A stretch of DNA of 64,000 nt. It comes from Centroberyx gerrardi. Lineage: Eukaryota; Chordata; Actinopteri; Beryciformes; Berycidae. The notes under the pieces were generated by a model, which saw only the letters and a program-made list of their open reading frames with translations, did not search any database and was not told the origin of the DNA. Every line of letters begins with the position of its first letter. Position 1 is the stretch's first letter. The stretch covers positions 6,034,501-6,098,500 of the forward strand of contig NC_136016.1 of NCBI RefSeq assembly GCF_048128805.1, given 5' to 3'. Both the position numbers and the translations under genes were made by a program. Shown here one piece after another: positions 1-64,000 of the stretch.

Positions 1-373
1 TATCTGCAACTGAGGGATTCCATAGTCCTCTATGGGTTGAGAAGTTTCTACAACTGTTGTGTTTATGAAACCTTTTCAAAACCAATTACATAAACTCAAA
101 AATGCATGGTCATCAAGCCAGAAATAAGGCTGTTTTTCTTTGTTCTTGAAAAGATGACATTTTACAAGGTTTTTTACCTGATATGCCGTAGGTAAAAACA
201 TCAAAATATATGCGATATATGACAAATGAGAAAGAAATATGAGAATATGAATGAGATAAATATGTGAATTCACATCTTATATACACATTAACAGGGCAAC
301 AAATACTACTAAAGTATTACAAAATAAATGCATGCCCGACAATAACTCAGAACCGAACTGCTGGCAGCTCAGG
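1..373. other. Non-coding sequence left of TRIM65
   Basis: AT-rich sequence without a recognisable exon. If the TRIM65-like gene uses its internal donor at 414, this is intron; otherwise it is 3' UTR and spacer. Confidence 0.5.
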
Positions 374-1665
374 TTAAGTGGACCTGATGAGACAACAGGC
401 CAGAAGCCGGTCACCTTGCTTGTCCTGACCCACAGCGGTGCACACAGCTTTCTCCAGGTCCTCCGACACCAGCTTGGAGACCCGGGACAGGACGTCCGTG
501 ACGCCGTTTAGCCGATCCTGCAGGTTAGGCGTTACCTCCACCGGAATGTCCTGGAAACGCGGAACCTCCACCAGCAGCGATTCCTGTGAAGAGATAGGCA
601 TTGCAGGGAAACAGGTCACAGGACCCGCTGTCATTTCTAGCGGCGACAAAGCGAAGAGGCAGCGACGCAAACCTTGATGAGCTGAGTGTCAGAGAGGTTA
701 TGCAGGGCTGCTATCTGGACTTGGCTCTCTCGGAGCTTCTGGGCCCGCTCCTGAAGTTCGGCTAGCCTAGCCTCCGCCTGGGAGAGGGCATCCTCTTTCT
801 CCTCCTCTATGAAGTGCTCCGTGGCCTCCTGCTTCTCAGCCAGCACTTTCATCAGTGTGGAGAACTTGGTGTTCACCCAGGCTGAAGTCTGCTGTAGAGT
901 CACCTATTGATGGAAAAGGCTGAATTATGTACCTGCTTGGAGGACTTGGAGGAATGGAAGACGGCTTAAATCAGGAACTTACCTTGGCTTTGCTGATGTT
1001 CTCAGTAAGCTCGCCAATACTTTTCTCTGTCTCTTCCAGGAGTTTTCCCGCCTCCATACTCTTCCTTTGCAGTAGCAGCTGGAGACAAATGCATCAGAAT
1101 TGGACAGTAGGCTCTATATAACCAAAATCATGTCATCTAGCCAAATGAAGACAACTTAACACCAGTTCAGTTTATGACTGGCAGTGTCCTCTGCTGGTCT
1201 CTGCTGTTTTAAACTTGAAAATGTGTGTTTGTATACCTCTTGATTTTCCCTTTCTGCCTCCAACAACAGCATCTGATGGTTCGCGCATTCGGAGATGGCA
1301 CACTCGCAGCACACAGACATTTTGTCCTGCTTGCAGTAATACACCAACGGCTTCTTATGGCGATCACACAGCATCATGGCCCTCGCCCCTTCACTCCCCC
1401 TCATAAGCGACTCTCTGCAGGAGGGGTTGGTGCTGTTCGCAGCCTCGGTCAAGACGGAGAGGGACACGTTGCGCTTGAGAATGGGCCTGGTTGGGAATTT
1501 CTCGTTGCAGAAGGGGCACTGAGGTCCGACATCTGCCTTGCTCTGTGTGTCCCAGTGAACCGTGATGCACTTCTGACAGAAGGTGTGACCGCAGGGGATG
1601 GTGACAGGGACTCTGAACCGGTCCAGGCAAATGGCGCAGGTCAAATTTTGATTCTGACACTCCAT
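374..1665 (-). CDS. trim65: TRIM65-like RING/B-box/coiled-coil E3 ubiquitin ligase (3' end uncertain)
   Basis: Exons on the minus strand: 1665-1237, 1078-983, 903-673, 583-374; all junctions are GT-AG and in frame, giving 321 residues if the TAA at 376-374 is used. Exon 1 holds a C3HC4 RING finger (CAICLDRF...PCGHTFCQKC...CPFC) at about residues 10-60 and a B-box (CDRHKKPLVYYC...CCEC...H) at about 100-140. Exons 2-3 are Glu/Lys/Gln-rich coiled coil. RING TRIM proteins transfer ubiquitin; TRIM65 is known to act on MDA5 in antiviral sensing. The name rests on domain order plus the head-to-head neighbour MRPL38, as in human. An upstream in-frame ATG at 1767 exists, but the start at 1665 places the RING at the N-terminus as usual. 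A donor (CAAG|GTGACC) at 415/414 would skip the stop and lead to further exons, perhaps a SPRY domain, left of the window. Confidence 0.8.
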
Positions 1666-2694
1666 CTCTGAAGAATGAGCACACACCTTATCTCTGTGAA
1701 GGGAGAACAGGTTGGTCATGATGTCATACAGTTCAATAGTGTGGTGAAAGTACCTGGCCTGTCTCACCTTTGTGTATTAGTGGCTACTATCACAATTTTA
1801 AATCTATTACATGAGTATTGATTGAGGGGAGGGCAAACTTTAGCTTAAATGCTTGTCCTCATTACTGATACTACCATATAACAGGCTGTGCAGCAGTCAT
1901 AGCCATGGTCAAGCAGCAATATAGCTGATCAGTACAGGTGGTAACGTTAGCTAACACACATTAACTTAGCCAACTGGAAGGAAGAGCTAACGTTAGCTAG
2001 CCTCGGTTCAAGTCAATTTACGTTAGCTAGGACTCTGGGCGGCATGAACTAGTGAATATAGTCCAGTTTAGCGATTTAGAGTCTAGACCATTGCCCCATT
2101 TTGTAATCCCCCCCATCGACATCTCACAATGATAATACTATAACTGATTCTTACCAGTTCAATACATTCATGCAGAGCATCTGATTGTGTGAATACAGAG
2201 GGTCGTCAGTTGAAGCTTCACTGATGACGATATACGCAAAAATGCTGCCTTCAGGTCCTGTCGGGAAATACGGGTGAACGGTTGAACACACACGAACGAC
2301 CCAACAAAGTAATCAATAAATAGGACGGTCAACGTGGGAGTGTTTGTATGGTACCCGAGTTGCCGGCAGTTGACGTTTCGGGAGCGGACAGAATAGAAGC
2401 TGTGTCACCAATTAATGGTAAAAGTGATGCATATACAACCACTTTTGTCAAAAGATCAATCATATGACTGACATGGATTTTCTTCTCTACATTCTGCCAC
2501 CACAGCACAGAGTAACGTTAACTCTATATCACTGGATTTCCAAAATAAAACAACACATACTACAAAATAACCTTTGTTACCTCGTCCATTTTCTTATTAT
2601 TTGCAACTAAAAGCACTTGACAGCACGACAAGTCGTATTTACGACTTCCACCACTGAAGGCAGCAAAGCAGCGATCAACGTCACTCTATCCAAG
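1666..2694. promoter_or_regulatory. Divergent promoter region between TRIM65 and MRPL38
   Basis: About 1.03 kb separates the two start codons, which point away from each other. The stretch around 1940-2020 holds several near-copies of the motif ACGTTAGCTA in both orientations. I see no clear TATA box near either gene, which fits a housekeeping-type divergent promoter. 5' UTR exons are probably included but cannot be delimited by eye. Confidence 0.5.
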
Positions 2695-5600
2695 ATGGCG
2701 TTGCGCATGGTGTGCACCGCTGCCTTAAAGACTGGGACAGATTTAGGGGTCAATAATGCCAGGACATTTGGTACAACAGGTATGATAACTGTAGTACTGT
2801 GTTATATTGGGTTCAAATTGAGGGGTGGCGTGCCCGGGTCATTTACTGTGTACCACGCGTTTGTATTGTGCATGTTTAGTTAGGTCAAGTAGCCCTGGCT
2901 TGAAGCGAGCCCTGATGCCAAACTCCATACATATATGACAATTTAATGTGACCTTGCTCGTCGTCAAAGGTACATATATAGTAGAACAAAGTCAATATCT
3001 TTTTGCCAATCGTTAGGAGCCACTCACCAATTCGGCATCCATCGAATCCACCAAGCAGCACTTCACCTTTACGAATTCGTACACAATGCTCGCTACCGCC
3101 CAACAAGGTGGTATTATTTTGGTGCAAGAAGATTGGGGTACAGTAGGCGAACCAAATATAAAAGCTGAAATATTACTGAAAGCGCTACTTTATGTATTAG
3201 ATGTGATGTTATACAGTTACCGGATAAACGTTATATTGAAGAGAGTAACAACAACAAGACCACATAAAACTACCAGATTTTTGAATGGAGTTTGGCACGT
3301 AACGGGTAGCTTGTAGCTACTTAAGCCAGCTGTCAATGAGTAACATTGAAGAGTGGGTTTATCATTTGTTTTAGTGATGTTAGGGATATGGTGAGATGAC
3401 TTTACTATTTGGGGGTTGAAATGATTTTCAAATCACCACGGAGCATCTTCTTCACCGTATTTGCTGTCATAGAGGGTGAATACTAGCCACCACCCCAGCA
3501 TCACTTACCTGAATGGACAGGCTCATGTGGGGTGCTACCTACCTCCAAAATTGTGCATGACAGCTTGGAAAAAGTAGACAATATCATGAGGTGCTTTCTA
3601 CTCAGCAGTTGCGGGTAAATTAGATCACATGAGACCTAGTGATCCCTTGGGGAAATTGGGTACACACGAAAAATACCATCATCTAACAAGACTTTTGGGA
3701 TGTTTACATACAACAGCATTCTTGTGCCGATGGACCCCTCCATTGGGTCCAATGCCAAATGAGGATATTGACCATGAAAACCTGGAATCGTTAGAGAAGT
3801 ATCGCAGCTACACTCGTTACTTCAGACAGGCAGAGGAGGCAAAGAACAAGGCGGTCTGGTGGAACACCTACAGAAAGCACGTGGAGAAAAGAGACCCTGA
3901 GCATGGTAAGTATTTCATTTTGCGGTCATTAAATCTATCACCGCTTCAGAGTCTTAGGGTGTGTTGTTGTGGCGCAGGTGCAGAGCGGGTGGACATCGGA
4001 CTGCCACACTGCCGACCCTACAGGATCAAAGAGGCAAGGGAGAGGAAGCAGGTGGTGAAGGAGAACAAGAAGAACGTGGAGCTGGAGAGGGCGTCCCGTT
4101 TGCGCACATGTAAGCCTGCCCAGACCGACCATAAACTGAATCCTTGAGCTTCTCTAATGGATAGATTTAATCTTCCTTACAGTTTGAGATGTGCGCTTGA
4201 TGTTGCGCGTTGTTTTGTTTTGGAATCTTAGCTTAGTTCATATTCAGCTTGCAGCCCTGCATGTTGCCCACTTGTCTTGTATTAAACGTTCAGTCTTCTG
4301 TCCCCACAGTCAAGATCCCTCTGGATCGAGTGCAGGAAACCTGGGAGAAGAGCAGCGGTCCATTTCATGTACAGAGACTGGCAGACCACTACGGAGTCTT
4401 CAGAGACCTCTTCCCCATGGCCTATTTTCTACCTCACGTCTCACTCCGGGTCAGCTATGGCCAGGACAACAGCGGCCAAGTGCATTATGGGAATCGGCTG
4501 ACACCTACTGAAGTAGGTTAAAGGAATGGGAGTTTAATCTTGATCTTGTTCTCCGAATGATGTTTTGAGGGATGACGCCCCTTAAAGTCTTGCTGCCTTT
4601 TCTCACCCCTCATTCCGTCCCGACATCCTGCATCCTTATTTAATTTTCTTCACTTTTTCTTTTCACTCTATCCAACTTTATGTGTATTCCCTGACTGTGC
4701 TCCATGCTCTATCTTGTAGGCAGCATCTGGTCCTCAGGTCAGCTTTGAGGCAGAGGAGGGCTCTCTGTGGACGCTGCTGCTCACCTGTCCAGGTCAGTGT
4801 CTTTTTGGAAATAACATCAGCTATGACTGAAAAACACGGGAGCCAGTTAATGTCTGTGGAAAATTCCTTCTTTTTCCTAAAATCAGGATGATTTTTGTGA
4901 ACTGAACACAACTGCCTTTTACTGCATTCCCCATCATATTTTGTTATTCTAATGAAAATCCACATGGAGGCACTGTATGACTAGATAGTGAATATGAGGT
5001 TAGTGTCTTTGTCTGTAGGGATCAACCGTCACAATAGACAAATTATTAACATTTTATGGCTTGTGTCTTGTCTTTTTCAGATGAGCATCTCCTTGACAGT
5101 GAGGGGGAGTATGTGCACTGGCTAGTGTAAGTATTACAGCCCCAATTTTTTTTTTTTTTTTTTTTTTTTTACAATATTCTCAAATAACTTAACATGACAT
5201 GGACTTGGATCACTTTTGTCATCTCATAAAAATTACTACATTTTCAAAAGCTTTACTTAACCAGGCAGTTCAGTGAAGGGTAAATCGACTCAAAGATCAT
5301 TTCCCAGACAACAATATGTGCTCAGTCACCTTGGTTTAGTGATGTGACTTCACCAAATTTTAAGTAATGCAGTCTTCCACATCTCCTTTTTCTGAATGCC
5401 TCTTGAGAAAGGCCCATCATAGTGATTGCACATTATGATAATTTCACAGAGGATGTAGTGGAGGAGAAACCCACCTAAACTCAGCTTACCCACCTTCATC
5501 AGCTAATGTAAATCTTTGATATAAATCCATTGTATACCTTCTAGTAACTAGTATCAGATTGATTTAAGTGGAAAATGAAAACAAGTTCTTTTCAAGAATA

Positions 5601-7869
5601 TAAAATATATGTGATTAGAAGACAGTTTTTTCTAAGACTCATTTTGTTTGTCCATATTTGTTGCCGTTTGCCTCACGGTGATCACGGGAGTTCACTCTTT
5701 ACCCAGTTTCTATCTGCCGCTACGTCACTGATCCTGAACCTGTGTCTCCTGTGTCTCTGCAGGGGGAACATACCGGGGGGCGCGGTGCAGTCCGGGGACG
5801 AGTTGTGTCACTACCTGGCTCCCTTCCCTGCCAAAGGAACAGGCTTCCACCGCTACATTTACGTCCTCTTCAAGCAGGACGGACCCATCGACTTCCAAGG
5901 AGACGTCAGGCAGTCTCCGTGGTGAGCGACAGCATCACTGCACAGGAATGAAGTTTATGCTCGTAGCACGTTTCATATTGTTAAATATCATGGCCAGATC
6001 ATTCATGTTACTGCAGAATAACCCATTTTATCAGCCTAAATCATGAAGTCGGGGCTGCCATACAGAAAAGCGTTACATGTTACATGGTTTGTGGGTATTG
6101 AAGTTGCAGGTTTTCAAATAGTTACCTAAAGATGCATTTTGTAGCTTTAATAAAGATAGAAAAATGGAGAAAATCTTTCAAAAAGAGGACATTTTTCAGT
6201 CCTCACTTGGAAAAGTTTTTTTTTTTAAGCATTAGGGGCTCAGTTAGTGTGAGAGTTAGGGTTGGCTGAGGTTAAGGAATGTAAGACAGCGGATTGTATT
6301 CACAAGCATAATATAAACTTGTGTGTTTATGTATGTATCTTGTTTCATATAGAAACACACTGAGCATGTTTTGTCCCTCCTACCCAGCCACTCTCTGGTG
6401 GATCGTACATTTAAGACGGTGGATTTCTACAGGAAGCACCAGGACAACATGACACCGGTAGGCCTGGCTTTCTTCCAGTGCCAGTGGGATGAATCCGTCA
6501 CCAACACCTTTCACAACACACTCGGTAAGTCCCCACACACACACTTTCACACACACAAACACAGCGCAGGCATGGTCGTTTTCCTGCTTCAAAGTCAGGC
6601 CAGGCCATTGCAGCAACACCAACACCAAAAAAAAGACCCTTCCAATAAAATCCTTACTCACATCTTCGATTACCTACAAGTGGTTGTGATTAGACAGGGA
6701 CTTTCTAGCCTTCTGGCAAATCCAGTTAATATTTTTGAATGATCAGTAAGGAGTCAGTTACTATTAGCTGAGTTGGGACCTCATTGAGTTTTACACTGGG
6801 TTTTCACAATATGACTTTCACAATGATTTAAGGTGCAAGTTTTGCCATCCCGATGGGATTTCAAGTTAAGGGGAAGTCTGCGCCGATGGTTGGCATAGCT
6901 AATGTTGTTGTAGGGTTCTGCTGGGGAACCCCATCACAGACGATTCTTGTATGTGATGCTCCTCGTCAAATGTGAGCCCTATTCTTAGATTATCTACAGG
7001 TTTATGCAACTGTACAACAGAGAGACTAGCAATCTGCTAAAGTTTGTCATTAAGTGTTACATGCTTCCTGATTTCACAGCCTGTTAGGTTTAAGGCCTTT
7101 AAAAAGTATTAAAATACCTTAAATGCAATCATTAAAGGTCTTTATTTTTCACAATGTAATAGCAGGTTTATTTTTTAATTAAGTTTAATTTGAATGCAAA
7201 TATGAAATCAGACACTGGTACTGACAGAGATATCTAGTCGAAGTAGAGTTGGACAGGAAGGCAAACAGAATAAGGCAAATGCTATGAATTGTGTAGTTTC
7301 AGCAAAAAATGTTAACGGGACCAGCAGTAGTGGACAGAAATGGTGAAAAGTAGGGTACTGAACTGGCCATCTGCTATTGGCTGGTCTTTGTGCCAGGTGA
7401 TGTCACCTTCTATAAAGTACAACAGGTGGTGACATCACCTGGCACAAAGACCAGCCAACAGCAGACGGCCAGTTCATTACCCTACTTTTCACCATTAGGT
7501 GTCAGGCTTCACCACATTTGGGTTTGGGGTTTAGTAAAAATTTGAGTTTCTGAAATCTGCAGAAACCCTGTAGTTGATAGAAATGCAAAATTCACAATTT
7601 GGACAAAAGACTTGTACAAGACCTACATTCAGAAGTGTCTCAGAGGAGATGCAGACTGAATTTAGCGTGTGTGAGGATTGCTTGTCTTTCAGTAATTAGA
7701 AGTCTGATCGTTGACTCTGTTTCTCCCTACAGACATGAAGGAGCCGGTGTTCGAGTTTGTTTGGCCTCCAGTCTACCACCCTCCACAGGTCAAGTACCCA
7801 CATGGACAGCCTCTACGCTACCTGGACAGATACAGAGATGGAAAGGAGCATACCTATGGAATATATTGA
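2695..7869 (+). CDS. mrpl38: Mitochondrial large ribosomal subunit protein mL38
   Basis: Nine exons: 2695-2779, 3717-3905, 3978-4109, 4310-4512, 4720-4792, 5081-5126, 5763-5921, 6388-6524, 7733-7869, summing to 1161 nt and 386 residues (human about 380). It is a structural protein of the mitochondrial 39S subunit. Diagnostic stretches are TPPLGPMPN near the mature N-terminus, [30 protein letters not shown] and HWLVGNIPGG of the PEBP-like fold (about residues 180-340), [10 protein letters not shown], and the C-terminal [16 protein letters not shown]. The N-terminal 28 residues lack acids until Asp21 and look like a mitochondrial presequence. ATG 2695 is chosen because it gives this basic start; an in-frame start at 2617 is also open. 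Exon 3 has a second in-frame acceptor 6 nt downstream (3984). A hairpin lies in the last intron and a dispersed repeat in intron 1. Confidence 0.95.
2885..3310. repeat. Dispersed repeat in inverted arrangement, MRPL38 intron 1
   Basis: The reverse complement of about 2890-3070 resembles 28750-28930 (shared runs GTGCTGCTTGGTG, ATGCCGAATTG, GCAAGG-ACATTAAATTG). The distal part near 3275-3310 again carries TGGAGTTTGGCA in the opposite orientation, as does the left part. So two diverged arms face each other. The family is not recognised; no clear target duplication was seen. Confidence 0.5.
7339..7496. repeat. Long near-perfect hairpin in the last MRPL38 intron
   Basis: Left arm 7339-7407 (AATGGTGAAAAGTAGGG... 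to ...GGTGATGTCACC) and right arm 7428-7496 are reverse complements over about 69 nt with only a few mismatches and a loop of about 20 nt. It is typical of a fold-back MITE; if transcribed within the intron it would fold into a long stem. Confidence 0.85.
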
Positions 7870-7958
7870 TTATGAAACACACGCACACGATTGACAACCT
7901 CTGCATCACATCTTCTCACAAATGTGGAATTACGGTTGACTTATATATGTGTTAATAT

Positions 7959-7964
7959 AATAAA
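7959..7964 (+). terminator. Poly(A) signal of MRPL38
   Basis: AATAAA lies 90 nt after the MRPL38 stop codon, within an AT-rich stretch, and is the first canonical hexamer downstream. Confidence 0.7.
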
Positions 7965-8611
7965 GCATTTTTTGTATTCATGTCAAGAGTATCTAGATTT
8001 CAGTATCTTCGTCTGTATTTTCCATTTATTGTGACTGTAACCCTTCTTGATAGTGGGAAAACTGTCTTGGTCAACGTACCTGCTCTTCTAAACATTCAGA
8101 CAAGTTGACGGTAACAACGAAAAATGGTTGTTGATGACCCAAACACCATACAAGGTCTTGAATGGAATAATTATGCATTTATGCTCATCCTCTATCATTA
8201 GGAGAATTACAACTTTTTTTTTCTGCCATTTTGCCTCTCTGACAAAGTTTCTACCAGACCTTTCTCCTTGCACCAATGGAGTGCTAAGACAAAATCTGGA
8301 GACAGCTGTTCTTTACCTCACCTGAAACATACACTAATATATACAGTATGTCTATAAAGTTGTAAAAATAAACAACTGCACATCTGTATCCTGTAGACAA
8401 ACTACTTCTGATCTAACTCTCACTACTGAGCTGCCATAAGGGAAGTGAATACAAATACTCGGTTCATTTCAAGACATTTAATTTACTCATTTTATCTCCA
8501 CCATTGTCATTAGTGTGCCTGTGATATATATATTAATTCCCTATATTATTTTAAGTACCACCAAATGTGGTTTGGGAACATGTCTGTTTTTAATTTCTAC
8601 ATAGTTTAAAC

Positions 8612-8969
8612 CAGTGGTTCTCAAAGTATGGCCCGGGGACCTCAAAGGGTCCGTGAGAGGGTTCCAGGGGTTCCCCAGCAAAATGAGGAATAGTTCAACT
8701 TTAATTTACTAGAAATTATCCCAATGAAATATAAGATGTAGGCCTATAACAGTGATCATAAGAATGACTAATCATAGGTTTCACTCTCACCTCACTCTCA
8801 TAGGTTGTCTCTCCACCACACTACAGTGTACACAGTTCCTCAGTTCAATACTAAATCAACAGCTAAAATCTTCCCTTATGGCTCCTTGGGACTAAATCTG
8901 GTCAAGTGGGGTCTGTTTACGGTGGGTCTATTTGCGAGTCCTTGACATGAAAAAGTTTAAGAAGCCCTG
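8612..8969. mobile_element. hAT-type MITE (358 bp)
   Basis: Ends read CAGTGGTTCTCAAAGT on the left and AAGTTTAAGAAGCCCTG on the right, the loose inverted ends typical of hAT non-autonomous elements. The flanking 8-mers GTTTAAAC (8604-8611) and ATTTAAAC (8970-8977) agree in 7 of 8 positions, matching an 8-bp hAT target duplication. The inner part (GGGTTCC...CCCCAGCAAAATGAGG) recurs at 58850-58915. Confidence 0.7.
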
Positions 8970-9157
8970 ATTTAAACTACAACAAAACAAATCTTTATAA
9001 TATAATCCCTGGGATCATATTAAAAGAGATGTTTTACTGTCAGACCCAAATCACTTGGGAAATTGTGGCTGTTATAAAAGTCATCATTGCGGCTGTAGCA
9101 GATTTAAGACTTGTATTACCCAATACAAGTTTCAAGGAGCCTCACCAGTCATTGAAT

Positions 9158-9667
9158 ACTGAGGCCCTGATTCGCTAAGCGTTAGCGCACGCGCAAACAT
9201 TCACAATGACAGAAAAAGGAGCCTTTGCTATTCATGAACTGTGCTCTGAGCATTTCGCGCAGCACAGTGAAAGGCGAGCTGACTGCGCTAGTGCCCCTTA
9301 TAAATATGTAACGTTTGCATATAATTATTGTTCAAATATTAATGACTTGTGGGTTTGGTCATGTAAATTTGGCTTTGCGATCAATTCATAAAACATCTCT
9401 CAATATGCGCCCCTGTAGGAAAAATAGCGCAAACTTTTGAAAAAAAGTCATTTTAGTTGCACAATGGGATCATGTAAAATAGCTTAATCAGACTATTGCC
9501 TTAATGGTTAGTTACATTATATAAATGTAGCCGTTTGGAAATTGTGCAATTTGACGCAATGACATATATTGTGGGTGTTTTTTGCACGATCACTTGTTTT
9601 GTATAAATAGTCATTTGCTCGAGCTATTTGCTTCCGCAATGTAATTTTAGTCAATTAGAGCCTCAGT
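9158..9667. mobile_element. Possible MITE of about 510 bp
   Basis: Left end ACTGAGGCCCTGATT and right end AATTAGAGCCTCAGT are inverted copies with two mismatches. The interior is rich in GCGCA motifs (for example TTAGCGCACGCGC). No transposase or clear target duplication is visible; the family is undetermined. Confidence 0.4.
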
Positions 9668-10265
9668 GTGAAAATGTAATAGACTGGGACAACATAATGG
9701 AGACACTAAGAAGTAGTGTAGTAGAAGTAGTGAAGTCAAAAGACTCTGCAATTAGATTTTTAAACATTGCTTTGGTGCAGTTGTAGAAGTGGCAGGAATG
9801 CAGAGACGGACAACTTCTCTCGTTGACTACACCAACTCGTGTGTCATTTATTTTTAGCCCACAGAGCAAGACAATTTACTTCGCGCTCAAAAACACAACA
9901 TGACGTCGATCTGACGACTTTCTTAAAGGGACCGTGTCTCCTTAACCCTGAGAAGCACACAATATAACTGCGTGTGTTAAACATACCCAAACCACAGATT
10001 ATGGTGAATAATGTCTATAGAGTCCGCCACACAGTCACCTTAAAAGCATAATGATCTGGATCAGATGATTCTGTGTGACCATCTTGGGGACTGTATTTTT
10101 TTTTTTTTTACTTAAGTGAAAAATGCTGTTTCACATACATATTAAAAATAATCTTCCATAAATGTTCAAGCAGATTTGTATGGTTATTGAGAAATTGTCA
10201 TATATCATATACTATGAAATGCTGAACCTCTACCAGCACTGATACTGATTCCTATAAAGAGAGAG

Positions 10266-10373
10266 CCAATTAGTCATTAGAGCTGATCAGCAACAGCTGT
10301 GGCACCAGTAGGAAGTGCTTTTATAAACCTCTGCTGTGGTTCAGGTAGTTATTTTGTCTTGGTGACCAAAGCA
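10266..10373 (+). promoter_or_regulatory. TATA-type promoter of the sequon-repeat gene
   Basis: Upstream of the start codon lie CCAAT (10266-10270), an E-box CAGCTG (10294-10299) and TATAAA (10322-10327), the last about 47 nt before the ATG. This compact TATA promoter differs from the neighbouring housekeeping genes and suggests tissue- or stage-specific, high-level transcription. The E-box type fits many bHLH factors, including oocyte FIGLA, but binding cannot be read from sequence. Confidence 0.45.
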
Positions 10374-13300
10374 ATGGGATCTTTTTGGGCCTTGGTTCTC
10401 TGTGTGCTGAGTGTTTGGCTTGCCAAAGGTATGTCTCTATAATGCTATTTAAACCAGTATTTGTAAAATTGTAAATCAATTGAGGACAGTACAATTTCAC
10501 AATATTCTGAGCGTAGGAGCTCAGAATATTGAAGAACTAAGACTACTGTCATCATCAATATGGACAACCTGAAGCTGCAAGGCTGATTTCCTACAATCAG
10601 CCTTGCAGCTTCAGGTTGTCCATATTGATGATGGCAGTAGTCTTAGTTCTTGGAATTTCTAGTTCTGAACATGAGGGCATGCATTGGACCATCCTAGGCA
10701 AGAGAAATATTGAGGCTAAATTTGACTGGTTTTGCCCTGTATTTCTGTTATCAATACTGCATTAACCTGTGCTAACTGCAAGTGCACCATCTACAGCATC
10801 TTGTTCACCAGATGGTGACACACAGGAGGATGGTTTTAAGAAGAGACTGAGAGGTAAGCACATGTGCAATGGCAGCTATAACTTTTGGAGCTAATTTCAG
10901 ACTAACTCAATTTCCCTTGTACTGCAGAGATTTCACCCAATGAGATCTCGATAAAGAAAGCCCTTACACTTCTTCAGTCAATGGAGTCCATGTTTGATGA
11001 GCGACGTGCTGAAGACGGTAAGCAGGTTCTCTGAAAACCCACTAGCTAAAAGGCAATTTTGTGTAGCCTTGGCTTTTTAGCCTTTGATGTGGTAATCATG
11101 AGTGCTCAGTTCTCATTATACATTTATTATCTAATGTTGGTGTTTTCTTACTCAACAGTACACTTGGAAACCAATGAAGTGGAAGCTGAGGCATCATCTG
11201 TGCATTTCCGCCAGCCCATTGGAGCACGCCCTAACAAACTTGGACCCTTCCGTGGGGGTACCCAGAAGACTCCAATGGAAACCATCAGTGTAAAGGCCGC
11301 CATGACTGCAGCCGACAACATGACGGCAGCCATGACTGCAGCTGACAACATGACGGCGGCAGACAACATGACAGCAGCCATGACGGCGGCAGACAACGTG
11401 ACTGCAGCCGACAACGTGACGATGGCGGACAACATGACTGCAGCGGCCATTACTGCAGCCGACAACATGACGGTGGCCATGACAGCGGCAGACAACGTGA
11501 CTGCAGCCGACAACGTGACTGCGGCCGACAACATGACGATGGCGGACAACATGACTGCAGCGGCCATGACGGCGGCAGACAACGTGACGGCGGCGGACAA
11601 CGTGACGGCGGCGGACAACGTGACGGCGGCGGACAACGTGACGGCGGCGGACAACGTGACTGCGGCCGACAACATGACGATGGCGGACAACATGACTGCA
11701 GCGGCCATGACGGCGGCAGACAATGTGACTGCCATGACGGCGGCAGACAACATGACGGCGGCAGACAACGTGACTGCCATGACGGCGGCCGACAACATGA
11801 CGGCTGCAGACAACGTGACTGCCATGACGGCGGCAGACAACATGACGGCGGCAGACAACGTGACTGCCATGACGGCGGCCGACAACATGACGGCGGCAGA
11901 CAACGTGACTGCCATGACGGCGGCCGACAACATGACGGCGGCAGACAACGTGACTGCCATGACGGCGGCAGACAACATGACGGCGGCAGACAATGTGACT
12001 GCCATGACGGCGGCAGACAACATGACGGCGGCAGACAATGTGACTGCCATGACGGCGGCAGACAACATGACGGCGGCAGACAACGTGACTGCCATGACGG
12101 CGGCCGACAACATGACGGCGGCCGACAATGTGACTGCAGCTGACAACATGACTGCGGCCGACAACATGACGGCGGCAGACAACGTGACTGCCATGACGGC
12201 GGCAGACAACGTGACGGCGGCAGACAACGTGACTGCCATGACGGCAGCCGACAACATGACGGCGGCAGACAACGTGACTGCCATGACGGTGGCAGACAAC
12301 GTGACGGCGGCAGACAACGTGACTGCCATGACGGTGGCAGACAACGTGACAGTGGCAGACAACGTGACAGCGGCCATGACTGCAGCAGACAACGTGACGG
12401 CGGCCGACAACATGACGATGGCCGACAACATGACGATGGCGGACAACATGACTGCAGCGGCCATGACGGTGGCAGACAACGTGACGGCGGCCATGACTGC
12501 AGCAGACAACGTGACTGCAGCAGACAACGTGACGGTGGCCATGACGGCGGCAGACAACGTGACTGCAGCAGACAACGTGACAGTGGCCATGACGGCGGCA
12601 GACAACGTGACTGCCATGACGGCGGCCGACAACGTGACTGCCATGACAATGGCAGACAACGTGACAGCAGCAGACAACGTGACAGCGGCCATGACTGCAG
12701 CTGACAACGTGACGGCGGCAGACAACGTGACGGCGGCCATGACTGCAGCTGACAACGTGACGGCGGCAGACAACGTGACGGCGGCAGACAACGTGACGGT
12801 GGCAGACAACGTGACAGTGGCCATGACGGCGGCAGACAACGTGACGGCGGCAGACAACGTGACGGCGGCCATGACTGCAGCAGACAACGTGACGGTGGCA
12901 GACAACGTGACGGTGGCAGACAACGTGACAGCGGCCATGACGGCGGCAGACAACGTGACGGCGGCAGACAACGTGACGGCGGCAGACAACGTGACAGCGG
13001 CCATGACTGCAGCAGACAACGTGACGATGGCGGACAACATGACGGCGGCAGACAACGTGACAGCGGCCATGACTGCAGCCGACAACGTGACGGCGGCCAT
13101 GACTGCAGCCGACAACGTGACGGCGGCAGACAACGTGACGGCGGCCATGACTGCAGCCGACAACGTGACGGCGGCAGACAACGTGACGGCGGCCATGACT
13201 GCAGCCGACAACGTGACGGCGGCCATGACTGCAGCCGACAACGTGACAGCGGCCATGACTGCAGCAGACAACGTGACGATGGCGGACAACATGACGGCGG

Positions 13301-13572
13301 CAGACAACGTGACAGCGGCCATGACTGCAGCAGACAACGTGACGATGGCGGACAACATGACGGCGGCAGACAACGTGACAGCGAACGAGCTGCATCCAGA
13401 AATCCATGGGGGAACTAATTCTGAAACTACCAAGAGTGCACCTAAAGGCAGCAATCCCAGCATCCAACATGTTCTTCTAGACATGATCACTACCACCACT
13501 GCTGCTCTCAGAACCCCAGAGCTGACCACTGACCTCAATGTGCCCACCTCAGTGTCTCCCTCTATCACATAG
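10374..13572 (+). CDS. Secreted protein with about 90 tandem N-glycosylation sequons (hyosophorin-like candidate)
   Basis: Exons 10374-10428, 10797-10853, 10928-11017 and 11159-13572 total 2616 nt, 871 residues, all GT-AG and in frame. Residues 1-19 form a signal peptide (MGSFWALVLCVLSVWLAKA). A leader follows with a basic site FKKRLR and a short amphipathic helix (IKKALTLLQSMESMF). Residues about 115-809 are tandem TAADN[V/M] units with interspersed AAMT spacers. Counting the translation gives about 91 D-N-[V/M]-T sequons, and every Asn of the array lies in one. The array has no Cys, aromatic or basic residue. A 62-residue Thr/Pro/Ser-rich tail ends the protein. Family not recognised. Best guess, by layout only: a cortical-alveolus L-hyosophorin-type precursor releasing short glycopeptides; alternatives are a mucin-like coat or an antifreeze-like glycoprotein. 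Frames on the other strand are also open, only because the repeat unit is a multiple of three. Confidence 0.8.
10501..10651. repeat. Paired hairpins in intron 1 of the sequon-repeat gene
   Basis: A short perfect hairpin (10501-10530, 12-nt arms AATATTCTGAGC, 6-nt loop) abuts a long one. The long arms 10532-10588 and 10595-10651 are 57 nt each with a single mismatch and a 6-nt loop (TCCTAC). Such near-perfection means a young fold-back element or a hairpin kept by selection. Confidence 0.9.
11299..13383 (+). repeat. Coding minisatellite of 18-nt and 12-nt units
   Basis: The array is built from 18-nt units (GCNGCNGACAAC[G/A]TGACN) and 12-nt AAMT spacer units. Between about 11725 and 12130 a 45-nt higher-order unit (AMTAADNMTAADNVT) repeats nine times almost without change, a sign of recent unequal exchange. 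Copy number is likely to differ between alleles and may be mis-assembled from short reads. Confidence 0.95.
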
Positions 13573-13670
13573 ATTATTTTTTTGTGAAGGAAGGGATGCA
13601 AGAGTTCATGTCTTCAGGTCTAGGATGTGGGCATAATGTTTCTGCATGTACCTGCTCTGCCTCTACCTCA

Positions 13671-13676
13671 ATTAAA
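13671..13676 (+). terminator. Poly(A) signal of the sequon-repeat gene
   Basis: ATTAAA, the commonest variant hexamer, lies 99 nt after the stop codon, giving a short 3' UTR. Confidence 0.6.
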
Positions 13677-14434
13677 ATTTTAACTTGTATTTGTGTTGTC
13701 ATTTCTCTATCCACAATCCCCAGATTAGCTTTGCTTTTGTTGGGTCAATTTGACAAGCCACACTACCGACACTACAGCTTCTCAATTTCTGACAGCTTTA
13801 CTCCGTAGGACCAAGCCTGACAGAACTATATTTTAGGACTTCTGTTCTGTTCCTACTGTAATTTCTAGCAGTTAATGCAGCAATGCAAACCTTAATGCGC
13901 TAAGTATTGGTATACAGTGGCTTCAAAGTATTGAGACCCCTTTTCTCTTTGTTATAGACTTGACAAAGTTAAAACCTAATTAGAATTTCTTTTTTTTTTC
14001 TCAAATGTATTAAGCTGATATCTCATTTACATAAGTATCAGAGCCTATTACACTCTAAATTGAGCAAAGATCTACTTTTACTGTCCCCTTAGGGAAATTT
14101 GTCTTGGATGCTGTACAGACACAACATGGCATCGCAACAAAACAAAATGTGTGGCATACCTTAATTTTATAAAATGCATCCTTTAGTCATCCTTGATGTC
14201 TCTAGAACTTCATTATAGTCCACCTGTGGTAAATTCAATTGACTGGACATGATTTAGGTGTTGGTGCAAAAACCAAGCCATAAAGTCCAACGAATTCGCT
14301 GTAGACCTAAAATTTGTGTCAAGGCATAGATCTGGGGAAGGTATAAAGCCACTCTTGAGGAAAAGACATTAAGTTTGCCAAATGGCACTTAAGGGACTCG
14401 GAGCATGAGGAAAAGATTCTCTGGTCTGATGAGA

Positions 14435-14925
14435 CAAGCACAGCTCATGTACAGACCCACGGCATGTGTTCAATTCACTTCAGCTCAATTCAATGCACTG
14501 AAGCGGTTAAACAATTCCACTTAATTACAAAAGGTAAATACGTTACCGTTAAAGATTTACAAAGACGTTATCAAGTTACTGTTTACAATTCCTGTTACTA
14601 ACACAGACGAGTTTGGAGCAAATTGTGGAATGTTAAGTTTCACTTTAGTTTTCACACGGGGAGGCTCTGTTTGATTCGAGTACATTCCTGCTGGTCTGCG
14701 CATCACCAAATGACAAACGTGACATGATGTGCACATCAGGCGCATTAGAGATCGATTTAGATAAATTTCTAAACATTGACCAACTTTTGATTTTGTGCCT
14801 CTGTATGGGAAACACTGCATCTCACAGTCATAGACGCCCTGTAGAGGCCATCTCACGAAGCAACAGATGACCGACTGCCTGACCTGAATTTGCCTCGTGA
14901 TGCCCTTGGCTGTGCTGTGGGAAAA
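14435..14925. mobile_element. Insertion of about 490 bp inside the Tc1 element
   Basis: The Tc1 transposase sequence breaks at GTCTGATGAGACA and resumes at TTCTTTGGACTGAATAGCAA. The sequence between is foreign to Tc1. A minus-strand frame of 144 codons crosses it but has no recognised domain. Exact ends and family are unclear. Confidence 0.5.
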
Positions 14926-15462
14926 ATGTAATTCTTTGGACTGAATAGCAAGCGCTATGTCTGGCGAAAACCAAGTACTACCGCTCATCACCTAATAACA
15001 TCCCTACGGTGAAGCATGGTGGTGGCAGCATCATGCTTCTGGAAAATGGGAATGCTTCTCAGGACTGAGGGAACGATGAACAGAGCCAAATACAGAGAGG
15101 TCCTTGAAGAAAACCTGCTCCAGAGCGCACACGACCTCAGACCGGTGCGAAGATTCACCTTTCAGCTCTTGAAGCACACAGCCAAGGCACCACTTGAGAG
15201 GCTTCGGGACAAGTCTCTGAACGTCCTTGAGTGGTCCAGTCAAAGCCTGGACTTGAACCCCATTGAAAATCTGAAGAGAGACCTGAAGATCTCAGTTCAC
15301 CAACACTCCCCATCCAATTTGACAGAGCTTGAGAGGATCTGCAAGGAATAATGAGAGAAACTGCCCAAATCCACGTGTGCAAGAGGCATACCCAAGAAGA
15401 CTCAAAGCTGCCATCCCTGCCAAAGGCGCTTCTACAAAGTACCGAAAAAAAAGTCTGAATAC

Positions 15463-15763
15463 TACGGAGCCCCTCTGGGGTCACATGGTAGAAAAAAAAC
15501 TCGATGTGTAAATCCGTGCGAACGGATTTGTAAACTGTGCCATTTGAAACTGTTTACAACTCCGTTCGCATGGATTTACACATCGAGTTTTTTTTTCTAC
15601 CATGTGACCCCAGAGGGGCTCCGTAGTAAACCGTTTCCGTTCACACAGTTTACAAATCCGTTCGCATGGATTGTGAATCCCAGGGCATGGTTTTGAAATC
15701 CGTTCGCACGGATTTACACATAAAAAAAATTTTTCTACCATGTGACCCCAGAGGGGCTCCGTA
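15463..15763. mobile_element. Composite MITE with three copies of its terminal repeat
   Basis: The ends are TACGGAGCCCCTCTGGGG and its complement, flanked by the 6-bp duplication GAATAC (15457-15462 and 15764-15769), which falls exactly within the Tc1 host sequence. A third copy of the terminus ends at 15625, so 15463-15625 is by itself a complete palindromic 163-bp unit, followed by a second body that shares the motif ATCCGTTCGCA. Non-coding; superfamily undetermined. Confidence 0.85.
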
Positions 15764-15941
15764 GAATACTTATGTAAATGAGATTCGTTTTTTTATTTTT
15801 AATAATTTTGCAAAAGTTTCTAAAAACGTGTTTTCGCTTTGTCAGTATGAGGTATTGTGTGTAGATTGATTACAAAAAAAAATCAATCCATTTTAAATTA
15901 AGTCTATAACACAACAAAGTGTGGAAAAGTGATGGGAAACC

Positions 15942-17503
15942 AAGATACCAGTTGCTGTACTGCAGTCCTGTTTAAAAATATGTTTTCCAGTTAATTTACG
16001 GTAAGTGGCCTACTCTAAATACTCAAAGCTTTTCCAAGAAAGCCACTCTGCTTAAAAAATCTGCCACTGCTGCATCGGATACCTGTGAATCGCCTTCTTC
16101 CCCCTCTTCTTATGGGTGTTTTCTCCTTTCTGCTTCCTCCGTCTCCCTGTCTTTCCTTCTTATTCTCTCCTTCTCTCCTTTCTTTCTCCTCCATCTGCTT
16201 TTCTTCTCTTTATTAGAACTTCTCTATTTCTCTCCGCTCCTCCTTTCTTTCTCCTCCAAGTATTGCAGCAAACTATCCTGGAGTCATAGTCACAGAAGTT
16301 ATGGTCAAAACTGAATATCATTTTGCTACTTGCTTTCTAAGCTTGCTGGCTGTCTTAAGAAACAGGCACTGCAGGTTGCCAGCTAGCTAAATTTGCAGTG
16401 TGTATTTGTGCGTGTGTGGCTATCACAAGTGTATCTCAGCATTGCAAGCAAACTTATTTAACACTGTCTGACAAGTTACTGAAGCAACAATAAATGTGGT
16501 TGCAGGTTTTAACCTCTGACCGTCTTGGGAACTTGGTGTGAACTTTCAGAATGTGCCGCATGCACAAAAAGCACCACTGAAACAAATAGTGGTGCTGCGG
16601 CAGAGAATGTAGCCAATCCACAGTCTTCCTTTACTGTCCACGAGCCAATCTCCTCTCACAATGCAGGGGAAAATATTACTTGCTAGCGTTTGTGTTCAGA
16701 ATACACAATTTGCGCAATGAATTTTCCTGTAGTTTAAATGACCATGTAAACTGTATGATATGTGTTTGGGGAGCTTGAGAGCTTGAGACAGGGCCTCAAA
16801 GCACATTTCACGCCAAATGCGTTAAAATCACTAGTATTCACCTAGCAACCACCTACAAACCTAATCCATTTAGTATTACAGTGAAGTAATCACATAGCTA
16901 CTACTGCTGCTACTTCTACAGCTAGCCTGCACATTTTCTCCAGGAAATGTAGCTCGTGTATATCTAAAGTTGTATATTTTAAATTCCCACTGAGCCAAAG
17001 TTTTAAGAAATGTGCCATGAATTCTGAATAATGCTCAATTTTGCTGAAGAATGGCAATACACAAGTATCAGTTGGAATAACTGAGCTAGTAGCCTACACT
17101 TACATAGTGCATAGTCCTACATCTATGCTAAAAATTGAATTGGGTGAAATATTTTCAATGTTGCAACAGAAAATGTTATTCCAAGACAGGAAGAAAACAA
17201 TAGAAATTAAATTTTATTTTGTATAAAAGTAATGAACTGGATAATATGAATACCATATTAACAAGTATAAGTTAGATTTCAGTCACTACACAATTTTTTA
17301 CTAGTTTTTAAGGCCAGTGCCACATGAAACATCAACTTAGTCCCAGATTTTTAGTTTACTCCAAAAATTCCCACTTCCACTAGTATGGTCCCAAACAAGT
17401 CATTGACGTCTCCAGCAATATGTTAACAAGTGCTATAATTGTATACTGCAGCAGATACTCAACGTATTACAGTGTTCATCTGTAAACAATTTCTTGTTTT
17501 CAG
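15942..17503. other. Spacer between the Tc1 element and FDXR
   Basis: No exon was recognised. A pyrimidine-rich tract at about 16090-16260 contains a duplicated segment (CTCCTTTCTTTCTCCTCCA). The rest is AT-rich and probably includes the FDXR 3' UTR near its right end. Confidence 0.5.
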
Positions 17504-20500
17504 TCATGTCCAAGCCACCTGCAGCATTTCCTCCACAACCAGCAGTTTTTCTCGGGGTTTTCCCATGGCCTCGCCCCTCCTGGTCTCCTCTTTGTCTATC
17601 TTCTCCCAGTCTGAGAAAGTCACAGGTTTCACTCCTACAAAGAGTCAAATTTTGCCCACATTGGGGCGTAGGTTAGTGGAATTATCATAACAAGTGAACA
17701 TGTCATTCATCGTCCCCCATGAATGATGCAGGCACCCTTTCGGCAAATCAGCAACAAGATGCATCGTCCCTCCAAGTTTCATAAAATTGGACCAACGGTG
17801 CAGCAGTTATGGCCTTTGAAAGTGTTACATTTTGACCTTTAATTATAGTATACTGTACTGGAGCGCTCTGTAGTGGAGTTGAGTGGGTGAGTGAACTGTG
17901 ACAATACCATTCGTGTCAATGCTAAATAATAGTCTCTCTCAGTTGATATGTTGACACTTCTCTTTCTCTATTGGTTATCTAGTCAAAATCACATCACAAG
18001 CAAAGCACCTCATAACTGATTTACAACTAATGATGTTCTCCAGTTATCTGAGGCCAGTGATTGCTTCAACTCAGAGGAAAACCCAGTCTAGAGAACAGAG
18101 CAAGGAAGGAGAGAGCAAGATAGCCAGAGAGACAGCACCGTACCTCTCTCCTCCAGCAGAGCACTGACTCCCTGTGAGCCAGGCTTGGTGGCAGACACAT
18201 CCAAGGTTCCCGAGTCGATGTCCTCCAGTAGGGTGCGTGCAGTGTCAAAACTGTTGTTCATAGTGGTGGCTATCACCCCGGTGGGGCCTGTCTTCAACCA
18301 GCCACTACAATATAGACCTGGAAAGAGAGAGGAATTCACTCTAGTGCCAACTGTCTTTACTCTTGGAAAGGAATACGACTGCTAAGGGTTTGTAAGGTCA
18401 GGTGTAGCGACTTCTTTCTTTCTTAAGGTGCTTTTTAAAGTCACAATGAAACAGCATTTTGAGAGTTTCTTGCTTTCGTAATTTGATGTATTTCCGGGTG
18501 AAAGAGGATGGATAGTCTGTGATTTTAATGTGTTGAATTTGTGAAATGTAGACCTTCACACACATGCAGGGCAGTACCTGTAGCCTGCTGCACACGGCCC
18601 ATGGTGTTTGGGACGATGGCTCTGCGGGAGTCAAACGGCACCGACGGGTCAATGGGGAGGCTCTTGTAGCCGATACTGCTGATGACCAGGCCGCAGGTCA
18701 CATCCTCCACCTCTCCTGTGGGGACTGCCCGGGCCCCCTCACCTGACCCCTGGTCACACACAGACGAAGTTAAACAGGCTGATTTTATTAACTTATGCCT
18801 TTTTATGAACTCTTTCTCCAGGTATTTGGATTTGAATTTAATACTTTTCAGCTTACAATTTGATGCCATATCTGTGTTATGTATGAAATAACACAACAAC
18901 ATCAGGGTAAATGTAGTATTTGGCAAAAAGGAGATAATGGTATTACATTTTTGCCATTTAGCTTATGCACTTACATAGATTGACACTGAGTTACACTGAG
19001 TGCGGTTGAATACGCTTCAACTTCCTATATCACCAAAAAATTCAAACAATCAATATAAGGAGTGCAAAGGTCAGGGCCTTCATGCTGTTACGTTATATTC
19101 CTGTGCCCACAGAGCGATCATGTAAGAGCGAATGCTAGGAAAAGCAATAGAAAAAGAGAGAAGGAAAGAGATAGAATGAGAGTAGAGTGAGTAGGAAAAT
19201 CCTGTTCACCTCCAGCCTGTTGATCGCCAGTCGGATGCCAGCAACTCTGGTGAGGTCGGGGGCGGCCAGGACCTCGACGGGGCTCCGGAAGAAGCGGAAC
19301 CCCCAGCTGCGGGAGACCTCGCTCCGTCTCGCGCGCTCCTTCTCTCCGGGGATCTCCAGGGCGGCCTTCACCATCAGCTCCGTCAGACGCTTCCTGGGCC
19401 TCGGCAGCTCTGACACACAGCAGGCGGACACAGATGAGCTCGGGAACGTGCAAAACACACATAATCAAGTACAGATTCTGTATGGTCCCACGGAGCATTT
19501 GTGGCGATGACATGCAGTTCTGTCTGAATACGAGAAGAGGATTGTAAGAATTGTGAGAAAATTTGCAGCCAAGTTGTGAAGATTCATAGTTGTATTTTGA
19601 GAATGATACAACTCTACTTCCTTCTATCATGAAGAACAGACAATTTGTAGGTATAGAGGTTTCAATTTTATATTTTTGCACTGCTACAAGGCATTTTAGG
19701 TTTACATAATGGACAATAGAGGATGTTTACGTAACCCTCCTAATGAGCCCACAGAGATGACTGACCTGTAAAATTATCATGGGTAAATGGTTTTTTTTTC
19801 TCAGCACTTTTAGAAGGTAAAGAAAAACAACTCTTCTTTTTTGTATTATTCTAACAAGAAAAGGTTACAAATATCCACTTCAGGGTCATTTTTGACCCCA
19901 ATTGGTGTACATTATATTTAGAGTACTTCGATCCATGATGGATCTTCGTCAGGTCAAATTACAATTACGATGCATGCACACCTCCCATTTTGGCAAGTGC
20001 GGAAAAAGTGCATGCCTGTGTGTGTGTGTGTGTGTGTGAGTGTGTGCGCGTGTGTGAGTGTGTGCACAGGCGCGTGCATATGCACAGAGGTGTGCATGTG
20101 CCATGTACATGGTATCACAAGCACATGTACACACATACACATGTCAAGATTACTATTATCCCGCTGCAAATCCAATGGAAATATTCAAAAATGACCCCAT
20201 AGAGAAAAAAAAGGAGAGTGAACAGGAGAGTTAAATACACCAACATTACACCTTCCCACATACAAACTCAAAATAAAACACTACAGTATGTCATTGAGCT
20301 AATCTGGAACTAAGAGAGTCCAAGGCAAACAGCTGGTGTACAGTCAAGGCCTGCAATCACTCAGAGTTCCAGTCTGTTGTGAAACAGAGCGGTGATCTGC
20401 GTTCCCCTCCACATACTTGAAGGTTTTAATGGTTTCGTTTTGAAAATGTATGAATTCAGTGGTTTTCACGAATTTCCTGTGACTGCACACATTCATGTGC

Positions 20501-23500
20501 TGCCAGAACCATAAACAGGTCATCACTCAAATGCTCATAATACTGTAATTGACAAAGCAACCATAGCAGCACTGACAACAAGCCAGGCACAAACTGCTAG
20601 CTGCTACTAACAAAATCCTTTCCCCTCTTCCCATCGTGTTGATAACAGATAGATTAATAAGACAGTTCTCATAATTAGCCATGGACTGTGGCAAGGAGAG
20701 CCTTATCACTAAGCCTAAACATGCTGGGCAGCATCAAGCCCAATCAAGGACAAGGACAAGATCAAAATTGCATAAGTCTCAAGGCCTTTTCTAAACCTTG
20801 CGTTTGCTCCAGTGCTTAATTTGTGCCGGATCCTGCCGAACAGGATCCGGCACCTCGCGGTTTTGGACTACCTGCATTCCGGTACTTATTTGCGTGGACC
20901 TGGCGGCATGACATTTTTTTTTTTTTTGTCTGCCATGTAATACTCCTAAACCTAACTGTCTCATTTCCATATGAAGACAGGTGTTTACCACATTAGAAAG
21001 TAACAACAAGCGCATAGTAATCACTTCACACACATAGGTGAATTATGAGACAAAGGGCCCCTGGGCACAGATACCTACAAAGCCCCCCCGCCCCCGCGCC
21101 ACCACAACAGGAAAGTACAGGCACGTATACACAGAGGCAATCACACAATATCACCTGAATCTCAACTCAGGATTTACAGCTCAGAATTTACACAGTCAAA
21201 GCCAACGGCATGTTAGAAAAACACTTATCTGAATATAATTTTGGAATACGTTTAAGTCACTTCTAACAACTGAATGCCCTCATTGTGTGTATAATATTAC
21301 TATGCCTATTATCTTTTTTTGTTATTGCACTTATGGGAGATAAAACTATCCATTACAAAGGAATTACAAGTTGCAAACACATATTATTCTAGGCCTAAAA
21401 AACAGTGCAAAATGCCTTTGATTGCCTGCAATGTCCTAAAATCTACTGTATGGCCGCACAGTAGCTGCATGGTATATGAGTCAGTGGGCCCTATTCTGAC
21501 AGATCAGGAGTGGAAAACAACATTTTGGGGTCTTCGTAAACCATGTCTTTACATTACGAGGCCTTTGGACAATAATGCAGCGCTTTACTGCTAAAGCGCT
21601 ATAGATAAACTGAGGGGAACACTCACTGTGACAGTGCCATGTTGACACCTTCAAAACAAATGTTTAGGTTATTATAGGGCGAATTTTGGGGCTTTGGTGT
21701 TGATATAAATGACTAAGCCCTTTGACTGCAGGGCAGTAAATGTAAAGTTAGTGACAGCATCATCATGTATCAGGCTCTGGCTTAGGGGCCCCCCTGAGCT
21801 CTTGGGCCCCTGGGCCTGTGCCCGGTTGGCCCGTTCAGTAATCCATCCATGTTCACACGTGAGTGAGCTGCTCTGCAGAGTGTGTTATGGTAAACTTCAG
21901 ACAGTGTCATGGCTAAAAATTGAATTTGCTGTCCATATGTCTGCTGTGTGGACTATTTTGGAAAATTAGACATGGTAAGCATGATTTTTTTTTTTTTTTG
22001 TTAGCATATTCTGTAATCTATTAGGTCTCTGCTGGGACAATCAAAATTCATATTTGCATAGATGACTGCGAAACAGAAATTTTTGGAGTGCGGACCTGTA
22101 AGTCCCACAGTTAAATATGTGGGCAATTGCGCATGTTATGTTGAGTGTCCAGAAATAATTGGTAATAACATGAGAATTGGTTGACGTGAAGGGTTGTAAG
22201 CCCCACATTAATGTGGGCATTTTAAAACCAGCGTGGTCCAGCTGAGTGTCGCATTTAGGCCGACTTCTAGCTGCACCACGACATGTTTTATTGCATTATT
22301 CGCTATCGATATCCTATGAAAGTATTTGTATTGAATATTGATGCGTAACTACTCGAACCACAATTTCTCTGGTAAATGGTTGAAGCCATTGCAGTTTCCT
22401 TTATGTATGATTAGGATGTCTCATAGTAGCCTATGTAGGCATTTATATGTTGTGCACAGTGCAGTTATATCTTTAGTCTACTACTTGAAGGGCAGGTTTG
22501 TAAAAATGAGCATTATGTAGCCTATGCAATAATCAAATATAGTTATAGGTCCCCAGTAGTCGGAGCTCTAAGGTCATATAGTCGGCCATTTAGTAATGTT
22601 TAGGCTGTTAGGTCTACAGTAAGCTATATGGCTGTACTGAGCACCACCGTGCCTCCAACGCGCTTGTTGTCTTGATATGTTCCGGAACCTTTTCCCTCCA
22701 CACCGACTCGCGGGAACACCGACCCCTTGGTGTTCCGGGACCTCATCATTTACAAATTAAGCACTGGTTTTCTCACAGCAGTTCAAAGCCATTACCTACA
22801 AGGGATTAAGTGCATTCTTGAGGAAAAAGCATTTCAAGTTTTGAACTTTGCAACATTTAAAAACTTCATTAGGTAACAGTTACACACATTTAGCAATAAC
22901 ACAGCACACATTTCCATTCACATGACCCTATATGGGCTATATGTTCAAATAGCTTACAGACACCTTGCAGCTCTTAACCACAGCATACATCTCTTCCTTC
23001 CTACTTCTCACATGTTTCACCGTCTCTGCATTAGACTCTCGTTTCATCTGAACTCATACTTTTAACACATGCATTCATCTTATATGTTCATAATGCCAGT
23101 GTGCTAGTGGAAAACCTTTCACCTTCTCTTTACATTATTCTCTTCAAGTTAGCATTGTGTTGCATATATTGAATGTGTTGTATGAGCCCGACTCTAAATG
23201 TGAAATATCCTGGTGTCAATTAAAAAGTCAAGCATTTCATTCAGTTTCTAACGTTCGCTTTTTTAACCATAACAATTGTTCCACAACACCAATGCAAATA
23301 GAACCGCAGACTTCCGTACATCAAGAATGGAGGAGACTGATTAGGCAGTAAAGAGAAAAAATGACCCTCAGAAAGGGTAAAATATTGAGAGGAGATGTCA
23401 TCTCTCACCTTTCAGAGCCTCTGCAACACCCTCAAACTCAGCCGCCACCATTTCAGGTCTGGTGCCTGGCAGGTTCACCATTTCTCTAACCTCCTAGAAA

Positions 23501-26500
23501 TAAGGAGAACATAGCAGTGATGGCTGGGCTGGACTGCAAAATGATTTAAAGCCGTTAAGAGCTGGTCTCTCTTGATGAGTTCAGACTGTTAAAGAGAGGA
23601 TCTTGTGGCAGACTCAGTAAGGAGATGTCTTTGCTTTGATTGGTCAAGATTTAAATTGGCTTGGACTATGAGCCTGCTGCAGCACGTACAGAAAATGTTA
23701 CCTTGCGTTACCTTCTGTGTGACTTTGAATCTATTTTGCTTTTGTACATCGTTAAATATCGTTTGTTTGTAACTTTTTACAACTGTTTGTCTTCCCTGGC
23801 CAGGTCTTCCTTGAAAAAGAGATGCCTCAATGGGACTAACCTGGTGGAATAAAGGTTAAATTATAAAATAGGTGGGTTAGAGCGCTTTTATTGATGCAAG
23901 ATGATGGCAACAGGTAATGTTTCCCAACGTATCATTTCAAGGTAGAGGAGGAACACATTTTGACATCTGACTTCCTCTTTAAGGTCTCATGACGCACCTT
24001 GATTGTGCAAGCGACTTGCATAGGTCCTCTCCGGCCCACGATCAGCACCCTGCGCACCTGGCTCTCTGCCAGGGCCTCCAGGGCTGGCTGGGTGATGTCA
24101 GTCTTCTGCAGACACAGGGGAGTAACTTTTCATTAGTCTGCAATAACAATTCCTTTGTTACAAAATTTAGGGAATATAGGTAACTGACAATCATGACCCG
24201 TTTGCTCCTAAAAATAGACGTTTGTGAATGAGAGAAATCAAAACACGAGCACCTGTGTGACTAGAGATTTCACCTTCTAACCGTTATGGCTATACTGTCG
24301 TTTTTTATATAAATGCTGCCTCTGTGATGAATGTGTGGGTCATTCTTTTCAAAAATATAATTCCCAAATGGGTGGTGAAAGTGGGCACTAAGCAGAGCCC
24401 TTAGTATAGGCTAATGAGCCCTGGGAAAATTCAGTCAGCCAGAGACAGATAATGACACTTTTATAAGAATTTGTGAGTAATTTGTAAAGAAAACAAACGT
24501 TATGAAACCACTTTCTTTTTACTGTAAGCATAGAAGTGAGAATGAGGAAAATGTGGGGGATGGAGCTGAGGTGACAAATCAAAGTGACGACAAAATCGAA
24601 AAAAGGGAGGAAATGCACACAAACATATGCAAAGGGAAATATTGACTCAATATTTACAAGAATTGACAAATGAAATGTGAAATGTCTGTTCAGTGTTTAT
24701 TAATAACTAGATGTATTTTTTGTGCTCCTATGAACAAATGTTACCATCAACCCCTGCAGTGGTAATCCAAGGGATCCTGTTTTGTTATTTGTTTTTTTTA
24801 TTTGACGTCATCTTTTAGTACTAAGCGCTCACTGCTGTGACGTTCCTGCTCTGCACTTCCCAGAAGTCACCTGTCAATCAAACAGTGTGGAAAGTACCAA
24901 GATCTTTTTCCCTGGATTTTCTGTTGATGCAGTTTGAGTTTCTGTAGGTGGCGCTCTTTTCTTTGTCTGTTCAGCCATGGTGGCTATCACTGCTCATGCT
25001 AACTACTCAGTTCTTCTTCTATTTATTCTAACACATCACTTACTGTGTGGCAGAGGGTTTTTCCTGGGAAAGCTCTACCAGACACCGGGTGTTTAGAACA
25101 GCAAACATACTAGTTTTCATGAACTGGATATACTGTAAGTTGTAGCACAATAGTAAGTGATAAAGAGTAACAGACATGTATTTATATGAAAATGTTGTGG
25201 ATTATTACTTTCAGGGACACACACGGCTGTTTCTCACCTTTAAAGTGTCAATGGGAGATAGCAGTATTCTTGCTACATCCAAAGCCACATTTCCCTGTCC
25301 TAAAACCACCGCTGTTTCGTTGCTCAGGTCCGGGTTCAACTGGACAGAAACACAGACAGACAGGGGAGAGAAACTGTGACTTCATGATAAAGAAGCAGAA
25401 CAGAAAAGGAACTGAATAGAAAAGGGATGGTTTATCTTATCTGATTTACCTTCACATGCAGTGAGCTGTGCAACCGCACTGACCTTTCTAGAACCATCAG
25501 AAGAAACATGAGCTAGATGAACAGAATCTAATGCACAGAATACCTCTCTGTTACTGGGCACTCCGTTGTACCAGGCCACGAAGTCTTTGGCCGAGTGCAC
25601 ACCGGCCAAGTGTTCCCCTGGCACCCCCATACTCCTGTTCCCTTCTGCTCCGTAACTCTACCAGGAAACACACAGAATCAATGCCCATGCATGCTTACAC
25701 ACACACACACATATACACACTCACACAGCTTGCGAACAGAAGGGTTTAAGGTTAAAGTGTGATTTTATTTCTTAAAGCACCTTTCAAATGTGATTTTACA
25801 CTACACTACCCACAAGGCAGTGTGTTTTCACGTTCTTACCAGTACGACTGCATGGTAGGCTCGCCGCAGCTCCTCTACACTCAGGTCCTGTCCCACGTTT
25901 ACATTGCCATAGAAACAACAACGCGAATGTTGGGCTGTCTGCGTAAAGGTGTTGATGACGTTCTGAGGAAATAAAGAACAAAAAGATGAAAATTAAAGGA
26001 TCAGAGAGAGTGTGCCATAGGAAAATGGTTTCTGGGGGAATTGCCAGTTTGTTTTCAGAACAGACAGTCCAATGTGTTTTGTATTAGACTCCGTTTTTCA
26101 TTACTGAGTTTATGTTTACAACTCAACCCACACAACCTCATGTGATGTAACTCTCCACTTCACATTCAAACTGCTTTACTTTCTGTAGGACAGGTTTCAA
26201 CAATTAAGTTTCTATTTGTTATTTTCCACTGTCGATGCCAGGAACTTTCCCTGCGAGCTACACAGTCTGATCATTATAACGCTGCCAGGGAAATAGTCAA
26301 TTTCTATTATAATCCTTTCATCCTGCACTGCCAGTTTTCCACTAAGCAGGTTTTTCTGACTTGGTGTCTTCTTATTCCCACCCACTTCTCACGCGCCCAC
26401 TATTGTAAACAGCATGCCAATAAATCCTGCTGGTCTCCTATTTCATGATTGGAGGTGTTGATCAGGTTATACACTGAACATTGTGTGAACCAAACTATGT

Positions 26501-28413
26501 GTAATCAACAGTGGAAATAAACCGGTTTTGAAGGGATGGCTGGTGGGAGGAAAAGAGTGAAAGGTAGTAATGATCACTGCTCCTGAACTCATTCACATAG
26601 AGTACAAGGCCTAAGCAAATATGAGTCATGGTAAGACATGCCTTTAACAGTTTGATGTTTATTTGTTTTGTTATGTCAGCATGTTATTTACACTTGCATT
26701 CTTACTTTCTCCGTAGCCCACAGTGCACCACAGCACGCCTACAAGCATGCCGCCAAACCTGCTAAGATGGCTACTTTTCCTTCAAAACCTCTTGTGGACA
26801 CGGTTCTGTGTCACAGTTACGTCTCAGTGTGAGCCACAGACTCAACTAGCACTCTGACCTTGACTTCAGGATGGTCAGGGGCCACCCCGAACCTGACCAG
26901 GCCGAAGGGGACAGGCAACCGCTCATAAATGTCCACTTCCAAATCTTGACGGGCCTGGGAGGAGGAAAATGTTCACTTTTAGATTGTAGGTGGAAATATG
27001 CATTCATTGGAAACTAGCCTGTTTCTGAGACCAATCTGGCACATTTAGGTACTGTATGCTTGAATTTGACAATACATCTCCAAAAACACAGTTGGGCAAT
27101 CACCGTTTTGCACACAAAGTTACATTAGGAAATATACTCAAGCCCTAATTAGATATATCAAAAATGATTATCTATGCAAATGTACTGACATAGCCTGGTG
27201 ACTCACAAATTCCACCTTTTCCTATACACAGAGAGCTGAGGTCTGTGAGCAATTTCCTGTCTAGCTAGCAGCAGGCCTCTGGAGTTTAAACTGGTATACA
27301 TCTCCTTCATCTCCTTTCAGGCATCCACCGAAAGTTCTGTCAATGAGGGTGTGACAAGCAGAGGTAAGGTGAAGCGTTGGTAGGGAGGCAGAACCCTATT
27401 AATCCTCTCCTACGTAGACCCCTTTGTCTGAGCTGCCGTGTATGACTTTGTTTTGTTTGTTTCAAGGAAATTGGTATCACTTCCTGGAAGGGGGCATGAA
27501 GACTGTTTATTTGTTGAAGTGTTCCCTGTCATCCAAAACCTGTGAAGTACATTGAAACTACATATAGCCAATATTTTGTGCCAATATTTGACAGTTGACA
27601 CCTTTTAAATTTGAACATTTTATGCCTCAAAAATTCACAGTGTTTCCCCAAGAACTGTATTCTTGTCAGGGTGGAAAAGGCTCTGAAACAGAATTTAGAC
27701 CATCATGGGACGTTAAAACTCTCCATTGAAACCCATAATGAAATTGTTTTAGGTGGGTTGGCAGCTCCTTAAGGCAGAGTGACCCACCAACCTTTTCAAT
27801 GATAGGGGAAACTCTGGGATACATTACTGCCTTTAAATGAAGCATGAATTAATCATAAATATTACTGAACAATTCCATTAGTAAATAAAATGAATAGAAA
27901 TAACTATAAATAAAATTTCATTGCAGGTTTTATAGACTGACACCCCTGAAGTTACTTCCACATCCCACTAGACTGTTTTCTCTCATCAGCCATCTGTAAT
28001 AACCATAACAATAATAACAGGTTCAAGATAACAACGCAATGTAGCAGTACACAATGCAGATACAAGAATGGCTCTGTTCCATTAGTACTGTGTTGAGCCC
28101 GAGCCTTTATGCCCCTATATTATGAAAAGTGGAAATACCTTGATCAGATGCTGGGCCGTGTAGAAACCTGCTGGACCACCTCCAACAATACACACCTTTG
28201 GGCTGCAGGAGGAAAAAGAAGCCTGCACACGCCCACAAACACCTGCAGAGTCAGCAGAGAGAATAAAGCAGAAAGAAGGAACACATAATCCTCAAAGTAA
28301 ACTTAATGGAGATATGATAGCTAGTAAGTCTAGGCTCGTGCCAAAACGTATCGTCTACTCACTGCAATGTAATTCCTCAGGCAAGATCGTGAAAAGTATT
28401 CATTACTAGCCAT
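17504..28413 (-). CDS. fdxr: Mitochondrial NADPH:adrenodoxin (ferredoxin) oxidoreductase
   Basis: Twelve exons: 28413-28363, 28222-28139, 26954-26859, 25962-25840, 25657-25544, 25339-25238, 24105-23998, 23493-23409, 19409-19210, 18749-18578, 18317-18144, 17634-17504; 1440 nt, 479 residues (human about 491). The FAD enzyme passes electrons from NADPH to mitochondrial ferredoxins for steroid synthesis and Fe-S cluster assembly. Seen: FAD motif VGGGPAG (residues 30-36), [15 protein letters not shown]-binding GQGNVALD (170-177), GRRGPMQ (214-220), [27 protein letters not shown], and the C-terminal GKPREKL. The start at 28413 gives a short Ser/Arg-rich presequence; an in-frame ATG at 28515 would add 34 residues coming from a dispersed repeat. 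Exon 2 uses the acceptor at 28223; an upstream AG there would break frame. Confidence 0.95.
20016..20063. repeat. GT microsatellite in FDXR intron 8
   Basis: A run of GT dinucleotides with some interruptions (GCGC, GAGT) in the intron; related GT/CA-rich sequence continues to about 20140. Confidence 0.8.
20810..22766. mobile_element. hAT-type element, about 1.96 kb, in an FDXR intron
   Basis: Inverted ends CAGTGCTTAATTTGT and ACAAATTAAGCACTG are perfect over 15 nt. Flanking 8-mers GTTTGCTC (20802-20809) and GTTTTCTC (22767-22774) match in 7 of 8 positions. No intact transposase frame is present. GC-rich stretches at about 21050-21110 and 21780-21840 (GGGCCCCTGGGC in both) suggest a second nested element. 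The insertion is in the long intron between FDXR exons 8 and 9. Confidence 0.75.
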
Positions 28414-28429
28414 GCTACTGCTGAATGGA

Positions 28430-28935
28430 GAGAACGTCACGCCAAACTCCATTGAAAAAAACGACAGTTCAATGTTGCCTTGCTTACCGACAAAGCTAAA
28501 CACCTCGGGGAACATGACTTAATATCTTTTACGAATCATTAAGGGCATCTGCAAAATTCAGCATACAAGTGATTCACTGTAGCAGCACTGTATTTCGAAA
28601 AGATCTCAACTTTTAGAAGTGATTCACACTCCTTGCTACTGGCCACCTCGGTTTGTTTTGGGGGAAGAGTATTGGGTAACAGGCAAGCCAATTTTACAAG
28701 ACGACATTTTATTGGGTAACGTTAACAGACAAGCCAGTTTTACAAGACGACATTTTATTGAAACAAGTGCTGCTTGGTGTATCGGATATATGCCGAATTG
28801 AAGAGTGGACTCTATTGATTCGTGAAAGGTCTGAACTTATCTTCTACCAGGGATGTACATTTACCGATAAGCAAGGCAACATTAAATTGACAATTTTTAT
28901 ATGGAGTTCTCTCCACACGGGAGAACCGAGCGCAT
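28430..28935. repeat. Inverted dispersed repeat at the 5' end of FDXR
   Basis: The reverse complement of about 28440-28590 and the plus strand of about 28750-28935 share a common core (AAGCAAGGCAACATT[A/G]AA followed by ATGGAGTTTGG or a variant). This is the same family as in MRPL38 intron 1. A separate 35-nt direct duplication (AAGCCA[A/G]TTTTACAAGACG) lies at about 28683-28763. The left arm overlaps the presumed FDXR 5' UTR. Confidence 0.55.
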
Positions 28936-28939
28936 CGGG

Positions 28940-29680
28940 GGTACATATATTAGGGAGTACAGCTAGGTTAGCATACATGTCCTCTCACAGTGCCTCACCA
29001 TCGTGAAGTCGGTTTATCCAGCTTCTTCTTCCTGAGGTCCACAACGACTTCAGCGTATTAGTCTTGCAAAATATCACTTTATGGGCGTTCATCTTCTATT
29101 CAGGCGTTACAGCACCGACTACAGCCTAGTTGCCTATATTTAAATCACGAAATATCCAAGTCAATTGTATTGTTCGCCTCTGGTTTGGTAACCAGCTCCA
29201 CATAGCTGTCCCTGCTTTGAGCTTTGGACGGTCAGCAGGAGTGAGAGCAAAAGCCAAGGTGAAAACCTGTATCTTTCCTGGATAGTTTCCACAGACAGGA
29301 ACATTGAGCGGCTTATGCTTTCTCCAGCTAACACAAATAGTTAGTTATATCTACACGATTAGAGCCAACTGTTTCATTTTGACAGGTACTCGACACTTTA
29401 AACATTATCAAAACAGACTGCTTTCAAGGATGCACCGTGTGTTGCATCCAGAACGGCCCGTAGAGAACAGAGGATTTAGTACATGTGTTCCGCGTGAGCA
29501 TGGTCTATATATCATAGAGATGAAACTGTTTTATCTCTATGGTCTATATGCCGTCTCTGTCCACATGTACTGCCCTATCCTGTTTTAAATATTCAGTAGC
29601 ATCATGTCCTTAAAAAGCCCAGCCTTGCCCCCAAACTCCCAGTTTTATTCAATGAAAAAGTTATTCTCTCTCAGCTGCTC
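28940..29680. other. Spacer upstream of FDXR
   Basis: No gene or recognised repeat was identified here; open frames are short and without protein features. Confidence 0.4.
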
Positions 29681-31170
29681 TCCCACTTGAACCATAAGAA
29701 CATACTTGACATATTCCAAACTGGTTTCAGAGCTCTGCATTGCACAGAATCTGCCCTACTGAAGGTGCTGAATGACGTACTGCTGCTTGTAGACTCAGGT
29801 GACTGTGCCATTTTGCTGCTCTTAGATTATCAGATCACAGATCACTCGTCTGGTACAGACTGCTATGAAAATTATGGGGGTTAAAAAACACTTGTCCCTC
29901 CAAACAATTTATGAGCAGTCTATTATCAGACTGGCACAGAAAATAGTGTCTGATCCAACTCACATTCTCCACCCAGAGTTCCAGCTCTTACCTTCCGGTA
30001 GAAGATTCAGGGTTCCCAAGAGCAGGCTGAACCGTTATAAACATTCATTCCTGCCTATGTCCATTAAGCTTCTCAACACTAACATGTAATGTAGATGTTG
30101 GCCATGAGGGTTGTGCAATATGTCACCATTGTAAGTGTGTATGTGTATATGTGTATAGGCAAACTGTTGAATATGTGTATGTGCAAACTGTGTATGTGTA
30201 TGGAAGCCATGTGTTGTTAAGATGTTGACGTTTTTTTACTATGTAGTATAGATTTTATCTTCTGTGGAACTGCAGGATGGAGTCCAGAACAAATTTCCCT
30301 ATGGGGACATTAAAGTATATCTTATCTTATCTTATCTCAGATCTTACTGCGGTCTTTGTCATTCTGAGTGACCGACTCAAGCATGGGGTTGGTGTTGATG
30401 ACACAGCCCTTGACTGGTTTACTTCATACTTCACAAACAGAACCTTTACAGTAAAACTGGGCATTTCCTCATCCTCTTGTGACGTCCCTCAAGGCTCCAT
30501 TTTGGGTCCTATCCTCTTCTCTGTCTATATGCTTCCCCTTGGTCAAATCATTCACAAGTAAAACACTGACAATACTCAGATATACCTCCCTCTAAAACTC
30601 AATGATCTGTGCTCCTTAAACAACCTCAGGGATTGTCTTGAGGACATCAAAAGTTGGATGGCAAGTAATTTCCTCCAGTTTAATGAGAGTAAGTCGTAGT
30701 TAGTTATATCCTCTGGACCCTATCACAACCTTTACCAACAACCATAGCCAGCTGTGCACTCATGTCAAGCCTTTCACCAAGAATCTTGGGGTATTTTTGC
30801 ACTCAGACCTTAACTTTTAAAAACAAATTTAGTAGTTAGATCCAATTTCTGCCATCTCAGAACAATATCCAAAATCAAGCCCTTAATTCCTACAGGCATC
30901 AGTCAGTCCTCTCCTCTGCAGCTGGTTCAAAATGCTGCTGCAAGGCTTCGTACCACCAAAAAGAGAGAACATATTTCTCCCCCACCTTTAAATCTCACCT
31001 CAAAACCCATCTCTACTCTGTAGCCTTTGATTCTACTGTAATTGGTTGTAGGTGTCTTGATTTTTTGGCACGTGCCCCTGTGTTATGGTGGTGTTTGTTT
31101 TGCTCGTTCTGTCACCTTTTTGATCTGCTCTGTTATGACTATAGCTATATAAATAAATTGAACTGAACAG
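29680..31170 (+). mobile_element. Nested LINE remnants (L2/CR1-Rex1-like)
   Basis: Outer element: reverse-transcriptase fragments FQTGFRALHCTESALLKVLND (29713-29800) and, resuming at about 30335, LTAVFVILSDRLKHGVGVDD, then VPQGSILGPILFSVYMLPLG and a 3' segment with NAAARL-like and KREHISPP-like sequence. Inner element (about 29835-30335): the 3' end of another LINE, with a SGRRFRVPKSRLNRYKHSFLP-type C-terminus and a TTATC-repeat tail at 30315-30335. Both are broken by stops and frame changes and are 5'-truncated, so neither is mobile. Confidence 0.75.
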
Positions 31171-31239
31171 ATTTAGAAACCATCCACATAAACTGACACC
31201 CAAGCCTTGAGTATGCATCCTGAAAGCCCTGGGTTTGTG

Positions 31240-32030
31240 TGTAGATAAATGTGTAATTTAATTGTAAATTTGCACTCGTTTAACTTATTATGTTCCATTT
31301 TTTTTTTGTATCACATATCTTTATTAATTTTGAACATGGTACATCACTTTTCCAAAATGAGTTGGTTGCATCATTCAATATTATGTTCCATTTTGGTTTG
31401 CATTTCCAGTCAAGGACCAAAGGCTGAAGTAGTGACTCTGTTTATAGCATTTGTTAAGGAACAGCAACATTGGAAAAAGCATATTATTTACATAATGCTG
31501 TGGGTAGACATGATGCCTGACCTGGATCTTGATATGACTTTCATGTATGACAAAATCAGGGAGACACTTTTAGTTGACATCTGTCTAAATGGATCTCTAA
31601 CTGCCTTGAATCCTTTCATGCATTGATAGATTAATTCATGAATACCCCACAGAGACAATAACTAGAATAAGCACATTGCAAAATAGAGCAGGTCACGCAC
31701 ATATACTGTATATAGCATCAAAGGCCTTTACAATTTGCTTGATATGCATTTTTTCCTCACTAATACTGTTCACATGCAGACCTGTATACCACAGATCAGC
31801 CAGGATGTGGTAGATGAGTCAGTTTTCTGCTCACAAAAGACAAATTTATACACAAAAGGAAATGAAACCCAGAATAAGAAAACAACATTTCACAAGAAAC
31901 CTTTCATTTGTTCATTGTATTCTATAATTCAAGGAAAGCTGCTGACTCAAATCCCACTCATGGCCATTTGTTTAATAGATTACTAACCTTCTATCAAGCT
32001 AGTGACACATTTGCACTGTCTCAACAATCA
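31240..32030. other. Spacer between LINE remnants and the CD7-like gene
   Basis: A 125-codon plus frame at 31249-31626 has no recognisable domain. A short direct duplication (ATTATGTTCCATTTT) occurs at about 31285 and 31379. Nothing else stands out. Confidence 0.4.
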
Positions 32031-32034
32031 CATA

Positions 32035-32347
32035 CAGCTCTGGAAAAAATTAAGAGACCATATCAAAATTGTACATTTATGGGTATGTGTCTGTGTAAAA
32101 TCTAACTTTTGATATTCTCTTATGAACTATTGACCACGATTGATTGTAATTTCAAACTTCAAACTTCAATGCTACAACTGGTCAAAATACCAAAAATACA
32201 CAATCTCATTGTACATTGAATTGTGCAAACTAAACAAAGTAAATGTTTTTATGAGTGTATGTATAATGTATAAGAAATGTTCAGTAACCCTGATGCTTCA
32301 TCACAAAATATGAGGTTTCTCTTTTTTTTTCTTTTTTCCCAGAGCTG
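32035..32347. mobile_element. Tc1/mariner-type MITE (313 bp)
   Basis: Left end CAGCTCTGGAAAAAATTAAG and right end CTTTTTTCCCAGAGCTG are inverted and flanked by TA on both sides. The interior is AT-rich and non-coding. It sits just downstream of the CD7-like stop codon. Confidence 0.8.
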
Positions 32348-32416
32348 TATATTCTAAGAATGTTCATCCGTTTTTGTCATCTTCACCATCATCAATCATC
32401 ATTTCCCCCCTCAGCA

Positions 32417-35209
32417 TTACAGAATGCCCCTGAAGTCAAGGCTGTCTGCAGATCTGCTGGAGTAGGGCAGCTGTTGACCTCTATGCTGCGGGAAGACATG
32501 CTGATGCCTGCAAGGCCTGGATCTTGCTATGGCTCTTGCGGGTCTGTAGTGCTTTTTGAACTGCAGGAACACAGAGAAAACACGTTTAGTACAAATCCCT
32601 TGACATCTACTAAAAGCGTTAAAGCCTTGACCTAATTAAGAAAGCGGATCCATCGCTTAATCAGTGAGTTATTTTAGCGTAGTACTCACTCTTGTGCATC
32701 TCAATATCACTGCTCCAGTGAAGAGGAACAACATGACAATGAACGCCGTCACGCTCAGGACAATGAAGATGAGATCCATAGCATGGCCGTCACATTGTTC
32801 CTGAGGATCCCTCTCTGTGAGGCAAAGGGACAGAAGGGGGTGTCAGTTGAATATTTGATTTACTTGCTTGTAGGGATGGGACGATGTACTGAAATTCATT
32901 ATATCACGATACAAAACTGTGACAATACGTATTGTGGGGCAGAAAAATTTATCGTGATAAGCATATCGTCCCATCCCTACTTGCTTGAAATGTAAATTAA
33001 TCATGTTCCAAAGGGTTACGTAACTATTTAACCTTCATCTTCTCTAAAACTCAAGTGACTGATTCTTCTCACCTCTGACAATTACCACGGTGCCATTGCT
33101 CTCAAGGCTTTCTGGCGTCAACGTGTGCGTATTGAAGTAACTCCACTTGCAGTAGTACACGTCCGTGTCCTCCAGCCCCAAGAGAGACAGCCGCAGGGTG
33201 AACCCGCAGCCCGGCCCGGTCCCTGGGTCTGGAACCACGTCGACTCGGCCTGTGAAGCCCGAGTGGACGGTCCTCTTGGTGACTCGGCCCTCCGCCAAGG
33301 ACACGTACACGACGCTTCTGTCGCCTTGGAAATAGCCCAGCAGGTAGAGCCCCATCGGGTTGGACAGCGATGTGGAGCACAGGATCTCAGCGGACGAGTT
33401 GACTCTCATCAGGGAGATGGCAGGCGGGTTTTGAGAAACTGTCAGGGAGAGATGGATCGTTACTGACGGGGGCGGTCTTACCATTAGGCAAAGGTAGGTG
33501 AATGCCTTAGGCCCCATAAAAGACAAGAATAGAGCCAATATAACCGTGTTTCTCATCAATTTAAAAGAAATTCCCTTATTGAAAAGCACCCCAATTGTTT
33601 CAATCTTGAGTCATGGCCACCATGTTGCCGCTTGCAATATTACCTATTATTAACTACCTATTACCACTGCTTCCAAGCTCAGCCCCAACTTAAGGTAATG
33701 TATAGAAAGGATGGATTGAAAACAGTGAATGTTGGGACTCAGGGGGCCCCATATTTGCCTTTGCCCAGGGCCCCCAAATCACTAAGTCCGCCCCTGCACC
33801 TGAGGCAGTCATGAAATGCAGAGAAGACATAAGCATTTCCAGGCCATGTCTTCTGGAGAAACATGAATAATATCTAATAAAATGATAAAACTCAGCTTCC
33901 TCCATCCCTCTGCCTCCTACCAAAAAAACTATCCTCATGAACTGGAAAACTAGACACAAACTAAACAGAACACAATGGTTAAACCTTCTTACAGAACATA
34001 TTTCGATGGAAAAGCTTACAGCCTCTCTCCAAGATCAAACCCCATGCTTTGAAGCAACCTGGAACCCCTTTCATTACGCACTAAAGCTACCAATGTTGAA
34101 TTTTCCCCTCACTTGCCTCTACTGACACAAATAGGATCTACAGTAATTTATAATGCTGTTAGAGAGGCGGCTCTCTCTCTAACTGAGGTGTCTGTCACCT
34201 TGCGTGCAGGAGGCCTCCGAGTGACCTGTGAACCAATGCCCCTCACACATGAGGAACGCACACACACACACACACACACACACTCTCTCTCTCTTTCTCA
34301 CTACTGCAAACCACTAGACTCTCAGAACCTAATCTGTTATTGTTATTGCTATTTTTATCATTATTCTATGTAATAACAGCTGCTTCTTTTTTTTTATTCT
34401 CTCCCCTTTTAATTTTCACTTTGCATCTGTTTGTCTGTGTGTTCTTTTTTTTTTTCCTTCCTTCCTTTCACCTTCTTCCTCTCCTTTGTTATTGCTTATT
34501 CAGCGAGGAGGGAGGGCAGGGACTTCACCACTGTCTAATTATAGCTATATTCATCTATATTCACAATAAAGTATATATATATATATATATATATATGACA
34601 CTACCAGTCAAAAGTTTGGACACACCTGATTGAATGTACTATGTTTTTCATTATCTTAAAGCCAACAGTGGAGTTGATGCCTATGTATGTATTTCTTTCC
34701 AAATACATTCCTTTGCCTTTCCATCAAGGCAAAGGGCGGCTACTTTAAATAATCTAAAAATATAAGATAGTTTTGATTTAACACTTTTTTGTTCACTGCA
34801 TAACTCCATTTGTGTTAATTCACAGTTTTGATGTCTTTACTATTATTTTAAAATGTGGAAAATAGTAAAAAATAAAGAAAAATGTGGTGTGTCAAAACTT
34901 TTGACTGGTAGTGTATATATATATAACAAAAAGACAAAAAAAACCAACAACCTCAACTTCCTGCAGGTGCTGTAGGGTAATCGCATGAAAAGAGCTAAGA
35001 GATGCTCTCAGGGCAAAAACAAACTGAGGCTGCAAACAGGAAAAAGTGACTCAGACCTGTTGCTGAAGACAGCTTCCCTTCATCCCTTCCATTAACCCAA
35101 GACAAATCCATCCCTGCTGTCTCACACACTCACCTGTCCAGGGGTCGAGCAGCGCCCCAGCAGGCATGCACAGTAATCCCAACAGACAGCTCCACCAGTG
35201 ACCTCTCAT
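32417..35209 (-). CDS. CD7-like single-V-domain immunoglobulin membrane protein
   Basis: Four exons: 35209-35134, 33438-33073, 32814-32690, 32560-32417; 711 nt, 236 residues (human CD7 is 240). Exon 1 encodes a signal peptide (MRGHWWSCLLGLLCMPAGAL). Exon 2 encodes one Ig V-type domain with the Cys pair in AEILCSTS and DVYYCKW and the usual L..ED.D.YYC end. Exon 3 gives a membrane span (LIFIVLSVTAFIVMLFLFTG) and exon 4 a basic cytoplasmic tail ending YSSRSADSLDFRGIL; the tail has no clear ITAM or ITIM. CD7 is a T/NK-cell surface receptor. The call rests on size, one-domain layout and location next to NARF, as CD7 lies near NARF in human; sequence identity is low, so another receptor of the same shape is possible. 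Its introns hold two MITEs. Confidence 0.65.
32871..32979. mobile_element. 109-bp hAT-type MITE with perfect target duplication
   Basis: Ends TAGGGATGGGACGAT and ATCGTCCCATCCCTA are perfect inverted copies. The 8-bp duplication CTTGCTTG flanks both sides (32863-32870 and 32980-32987). Intact flanks imply a fairly recent insertion into the CD7-like intron. Confidence 0.9.
33464..33797. mobile_element. GC-ended MITE in CD7-like intron 1
   Basis: The ends GGGGCGGTCTTACCATTAGG and its counterpart CTAAGTCCGCCCC are loosely inverted, with GGCCCC-rich subterminal motifs on both sides (near 33510 and 33745). No coding capacity. It sits next to the Ig exon and makes the open frame look longer than the exon. 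Confidence 0.6.
34256..34597. repeat. CA, CT and AT microsatellites
   Basis: (CA)n with a CT extension at about 34256-34302 and (AT)n at 34572-34597, separated by T-rich sequence, in the first intron of the CD7-like gene. Confidence 0.85.
34599..34913. mobile_element. Tc1-type MITE (about 315 bp)
   Basis: Left end CACTACCAGTCAAAAGTTTG and right end AAACTTTTGACTGGTAGTG are inverted repeats flanked by an alternating TA tract, as expected for TA-targeting Tc1 elements. AT-rich interior without transposase. Confidence 0.85.
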
Positions 35210-36035
35210 CCTGCAAGCTGGGCTGCAGGTCGGCTCCCTTGCACACACACACACTCACACTCGCGCTCACCCCGACCCGACACGCTGCACACACGACTGA
35301 GCTGGCCGGCTGCCAGATCGGGCCTTAAAAGAAGAGGTGTGACATACATACCGTGCAGAGGAAGTGTGACTGGAACATTGTTTTTCTCTGTTACCATTTG
35401 TGGCATCGGTGGTTATCAGCTGTACGTGCGTCGGGCTGACTGTGCTGTAACACCTATCAGATAACTGATACTGAAGTGTTTGATATTCATAAAACTTTAT
35501 TGGAGCAGATGTTCCATGACGCATAACACTTTTATATACATTATATACACAGTGGTTACAAAAGGCATAACCTGCAGTGACAGTATACCCAACAGCATTA
35601 CCCAGGGTACATTTATTAATCTAATCAATCAATCAGAACTTCACAACCATTGCTCTGCTTTCACACTATAGTGTTAATAATACCACATTATGCTTTTGAT
35701 CTATCCACCGCCCACTTTTAGTGTTGCCAAGTGCAAACAAAGCTAATGCAGATTCTGTTGAGAAATTGAAATGAAATAAACAAATCAAGCCATAGCAAAT
35801 TATGAAGAAACTTGTATAAAGACCTCTCAGAAACGCATAGAAGGTAAAAAAATAAATAAATACAACACAAATGGGTCTGAACAAAGCTGTTATAAAGACA
35901 AAGCTCTGACACAATAGGGCATGGTGGGTTTCCAGACGCAGGTAGCTGCCCAGTCAGTAGTAATGTAGAGTCTGCTTTTGTGAACAACAGATATATACAT
36001 TTCTATCTACATTATGTACATACACATACGCAAAA

Positions 36036-36954
36036 TCACACATGCGTTAGGCGTTTTGAAGCAGCTTCGCTCTCCGGGTCGGCGTCAGCATTGTTGGGGT
36101 GTCGTTGCGTCATTTTGTTCCAGACATGGCTGACCATTCTCTTGCCTCTCTGAGTTTTAGCCAGGTATACCACAATACCCACAACAGCGAGGGTGACAAC
36201 AATGCCAACCAGGGCAGCATACACGTTAGTTGGCTCAGGGTCAATGGATTTCTCTGACAAGATAAAGAATTTCTCTTATGAACCCACATTAAACCCACAT
36301 TGTGAGTCTGAACAACACTTCCAGGACTCAAAATGACAGTATATAGGCACGGAGAATAATCATGCACACATACAAATAATCACATAAACATGATAAGACA
36401 TTTGCAAAAAAGCTTTAAGACACTCACCATGAATGTTAACTCCTACTGTGGCAGTAGAAGATTCAGTACCACAGTCTGTACTCATTGAAATGTAGTAAAT
36501 TCCCTTCATGTCTTTCTTGACACTTGGGATGTTGAGATACAGCACATGTGTAATGTTGTCCACTCCACAGGTGTAGGGTTTGTCCTGTGCGTCTTTTTGC
36601 GTGTTTTCATTCATCTTGTTGCTGCAAATTACGTTGCCACTTTTGTCACTGTCTTTACTCCAGATATACTGTAGAACTTCACATCCACTGTCAAAATTCG
36701 AGAAATTCATGGCACAGCGTAGCATCATGTCATCTCCAACTTTGGCCTCTACTGTACTGTTGCACTTCAGCGTCACTCCTGGATGATAAACAGTGGCATT
36801 AATTGATATAATGACTTGTTTTCACTTCATAATGTATTTGCTGTAGTATATTTATTCCTGTAGAAGCGTCATGATTAACTGTTCGGTTACCTTGATCTAC
36901 TGAGGCACTGCCTGGCAAAACGGCAGCCATAAAGAGCAAACACAGCTGGTGCAT
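36036..36954 (-). CDS. Unrecognised single-Ig-domain type I membrane protein
   Basis: Three coding exons: 36954-36891, 36778-36428, 36253-36036; 633 nt, 210 residues. Residues 1-18 are a signal peptide (MHQLCLLFMAAVLPGSAS). The ectodomain has an Ig-like pattern (VGDDMMLRCAMNF, YIWSKD, KKDMKGIYYISM) with several N-glycosylation sites (NST, NFS, NIT). The usual C at the YxC position is replaced: the strand reads YYISMSTDCG, with Cys six residues after the second Tyr, plus extra cysteines. The membrane span is YAALVGIVVTLAVVGIVVYL and the tail is short and basic. An acceptor directly before the ATG implies a 5' UTR exon, perhaps ending near 39207 (donor ACT|GTAAGT). It lies 2 kb upstream of the CD7-like gene on the same strand. 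SECTM1 is CD7's neighbour in human and has the same layout, but I cannot show homology. Confidence 0.6.
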
Positions 36955-36999
36955 CCTGAAAGTCCCTCTGTCTTAAGGAAATGGAAGAGGGGAAAGAAG

Positions 37000-39900
37000 A
37001 GAAATCAAACAAAAGAGATAAATTAGGCCACTTTTAATTTCTGCTGCCCCACCTGAGTCTCACCAAACACGTAATTCAACTACAGATTCACCATGTGTGT
37101 TGAAGTGTGGGGGAATAATGACATAAGTTTAAGGAAGAGTGGGGGTTGGCTGGTACTTTCCACTCTCTGTTATGGCGTAATGTTGAAAGTATTTAACCTG
37201 CAGCAAATGAAAGATTAAGATCGCAGCTAAAAACCAGGTCCATGACTGTTCCCATGAAATGAGTGTAAGTGATGTTGTACTTTTATGTCATCCAGCTCCA
37301 ACACGCTGCTGGTAGACACACAGCTAGTTGATATCCTGCTATAGAGGAGGAAACTGTTTCCCCCTAAGCACCACGGCCACTTGTGAGGTTTAGAATTAAA
37401 ACCCACTGAGGCCAAGCCTGTGGTGTTTGTGTGATGAGGTAAATTACACACTCAATACAGTTCTTGATGATTCAGTGAGTTTGCATTTCGATGTAGGCCT
37501 TTGCTTTAGCTTTTTAAGTGAAGCTGAAGTGTATTTATATCTTGTTTGTTTACATGTGTATTGTTTATGAGCATCAGGTTGAAATCTATTCCAAGACCAT
37601 TAAGTCCAAGCTTTTAGTCCTTTTAGGTGTTTTGTGTAATAAATGACACATTCATTTTTTCAAAGCAGAGTTAGTTGGATGAACTACATTTTTTATGGTT
37701 GTTACAATTAAATTGAACGTCTTTCATTGAGTATCAGCTTGGTAAATAGCAGTTTAACAGTAACTTCCCCAACCAGTAGCGTAACAAGTCAGCGCCGGGC
37801 CCCAATGCAAGATGGTCAAAGCGGGCGTGTAGCAGCCAATAATGTAATACTACATACAATAGTTATTTTTGGCAGTTATTACAATAACTACTGTTATTGT
37901 AATAGTTATTACAGTTATTACAATAACTACTGTTATTGTAATAACTGCCAGTAACGTAATCATTTTTCCGTTCTTAATGTAGTAAAAGTCGATAATGTAA
38001 TAACTGGCCAATAATGTCATACATTTTCTGAACCAATAACGTAATAACTTTTTGCGCTTTTTTTTTTTGCCCTTCTAACTCTGTAATTTATGGTCTTATG
38101 TACATAATAGTAAGCATCTAAAAAGTTTTAGAAATTAGTTTCAATCCAAATTGGAAATATTGTCATTTAAGTTTTTGTAAACTTTCCTGATATTGGGTTT
38201 GAATTGGGCGTGGTTATGCTCGGACATTTATAATGATAATATAATATAATATAATAATTCCGCGAACCAATCATAAAAAAAATCCACGTCAGTTGTCAGT
38301 TGAAACAGATGCAACAAAACCTCACTGCACTGGTGAGTCGAGTCAAACTAATGTAGCCGCTCGGAGCTGTATGGTGGAGAGATGCAGGTGATGCTTCTAA
38401 CTTCTTACTTAATACTTACTTCTTACTTCTAACTCTTCTAACGCAGTAGTATGCATGTGTCCATAATCACCATAACCCAGAATCCGCGGGGCGGGAGCAC
38501 ATTTTGCACATTTTTGAACATCAAATCGCCCATTAATCCTTATTTAAACTTAATTTAGAAATGTAACACAGAGCAGTCAATAAACTATATGTAAAACTGT
38601 TTTATGTTATTGTATTGTTATTTATTTGGTGAATGAATGACATCAAGTATGTGTCACCATGGAGCAGTTGACTTGGCTTATTGAGTACTATAATACATAC
38701 CGCTTACCATTGAAGTTCAGTAGCTGTGTATATAATGTAGAGTCAGTGCTCTAGATCTTATGACAAGATAGTGACAAGATAATAAACTATACATCTGCAT
38801 TATCTAGGTAAGATCTGGAACACTACAGGGTCAGTGTTCAAGATCTTATGATATGATAGGAGCCCAATGCAGCTGCATTATGTAGTTACAACACAGGACT
38901 GATAAATTGTCAGAAATCTACATGCTATTTCCTATCCATCATAAATTCTGTGGTATCTCATAATCTGTAGACTGGTAGTTATGACTAACCCTAACTCTGA
39001 TTCCTACTTCCTACTCATCTTGAGATCAGTGAGTAACTCTACAGCAAAATATTACAAACAGCTCATGCGATTGGATCAGGCCAGCAGCCCCGTTTTCCCT
39101 GATACTGAATCAGCCTTGTGACTCGCTCATCTCCCACAAGGACAGCTTAAACTAACCCACACACACATACACATAAACAGAGAAAGAAAAAAGTCAGGTA
39201 CTTACAGTCTGCCTGAGAGAGTCCTTCTGTCAAATGCGAGCAATAGGGAAAGTTTCCTTGAGGATAAATCTGCGGCTTCCACACGCTACAGTGCAGCTCA
39301 CGTTTTCAACCCACACACACACTTTGCCCCAGGGGAATTTCCTCCGGTATCACTTGAAACCATGAACATGCTTGGAGAGATGAAAAGATAGTTTCAAATA
39401 TCCAAAGAGAGAGTGGCAGACAGAAAGAGAAAGATAGAGAGAGAGAGAGGCAAAATCACACTACAATAGTGGGAACAACCTACGGTCAATAAAACCATAC
39501 CTATGCAATGCTGTGCCTGTTCAAGTGGAGACGTGACTAGTAGGAAGTGAGTATGACCATATACTTGTTGATTCCAGAGATAACACGCACACATGCACGC
39601 ACACACACACACACACACACAAGGAAATGGCATTATGTTGTTGCAAATTCACTGTCAAGGACTCAAAACATTGTATTGTCATTTGCATTAAGACCGCTTC
39701 CAATCAGAATAATGCAATGGCTTTTATTGTAAGATTATGTCATGTGCTTTCATATATGTTCATAGAGCATATGAACAAGTATATGCTCATGTATACGCAT
39801 ATGCTGTATGAACATGTTTACCCTTCACAAAAAGGATAACTTCCATTAAAAACTGCTGCAAACCAACGATCAATTGTTGCCAATGACGACCTGTATAAAC

Positions 39901-41100
39901 CCCTCAGTCACTTATGTCATCTTAACACTATATGATTAACTCATCAACTTGACTTGAATAGGAGTTAGACATTAAATGGTTTCATATTAAGAGCCATGTT
40001 CACTCTAAGGCAGGCAGAGTCAAACATGAAAGCTGGACAACGCAGTGAATAATGGGTCACATTCCAGTATAATTCCCATTCGAAATGACACCACACCTTC
40101 ATTTCGCTTGTTGGAATATTTTACTGCTCAACATGTATGACATGTATGATCTTGTAAAACAAAGAAAAAACACAAAACACATTAAAAATGCTATTTTGCT
40201 TGCGGAACAAGAACAAAAAGGCAAATGAAAGTGTCCAGTACCGTTTGGAAGAATTCATTTTGATTCTCCTTTGGGACGGATGAACAAAACACTGGGTTGG
40301 TAAACGCAGATAGGCAAAGACTTACATTGTGTCAAGTCAGTAGTTTTTAGTGCATGTGGTAGAGACCTTTAACCTGTACTTCCGTTGATTATGACTGAGA
40401 CCAGATGTTGTACATGCGTTGCAATAGCAGTCAGGGTCAGACTGCTGCATGAGGAGACTTTGGCCTCTCTTTCAGAATCATTTACAACAGGGACACGTCT
40501 AACACCTCCAACTAAAACAGCGGGTTTCATATGGGACATTTGTAGAATACAACAGGCTCCTGAATGTACATTCACTGTCCAACAGTTTGTTTCATAAGCT
40601 TCTCAAATGTTTTCTCGATGGTTTATTGCTCTGTAGATTGGCATAAATGGTTCAAACCTCCTGCCGACCTACTTCTGCCTCACACCTGTCTAGTGACCTT
40701 GTACCTAGTTTTTCATTAGCCAAGTCCCCATTATACAAACAGCCTGTCAGTGCTATTGTCCTGTGCCGGGTAGATATGATATTGACATCAGTTTCATTGT
40801 GCATAAAAGGTGTGTGGCTAGACTCTGGACTCGAATTCCCCCTTCAGGCTCCGATTTGGCACAGGAGATCCACCAGTTTTTGATTTTACAAGACATCACC
40901 CCCCTGTGGCCAAAAGGAAGAATGGCAACTATCAAGCCTTGAGTTCTTTTCCACTGGCCCGCAGTGCAGCCTGGTCCTCGGTCTTTAGATGGGGTGCTTC
41001 ACGGCGCCAACATGAAGGAATTGTAGGCCAGGTCGGCCTACGCGGGATCGGAGGCGACCGGAGACGACGACCTCAAACGTGCCCCGATACATCTGTGTTT
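37000..41100. other. Spacer between the Ig genes and NARF
   Basis: No coding exon was recognised. About 37780-38060 holds a repeat with the recurring motif AATAA[T/C]GTAATA and a palindrome (37870-37950). A CA microsatellite lies at 39590-39621 and a GA-rich tract at 39410-39450. A donor near 39207 probably ends a 5' UTR exon of the upstream Ig gene. Confidence 0.5.
37860..37955. repeat. AT-rich palindrome
   Basis: GGCAGTTATTACAATAACTA is mirrored by its complement about 50 nt downstream (ending AATAACTGCC), with the unit ACAATAACTACTGTTATTGT occurring twice. Part of a wider repeat with GTAATA motifs. Confidence 0.75.
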
Positions 41101-41104
41101 ATCC

Positions 41105-44100
41105 TCACCACTGGATGTGCGGGGGCTGCGTGTGTATCTGACTCTGGTGCCGGTACTGGGTGTGTAGGAGCGCGCCGGCCTGCGGGGAGTCCTGGCCCTG
41201 CAGCCAGTCTTGGTAGAGGGTGTGCAGGGCGGGGTTGAGCTCCGGGAGGCGGAGCGGCAGGCAGCTGTAGGCCTCCTCCATCTGCTGGACCAGGGTTTTA
41301 TCCGCCCGGCCCGCCAGCTCGCTCTCTGCCTGACCGCGGCCGCTCAGGCACCCTGAGGAGACGTGGGAGAGTTTCAGTGGAAGAGCAGAACTCCAAAAAG
41401 CCACCCAAAGTTAGTACAGTTTTGAGTAGGAAGAGGCAAAAAAAACACACTTCTGACAGCAGTGGGACAAACATGGTGATTTCAATCAGTGGTTCTTCCT
41501 TTCTGGCTTGTGACCCCTTAAAATGTGAAGTAATGCTGACTCGCACCCCCCAACTCCCCACCCCCCACCCCCCACCCACCCATCATAGGCTGCATATGCA
41601 GAGTTGTAAACAGTTCACCCAGAGACTGATTTTCCCTTTTCAGGTCGTTTCATTCGGTAATCGGAGGAGGCCGAGAGGCTGAAAAACTATTCAGTATTTC
41701 ACAAGAAAAGAGCAAAAATCAGAGAAAAAACACACAAATCTACTATACAAATGAATGTGTATTTCTTTCAGATTTTTCTCAATTTTTTGTAATTTTTTCC
41801 TTGTGAAATTCTGAATAGTTTTCAGCCTCTCGGTCTCCTCTGATAATGAATCCAATGAAACAACCTGGAAAGGGGAAATCATTGGTTGGTTGAAGTCACA
41901 TGCAGCCTGTGACGGCGGTTTGTGAGTAGGCATGGCTTTGTTTTAAGGAGTCATGGACCAAAAAGATTGAGAACCACTGGAGTAGAGGTTGTGGGAATCT
42001 AAACACATCCGCATCACGCCGGTAGTGGCGGTGTTACCTCCGGGGCAGGACAGCACCTCCACCAGCTGGTAAGGCACGCGGCCTTTCCTCATGCGGTGCA
42101 CCAGCGTCTGGATGTTCCTGAAGCCGTAGACGGCGGCAAACTGCAGCAGCGTCTCCCCGTCCCGCTCCAGAGTCACTTCCTGGAAGTCACGGTTCCTGCA
42201 GAACCAGAGGAGAGTTTTCAGACAAAGTATATGCTTGCAAATCTGGAAGAATGCAAATGAATTGTAAATGTGGACATGGATGGATAGAACTGAGGAGTAA
42301 CAAATGGAGACACAATGCATTTATATTTTGTTGTTAACAGCGTCTCCGGCAGATGGTTTGGACGCTCAGATCTTTGAGGCGCTTTCTTGCTCTATCTGAA
42401 TGCAGTCAGGTGGAAAGGGGGTTTTCCGTGTGTTTCACCTGAGGGTCTTGTATGTGATCTCGTGGACGTCCAGACCGAAGAGCTCTTTGGCGGCGTGTTT
42501 GAACACGTGCTCCAGGAAGCCTTCGGAGCCGCGGCCCTCATGTCTCACCAGGCCCACATCTCCAGCCTCTCCCAGCCTGCAGGACACAGTGCACCATAAA
42601 AAAAAACTGTGAGCTGCATTAACGCATACTACTTTGACACATGATTTATTTGTCTTCCCTTCAAAAATCGAGGTAACTCAAGTATGCCTCCTGTGCGTTT
42701 CTGTGTGCATGATCAGGGAAACCAAATAGTGTTGATGTCTAATGTTCTTGCCATTTTGCTTGATACAAAATAACAGTAGTGGGAATATTTTCTGCCATTT
42801 TTCACCTAAGATAGCTGTCAACTGATACAACTAATTATGAGGAAAACAAACCGAGGGATTTGGATAATCATAGTTTTTGGATAATTCTACTTCAATCTGA
42901 TAGAAGAGGCAATGACAAAAGTTGTTACTGGGAAAGTAATATAACTGAGTAACATGTTACCACCCAGCACTGAATGCATGTACAGTATATGTTACATACA
43001 CACTGGCACATAGACATGCAGAAGCTCCAAGCTGAAACTAGTTGGCCCACTCACACATGGTCTAGTGGAACCGAGTCCAGCTCCCCCACTGACACCTGCC
43101 TCCGCTCCATCATGTAATAGATCTCCCCTGAAACACAGAACATCACTGTTGCTTTAACATTTCCATATCACTCTCGGCTATTTCCACTTGCATTGTGCAG
43201 GGTGTGCAAGAGCTCAGTGGGAGGATGGCAAAAAAAAGCAGAAGGAGAAGTAAAATAAGAAACCTCATGCTGTGTAAGAGGGACATAGGAAATGAGGAAA
43301 TGAAGTACAGAGTAAGACAGAGGTCAAACATGTGAGTCGGCAGAGGAAGAGAATGGGAGAGAAAGTGAGAGTGAAACTAACAAAAATAGCTAATCTGACC
43401 TTGATTTTCTTTTATGTAGCTTTTAAGTAATCCATTTTGTTTTTATCTTCTTTCACTGTGACGCATCGGTCTCAGTTTCACTATACTCCCAATTCGATGC
43501 ATTACTGTTAATAACATTTTTAGCAATTTTATTTTCTTACTTTACTTATATCATCGTATTTTACTTTTATTATTATTACTATTAATATATGATCCTGATT
43601 TTCATTATTGTGTTGTATGTCTTCTCGTTTTGTTTTGTGTTTTGTGTATTGCAATCTTGCACGAAAGGTGCTATATAAGTAATGTTTTGTTGATTGATTG
43701 ATTGACTGATTGATTGATTAATGACTGGGGGAGAGCATGAGAGATACATGTAGTCTAAAAAACAAATTAAAAACATATTGGACTTGGGTCAAATAGCGTT
43801 TACAAATGCATTTCATGGTTTGTTTTAGTCTTCTCAGGTGCCAGATGAGAAGGGTTTGCCACACAGGACAATAAGTCAGAAAGTTCATGCAGTCACAGGA
43901 AGGTATTTGAAAGTTTAGCAGTCTTTTCTGTGACTGACAACCTACCTGACCCTATCTGAAATAGCTATCTGGTAATCTATGCAGGTTAAAACAAACGCTA
44001 AGAATTCTTTGCAAAATATGATTTGGCTTGAGAGGGCTGAACCTGAGGTGAGGACACAGTCCACATCCCTGCTCTCCAGCAGGCTGCTGTAGAACTCCTC

Positions 44101-45546
44101 TCTGACCGCCTCCAGCTTCTTATCAAAGCAGGGAGCCACCACCACATGGTACAGCTTTTCTGGACTCAGCTTCTGCTAGGACACAGGACACAGAATCAGG
44201 AACTCATGATCTAATGAAACAGATCCTCTCTTGCATAGCAGTCACTCTGATGAATGTGGTGCGGCCCGGAAGACAGATAGCGACGGTACATGATCCACGC
44301 TGACCTGCTGCTTGGAGAAGTAGTCTTTGACCAGACAGCCCATGATCTGCTGGGGAGACCTGGCCGTGCAGATGTGAGGGGTGACCAGGCTGCCCAGGAC
44401 CCGCTCCGCATACCGGATCCACCCTGCAAACACACACACAGTTTTTCCTAGTGAGGTCCGGATTATAATCCTCAAAAGTTTGCAAGTTTTTGTTTCTTGT
44501 AGGGAAATTTAGACAAAATAAAAAAAGATAGTACAGTGAAAAAAGTAAAAACCTCATACACACCCACAGTATAACATGCTTTACATAGCTGATGCTACAA
44601 TTTTCATTACATTCCCATACATTTCATTCAAGGCAGATGGAGTGAGACAGAAATCTACGTTTCCTGCTGTAACCCTAATATGCATAATTTCATGACTTTT
44701 CCATGCCTATCCATAACTAGAATGGAGTGATTCCACAACCTAAAAATGTTATTCCTTGCTGGTTTGTTAATGTTGTTTTTTCTAAAGGAGTAAACTGTCT
44801 GGTTTTCTGCTAAAGTTGGGTTTGCTGTGGAGAAAAATGGCTGAAAACCACCATCTAGTGCAATGAATGAAAGATGGAAAATGCATTCTGGTATATTCTT
44901 GTAAAGTGACCCATTCGTAAAATTCACTGTTATTACCTGACTTCCACAGAGAATTTATCAAATTCCCTGAATTTCCCTGACTAGAATACAGGAAAAGTTT
45001 GGGAATACCATATTCCATGACCAATGGGAAGCCTAGAAATTGAAGGAACACCTGTAGATGTTTATGCATGAATTACTGAATGAGAAAACGAGAGGCTGAG
45101 AACATTCTCCTCTTGCTGCTCCTATCTCTGATGGAGGGAGTGGTGTGGGATGAGCCGCCTATCTTTCTCCACCAGCACTCCACTGCTATCTCTACTTCTA
45201 AAACAGGCGAGCAAAGAAGATGAAAATGGAGGCGAATATCAGGGTAGAGGGGAAGGGAAGCGGTTGTTTATTTGGACAGAAAGCCAATCTGGCAGGTGGG
45301 GAATTAAAGAGAGGAGGGAGAGGAGAATAGAGGGAGGAGAGGCTGGGAGGTGGGGGGAGTTAGGAAGGCGGTTTACCTGGGCAGGAGGAGGTGAACATGG
45401 GCAAAGCGTGGGAGTCATGGTGCCTCCTACGGTACCTCTGGACAAACTCCTTCTGGCTCTCCAAGATGCTGAAGCCTGCCGCCAGAGTGGAATCGAACAC
45501 ATACTGCACTCCTGCAGAGGGAATGAGAGAGAGAGAAACCAGGGGG

Positions 45547-45578
<32 letters not shown>

Positions 45579-46886
45579 CAGAGAGAGAGAGCAGTGGGGG
45601 AGAATGTTGAGCGTCCATGAGAGATACCGATGAGTAAGCAGCAGTTTCTCCACATACATATAATAATACAGGAGGGAATCTGCAGGTTTCAGAAGGACAA
45701 ATTTAAGACTTTTTAAGACCTTTTTAAATTGGTATCTGGAATTGAAGAAAAACCAAAATAAAGAAACAAAACATGGCAAAACCAGCCTATTTCTGATTGA
45801 ACAGACACCAGGAAATTCATTGTTAAGGGACATGAACTTCAGTTGTATTTCGTATAACATGTACAAGCACATTTGCATATTATACAACTAACCTTGTTCT
45901 GGGTGGACATGCAGTGCAAAGAAACCTGTCATTGTATGGTGAAACATATAAGACCTCTATAAATTTAAGACATTTACAGTATATATTTTTTAAGGCCTTG
46001 AATTTGGATATTTTAAGACTTTTTCAGGACACACAGATTCCCTGTATTATATTCTGACACAGATACACACAGACATACAAATTCCACCGGCTCACCCAGG
46101 CTCTTGAGGAAGCCGCACAGTTTGTGGGCGGCCTCAGCAATGTCCAGGCCGAACTTGACGGCGAAGAAAGGCAGGGACTGTGGACACACCGACACCACCA
46201 GCACCTTGTGTTTGGACGCGTCACACTTCTGACGGGGACAGAGACACGACAGGGATGAGCAACATGTAAGGTATTGTAGAAAGTGCAGCGAGAAACAATT
46301 CCTGTGTCTGGGGTCCTGCATTGCACCTTATTGAGGGCCAGAACCCGGTCCACTTCCTCCAGGCTCTGCTGAGAGATTTTCAGGCCCTCCTCCTCCGACA
46401 CACAGCCCTCGCAGGACAGACAGGCACTCAGCAACAACTGGGATCCTTCATTCACCTGAGGGAATGCAAAGCGGTTGTAGAGAGACCAGTTTGACATGTA
46501 AACTACAGGCAAATGACAATCTGATTCCATGCACGATCAAATCTGGAGGGAAACTGTAATAAGTGCAAGACTGCAAAGTAAAAACAGCAACATCACAATG
46601 GTCTTATCGCCCTGTGTACAAGTTTAAACAGTCATTACCTCTCCGTTGGCTTCATCTTTCTCCTGCTGGGAGCTGAGGCCTTCATCACTCTGCTTCTTGT
46701 TGCACTGGAAGCAAGAATCAGTAAGCAAATGCATCACTGGCAGCGAGAAACGGTTTTTGCATGTACCAGAAACCTGTTCACTTCTGCAAACAGACGGCTT
46801 TACTAGACAACACAGTTGCACAAATTCACCTGTTTGGTGCAATTCTCGCACTTCTCCTTGCGCTTCGCTATGTTGACCTCCGACAT
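41105..46886 (-). CDS. narf: Nuclear prelamin A recognition factor, [FeFe]-hydrogenase-like
   Basis: Eleven exons: 46886-46830, 46704-46639, 46455-46327, 46228-46096, 45511-45377, 44423-44305, 44175-44043, 43127-43055, 42576-42439, 42195-42038, 41352-41105; 1389 nt, 462 residues (human about 456). NARF binds the prenylated C-terminus of prelamin A at the nuclear lamina and belongs to the iron-only hydrogenase-like family. Fe-S ligand motifs are kept: CENCTKQC (residues 13-20), CLSCEGC (53-59), SSCPG in exon 5 and CPGGCLSG across exons 10-11. Other matches are [56 protein letters not shown] at the end. NARF rather than CIAO3/NARFL is chosen from the C-terminal tail and the HEXD/CYBC1 neighbours. 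Exon 8 uses a strong GTGAGT donor at 43054. Confidence 0.95.
41487..41979. mobile_element. hAT-type MITE with internal inverted repeat in NARF intron 10
   Basis: Ends CAGTGGTTCTTCC and GATTGAGAACCACTG are inverted; no clear 8-bp duplication remains. Inside, about 41650-41720 and 41765-41865 form a long imperfect stem (GAGGCTGAAAA-CTATTCAG and its complement). Confidence 0.65.
41545..41582 (-). repeat. C-rich run with G-quadruplex potential
   Basis: CCCCC-CCCC-CCCCCC-CCCCCC-CCC runs separated by one to three bases; the minus (transcribed NARF sense) strand has more than four runs of G3 or longer with short loops. Confidence 0.6.
45527..45592. repeat. GA microsatellite in NARF intron 4
   Basis: GAGA runs with a few interruptions directly upstream (in NARF sense) of exon 5, giving an unusually long CT-rich polypyrimidine tract before the acceptor. 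Confidence 0.85.
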
Positions 46887-48098
46887 TCTTCTTGGCGGTT
46901 ATCTGTGGATTGGATAGGACAGGTAGATAGCATCACGACCGGCATTCCAGCGTTGACCCTCACAGCACACCTGCATGTTCTCTCTGCAGGACCGGCATGG
47001 CGACTGTGCCTGCAGCCCGCTGGTGTGTGTTGTTTTGTTAACTCCACCCCTCCTCTGACCGCCTCACTGTCCTATCAGAACCGGCCTGCTTATCATGACC
47101 ACAGCAGGCAGCCAAGCTTTATAATGGTGGGAAATTGGCAATAAAGGGAAACGAGCTTCCTCTCATCAACATTAAATGGCTCACACTAATTACATACACA
47201 GTGCCAACAGAAAAGAGCCACAAAGCCCATTACATCACATTATGGTTGTATGAGTCCAAACAAGACAGGCATGGGCTGGAAGCTAGCATGGCGTGAAAAG
47301 CCAAATACTATCTCAGTCTCCCATGACATTTCATTACTGCCTGTGATAATTAAAGCCTGGCCTAGCTAGACACATCAATAATCAAATCCAACATAAATGC
47401 ATCATACATTTAAGACACTGTGTAAAGTGTAATTATGTGAAAAATGCTGTTATGTAATGAAAAGATATGCTGTCATTACAGGCCTTTCTTCTGACAGCAG
47501 GGGATTTAGTCACTGGCACAATCTTATCTTGGCCTTAATTGACCTTTTTATAAACTGTACGATATGGGAGAATTGCTGACAAACCTACTACAAAGGTAGA
47601 ATTTTACAGTAACTCACCGGATGAATTCTATTGCACTGCTCTTTCAGACAAAGGCATGAAAAAAATGCAGAGGAGAGACAGAAGAACAGTCACTGCTAAA
47701 GGAGGACAGCACCACTGGATATAGCAGGGCAGGTGACTCAGTAGTTACTCAGCAATCTCTGAATCTCAGATGAACCCGTCTGTTGGCGGTGTCACCGTCA
47801 CTGCCTACACCTGACTCGGCAATTATTCAGAATCTACAAACTACTGCTATTAAAAGAGTCGGAGCTTCCCACTATTCAGGGCAGTCTTGCCTCAGTATGT
47901 CCGACTCCATTGTGTCCCCCCGGCTCGGCGAGAGCGCATGCGTAAAAACAATCCGGAAGCGAGGCGAGCGGATAGAGAAAAAAACCCCTCCTGGATAGAG
48001 AAGGGCTCACTAAATTTCAGGGATTATAGTAGGGGGCTGACTTGCTGACTAAATAGTAGTACTACAGGGGGTTCAGTAGTACCGTACATCCCGTACCG
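46887..48098. promoter_or_regulatory. NARF upstream region
   Basis: Presumed NARF promoter and left flank of the piggyBac element. No exon was recognised. GC-richer sequence with CpG lies near 47900-47990. Confidence 0.35.
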
Positions 48099-48376
48099 TG
48101 TGTCGTCATCAAGCAGGCGTGGCAAAAAAATTTTTTTTCGAGAGAGGTCAACGAGCACGCGCAGTGTAGTTGGAGTAGCTAGAAGCCTCACTGTTTTGTT
48201 TTTGTAACGCACATGCTGCAGCTTGCTATAGTAGTTCATTGTAGCATTAGCGCAGCTTCGACTTCGGTTTTTGCATTACATAATAGTTTCAGACGCTTCG
48301 TTTTTTATTGTTATTGTCTTTTTTTTTACTTTACATGGTCTCGCAATAAGTCAGGGCGTTTTTGTTTAGGTAGCAA

Positions 48377-50810
48377 ATGATGTCTAGCCACACAGAGGAG
48401 CTGGATAAACCTGACCAGAGTTTTTCTGAAGGAGACTCCTCTTGTCTTAGTGAAGACTCGAGTGACGATGAACAAGATGGTGAGCGGTACGTTACTTTAC
48501 AGCTTTATATTTTATTCACTAAATTTCGCACTTCAGTTGAGCTATCATCTGATTTATTACGCGAAGCTTCTAAGGATGATTCTGTACTATTCTGGTCTAA
48601 CAAATAGGTGTGTAGATTGTGAATTATTGCTTAGCGGTTGGAATGAAGCTTTCTAAAATCCTTGAACCCTTTTCTGTTACACGAGCAAAACACATTGTGT
48701 GAAAATATTTGCAATACAGTATAAAATCTCACCTTTGTGTGGCCTATCCCAGTTGTTTTCATATGCATGTTTAAACATGGCCACTACTCTTCTTCTACGC
48801 CTCTTCCCTTCATTATATATATTCTCATTTTAATTGGTCAATTAAGTATTTATTCAACAATGGTAACATTTCTTTTTTATCTCTCTATTCCCCATCAACA
48901 ACCCTGTGTTTCTTAGGTGTCCTTTGCACTCTCGGTCACCCTCTCCTCTGTCATCAGAGAACCAGGAACCTCCTCCATGGCCCCAGCCCTCTCCTGCCTC
49001 TACTCCTGTGAAGAAGCGACGCAGGCAGGCTGCTGTACCTCAGTGCTCCCCTCCACCAAGAGGGGGAACAAGCACACCCGAGCGAGGAGAAAGGTGGATG
49101 GATGACAGCGAGCCGGACACTCGGCCATCAGTCCACCCGTTCGCTCCGGCCAGAACACCTGGGCCACAGCTGGATTTTGCCAAGGAGTATTCTCCCTTGG
49201 AGCTATTCCAGTTGACATTCTCTCAGAGTGTGACGCAGACGCTTTGCATCAACACCAATAAGAAGGCTCAACAGAGACTAGACCAGGGAAAGAAATTTCC
49301 ATGGGACCCGCTGGAGCCACATGAGCTGTACCGGTTCTTTGGGTTGCTTATTAGCATGGGCCTTGTGAGGTGTCCAGAGACTCAGGACTACTGGAGCCGT
49401 GTGAGGTGTTACAACTTTCCTTTCCCTCGCACAGTCTTAAGCAGAACCCGGTTCGAGGCCATCTCCTGGGCTCTGCACATCAGTGACCCTGATGCGGACA
49501 GGCAGAACGATGCACTGAAGGGCACAGAGGGGTACGACCGCCTTTTCCGCTTGCGTCCGCTCCTTGATGACGTAGTGACCGCATGCAGGGCGTTTTACCA
49601 GCCGCGGCGGCAACTGTCTATCGATGAGCGGATGGTAGCCACCAAGGCTCGGATTGGATTGAAACGGTACATGAAGGCAAAACCTACAAAATGGGGCTTC
49701 AAACTGTTTGTTCTGTCCGATTCGTCAAATGGCTACACATGTGACTTCAATATTTGCACAGGGAAACAGAAGTCATCAACTGGAATCATCAACGATGCTG
49801 TCCTGAAACTCCTGACTCCGTCCCTTGGAACAGGGTACCAGGTATACGTTGACAACTGGTACACCAGCACTGCTCTCTTCCAGGATCTGCATGACATGCG
49901 GTTTGAAGCATGCGGGACCCACAGGGAGAAGAGGAAAGGCTATCCCGTTACCAAGGTGAACGACATGCCCAGGAATGCCGAGAAGGGTACAATGAAGTGG
50001 ATACGGGAGGGTCAGATGCTGTATCTAAAATGGATGGACTCAAGGGAGGTCAAGATGTGCTCCACATTCCACACTGCATTCCAGGGGGACACCATTGTGA
50101 GAAACATGCGAAACACTGATGGCACTTGGAGCCCCCGTCATGTTCCAGTTCCCACTGCAGTGAAGGACTACAACAAGTTAATGGGGGGTGTGGACTTGTC
50201 AGACGCCCTGCTGAAGTACTACAGCATCAGGCGGAAGACCGTCAAGTGGTACAAGGCCCTGCTGCAACACTTTATTGATATTGCGGTGGTAAACGGCTTC
50301 CTGCTGCAGAAGGAGCTCGCAGCACAGAAGCAGCAGAGACCGCTCAGTCACAAGCGCTTCCGAGAGTTGTTAGCCGAACAGCTGGTTGACTTTCAACCTG
50401 GAAGGACGTCCGCTGCTGCATTTGGTCCTGCTGTGCCTGCTGCTGCCCGCGTGTCGCCTGCAGCTCCCTCTGCTCCTCCTGCCTCTGTCTCTGGGTCTCG
50501 AGCACCAGTCGCTGCCCCTCCTGCTGCTGCTTCTGGTGCTTCCGCCGCAAGCTCCGGTCCTCCCGCCGCTGCAGCTGGTGCTGTGGGTCCGAGTGCTGGA
50601 TTCGGTTGCTTCCCAGTCCCCATCAACGACCCTAGCAAAATAGCTCGCTCCCAGAAGGCGACAGCAAACAGGCGGCGGTGTGTTCATTGCACTGCTCAGC
50701 GGGAGCATAATCTAACACCTTGGAAATGCTCAAAGTGTGATGTATCGCTCTGTCTGATCATGGACCGGAACTGCTTTCTAGAATGGCACAAAGACAAGGC
50801 ACAGAAGTAG
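48377..50810 (+). CDS. piggyBac transposase (DDE_Tnp_1_7), apparently intact
   Basis: Two exons, 48377-48486 and 48917-50810 (intron GTACGT...TTAG), 667 residues. The long frame lacks an ATG at its left edge; splicing supplies it and joins an acidic leader (SSCLSEDSSDDEQDGER) to RSPSPLSSENQEPPP. The transposase fold has the three catalytic aspartates in QLSIDERM (about residue 272), YVDNWYTS (about 348) and KLMGGVDLSD (about 462), matching piggyBac spacing. An Ala/Pro-rich stretch (about 525-600) precedes a C-terminal Cys-rich finger (CVHC...CSKC....C...CFLEWH). No stop or frameshift interrupts it. It could be a recently active copy or a domesticated gene; the inverted repeats favour the former. 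Confidence 0.9.
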
Positions 50811-51030
50811 CAACCCCACCCCCCACATTTTGTTTCGTTTTTTTTTTCTCAAGCCCTTTTGGACCCTGCCAGTTTACTTTTGTGATTTGGAACTTGAGTA
50901 CTATGAAGGGCAAGGATCTTTTTTATTTGATTCAGCGGGGTTTTTATTTTATATAAGAAAACTTGTGGACATTAGATTTCATGCCTGCATAGCTCCGAGT
51001 CCACCTTAGTTCTAGCTGGTGTATGTAATA

Positions 51031-51175
51031 GTTCTAGTTGATTGTATGTATATAGTTCTAGTTGATTGTATGTATATAGTTCTAGTTGATTGTAGGTATA
51101 TAGTTCTAGTTGATTGTAGGTATATAGTTCTAGTTGATGTATGTATATTGTTCTAGTTGATGATTGTATAAAGTT
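51031..51175. repeat. 24-bp tandem repeat in the piggyBac 3' part
   Basis: About six copies of AGTTCTAGTTGATTGTATGT followed by ATAT, the last ones shortened, just downstream of the transposase. Confidence 0.9.
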
Positions 51176-51599
51176 TTTGCCTCCTAAAATCCAACCCCAA
51201 CGTCCCCATCATAGGAGGTGGAAACAGGATAGAGGACAGGATTGACAAGCTCCTGAACTCATTTCTGGCTAATGGGGCTCTGGTAGGATATATTTACATC
51301 AGGTTCAGTGTGTTTCTACGGGTGCTAAGAGCTTTTTGCTATATTTGTCTATGTAGAAACATATCAAAATAACATCTTAAAATCTAAAACTTGATTTTAG
51401 TTTAGTAATTTTTTTTTACATTTTATGTACATTAGTTGTTGAAAATAGGTATCACATACTGGATTTCTGTGAAATCTGACTGCTTTGTCAATATGGTGCT
51501 CTAAAGAAGCTTTGAACCATAATTGTACCATTTTATAGTTTTTCAGATAAAGAACTTTTTTTAACACTAGTTGGCCTAGTTGAATTGGCCCTTTGCCTT

Positions 51600-52055
51600 G
51601 ACAGCAATGAATCACTGAGAGCAGGTCTTTCACTACTGATTGTGATTTTACATTATAGAGAACATTATGACATGAAGCCCCTGGTGCCAAAGACAGGTAT
51701 TTGGTGTATAATAAAATTATCATGAATCACTGAGAACAGGTGTTTCACTACTGATTGTAGTTTAGCATTATAGAGAACATTATGACATGAAGCCCCTGGG
51801 GCCAAAGACAGGTATTTGGTGTAAAAGAGAATGAATATGAATAACTAAGAGCAGGTCTTTCACTACTGATTGTGGTTTTACATTATAAAAAACATTTTGA
51901 CATGAAGCCCAAAGACAGGTATTTGGTGTTAGAGAATTAATATGAATCACTGAGAGCAGGTGTTTCACTATTGATTGTGGTTTAACATTACAGAGAGCAT
52001 TATGATATGAAGCCTCTGGGGCCACAGACAGGTATTTCATTCCTCTGTATCATTA
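51600..52055. repeat. About 115-bp tandem repeat, four copies
   Basis: Each copy carries ATGAATCACTGAGAGCAGGT, a TTTCACTACTGATTGTG block, and GACATGAAGCCCCTGG followed by AGACAGGTATTTGG. Copies begin near 51607, 51723, 51835 and 51945. Possible subterminal transposase-binding array or plain minisatellite. Confidence 0.85.
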
Positions 52056-52389
52056 CACATAGAGAACATTGACATCAGATGCCTGAGGCTGATGACAGGT
52101 GTTTGGGTAGATAATGCAGCTAAAATGCACTCTCAAATGCACTTGACTTGTACGCTATCGGCCAGTATTCTGCTTTCAAAAGGTGATATGGTCATAAAAT
52201 TATGGGAAATCACTGTGAGAAAGGTATAATGCTAAAGACATAAAATGAATATAGAACCTCCTTGCATAAAAGTAGCAAGCTAAGCTAACATGTAAACAGT
52301 GAGGCTTCCAGATACTCCAACTACACTGCGCATGATCGTTGAACTCTCGAAATTAACATTTTTTGCCACGCCTGCTTGATGACGACACA

Positions 52390-53325
52390 TTGATGACGCT
52401 GCCCTGAAGTAAGGCTTCGAAACATTGCCTCTAAGGAAGAAACCTGCCTAAAAAAAAAACTTCCTGTCAAAACATAAGTTTTCAGTAATAGCCTACTAAC
52501 GTTAAATACAAAAGACAAAATAAAGAATATATTTAAGAAGGTGTCTTTAGTAAACGAAAATATTTTTTTTCCCAAAAAGTTATCGTTGTCTACTACCAAA
52601 TAGATAATTCGTTCTTTCTCAAAATGACTAATTTTGTGCTTTTATTTTGAAGGCAAGATCGAAAGTCATCATCCAATCAGTGTTGTCGTATCCAGGAAGG
52701 AAGTAACACCCTCTCCGTACAGTGGTTGCTGCAACATGAATTGAACTTCCTTATATTTCAACTCATATGTTTCCTTGTACTATTGCTCTGTTGGCGAGTC
52801 GACTTGGCAAAAAGTTGAAGAGTGTAAGGTAAGCGATACAAAATGTGTCATTGTTCATATCTTTGTACAGTCGTGGTGAAGCTGTGGTGTGTGGGGAGTA
52901 GTCAGTCTCATCCATCACATCCCATCATCATCATCATCCTTCTCATCTTGTTGAGCTTTCTGCTATGATTAAAGTAGATTTAGGGCTATTATATCTGTAA
53001 TCACCGTCAACTCACAATATTAAACATATCTTGAATATTAAACTTGTTATAGGCCAGGTGTGGGTAAATTGGCTTTCATTGAGCAATACTTTCTACTCAA
53101 ATCCTCATGCAATAGCAGAATTTTTTACCCATCTAGCATGACGTTACATTTTGTGGTCATTTGAAAACCTATTCATGCTAGTGCATTTTCCTAATAACCA
53201 TCAGTTTTTAAACCAATGCAGTTATTTACCTGCATAAACAAATCTATTGTCCATGGTCAACAATCTATTGGTCAGCTTGAGTGAGTGTCAAGTGCTAATT
53301 TCCTAGTTTTGGCCTGTGTTTTCAG
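52390..53325 (+). promoter_or_regulatory. CYBC1 promoter and non-coding first exon
   Basis: A donor GTAAGC at 52829 follows TTGAAGAGTGTAAG and probably ends a non-coding exon whose next exon starts exactly at the CYBC1 ATG (acceptor TTTTCAG at 53319-53325). Confidence 0.5.
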
Positions 53326-55364
53326 ATGGGATACATGACAGTAGAGGAGCAAAGCTCCACCCTGCTCCACCTGAAGAGATCCCCGGGGATTCGCTCCTGG
53401 TCTCTCCTTGTTGGTGAGTGTGTGTGTGTGTGTGTGTGTGACTTGCATACTGTTACAGCTGAATGCCAAACAGCAAACACCACTACTGTTCATACTAGCT
53501 AAACTGACCCAGCCACCATCCCCAATATGTAAGAATTGTAAAACTGGTCTATCTCCTTTGCTCTCATCCTCGTATTCATATGTTACATCATCACACAGCC
53601 ATCTTGGTAGGAAAATAATAGGTGATTGTAATAAATTAAGAGGTGATCTATAATCAAATGACAGCCACCGCCAATGAGCTGTGGTTATGGTAAAGCACCA
53701 TATTGGTAGGAATGCATGTGGCATATGAATTGCTTCCAAAACACTTAATTTCTCATTTGATTTTCAGGTATAGCATCTGTTGGGTTGGCGGCTGCATACT
53801 ACAGCTCAGGTACACAAATTGGATTCACCACCATCTATTCACCAATTTGCATTCTATCATCGATATTCCCATCTATGTTTGCTGAGTGCGTCTCACTCCT
53901 GTTTCCCTTTTGACAGACAGCGTCCTGTGGAAGCTTTTCTACGTGACCGGCTGTGTGTTTGTGGCCATGCAGAACATGGAGGAATGGGAGGAGGCCGTGT
54001 TCGACAAAACCCAGAACCTGATTGAGCTCAAGACCATTAGCCTGTACGCCTTAGTCCTGACCTTATGGAGGAGAGGGCACGAGAAAGGTCAGTAGCATCA
54101 GAGAGAGGCTCAGCAGGTTCAGTACCTCTTAATATATATTTCATAACTTCACATGTGATACAAGTGTTTTTCCAAACCGCCATCTCTCTCTGTTGCTGTG
54201 GATCTGTCAGTGGTGCTGGACCTGGCACACCTGCGGGACGTCTCTGTCCAGGAGGAGAAGGTTCGCTATCTGGGGCGGGGCTACCTGCTGGTGCTGCGAT
54301 TGGCTACGGGCCTCTCCTACCCCCTCACCCAGAGTGCCACCCTGGGGGGACGCAGGTAAGACACTGGGCCTAGTAGGCTGATATATGGGGCCGATATTGT
54401 GCTTTTATTAAAAATCAGATACCAGCCAGCCAGTGTCGTCCACCTCTGATATGATGTATATGATGCAGTTTGTTTCATTACATATTTACTGTAGAACTGA
54501 TCAATGCTACACTGGTTGTCTATGGGAAGTCCTTAACCTGAGTTGATTCTAATGAATGCAACATTTTGATCGGATCCCACACAAGCAGCATGAATATGTT
54601 TATTATTATTATCATTAAGACAATATTAAGCTTAATTGATCCCCATGGGGAAATTAGGTCACTGTAGCAGCAAAAGTAATTGCATACAGCAGTGAAAAAG
54701 AAAACCGTGTAAGCGCACAAACAGCATAGAAAAATATGCAATAAGAGTAGCAGAAATTATAAAACAATAAAACAGACTATAAACAATTGTAGTGTTATGT
54801 AATCTGCGGACAATTCCAACACGTTAAGTAGACTGTATTAGTGGGAAGTATGGGAAAGAGCATGGATTATCAACATTCATGGATTTACTTACAGCTTTTA
54901 CGTACAGATGCTACTACTAGTCTCAATTGCTTACTTAAATTTGGACTATTCTTCTTATTTTCCTGGGTTTCACTGGAGAATTTTTTGTGTGTTTTTGAAT
55001 TAAGTAAACAGTGAATACTTTTGGCATGAAAACGATCAAATCTAAAGAAACTGTCTCTGTATCGGCCTTCAAAAGGCCGTATTGGTTGAATTCCAGTAGT
55101 GAGAAACATATTGTATGGTTATGAAATAGGCTTTGAACTAATATAAGGTCATATATTATTTTCTCATTCCATGTCTTCTCCGTCAGCGACGTGGAGGCCG
55201 TGGCGGTGTTGGTGAAGCGCTTCCTGGGGCTGGAGGAGCTGCAGCGACGCTGGCAGCAGGAGGAGGAGGCCGAGTTTGGGGAGGGGGAGGATGAGGAGGG
55301 GGAGGGGGAGGAGGATTTTCTGGACCACAGCAGTGATTCAGAGGATGAAGCAGACGAACTCTGA
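53326..55364 (+). CDS. cybc1: Cytochrome b-245 chaperone 1 (EROS)
   Basis: Five exons: 53326-53413, 53768-53809, 53917-54087, 54211-54355, 55187-55364; 624 nt, 207 residues (human 187). EROS is an ER membrane chaperone needed to make the gp91phox-p22phox heterodimer of the phagocyte NADPH oxidase. Matches include LHLKRSPGIRSWSLLVGIAS, LAAAYYSSD, WKLFYVTGCVFVAMQNMEEW, EEKVRYLGRGYLLVLRLATG and LTQSATLGGRSDVEA. Hydrophobic segments lie at about residues 22-42 and 45-62. The C-terminal tail (EEEAEFGEGEDEEGEGEEDF) is longer and far more acidic than I recall for mammals, accounting for the extra length. The start codon abuts the acceptor at 53325; an in-frame ATG at 53335 is also possible. Confidence 0.93.
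53416..53440. repeat. GT microsatellite in CYBC1 intron 1
   Basis: A run of GT directly behind the donor of the first coding exon. Confidence 0.85.
54377..55105. repeat. Dispersed repeat in CYBC1 intron 4 (also at 63530-64000)
   Basis: Segments 54385-54590 and 55010-55100 match 63540-63760 and 63885-63960 in order and orientation (shared CATCTGATATGATG, CACTGGTTGTCT, GGGAAG, TTTGGCATGAAAA-like). Between, 54613-54680 holds a LINE-tail-like motif (TGATCCCCATGGGGAAATTA). Family not recognised. Confidence 0.6.
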
Positions 55365-56872
55365 CACATCACAGAGGGTGTGGTTTTGGGTGATGACGAC
55401 CTGGGGGTAACGTCCACCTGCAATATAAACGGAATACTGTAAGCATGTGCATTGAAGCAGCAAGGATATTACCTCTTTTTTAGTATTTCCTGATTGTTGC
55501 CTTACAAACTCCCTTCCTCCCATGTCTTTTTTTATAATATGGCAGGTTACGACGGCCTATAGAATTGGGATACAAAATTTGGGATACAAAATCTGTCAGT
55601 TAAGATTTTGTCATACAAATACATATATATCAGTATGAAGAAAATAAGAGTTTTTGAGGACCATTTAAACACAGCTGCTGTTACTTTACTGTTAATGCTG
55701 ATCTCTGTAAATGAATATCATGTGTAAGCGTTTTGGATTTAACGACCATCTGAGAATCCTCCTCTAGACGACAGACTCACTGTGCCTTCTTCCTACTGAA
55801 CTGTAACAAGTGTTTATGTGGAGGAGTCATTGGAAGTGTGCAGGTTTTCCCACAGTAAAAAGGGAACACCGGTGTTTTCCGGACCACCCAGTTGATAATC
55901 ACCTTTTGCTTGTTTATTCATACCAACCCACAATCCAGATGCGCGCATGCGACTGTAAACTATAATCAAGCGTGAAGGATTTTCACGGCTCAATCAAGAG
56001 AGTGAATTACATGTGAAAGGTAAAATGCTTTTGCCTTTCGCTGTTTGTCCATCTGTCTTTGTGTTAACATTTATACGCTCTTTTCTGTTTTTGTAAACCA
56101 AAGAGTGAATCTCAGGCAAACACTTTTGTTAAACTTTTTTTTTTTCGGTTGTTTTTTGTCTGACAAGAGTATTGAATCAGGGCTCTGTCACTACTGGCTG
56201 ATAGCAAGTGTGAGTATATGCCGCTTGAAAGAAAAATGACGAATGAGATTTTTGGTTGATTGGATGATTTTTTTTGTCTTTTTTTACTTGGATACACTTG
56301 CAGGAATGATATAAAAGTGTTTTGTATGTAAACATGGAGTCCTTTTTTCATAATTCTTTGTTTTCTTTACTGCAGGTAACTCACATAATACACCAGTTTG
56401 CACAAAATCACTCCCATTCTCCCATCATGGCTCCCACACTCACTTGGACATCAAATTCAAAGACTTTTCAATGACTTTCAAGGTCTTGTTTGGTGAAATT
56501 CAAGGATTTAACATCATAGAAGCCTCATTTATAACTCAAGATCTTGTCAAGTCAAGAATTCATGGAAATTTTAAAACTGCTGCTGTATCAACGCAAATAT
56601 CCATCATGGGACAGAGAGCTGAGGCATACTGATGAATTTGGGTTCTGTGTTAAAAAAATCAAGTACTTTAAAGGCCATTCATTTTCAAAAACTTTTAAGG
56701 CCTTATTTTTCTCAAATCCACAAACTTTTAAGTATTTTCAAGGTCAGTGTCCCATTCCAGAATTAATGGAACACCTGAATTTATCAACGGGGAACTTTTA
56801 TCCTTTACCCCCTAATGTCCCTCTGCAGACCTCGTACCATTCATCCTCCCAGCCTGGACATCAGGGTCTCTC
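55365..56872. other. Spacer between convergent CYBC1 and HEXD
   Basis: Contains the 3' UTRs of both genes and, at about 56440-56760, a repeat with AAGACTTTTCAATGACTTTCAAGG-like units also found near 45690-46020 and 57420-57520. No exon recognised. Confidence 0.5.
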
Positions 56873-59800
56873 TTATTGGGGAGCCAGAGACGGCATCATC
56901 TCCTCTAGACAGGCTGTGATTTCCTCTGTGATCCTCCGCAGGGGAGCCGTGACGGGGCTGACGTGCTGCTCTATCCACTCCTGGGCCGTAGAGTCTGGGT
57001 AAAGACGCACCATCTCCCCCCTCACCGCCTCCACCTTCTGCTCCAACACGGCCAACAGCCTGAGGAGAGACGGACAGGGGAAGAGGGGACACAAATAAGA
57101 AAGGATGGGTGTATGAGTAGAAATTTTAGAAAGTTTATCAAGTAAAAATACCAAACATTTGCTAGTTACAGTCTCACACATGCTAAGATTTGCTGCTTTT
57201 CTCAATTTCATATTATTATAAAATGAATACTTTGGGTTTTTTGGCTGCTGGTCAGACTAAGTAAGAAATTTAAGAATCACTTGTTCTGGTAACTTGTAAT
57301 GGGCTTTGTCATTATTTTCTGACATTTTATAGACTAAATGATTAATTGATTAATCGAAAAAATAATGAATAGATTCATCGATAATGAAAATAATCGTTCG
57401 TTGCAGCCTTTCACACAATGCAGGGTATCTGCAGGTTTCAGAAAGCTAAATTTAAGACTTTTTAATTTAGCTTTTCTATAAATGGGCAACAGTTTTTAAG
57501 GACCTGCAGATTACCCTGTAATTCGAAAAAGGAGGATACTGTACAGAGATTCAGGCTCACATTGTCGCTTGACTCTGAATCTGCATGGTGATAAGAGGGT
57601 TGACCATCTTCCTCTGTCGGTGGTAGGGAGTGAACCATCCTCTTACAAACCTACAGTAGCACAGAAGAAGTTTCCCATAAAAGCATGATTTCTGGCTATT
57701 TGTGACAAGTTTGTGGTAGATGAAAATAAGATTTTATGATCATTGCATATAACTCACATGCTACTTTCAAAATAGCGCATGTCCTCCGAGTTCAGCAGTG
57801 ATGTGAGCTCCACAACCAACTCAGCCAGCTGCCTTCCTGCAAACAACGAGTCACCCGCTGAAGTCCTGAGACACACCGACAAAATCCAGTCAGTTCTGCA
57901 GACACTCATATTAAATACGACACTTTCTAATATGTCAGTACGGTTAATGAAACAATCAGGGTGCAGGGTCTCACCTCTGCATGGCCTCCACCTCCACAGA
58001 GGATATGCCCAGGCTCTCTGTCACCTTGCTTTGAGCCTCAGCACTGAACTGGCCATGGATGAGGGTCTGGAGACAGGCTGCTAGTGACGGAAGAGCCAGC
58101 GGCATCAGCTCACACAGAACGGACAGATGGTCATACCTGGCATTGGGGGGGGAAAATGGACCAGGTAAAAACGTCATTTATTACACAATGGACATATTAT
58201 AAACAGACAGATCGACTGTCTCTAGACCTCCACCTCCCCCATATTAGCACTCACAAAGTACAAAAAGTTGCGTAAAAAATGATAATGCATTGAAAAGCTA
58301 CCATCAACCTGGCTAATAACTGTAACCCTGATCATTTCCTTTGGTTCTTACCTTTGCCAGCCTGTGAGTGCGATGCCCTGCAGGTTCATGGCAGCGGGGG
58401 CGGAGGCTGCCACCTTCAGCCACTGCAGGTGGTTGTCCACATGCCTCTGGGTGCCGGGCACACTGCTGTGAACGCTGGTGGAGCCTTTAAAGGAGCTGGC
58501 TGCCCACAGCTCTGACAGACCGGCACTGTGGTACTTCTCCAGCAGAGACACTGGAGAGCACAGAAGGATTAATATACATCACTATCCATAGCTCCCACGT
58601 TAGCAACTACATTGAAGTACAAAGGTTACGTAAAATTGATAACGCATTATTAGTGTCCAAGTGATTTCCAAATTCTAACATTTCATGCAGCAGTTCTTAC
58701 CAGTGTTGTCCACATCCAGCACAGGGTTGTAGTCCCACAGCATGGGCTGGACTAGTCCTACTAGACCACTGGCTGTCACATGAATAACAACAGAAAGAGT
58801 ATTTGAGTGCATTAATACCACCAAACATAGTGGTTCCAAAAGTGGGGTCGAGGGACCAGCAGGGGTCCTTGAGAGGGTTCCAGCAGGTCCCCAGCAAAAT
58901 GAGGAATAGTTTAATTTTGCTATTACTTCCATCCCTAGAAGTTAGCCCAATTGACCTTATTCACACAGCGGCCATTTTGAATACTCAGTGGCATATATAT
59001 ATAAAACTAGCGTTACTTCAACACATAATGGAGGACTTCAAATAGACTCAACAGTTATCAAATTAGCTAGCAGGGAAGTTAGCCAGTTTACTAGTTAGTA
59101 GCTACTAGCTAGCTAAATACGCTAGACTCTGGTAGCTAGCAATAATAGGCCAAATAATGTGAACCTGAGATCCATTTATTTTAATATGTTTTTCAATCGG
59201 TATCTGTGAAATGATAAATGTTTATATGATGTGCATCTTAGGACAGAGCTGAACTTGCTCTTCCAAGTACTTTCCCACCCCGTTCAAAATGGCCACTGTG
59301 TGCATAAGGCATAGGAATAAGGTCAATTGTATAAGGATGACTGTTGTGATCATAGGTTTCACTCCCCCCACTGTATCTGCCCACCTAAAGTATAGACACT
59401 TATATAATTCATATCTGACAACAAATGTCTTTTCAGATTGGGTTATTTGGGGTTCCATCCTCTTATTACATGAAGTCCATAGTTAAATGTGACTCTATTC
59501 CCCCCTCACCTTTCAGTGTGTCGTGGCCCATCCCTCTCAGCATGTCGTCCCACATGATGACGTTCAGGTGAGGCCACGCCTCCTTGACGGCCTTGGCCAC
59601 CCTGGTCACATGACTCAGGAAAAGTTTCTCCACTGTGTTTCCAGGTGAGGCCAACCAGAGTTTTGACTCCTCTCCTTCACCTAGCAGATACACCTGAGGA
59701 AGGGAGACAGCGTGAGAAGTCGCTGTGGATCTAGGCTGCACATGGGCATTCTCTTCACTTTTTATCTCTCCAATTTGGGTTCACAGCCTTTCTCTCTTAC

Positions 59801-60798
59801 GATCAAGAGACTAGTCCTCACCTCATCTGCTCCAATGTGCAGTGTCTGTAGGCCCGGGTGCAGCTCCACCACCTGCCTCAGCATCTCCATCACCAGCCGC
59901 ACCCCTTCCTCTCTGTGGGGATTCAGGGTGCCCAGACAGTGGGCCACCTCTCTCAGGCCCCCCAGCGACTGATGCTTCAACACAAACTACAACAGAGAGA
60001 GAGAGACAGTGAGAGCGAGAGATGGGAGTACCATGTTAATAGTTACAACCAATTCGAAACAGCAGAAGAGTGCCTGCCTCACCTCCATGTGACCGAACGT
60101 CTGCACCAGCGGGATGACCTCCAACCCCTTGGATTTGGCAACATCCTGGATAGACAAGACTACCTCACGGCTGAAAGGAGTATATAAATAAACAGCCGGA
60201 AACAATTTAGTCCCCATATCCAAGACTAGTAATTTTTCCAAAGCATCTTTATGACAGGACAAGCTCGTGCATAAAGCGTTATCTCTGTAGCGCACAGGAG
60301 GTTCAGTCAAGGCAAGGATTTACAGTTTTATTACAGGATCTGATAAAAAGCACATACACCCTCACACTCACACACACACACACACACGCACACAGACAGG
60401 AATAACCATCAGATAAGCATATAAATTGGCCAATATCGGTGATAACTTCAGTTGGGAGGGGAATGAGCAATGTCTGGTGTTTGTGCGTGTGTGTGTGTGT
60501 GTGTGTGTCCACCTGTAGGCAGGGTGTGCTGTGGCCTGCAGCAGGCTCAGCTCGCCCCCATAAGGAAACATGTCCTCATACTCCACCAGCAGGCCATCAG
60601 CTCCCAGTTGAGAGAACAGCTCAATCAGCTGAGGAAATACAAGACACAGGCATCATTAACAGTATAAACAGACTGACATATGTTTAAATGAGTGCTGCAA
60701 TAGTTTCTTACCTTGTGAAGGTATTCAATTCTTGGAGGGGCACCTTTCAAATCCAGGTGAACTAGTTTCTTTCCTTTGGGCCATGGGGGAAAATTCAT
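56873..60798 (-). CDS. hexd: Hexosaminidase D (GH20)
   Basis: Eleven exons: 60798-60712, 60628-60513, 60170-60083, 59986-59822, 59693-59510, 58772-58701, 58550-58352, 58136-57975, 57865-57758, 57650-57561, 57059-56873; 1458 nt, 485 residues (human 486). HEXD is a nucleocytoplasmic beta-hexosaminidase of family GH20 that removes terminal N-acetylgalactosamine. Matches include [94 protein letters not shown] and [18 protein letters not shown]. The catalytic Asp-Glu pair of GH20 is intact (D151, E152). No signal peptide, as expected. A donor (TTCCTG|GTGAGT) near 60908 probably ends a non-coding first exon. Confidence 0.95.
60360..60512. repeat. CA and GT microsatellites in HEXD intron 2
   Basis: CA run at about 60362-60390 and GT run at about 60485-60508, in opposite phase and able to pair with each other. 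Confidence 0.8.
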
Positions 60799-61429
60799 TC
60801 TGGCTCAAATCCTTTACAGGCAGCAAGTAGATATCTTACAAGCCCGTAATATGCACAGGTGTGTATGTGTGTGTGTTTATGTGTGCAGGAACATCTGCTG
60901 GACTCACCAGGAATGCAGAAACCGCACCAGACTGAGTTAGGATACCAGAAAGTGGAAATGACTTGTATATTATAATGGAGGGCGAGTTGGATCACATTCC
61001 ACACGAGACGATGTTAGTGTCCGTCGCTTTCACTTGTTTCAAAACATAACGCACTGATGTAGGTAATCGATTAGTTTTGTCTCAGCTGACAGAGCAATCG
61101 ATGAGAGTATGCATTTTAATTTATAACGTTTTCTTTTTTTGTGCAGTCTAGTGAAGACTGTCAAACAGTACCAACGCTGTATAATTGTATTATTTCTGTA
61201 ATTCTGTGTGTATTTTCTGCAGTCAGGCGCTTTCTGGCACGCGATGACGTGGCCCAATGAAAACACTGGCTTCTCTTCCGAAGAGCCAATCAGACGTGCC
61301 GTTACGCGTCCACCAGGAAGTCACCAGAGTGGTACCAAGCTGCTGCTGGGATGGTACATGGTTTTGTGTAGACAGGAATCACTTTTTATCATTTTTTGTG
61401 TGTGTTTTCTAAATGCCCCGTGGGTCGAA
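60799..61429. promoter_or_regulatory. Divergent promoter region of HEXD and OGFOD3
   Basis: The two start codons lie about 630 nt apart and point away from each other. The middle (61230-61340) contains CCAATGAAAA, AGCCAATCAG (CCAAT boxes in plus orientation) and several CpG (GCGATGACGTGG), typical of a shared housekeeping promoter. Confidence 0.6.
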
Positions 61430-63214
61430 ATGACAGTGCAGCGACGAGGGAATACGAAGGTTTCGGATGCAAACGGAATAGAGAAGAAAATCAAAAGGTA
61501 AGTGAATAAAATAATGCTGGACTCTTGTGTGAAGCTGGGCAGGGTGAATGGGGAGAGTGGGATGTAGTGGAGGGAAAACCCAACTAAACTGTATTTGTAG
61601 AATATATGAGCTTACCCGCCGTTTTGTTTATACTATGACCTAAATTCATGGTATGCATCCTAGTAATTAGTATCAAATTGATCTAAGTTGTATGAGGATG
61701 GAATGTTTTATTGAAAATGTGTTTATCTTGGTGCTTGTTTGCCTTATGATGAGGTCATAGTTTACCTCCAGACCACAAACACCCAACATTTGACCCCTCT
61801 GACCTGTGTTCTGTCCTCCTCAGGGGCAACGCCCTGCGCCAGGCCTCCGCATGGAGGGGGTCCCGAGGGCCCCTGGTTTTGCTGCTGGGCGCCGTGGCGC
61901 TGTGTGGGGCGGCTGCCTGGCTGTACGTCACCACGCGGGACAGCGAGATCACAGAAACACTGGCCAGCCAGGGCGAGCTGGTCTCCCCCCAGCCCCGGGT
62001 CTACACCGTCCGGTGCTCCGAGGACTACGAGAACTACAAGCGCTACCCGGGTGAGGCCGCCTCTGCTGTGTAAACATGACTCAGATGAGATAAAGCCAAG
62101 GCCCACTTGATAAATAACCTTCTAATCCAGTCGTACCACTCCTGCTCTTGGATCTGATTCAGCCTATCAATAGCAGTGAGTCGCTTCATATGAAATTATA
62201 GCTATCCAGTCCAAAAACGTCACTTCTTGAAGGTGAAAACTGTAATGCAGCAACACTGCTTATCCAGGCAATCTAAGTAGAAGTCAACTACAAAGCTGAC
62301 TGTCATTCCTGTGCATAGTGTGCTCTCTAGTGGTGAAAAGCAGCAAAAGTAACTTGGTTTCCACAGCTTTCTGCATGGCTTTCAGGATGAAACTTCAACT
62401 CATGTCATAAAGCTAAAGAGCTCTCAGCAAGTGTAAATGTAGTTAATTGGAAATTTTTATGTTGCATCATATTGGAACCAAAGTGCTCTGATTCTCTCAA
62501 CTCCAAACCCAACTTATTGGTTGGCATACACTGCAGAAACATCCAAGAATATTGGATAAACCTCTCCGGTCTGCCTGGCATCTTGTGAAGGAAGAGATTT
62601 TAAAACAAAAACTTTGAGGCTAAACTTGGCAGATGCTGAAGCTGAAGTTGAGAAAGCAAACGTATCTTATTAAACGCGGGCTGCTTGGAGCTCCGACTGT
62701 GCATCTCAAGTGTCTAAAGTCAACACAGTGGGGATTCAGGTTTAGAGCAATAAATTCTGATGGTCAGGAGGTTGGAGGGAAGCCCGGGAGTTTGTAGCAG
62801 CGATGGGCAGAAGTCCGACAAACTCCCTACCTTGGACTTCTTCTGCCACTTTCTCGCTCTCTCTTCTCTCTTGCTTCGGGGCCACAAAAGCCTCCAAAGC
62901 CAGTAGAGGATATTGCATCAATATACACTGTACATGTCTCTCTCTCTCTCTCTCTCCCAGGATGCACTCCTCAGAAGTGCGGCCGCGCAGTCGCAGACAG
63001 TGTGGTGAGCAGGGAGGAAGCTCAGGTCCTCAGGAGGTAAACAACATCATACAAAGTACTGGCTGTCTCCCCTTCCCCTCCTTCCCAGTCCTATTTTTCC
63101 ATTCCATGTGTTCCCTCTCTCCAGTATTGATGAGTTACTTGGAATACTTTCTGTCTCCGTTGCACACACAGGCTGGCGGAGAGGGGGCTGGCGCTGGCCG
63201 GCTCAGAGGGAGGA
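61430..63214 (+). CDS. ogfod3: 2-oxoglutarate/Fe(II) oxygenase domain protein 3, 5' part
   Basis: Exons seen: 61430-61497, 61824-62050, 62961-63036, 63172-63214 (donor GTGAGT after it), 138 residues in frame; the gene continues beyond the window. Matches to OGFOD3 are the basic start MTVQRRGNTKVSDANG, a single membrane anchor (PLVLLLGAVALCGAAAWLYV, about residues 39-58), VRCSEDYENYKRYPGCTPQK, CGRAVADSVVSREEAQ and AERGLALAGSEGG. This is a type II membrane protein whose catalytic dioxygenase domain, with the His/Asp iron ligands, would lie in the missing exons. Function in cells is poorly known. Confidence 0.9.
62937..62956. repeat. TC microsatellite abutting an OGFOD3 acceptor
   Basis: A TC run forms the polypyrimidine tract immediately before the acceptor CCCAG at 62960, so its length could influence splicing. 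Confidence 0.8.
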
Positions 63215-63529
63215 GTGAGTATATCCTCAAAAAAGCTTTAATATTGTTAGAATAATGGTACAATGCACGCACACTTCAGGCAGTGAGTCTCGAGTGGATC
63301 CGCTCTTCTTCGGGCAGCATGTATTGTATAGCTATATTCACTGTTCCATGGCCTATATATGCATTTTGATCTTGGTTACTGTTGCCTCTTTGGGAATCCT
63401 TTGCCCTTCTCCACACCTTTTACTGTTATGCTATTAATAAAGTATGTTATGTATCTCCCGCTTCCAAAGATTTTAGGGAATATGTGTGGGTAGAACACCC
63501 TTGTTGAAACAGACCAAACTGCCCCACTG

Positions 63530-64000
63530 ACGATACTAAGATCAGACCGATATATGGGTTTGCCAATATACTGGAAAAATAGTGGCCTTTTATTCAGAAT
63601 TGGTCAGTCAGTATTGTCCACATCTGATATGATGAATATAATTTAATTTGTATGATTATGGATTTCTTGTAAAATTGATCAATACTCCACTGGTTGTCTG
63701 TGGGAAGCTCTTAACCTGAATTGATACTAATATGAAATTTTGATTGGATTGGAAGTGTGCATATAGTCTTTGGTTTCAGTGGAGAGTTTTAGTGTCCCAT
63801 GATGATCTAAATGCCGTTTCAGAGGCTTTTCCACCCTGCCAATAATACAAATCTGGGGCAAACACAGAATACTTGCAGTTTTTTGGGGATTTTATGGCAT
63901 GAAAATTGTCAAATTCAAAGATTTTGCCCTTCAAAAATCCATATTGGCTGAACCCCAGATGCACTTTGCTCAATGTTATCCTGACTCCCCACTGTAAGTG
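63530..64000. repeat. Second copy of the CYBC1-intron repeat, in an OGFOD3 intron
   Basis: Collinear with 54377-55105 as described there, without the inserted LINE-tail-like segment; it runs to the window end. Confidence 0.6.

Follow-up and report, generated by a model that had tools for sequence, protein, structure and literature searches.

The 64 kb window analyzed here (64,000 nucleotides of Centroberyx gerrardi DNA) contains on its plus strand, at positions 10374-13572, a predicted gene whose four exons, joined at GT-AG sites, encode a protein of 871 codons plus a stop. The coding part of exon 1 (10374-10428) carries the start codon and signal peptide, exon 2 (10797-10853) an acidic and basic leader with the motif KKRLR, exon 3 (10928-11017) a further stretch of leader that by eye is likely helical (ISIKKALTLLQSMESMFDERR), and exon 4 (11159-13572) the leader end, an entire array of N-glycosylation sequons, the tail, and the stop codon. 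The exons are 55, 57, 90, and 2414 bases long, so that all three introns are in phase 1. Upstream on the plus strand lies MRPL38 (E 4.4e-21 to the solved mL38), and downstream on the minus strand lies FDXR (E 2.2e-20 and 1.2e-7 to adrenodoxin reductase); TRIM coding pieces comprising RING, B-box, and coiled coil are also found upstream, on the minus strand. A sequence-only reading had proposed a four-exon gene with introns, a TATA box, and a poly(A) signal between these two neighbors, and both the predicted splicing and the matches to solved proteins agree with it.

Gene model and signals

Scored with simple matrices, all three donors are among the best 0.2-0.6% of the 3657 GT dinucleotides in the window, including that of exon 1 (AAG/GTATGT, top 0.4%), the strong donor of exon 2, and that of exon 3 (top 0.6%). 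The acceptors of introns 2 and 3 fall in the top 0.8% and 4.6%, respectively, of the window's 4127 AG dinucleotides. The acceptor of intron 1 is weak, with 26% of these AG scoring equally well; a branch-site-like TGCTAAC at 10770-10776 compensates for this in part. A TATA box (TATAAA, 10322-10327, plus strand) stands 52 bases upstream of the ATG, with another TATAAA at 10253, and a poly(A) signal (ATTAAA, 13671-13676, plus strand) followed by a GT-rich stretch lies about 100 bases past the stop. The strong donors fit a working gene, as do the TATA box and the poly(A) signal. An E-box at 10294-10299 (CAGCTG, strand not assigned) is a possible oocyte-factor site of the FIGLA type but a weak lead, as CAGCTG occurs 29 times in the 64 kb and one copy near a promoter is not rare.

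A relationship to the SCPP mineralization genes was considered and dropped, as SCPP introns are in phase 0 and those found here are in phase 1. Intron 1 also holds a large near-perfect inverted repeat at 10523-10660, with 66 nt arms that are 92% complementary across a 6 nt gap; as RNA (10500-10670) it folds at -127.6 kcal/mol (z -22). A blastn search of the window found no second copy of this repeat, and Rfam gave no match to it and 0 matches over the window as a whole.

The predicted protein and its sequon array

The predicted protein begins with a signal peptide at residues 1 to approximately 19, assigned by hydropathy rather than by a trained predictor, in which the hydrophobic core reaches an 11-residue mean of 2.76 and A-K-A precedes the likely cut. 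The N-terminal part through residue 113 is unique and contains acidic and basic stretches, and the protein ends in a Thr-rich tail of 62 residues (810-871; 13384-13569, plus strand) that carries no sequon. The signal peptide, the short leader with a basic site, and the short Thr-rich tail had all been named in the sequence-only reading and were recovered in the translation. Before the addition of sugars, residues 21-871 have a calculated mass of 84.9 kDa and a pI of 4.05. A PDB search returned no significant match (four matches, all at E 0.1 or worse), and a Pfam search of the protein trimmed of the greater part of its array gave an unrelated best match at E 0.091, below the cut-off, and no mucin domain at E 1 or better. 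The leader and tail, compared with the whole window, produced nothing but self-matches above noise (next best E 0.10), and a literature search on the repeat strings returned unrelated titles among the matches listed.

Between leader and tail, residues 114-809 (11296-13383, plus strand) form an array of 131 Thr-ended units built from only seven kinds of residue (A232, T131, D91, N91, M75, V75, and I1), with no Lys, Arg, Ser, or Pro. Each of the 91 array Asn residues lies in a D-N-[V/M]-T sequon (64 DNVT and 27 DNMT) and each of the 91 Asp residues directly precedes an Asn, while none of the seven Asn outside the array is in a sequon. Shuffling the array residues 2000 times gave a mean of 17.1 sequons and a maximum of 29, versus the 91 observed. 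When the array is cut after each Thr, ten unit types are obtained, the commonest being AADNVT (56/131); 91 units contain a sequon and 40 are spacers lacking Asp-Asn (AAMT 17, AMT 15, VAMT 4, AAAMT 3, and AAAIT 1). The earlier estimate of about 695 residues of TAADN[V/M] units with about 91 sequons was right in its sequon count, but the array is 696 residues long and 40 of its 131 units have no sequon, indicating that not all units have been kept glycosylatable. No two spacers are adjacent, an arrangement with a probability of 2.5e-8 under random placement, although this value overstates the case because the array has grown by block duplication. Since spacers never neighbor one another, the sequons are spaced at 6 (n = 51), 10 (n = 20), 9 (n = 15), or 11 (n = 4) residues, and no gap exceeds 11. 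If a unit and its spacer are counted as a single repeat, each repeat carries a sequon. The 40 spacers, of which 39 have Met and one has Ile, look like AADNMT units that may have lost the six bases GACAAC.

Resemblance to egg glycopolymers

The sequence-only reading had suggested a hyosophorin-type gene or a new sequon-polymer protein, and this is supported in part. These predicted features are good support for a gene that encodes a secreted sequon polymer, and we assign a probability of roughly 0.5 to its being a functional gene whose N-glycopolymer product works like fish L-hyosophorin in eggs. The predicted anatomy, a secretion signal, crowded sequons, and an acidic chain with nothing else, would suit such work. 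Membership would turn on egg location, cutting, and homology, and the protein is described here as one that may work like a hyosophorin and not as a member of that group. PMC3528131 describes hyosophorins as cortical-alveolus polyproteins of tandem repeats, 80-90% carbohydrate, with the tandem repetition of one identical short peptide as a criterion; PMC12753239 puts the carbohydrate at over 90% and reports that hyosophorins are cleaved during the cortical reaction and afterwards serve as a source of free N-glycans. In the present protein the secretory signal is represented by the hydrophobic N-terminus seen by hydropathy, the units are tandem but not identical, and sugar would make up 49-87% of the mass with assumed glycan masses and full occupancy.

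Among the closest known systems, the L-hyosophorins of medaka and flounder and the cod egg glycopeptide consist of short units in tandem, each with a single Asn that carries an N-glycan, the medaka unit being reported as a nonapeptide with a large N-glycan and with Asn at position 5. In contrast, the present unit is mostly six residues long and degenerate, and the chain combines its 91 sequons with sequon-free spacers. The likeness to the carp, medaka, and flounder hyosophorins is one of published descriptions rather than of repeat or peptide sequences; carp hyosophorin (Tsao et al. 1999) is possibly the nearest cloned relative. Trout polysialoglycoprotein (apo-PSGP), called the first hyosophorin, is likewise a tandem-repeat cortical-alveolus polyprotein, but its 13-residue unit is reported to bear three O-linked polysialyl glycans (PMC3528131), whereas the units described here are N-sequons.

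Were the protein to work in this way, the chain would enter the ER, where most of the 91 Asn would receive N-glycans, and the product, mostly sugar by mass, would be stored in the cortical alveoli of the oocyte. On its release to the perivitelline space at fertilization it would be cleaved into small glycopeptides, which would raise the osmotic pressure and hydrate that space, and free glycans may later come off through the action of acid PNGase. As the array lacks Lys and Arg, cutting within it would need a protease that does not require basic residues. The papers examined did not give the genes that encode such egg glycopolymers in most fish, and the acid PNGase for which these polymers are the presumed substrates has been identified only recently (PMC12753239). 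A true egg glycopolymer gene at this locus would provide a locus, a conserved neighborhood, and testable peptides. Whatever the tissue, 91 sequons at a spacing of 6-11 residues constitute an extreme natural substrate that bears on how oligosaccharyltransferase handles crowded sites.

A secreted N-glycopolymer of another tissue, such as skin, gut or gill mucus, seminal or ovarian fluid, or the egg coat, with a mucin-like use and no relation to cortical alveoli, is the strongest competing reading, and we consider it possible at something over one chance in four. No sequence feature is unique to oocytes, the sole promoter hint being the one weak E-box, and the 131 Thr among the 696 array residues could bear O-glycans as well. 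A mucin-like nature is less easily reconciled with the composition, as typical mucin repeats contain Ser and Pro in addition to Thr and the array has neither, and no cysteine-rich mucin domain or Pfam match was detected in the protein with most of its array omitted.

Array evolution and genomic setting

The array shows recent internal duplication: its 40 blocks comprise 32 that are distinct in DNA, one 15-residue block occurs nine times, and exact 45-base repeats occur up to five times. Its GC content is 0.62-0.63 versus 0.35-0.45 in windows clear of the array, and CpG is not depleted (observed/expected 1.16 versus 0.50 for the window), which fits an array that is young or unmethylated in the germ line. 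Such properties would also be expected of a coding minisatellite that is specific to one lineage, lies within a minor secreted protein, and was expanded by slippage and unequal crossing-over, its sequons being by-products of little function. We regard this as unlikely, as substitution removes no sequon on the shortest tree of units, variation is mostly synonymous, spacers are never adjacent, and the unit lengths of 9, 12, 15, and 18 bases are all multiples of three that do not break the frame; every one of these points is nonetheless weakened by the common ancestry of the copies.

Variation among the 91 hexads falls mostly at third codon positions, with a pN/pS of 0.19 (0.135-0.243 in 100 bootstrap replicates) compared to 0.86, 0.96, 1.21, and 2.83 in other frames. 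The antisense frame that has its wobble positions in common with the sense frame is nearly as low at 0.256; this antisense reading, open over the array, was rejected because the sense strand is favored by the promoter and splice sites and by the signal peptide. A minimum spanning tree of the 28 distinct units contains 28 changes, 21 synonymous and seven nonsynonymous, none of which destroys a sequon; approximately 23% of independent neutral changes would do so, giving a chance of about 6e-4 for 0/28. The units in this tree were chosen by a pattern that includes the sequon, and no unit was missed by it, as every Asp in the array is followed by Asn and none of its residues falls outside the seven listed above. 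Under concerted evolution the copies are not independent, so these constraint statistics are support rather than proof and their probabilities are overstated. For a hyosophorin-like polymer, unequal recombination would lengthen the array and homogenize it, with selection maintaining the sequons and allowing no gap above 11 residues.

It is improbable that the stretch is not an expressed gene but open repetitive DNA with chance splice sites; several array frames are open on both strands and the intron 1 acceptor is weak, but one and the same frame is consistent with the signal peptide, the three strong donors, the TATA box, the poly(A) signal, and the open tail. A Thr-Ala-Ala polymer like the antifreeze glycoproteins, which are Ala/Thr-rich tandem glycopolymers with O-glycosylated Thr in Thr-Ala-Ala and genes of a similar tandem polyprotein layout, is very improbable, for although most units here contain Thr-Ala-Ala, each TAA is broken up by D-N-[V/M] or M, and to our knowledge antifreeze glycoproteins contain no such N-sequon repeat.

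We tentatively suggest, at rather less than even odds, a sequon-polymer gene that evolved independently of the known hyosophorins, without homology to them, and was inserted between MRPL38 and FDXR, with selection acting on sequon spacing (≤11 residues) rather than on the identity of the units, such that the glycan brush would amount to a spacing rule. WBP2, TRIM65, MRPL38, and fdxr are reported as a co-linear block across vertebrates, with no intervening gene named for MRPL38 and fdxr (PMC11758646); as this statement is a list, a gene between the two is still compatible with it. Elsewhere in the window, immunoglobulin-like exons are found on the minus strand at 33047-33610 and 36360-36821 (V-set E 0.042 and 0.00045, below the curated cut-off), and the segment at 13915-15350 on the plus strand appears by eye to be a decayed Tc1-type transposon, of which the frame at 15013-15348 has no Pfam match. 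A long open frame at 48867-50807 on the plus strand encodes a DDE_Tnp_1_7 transposase (E 1.1e-77), presumably of the piggyBac type.
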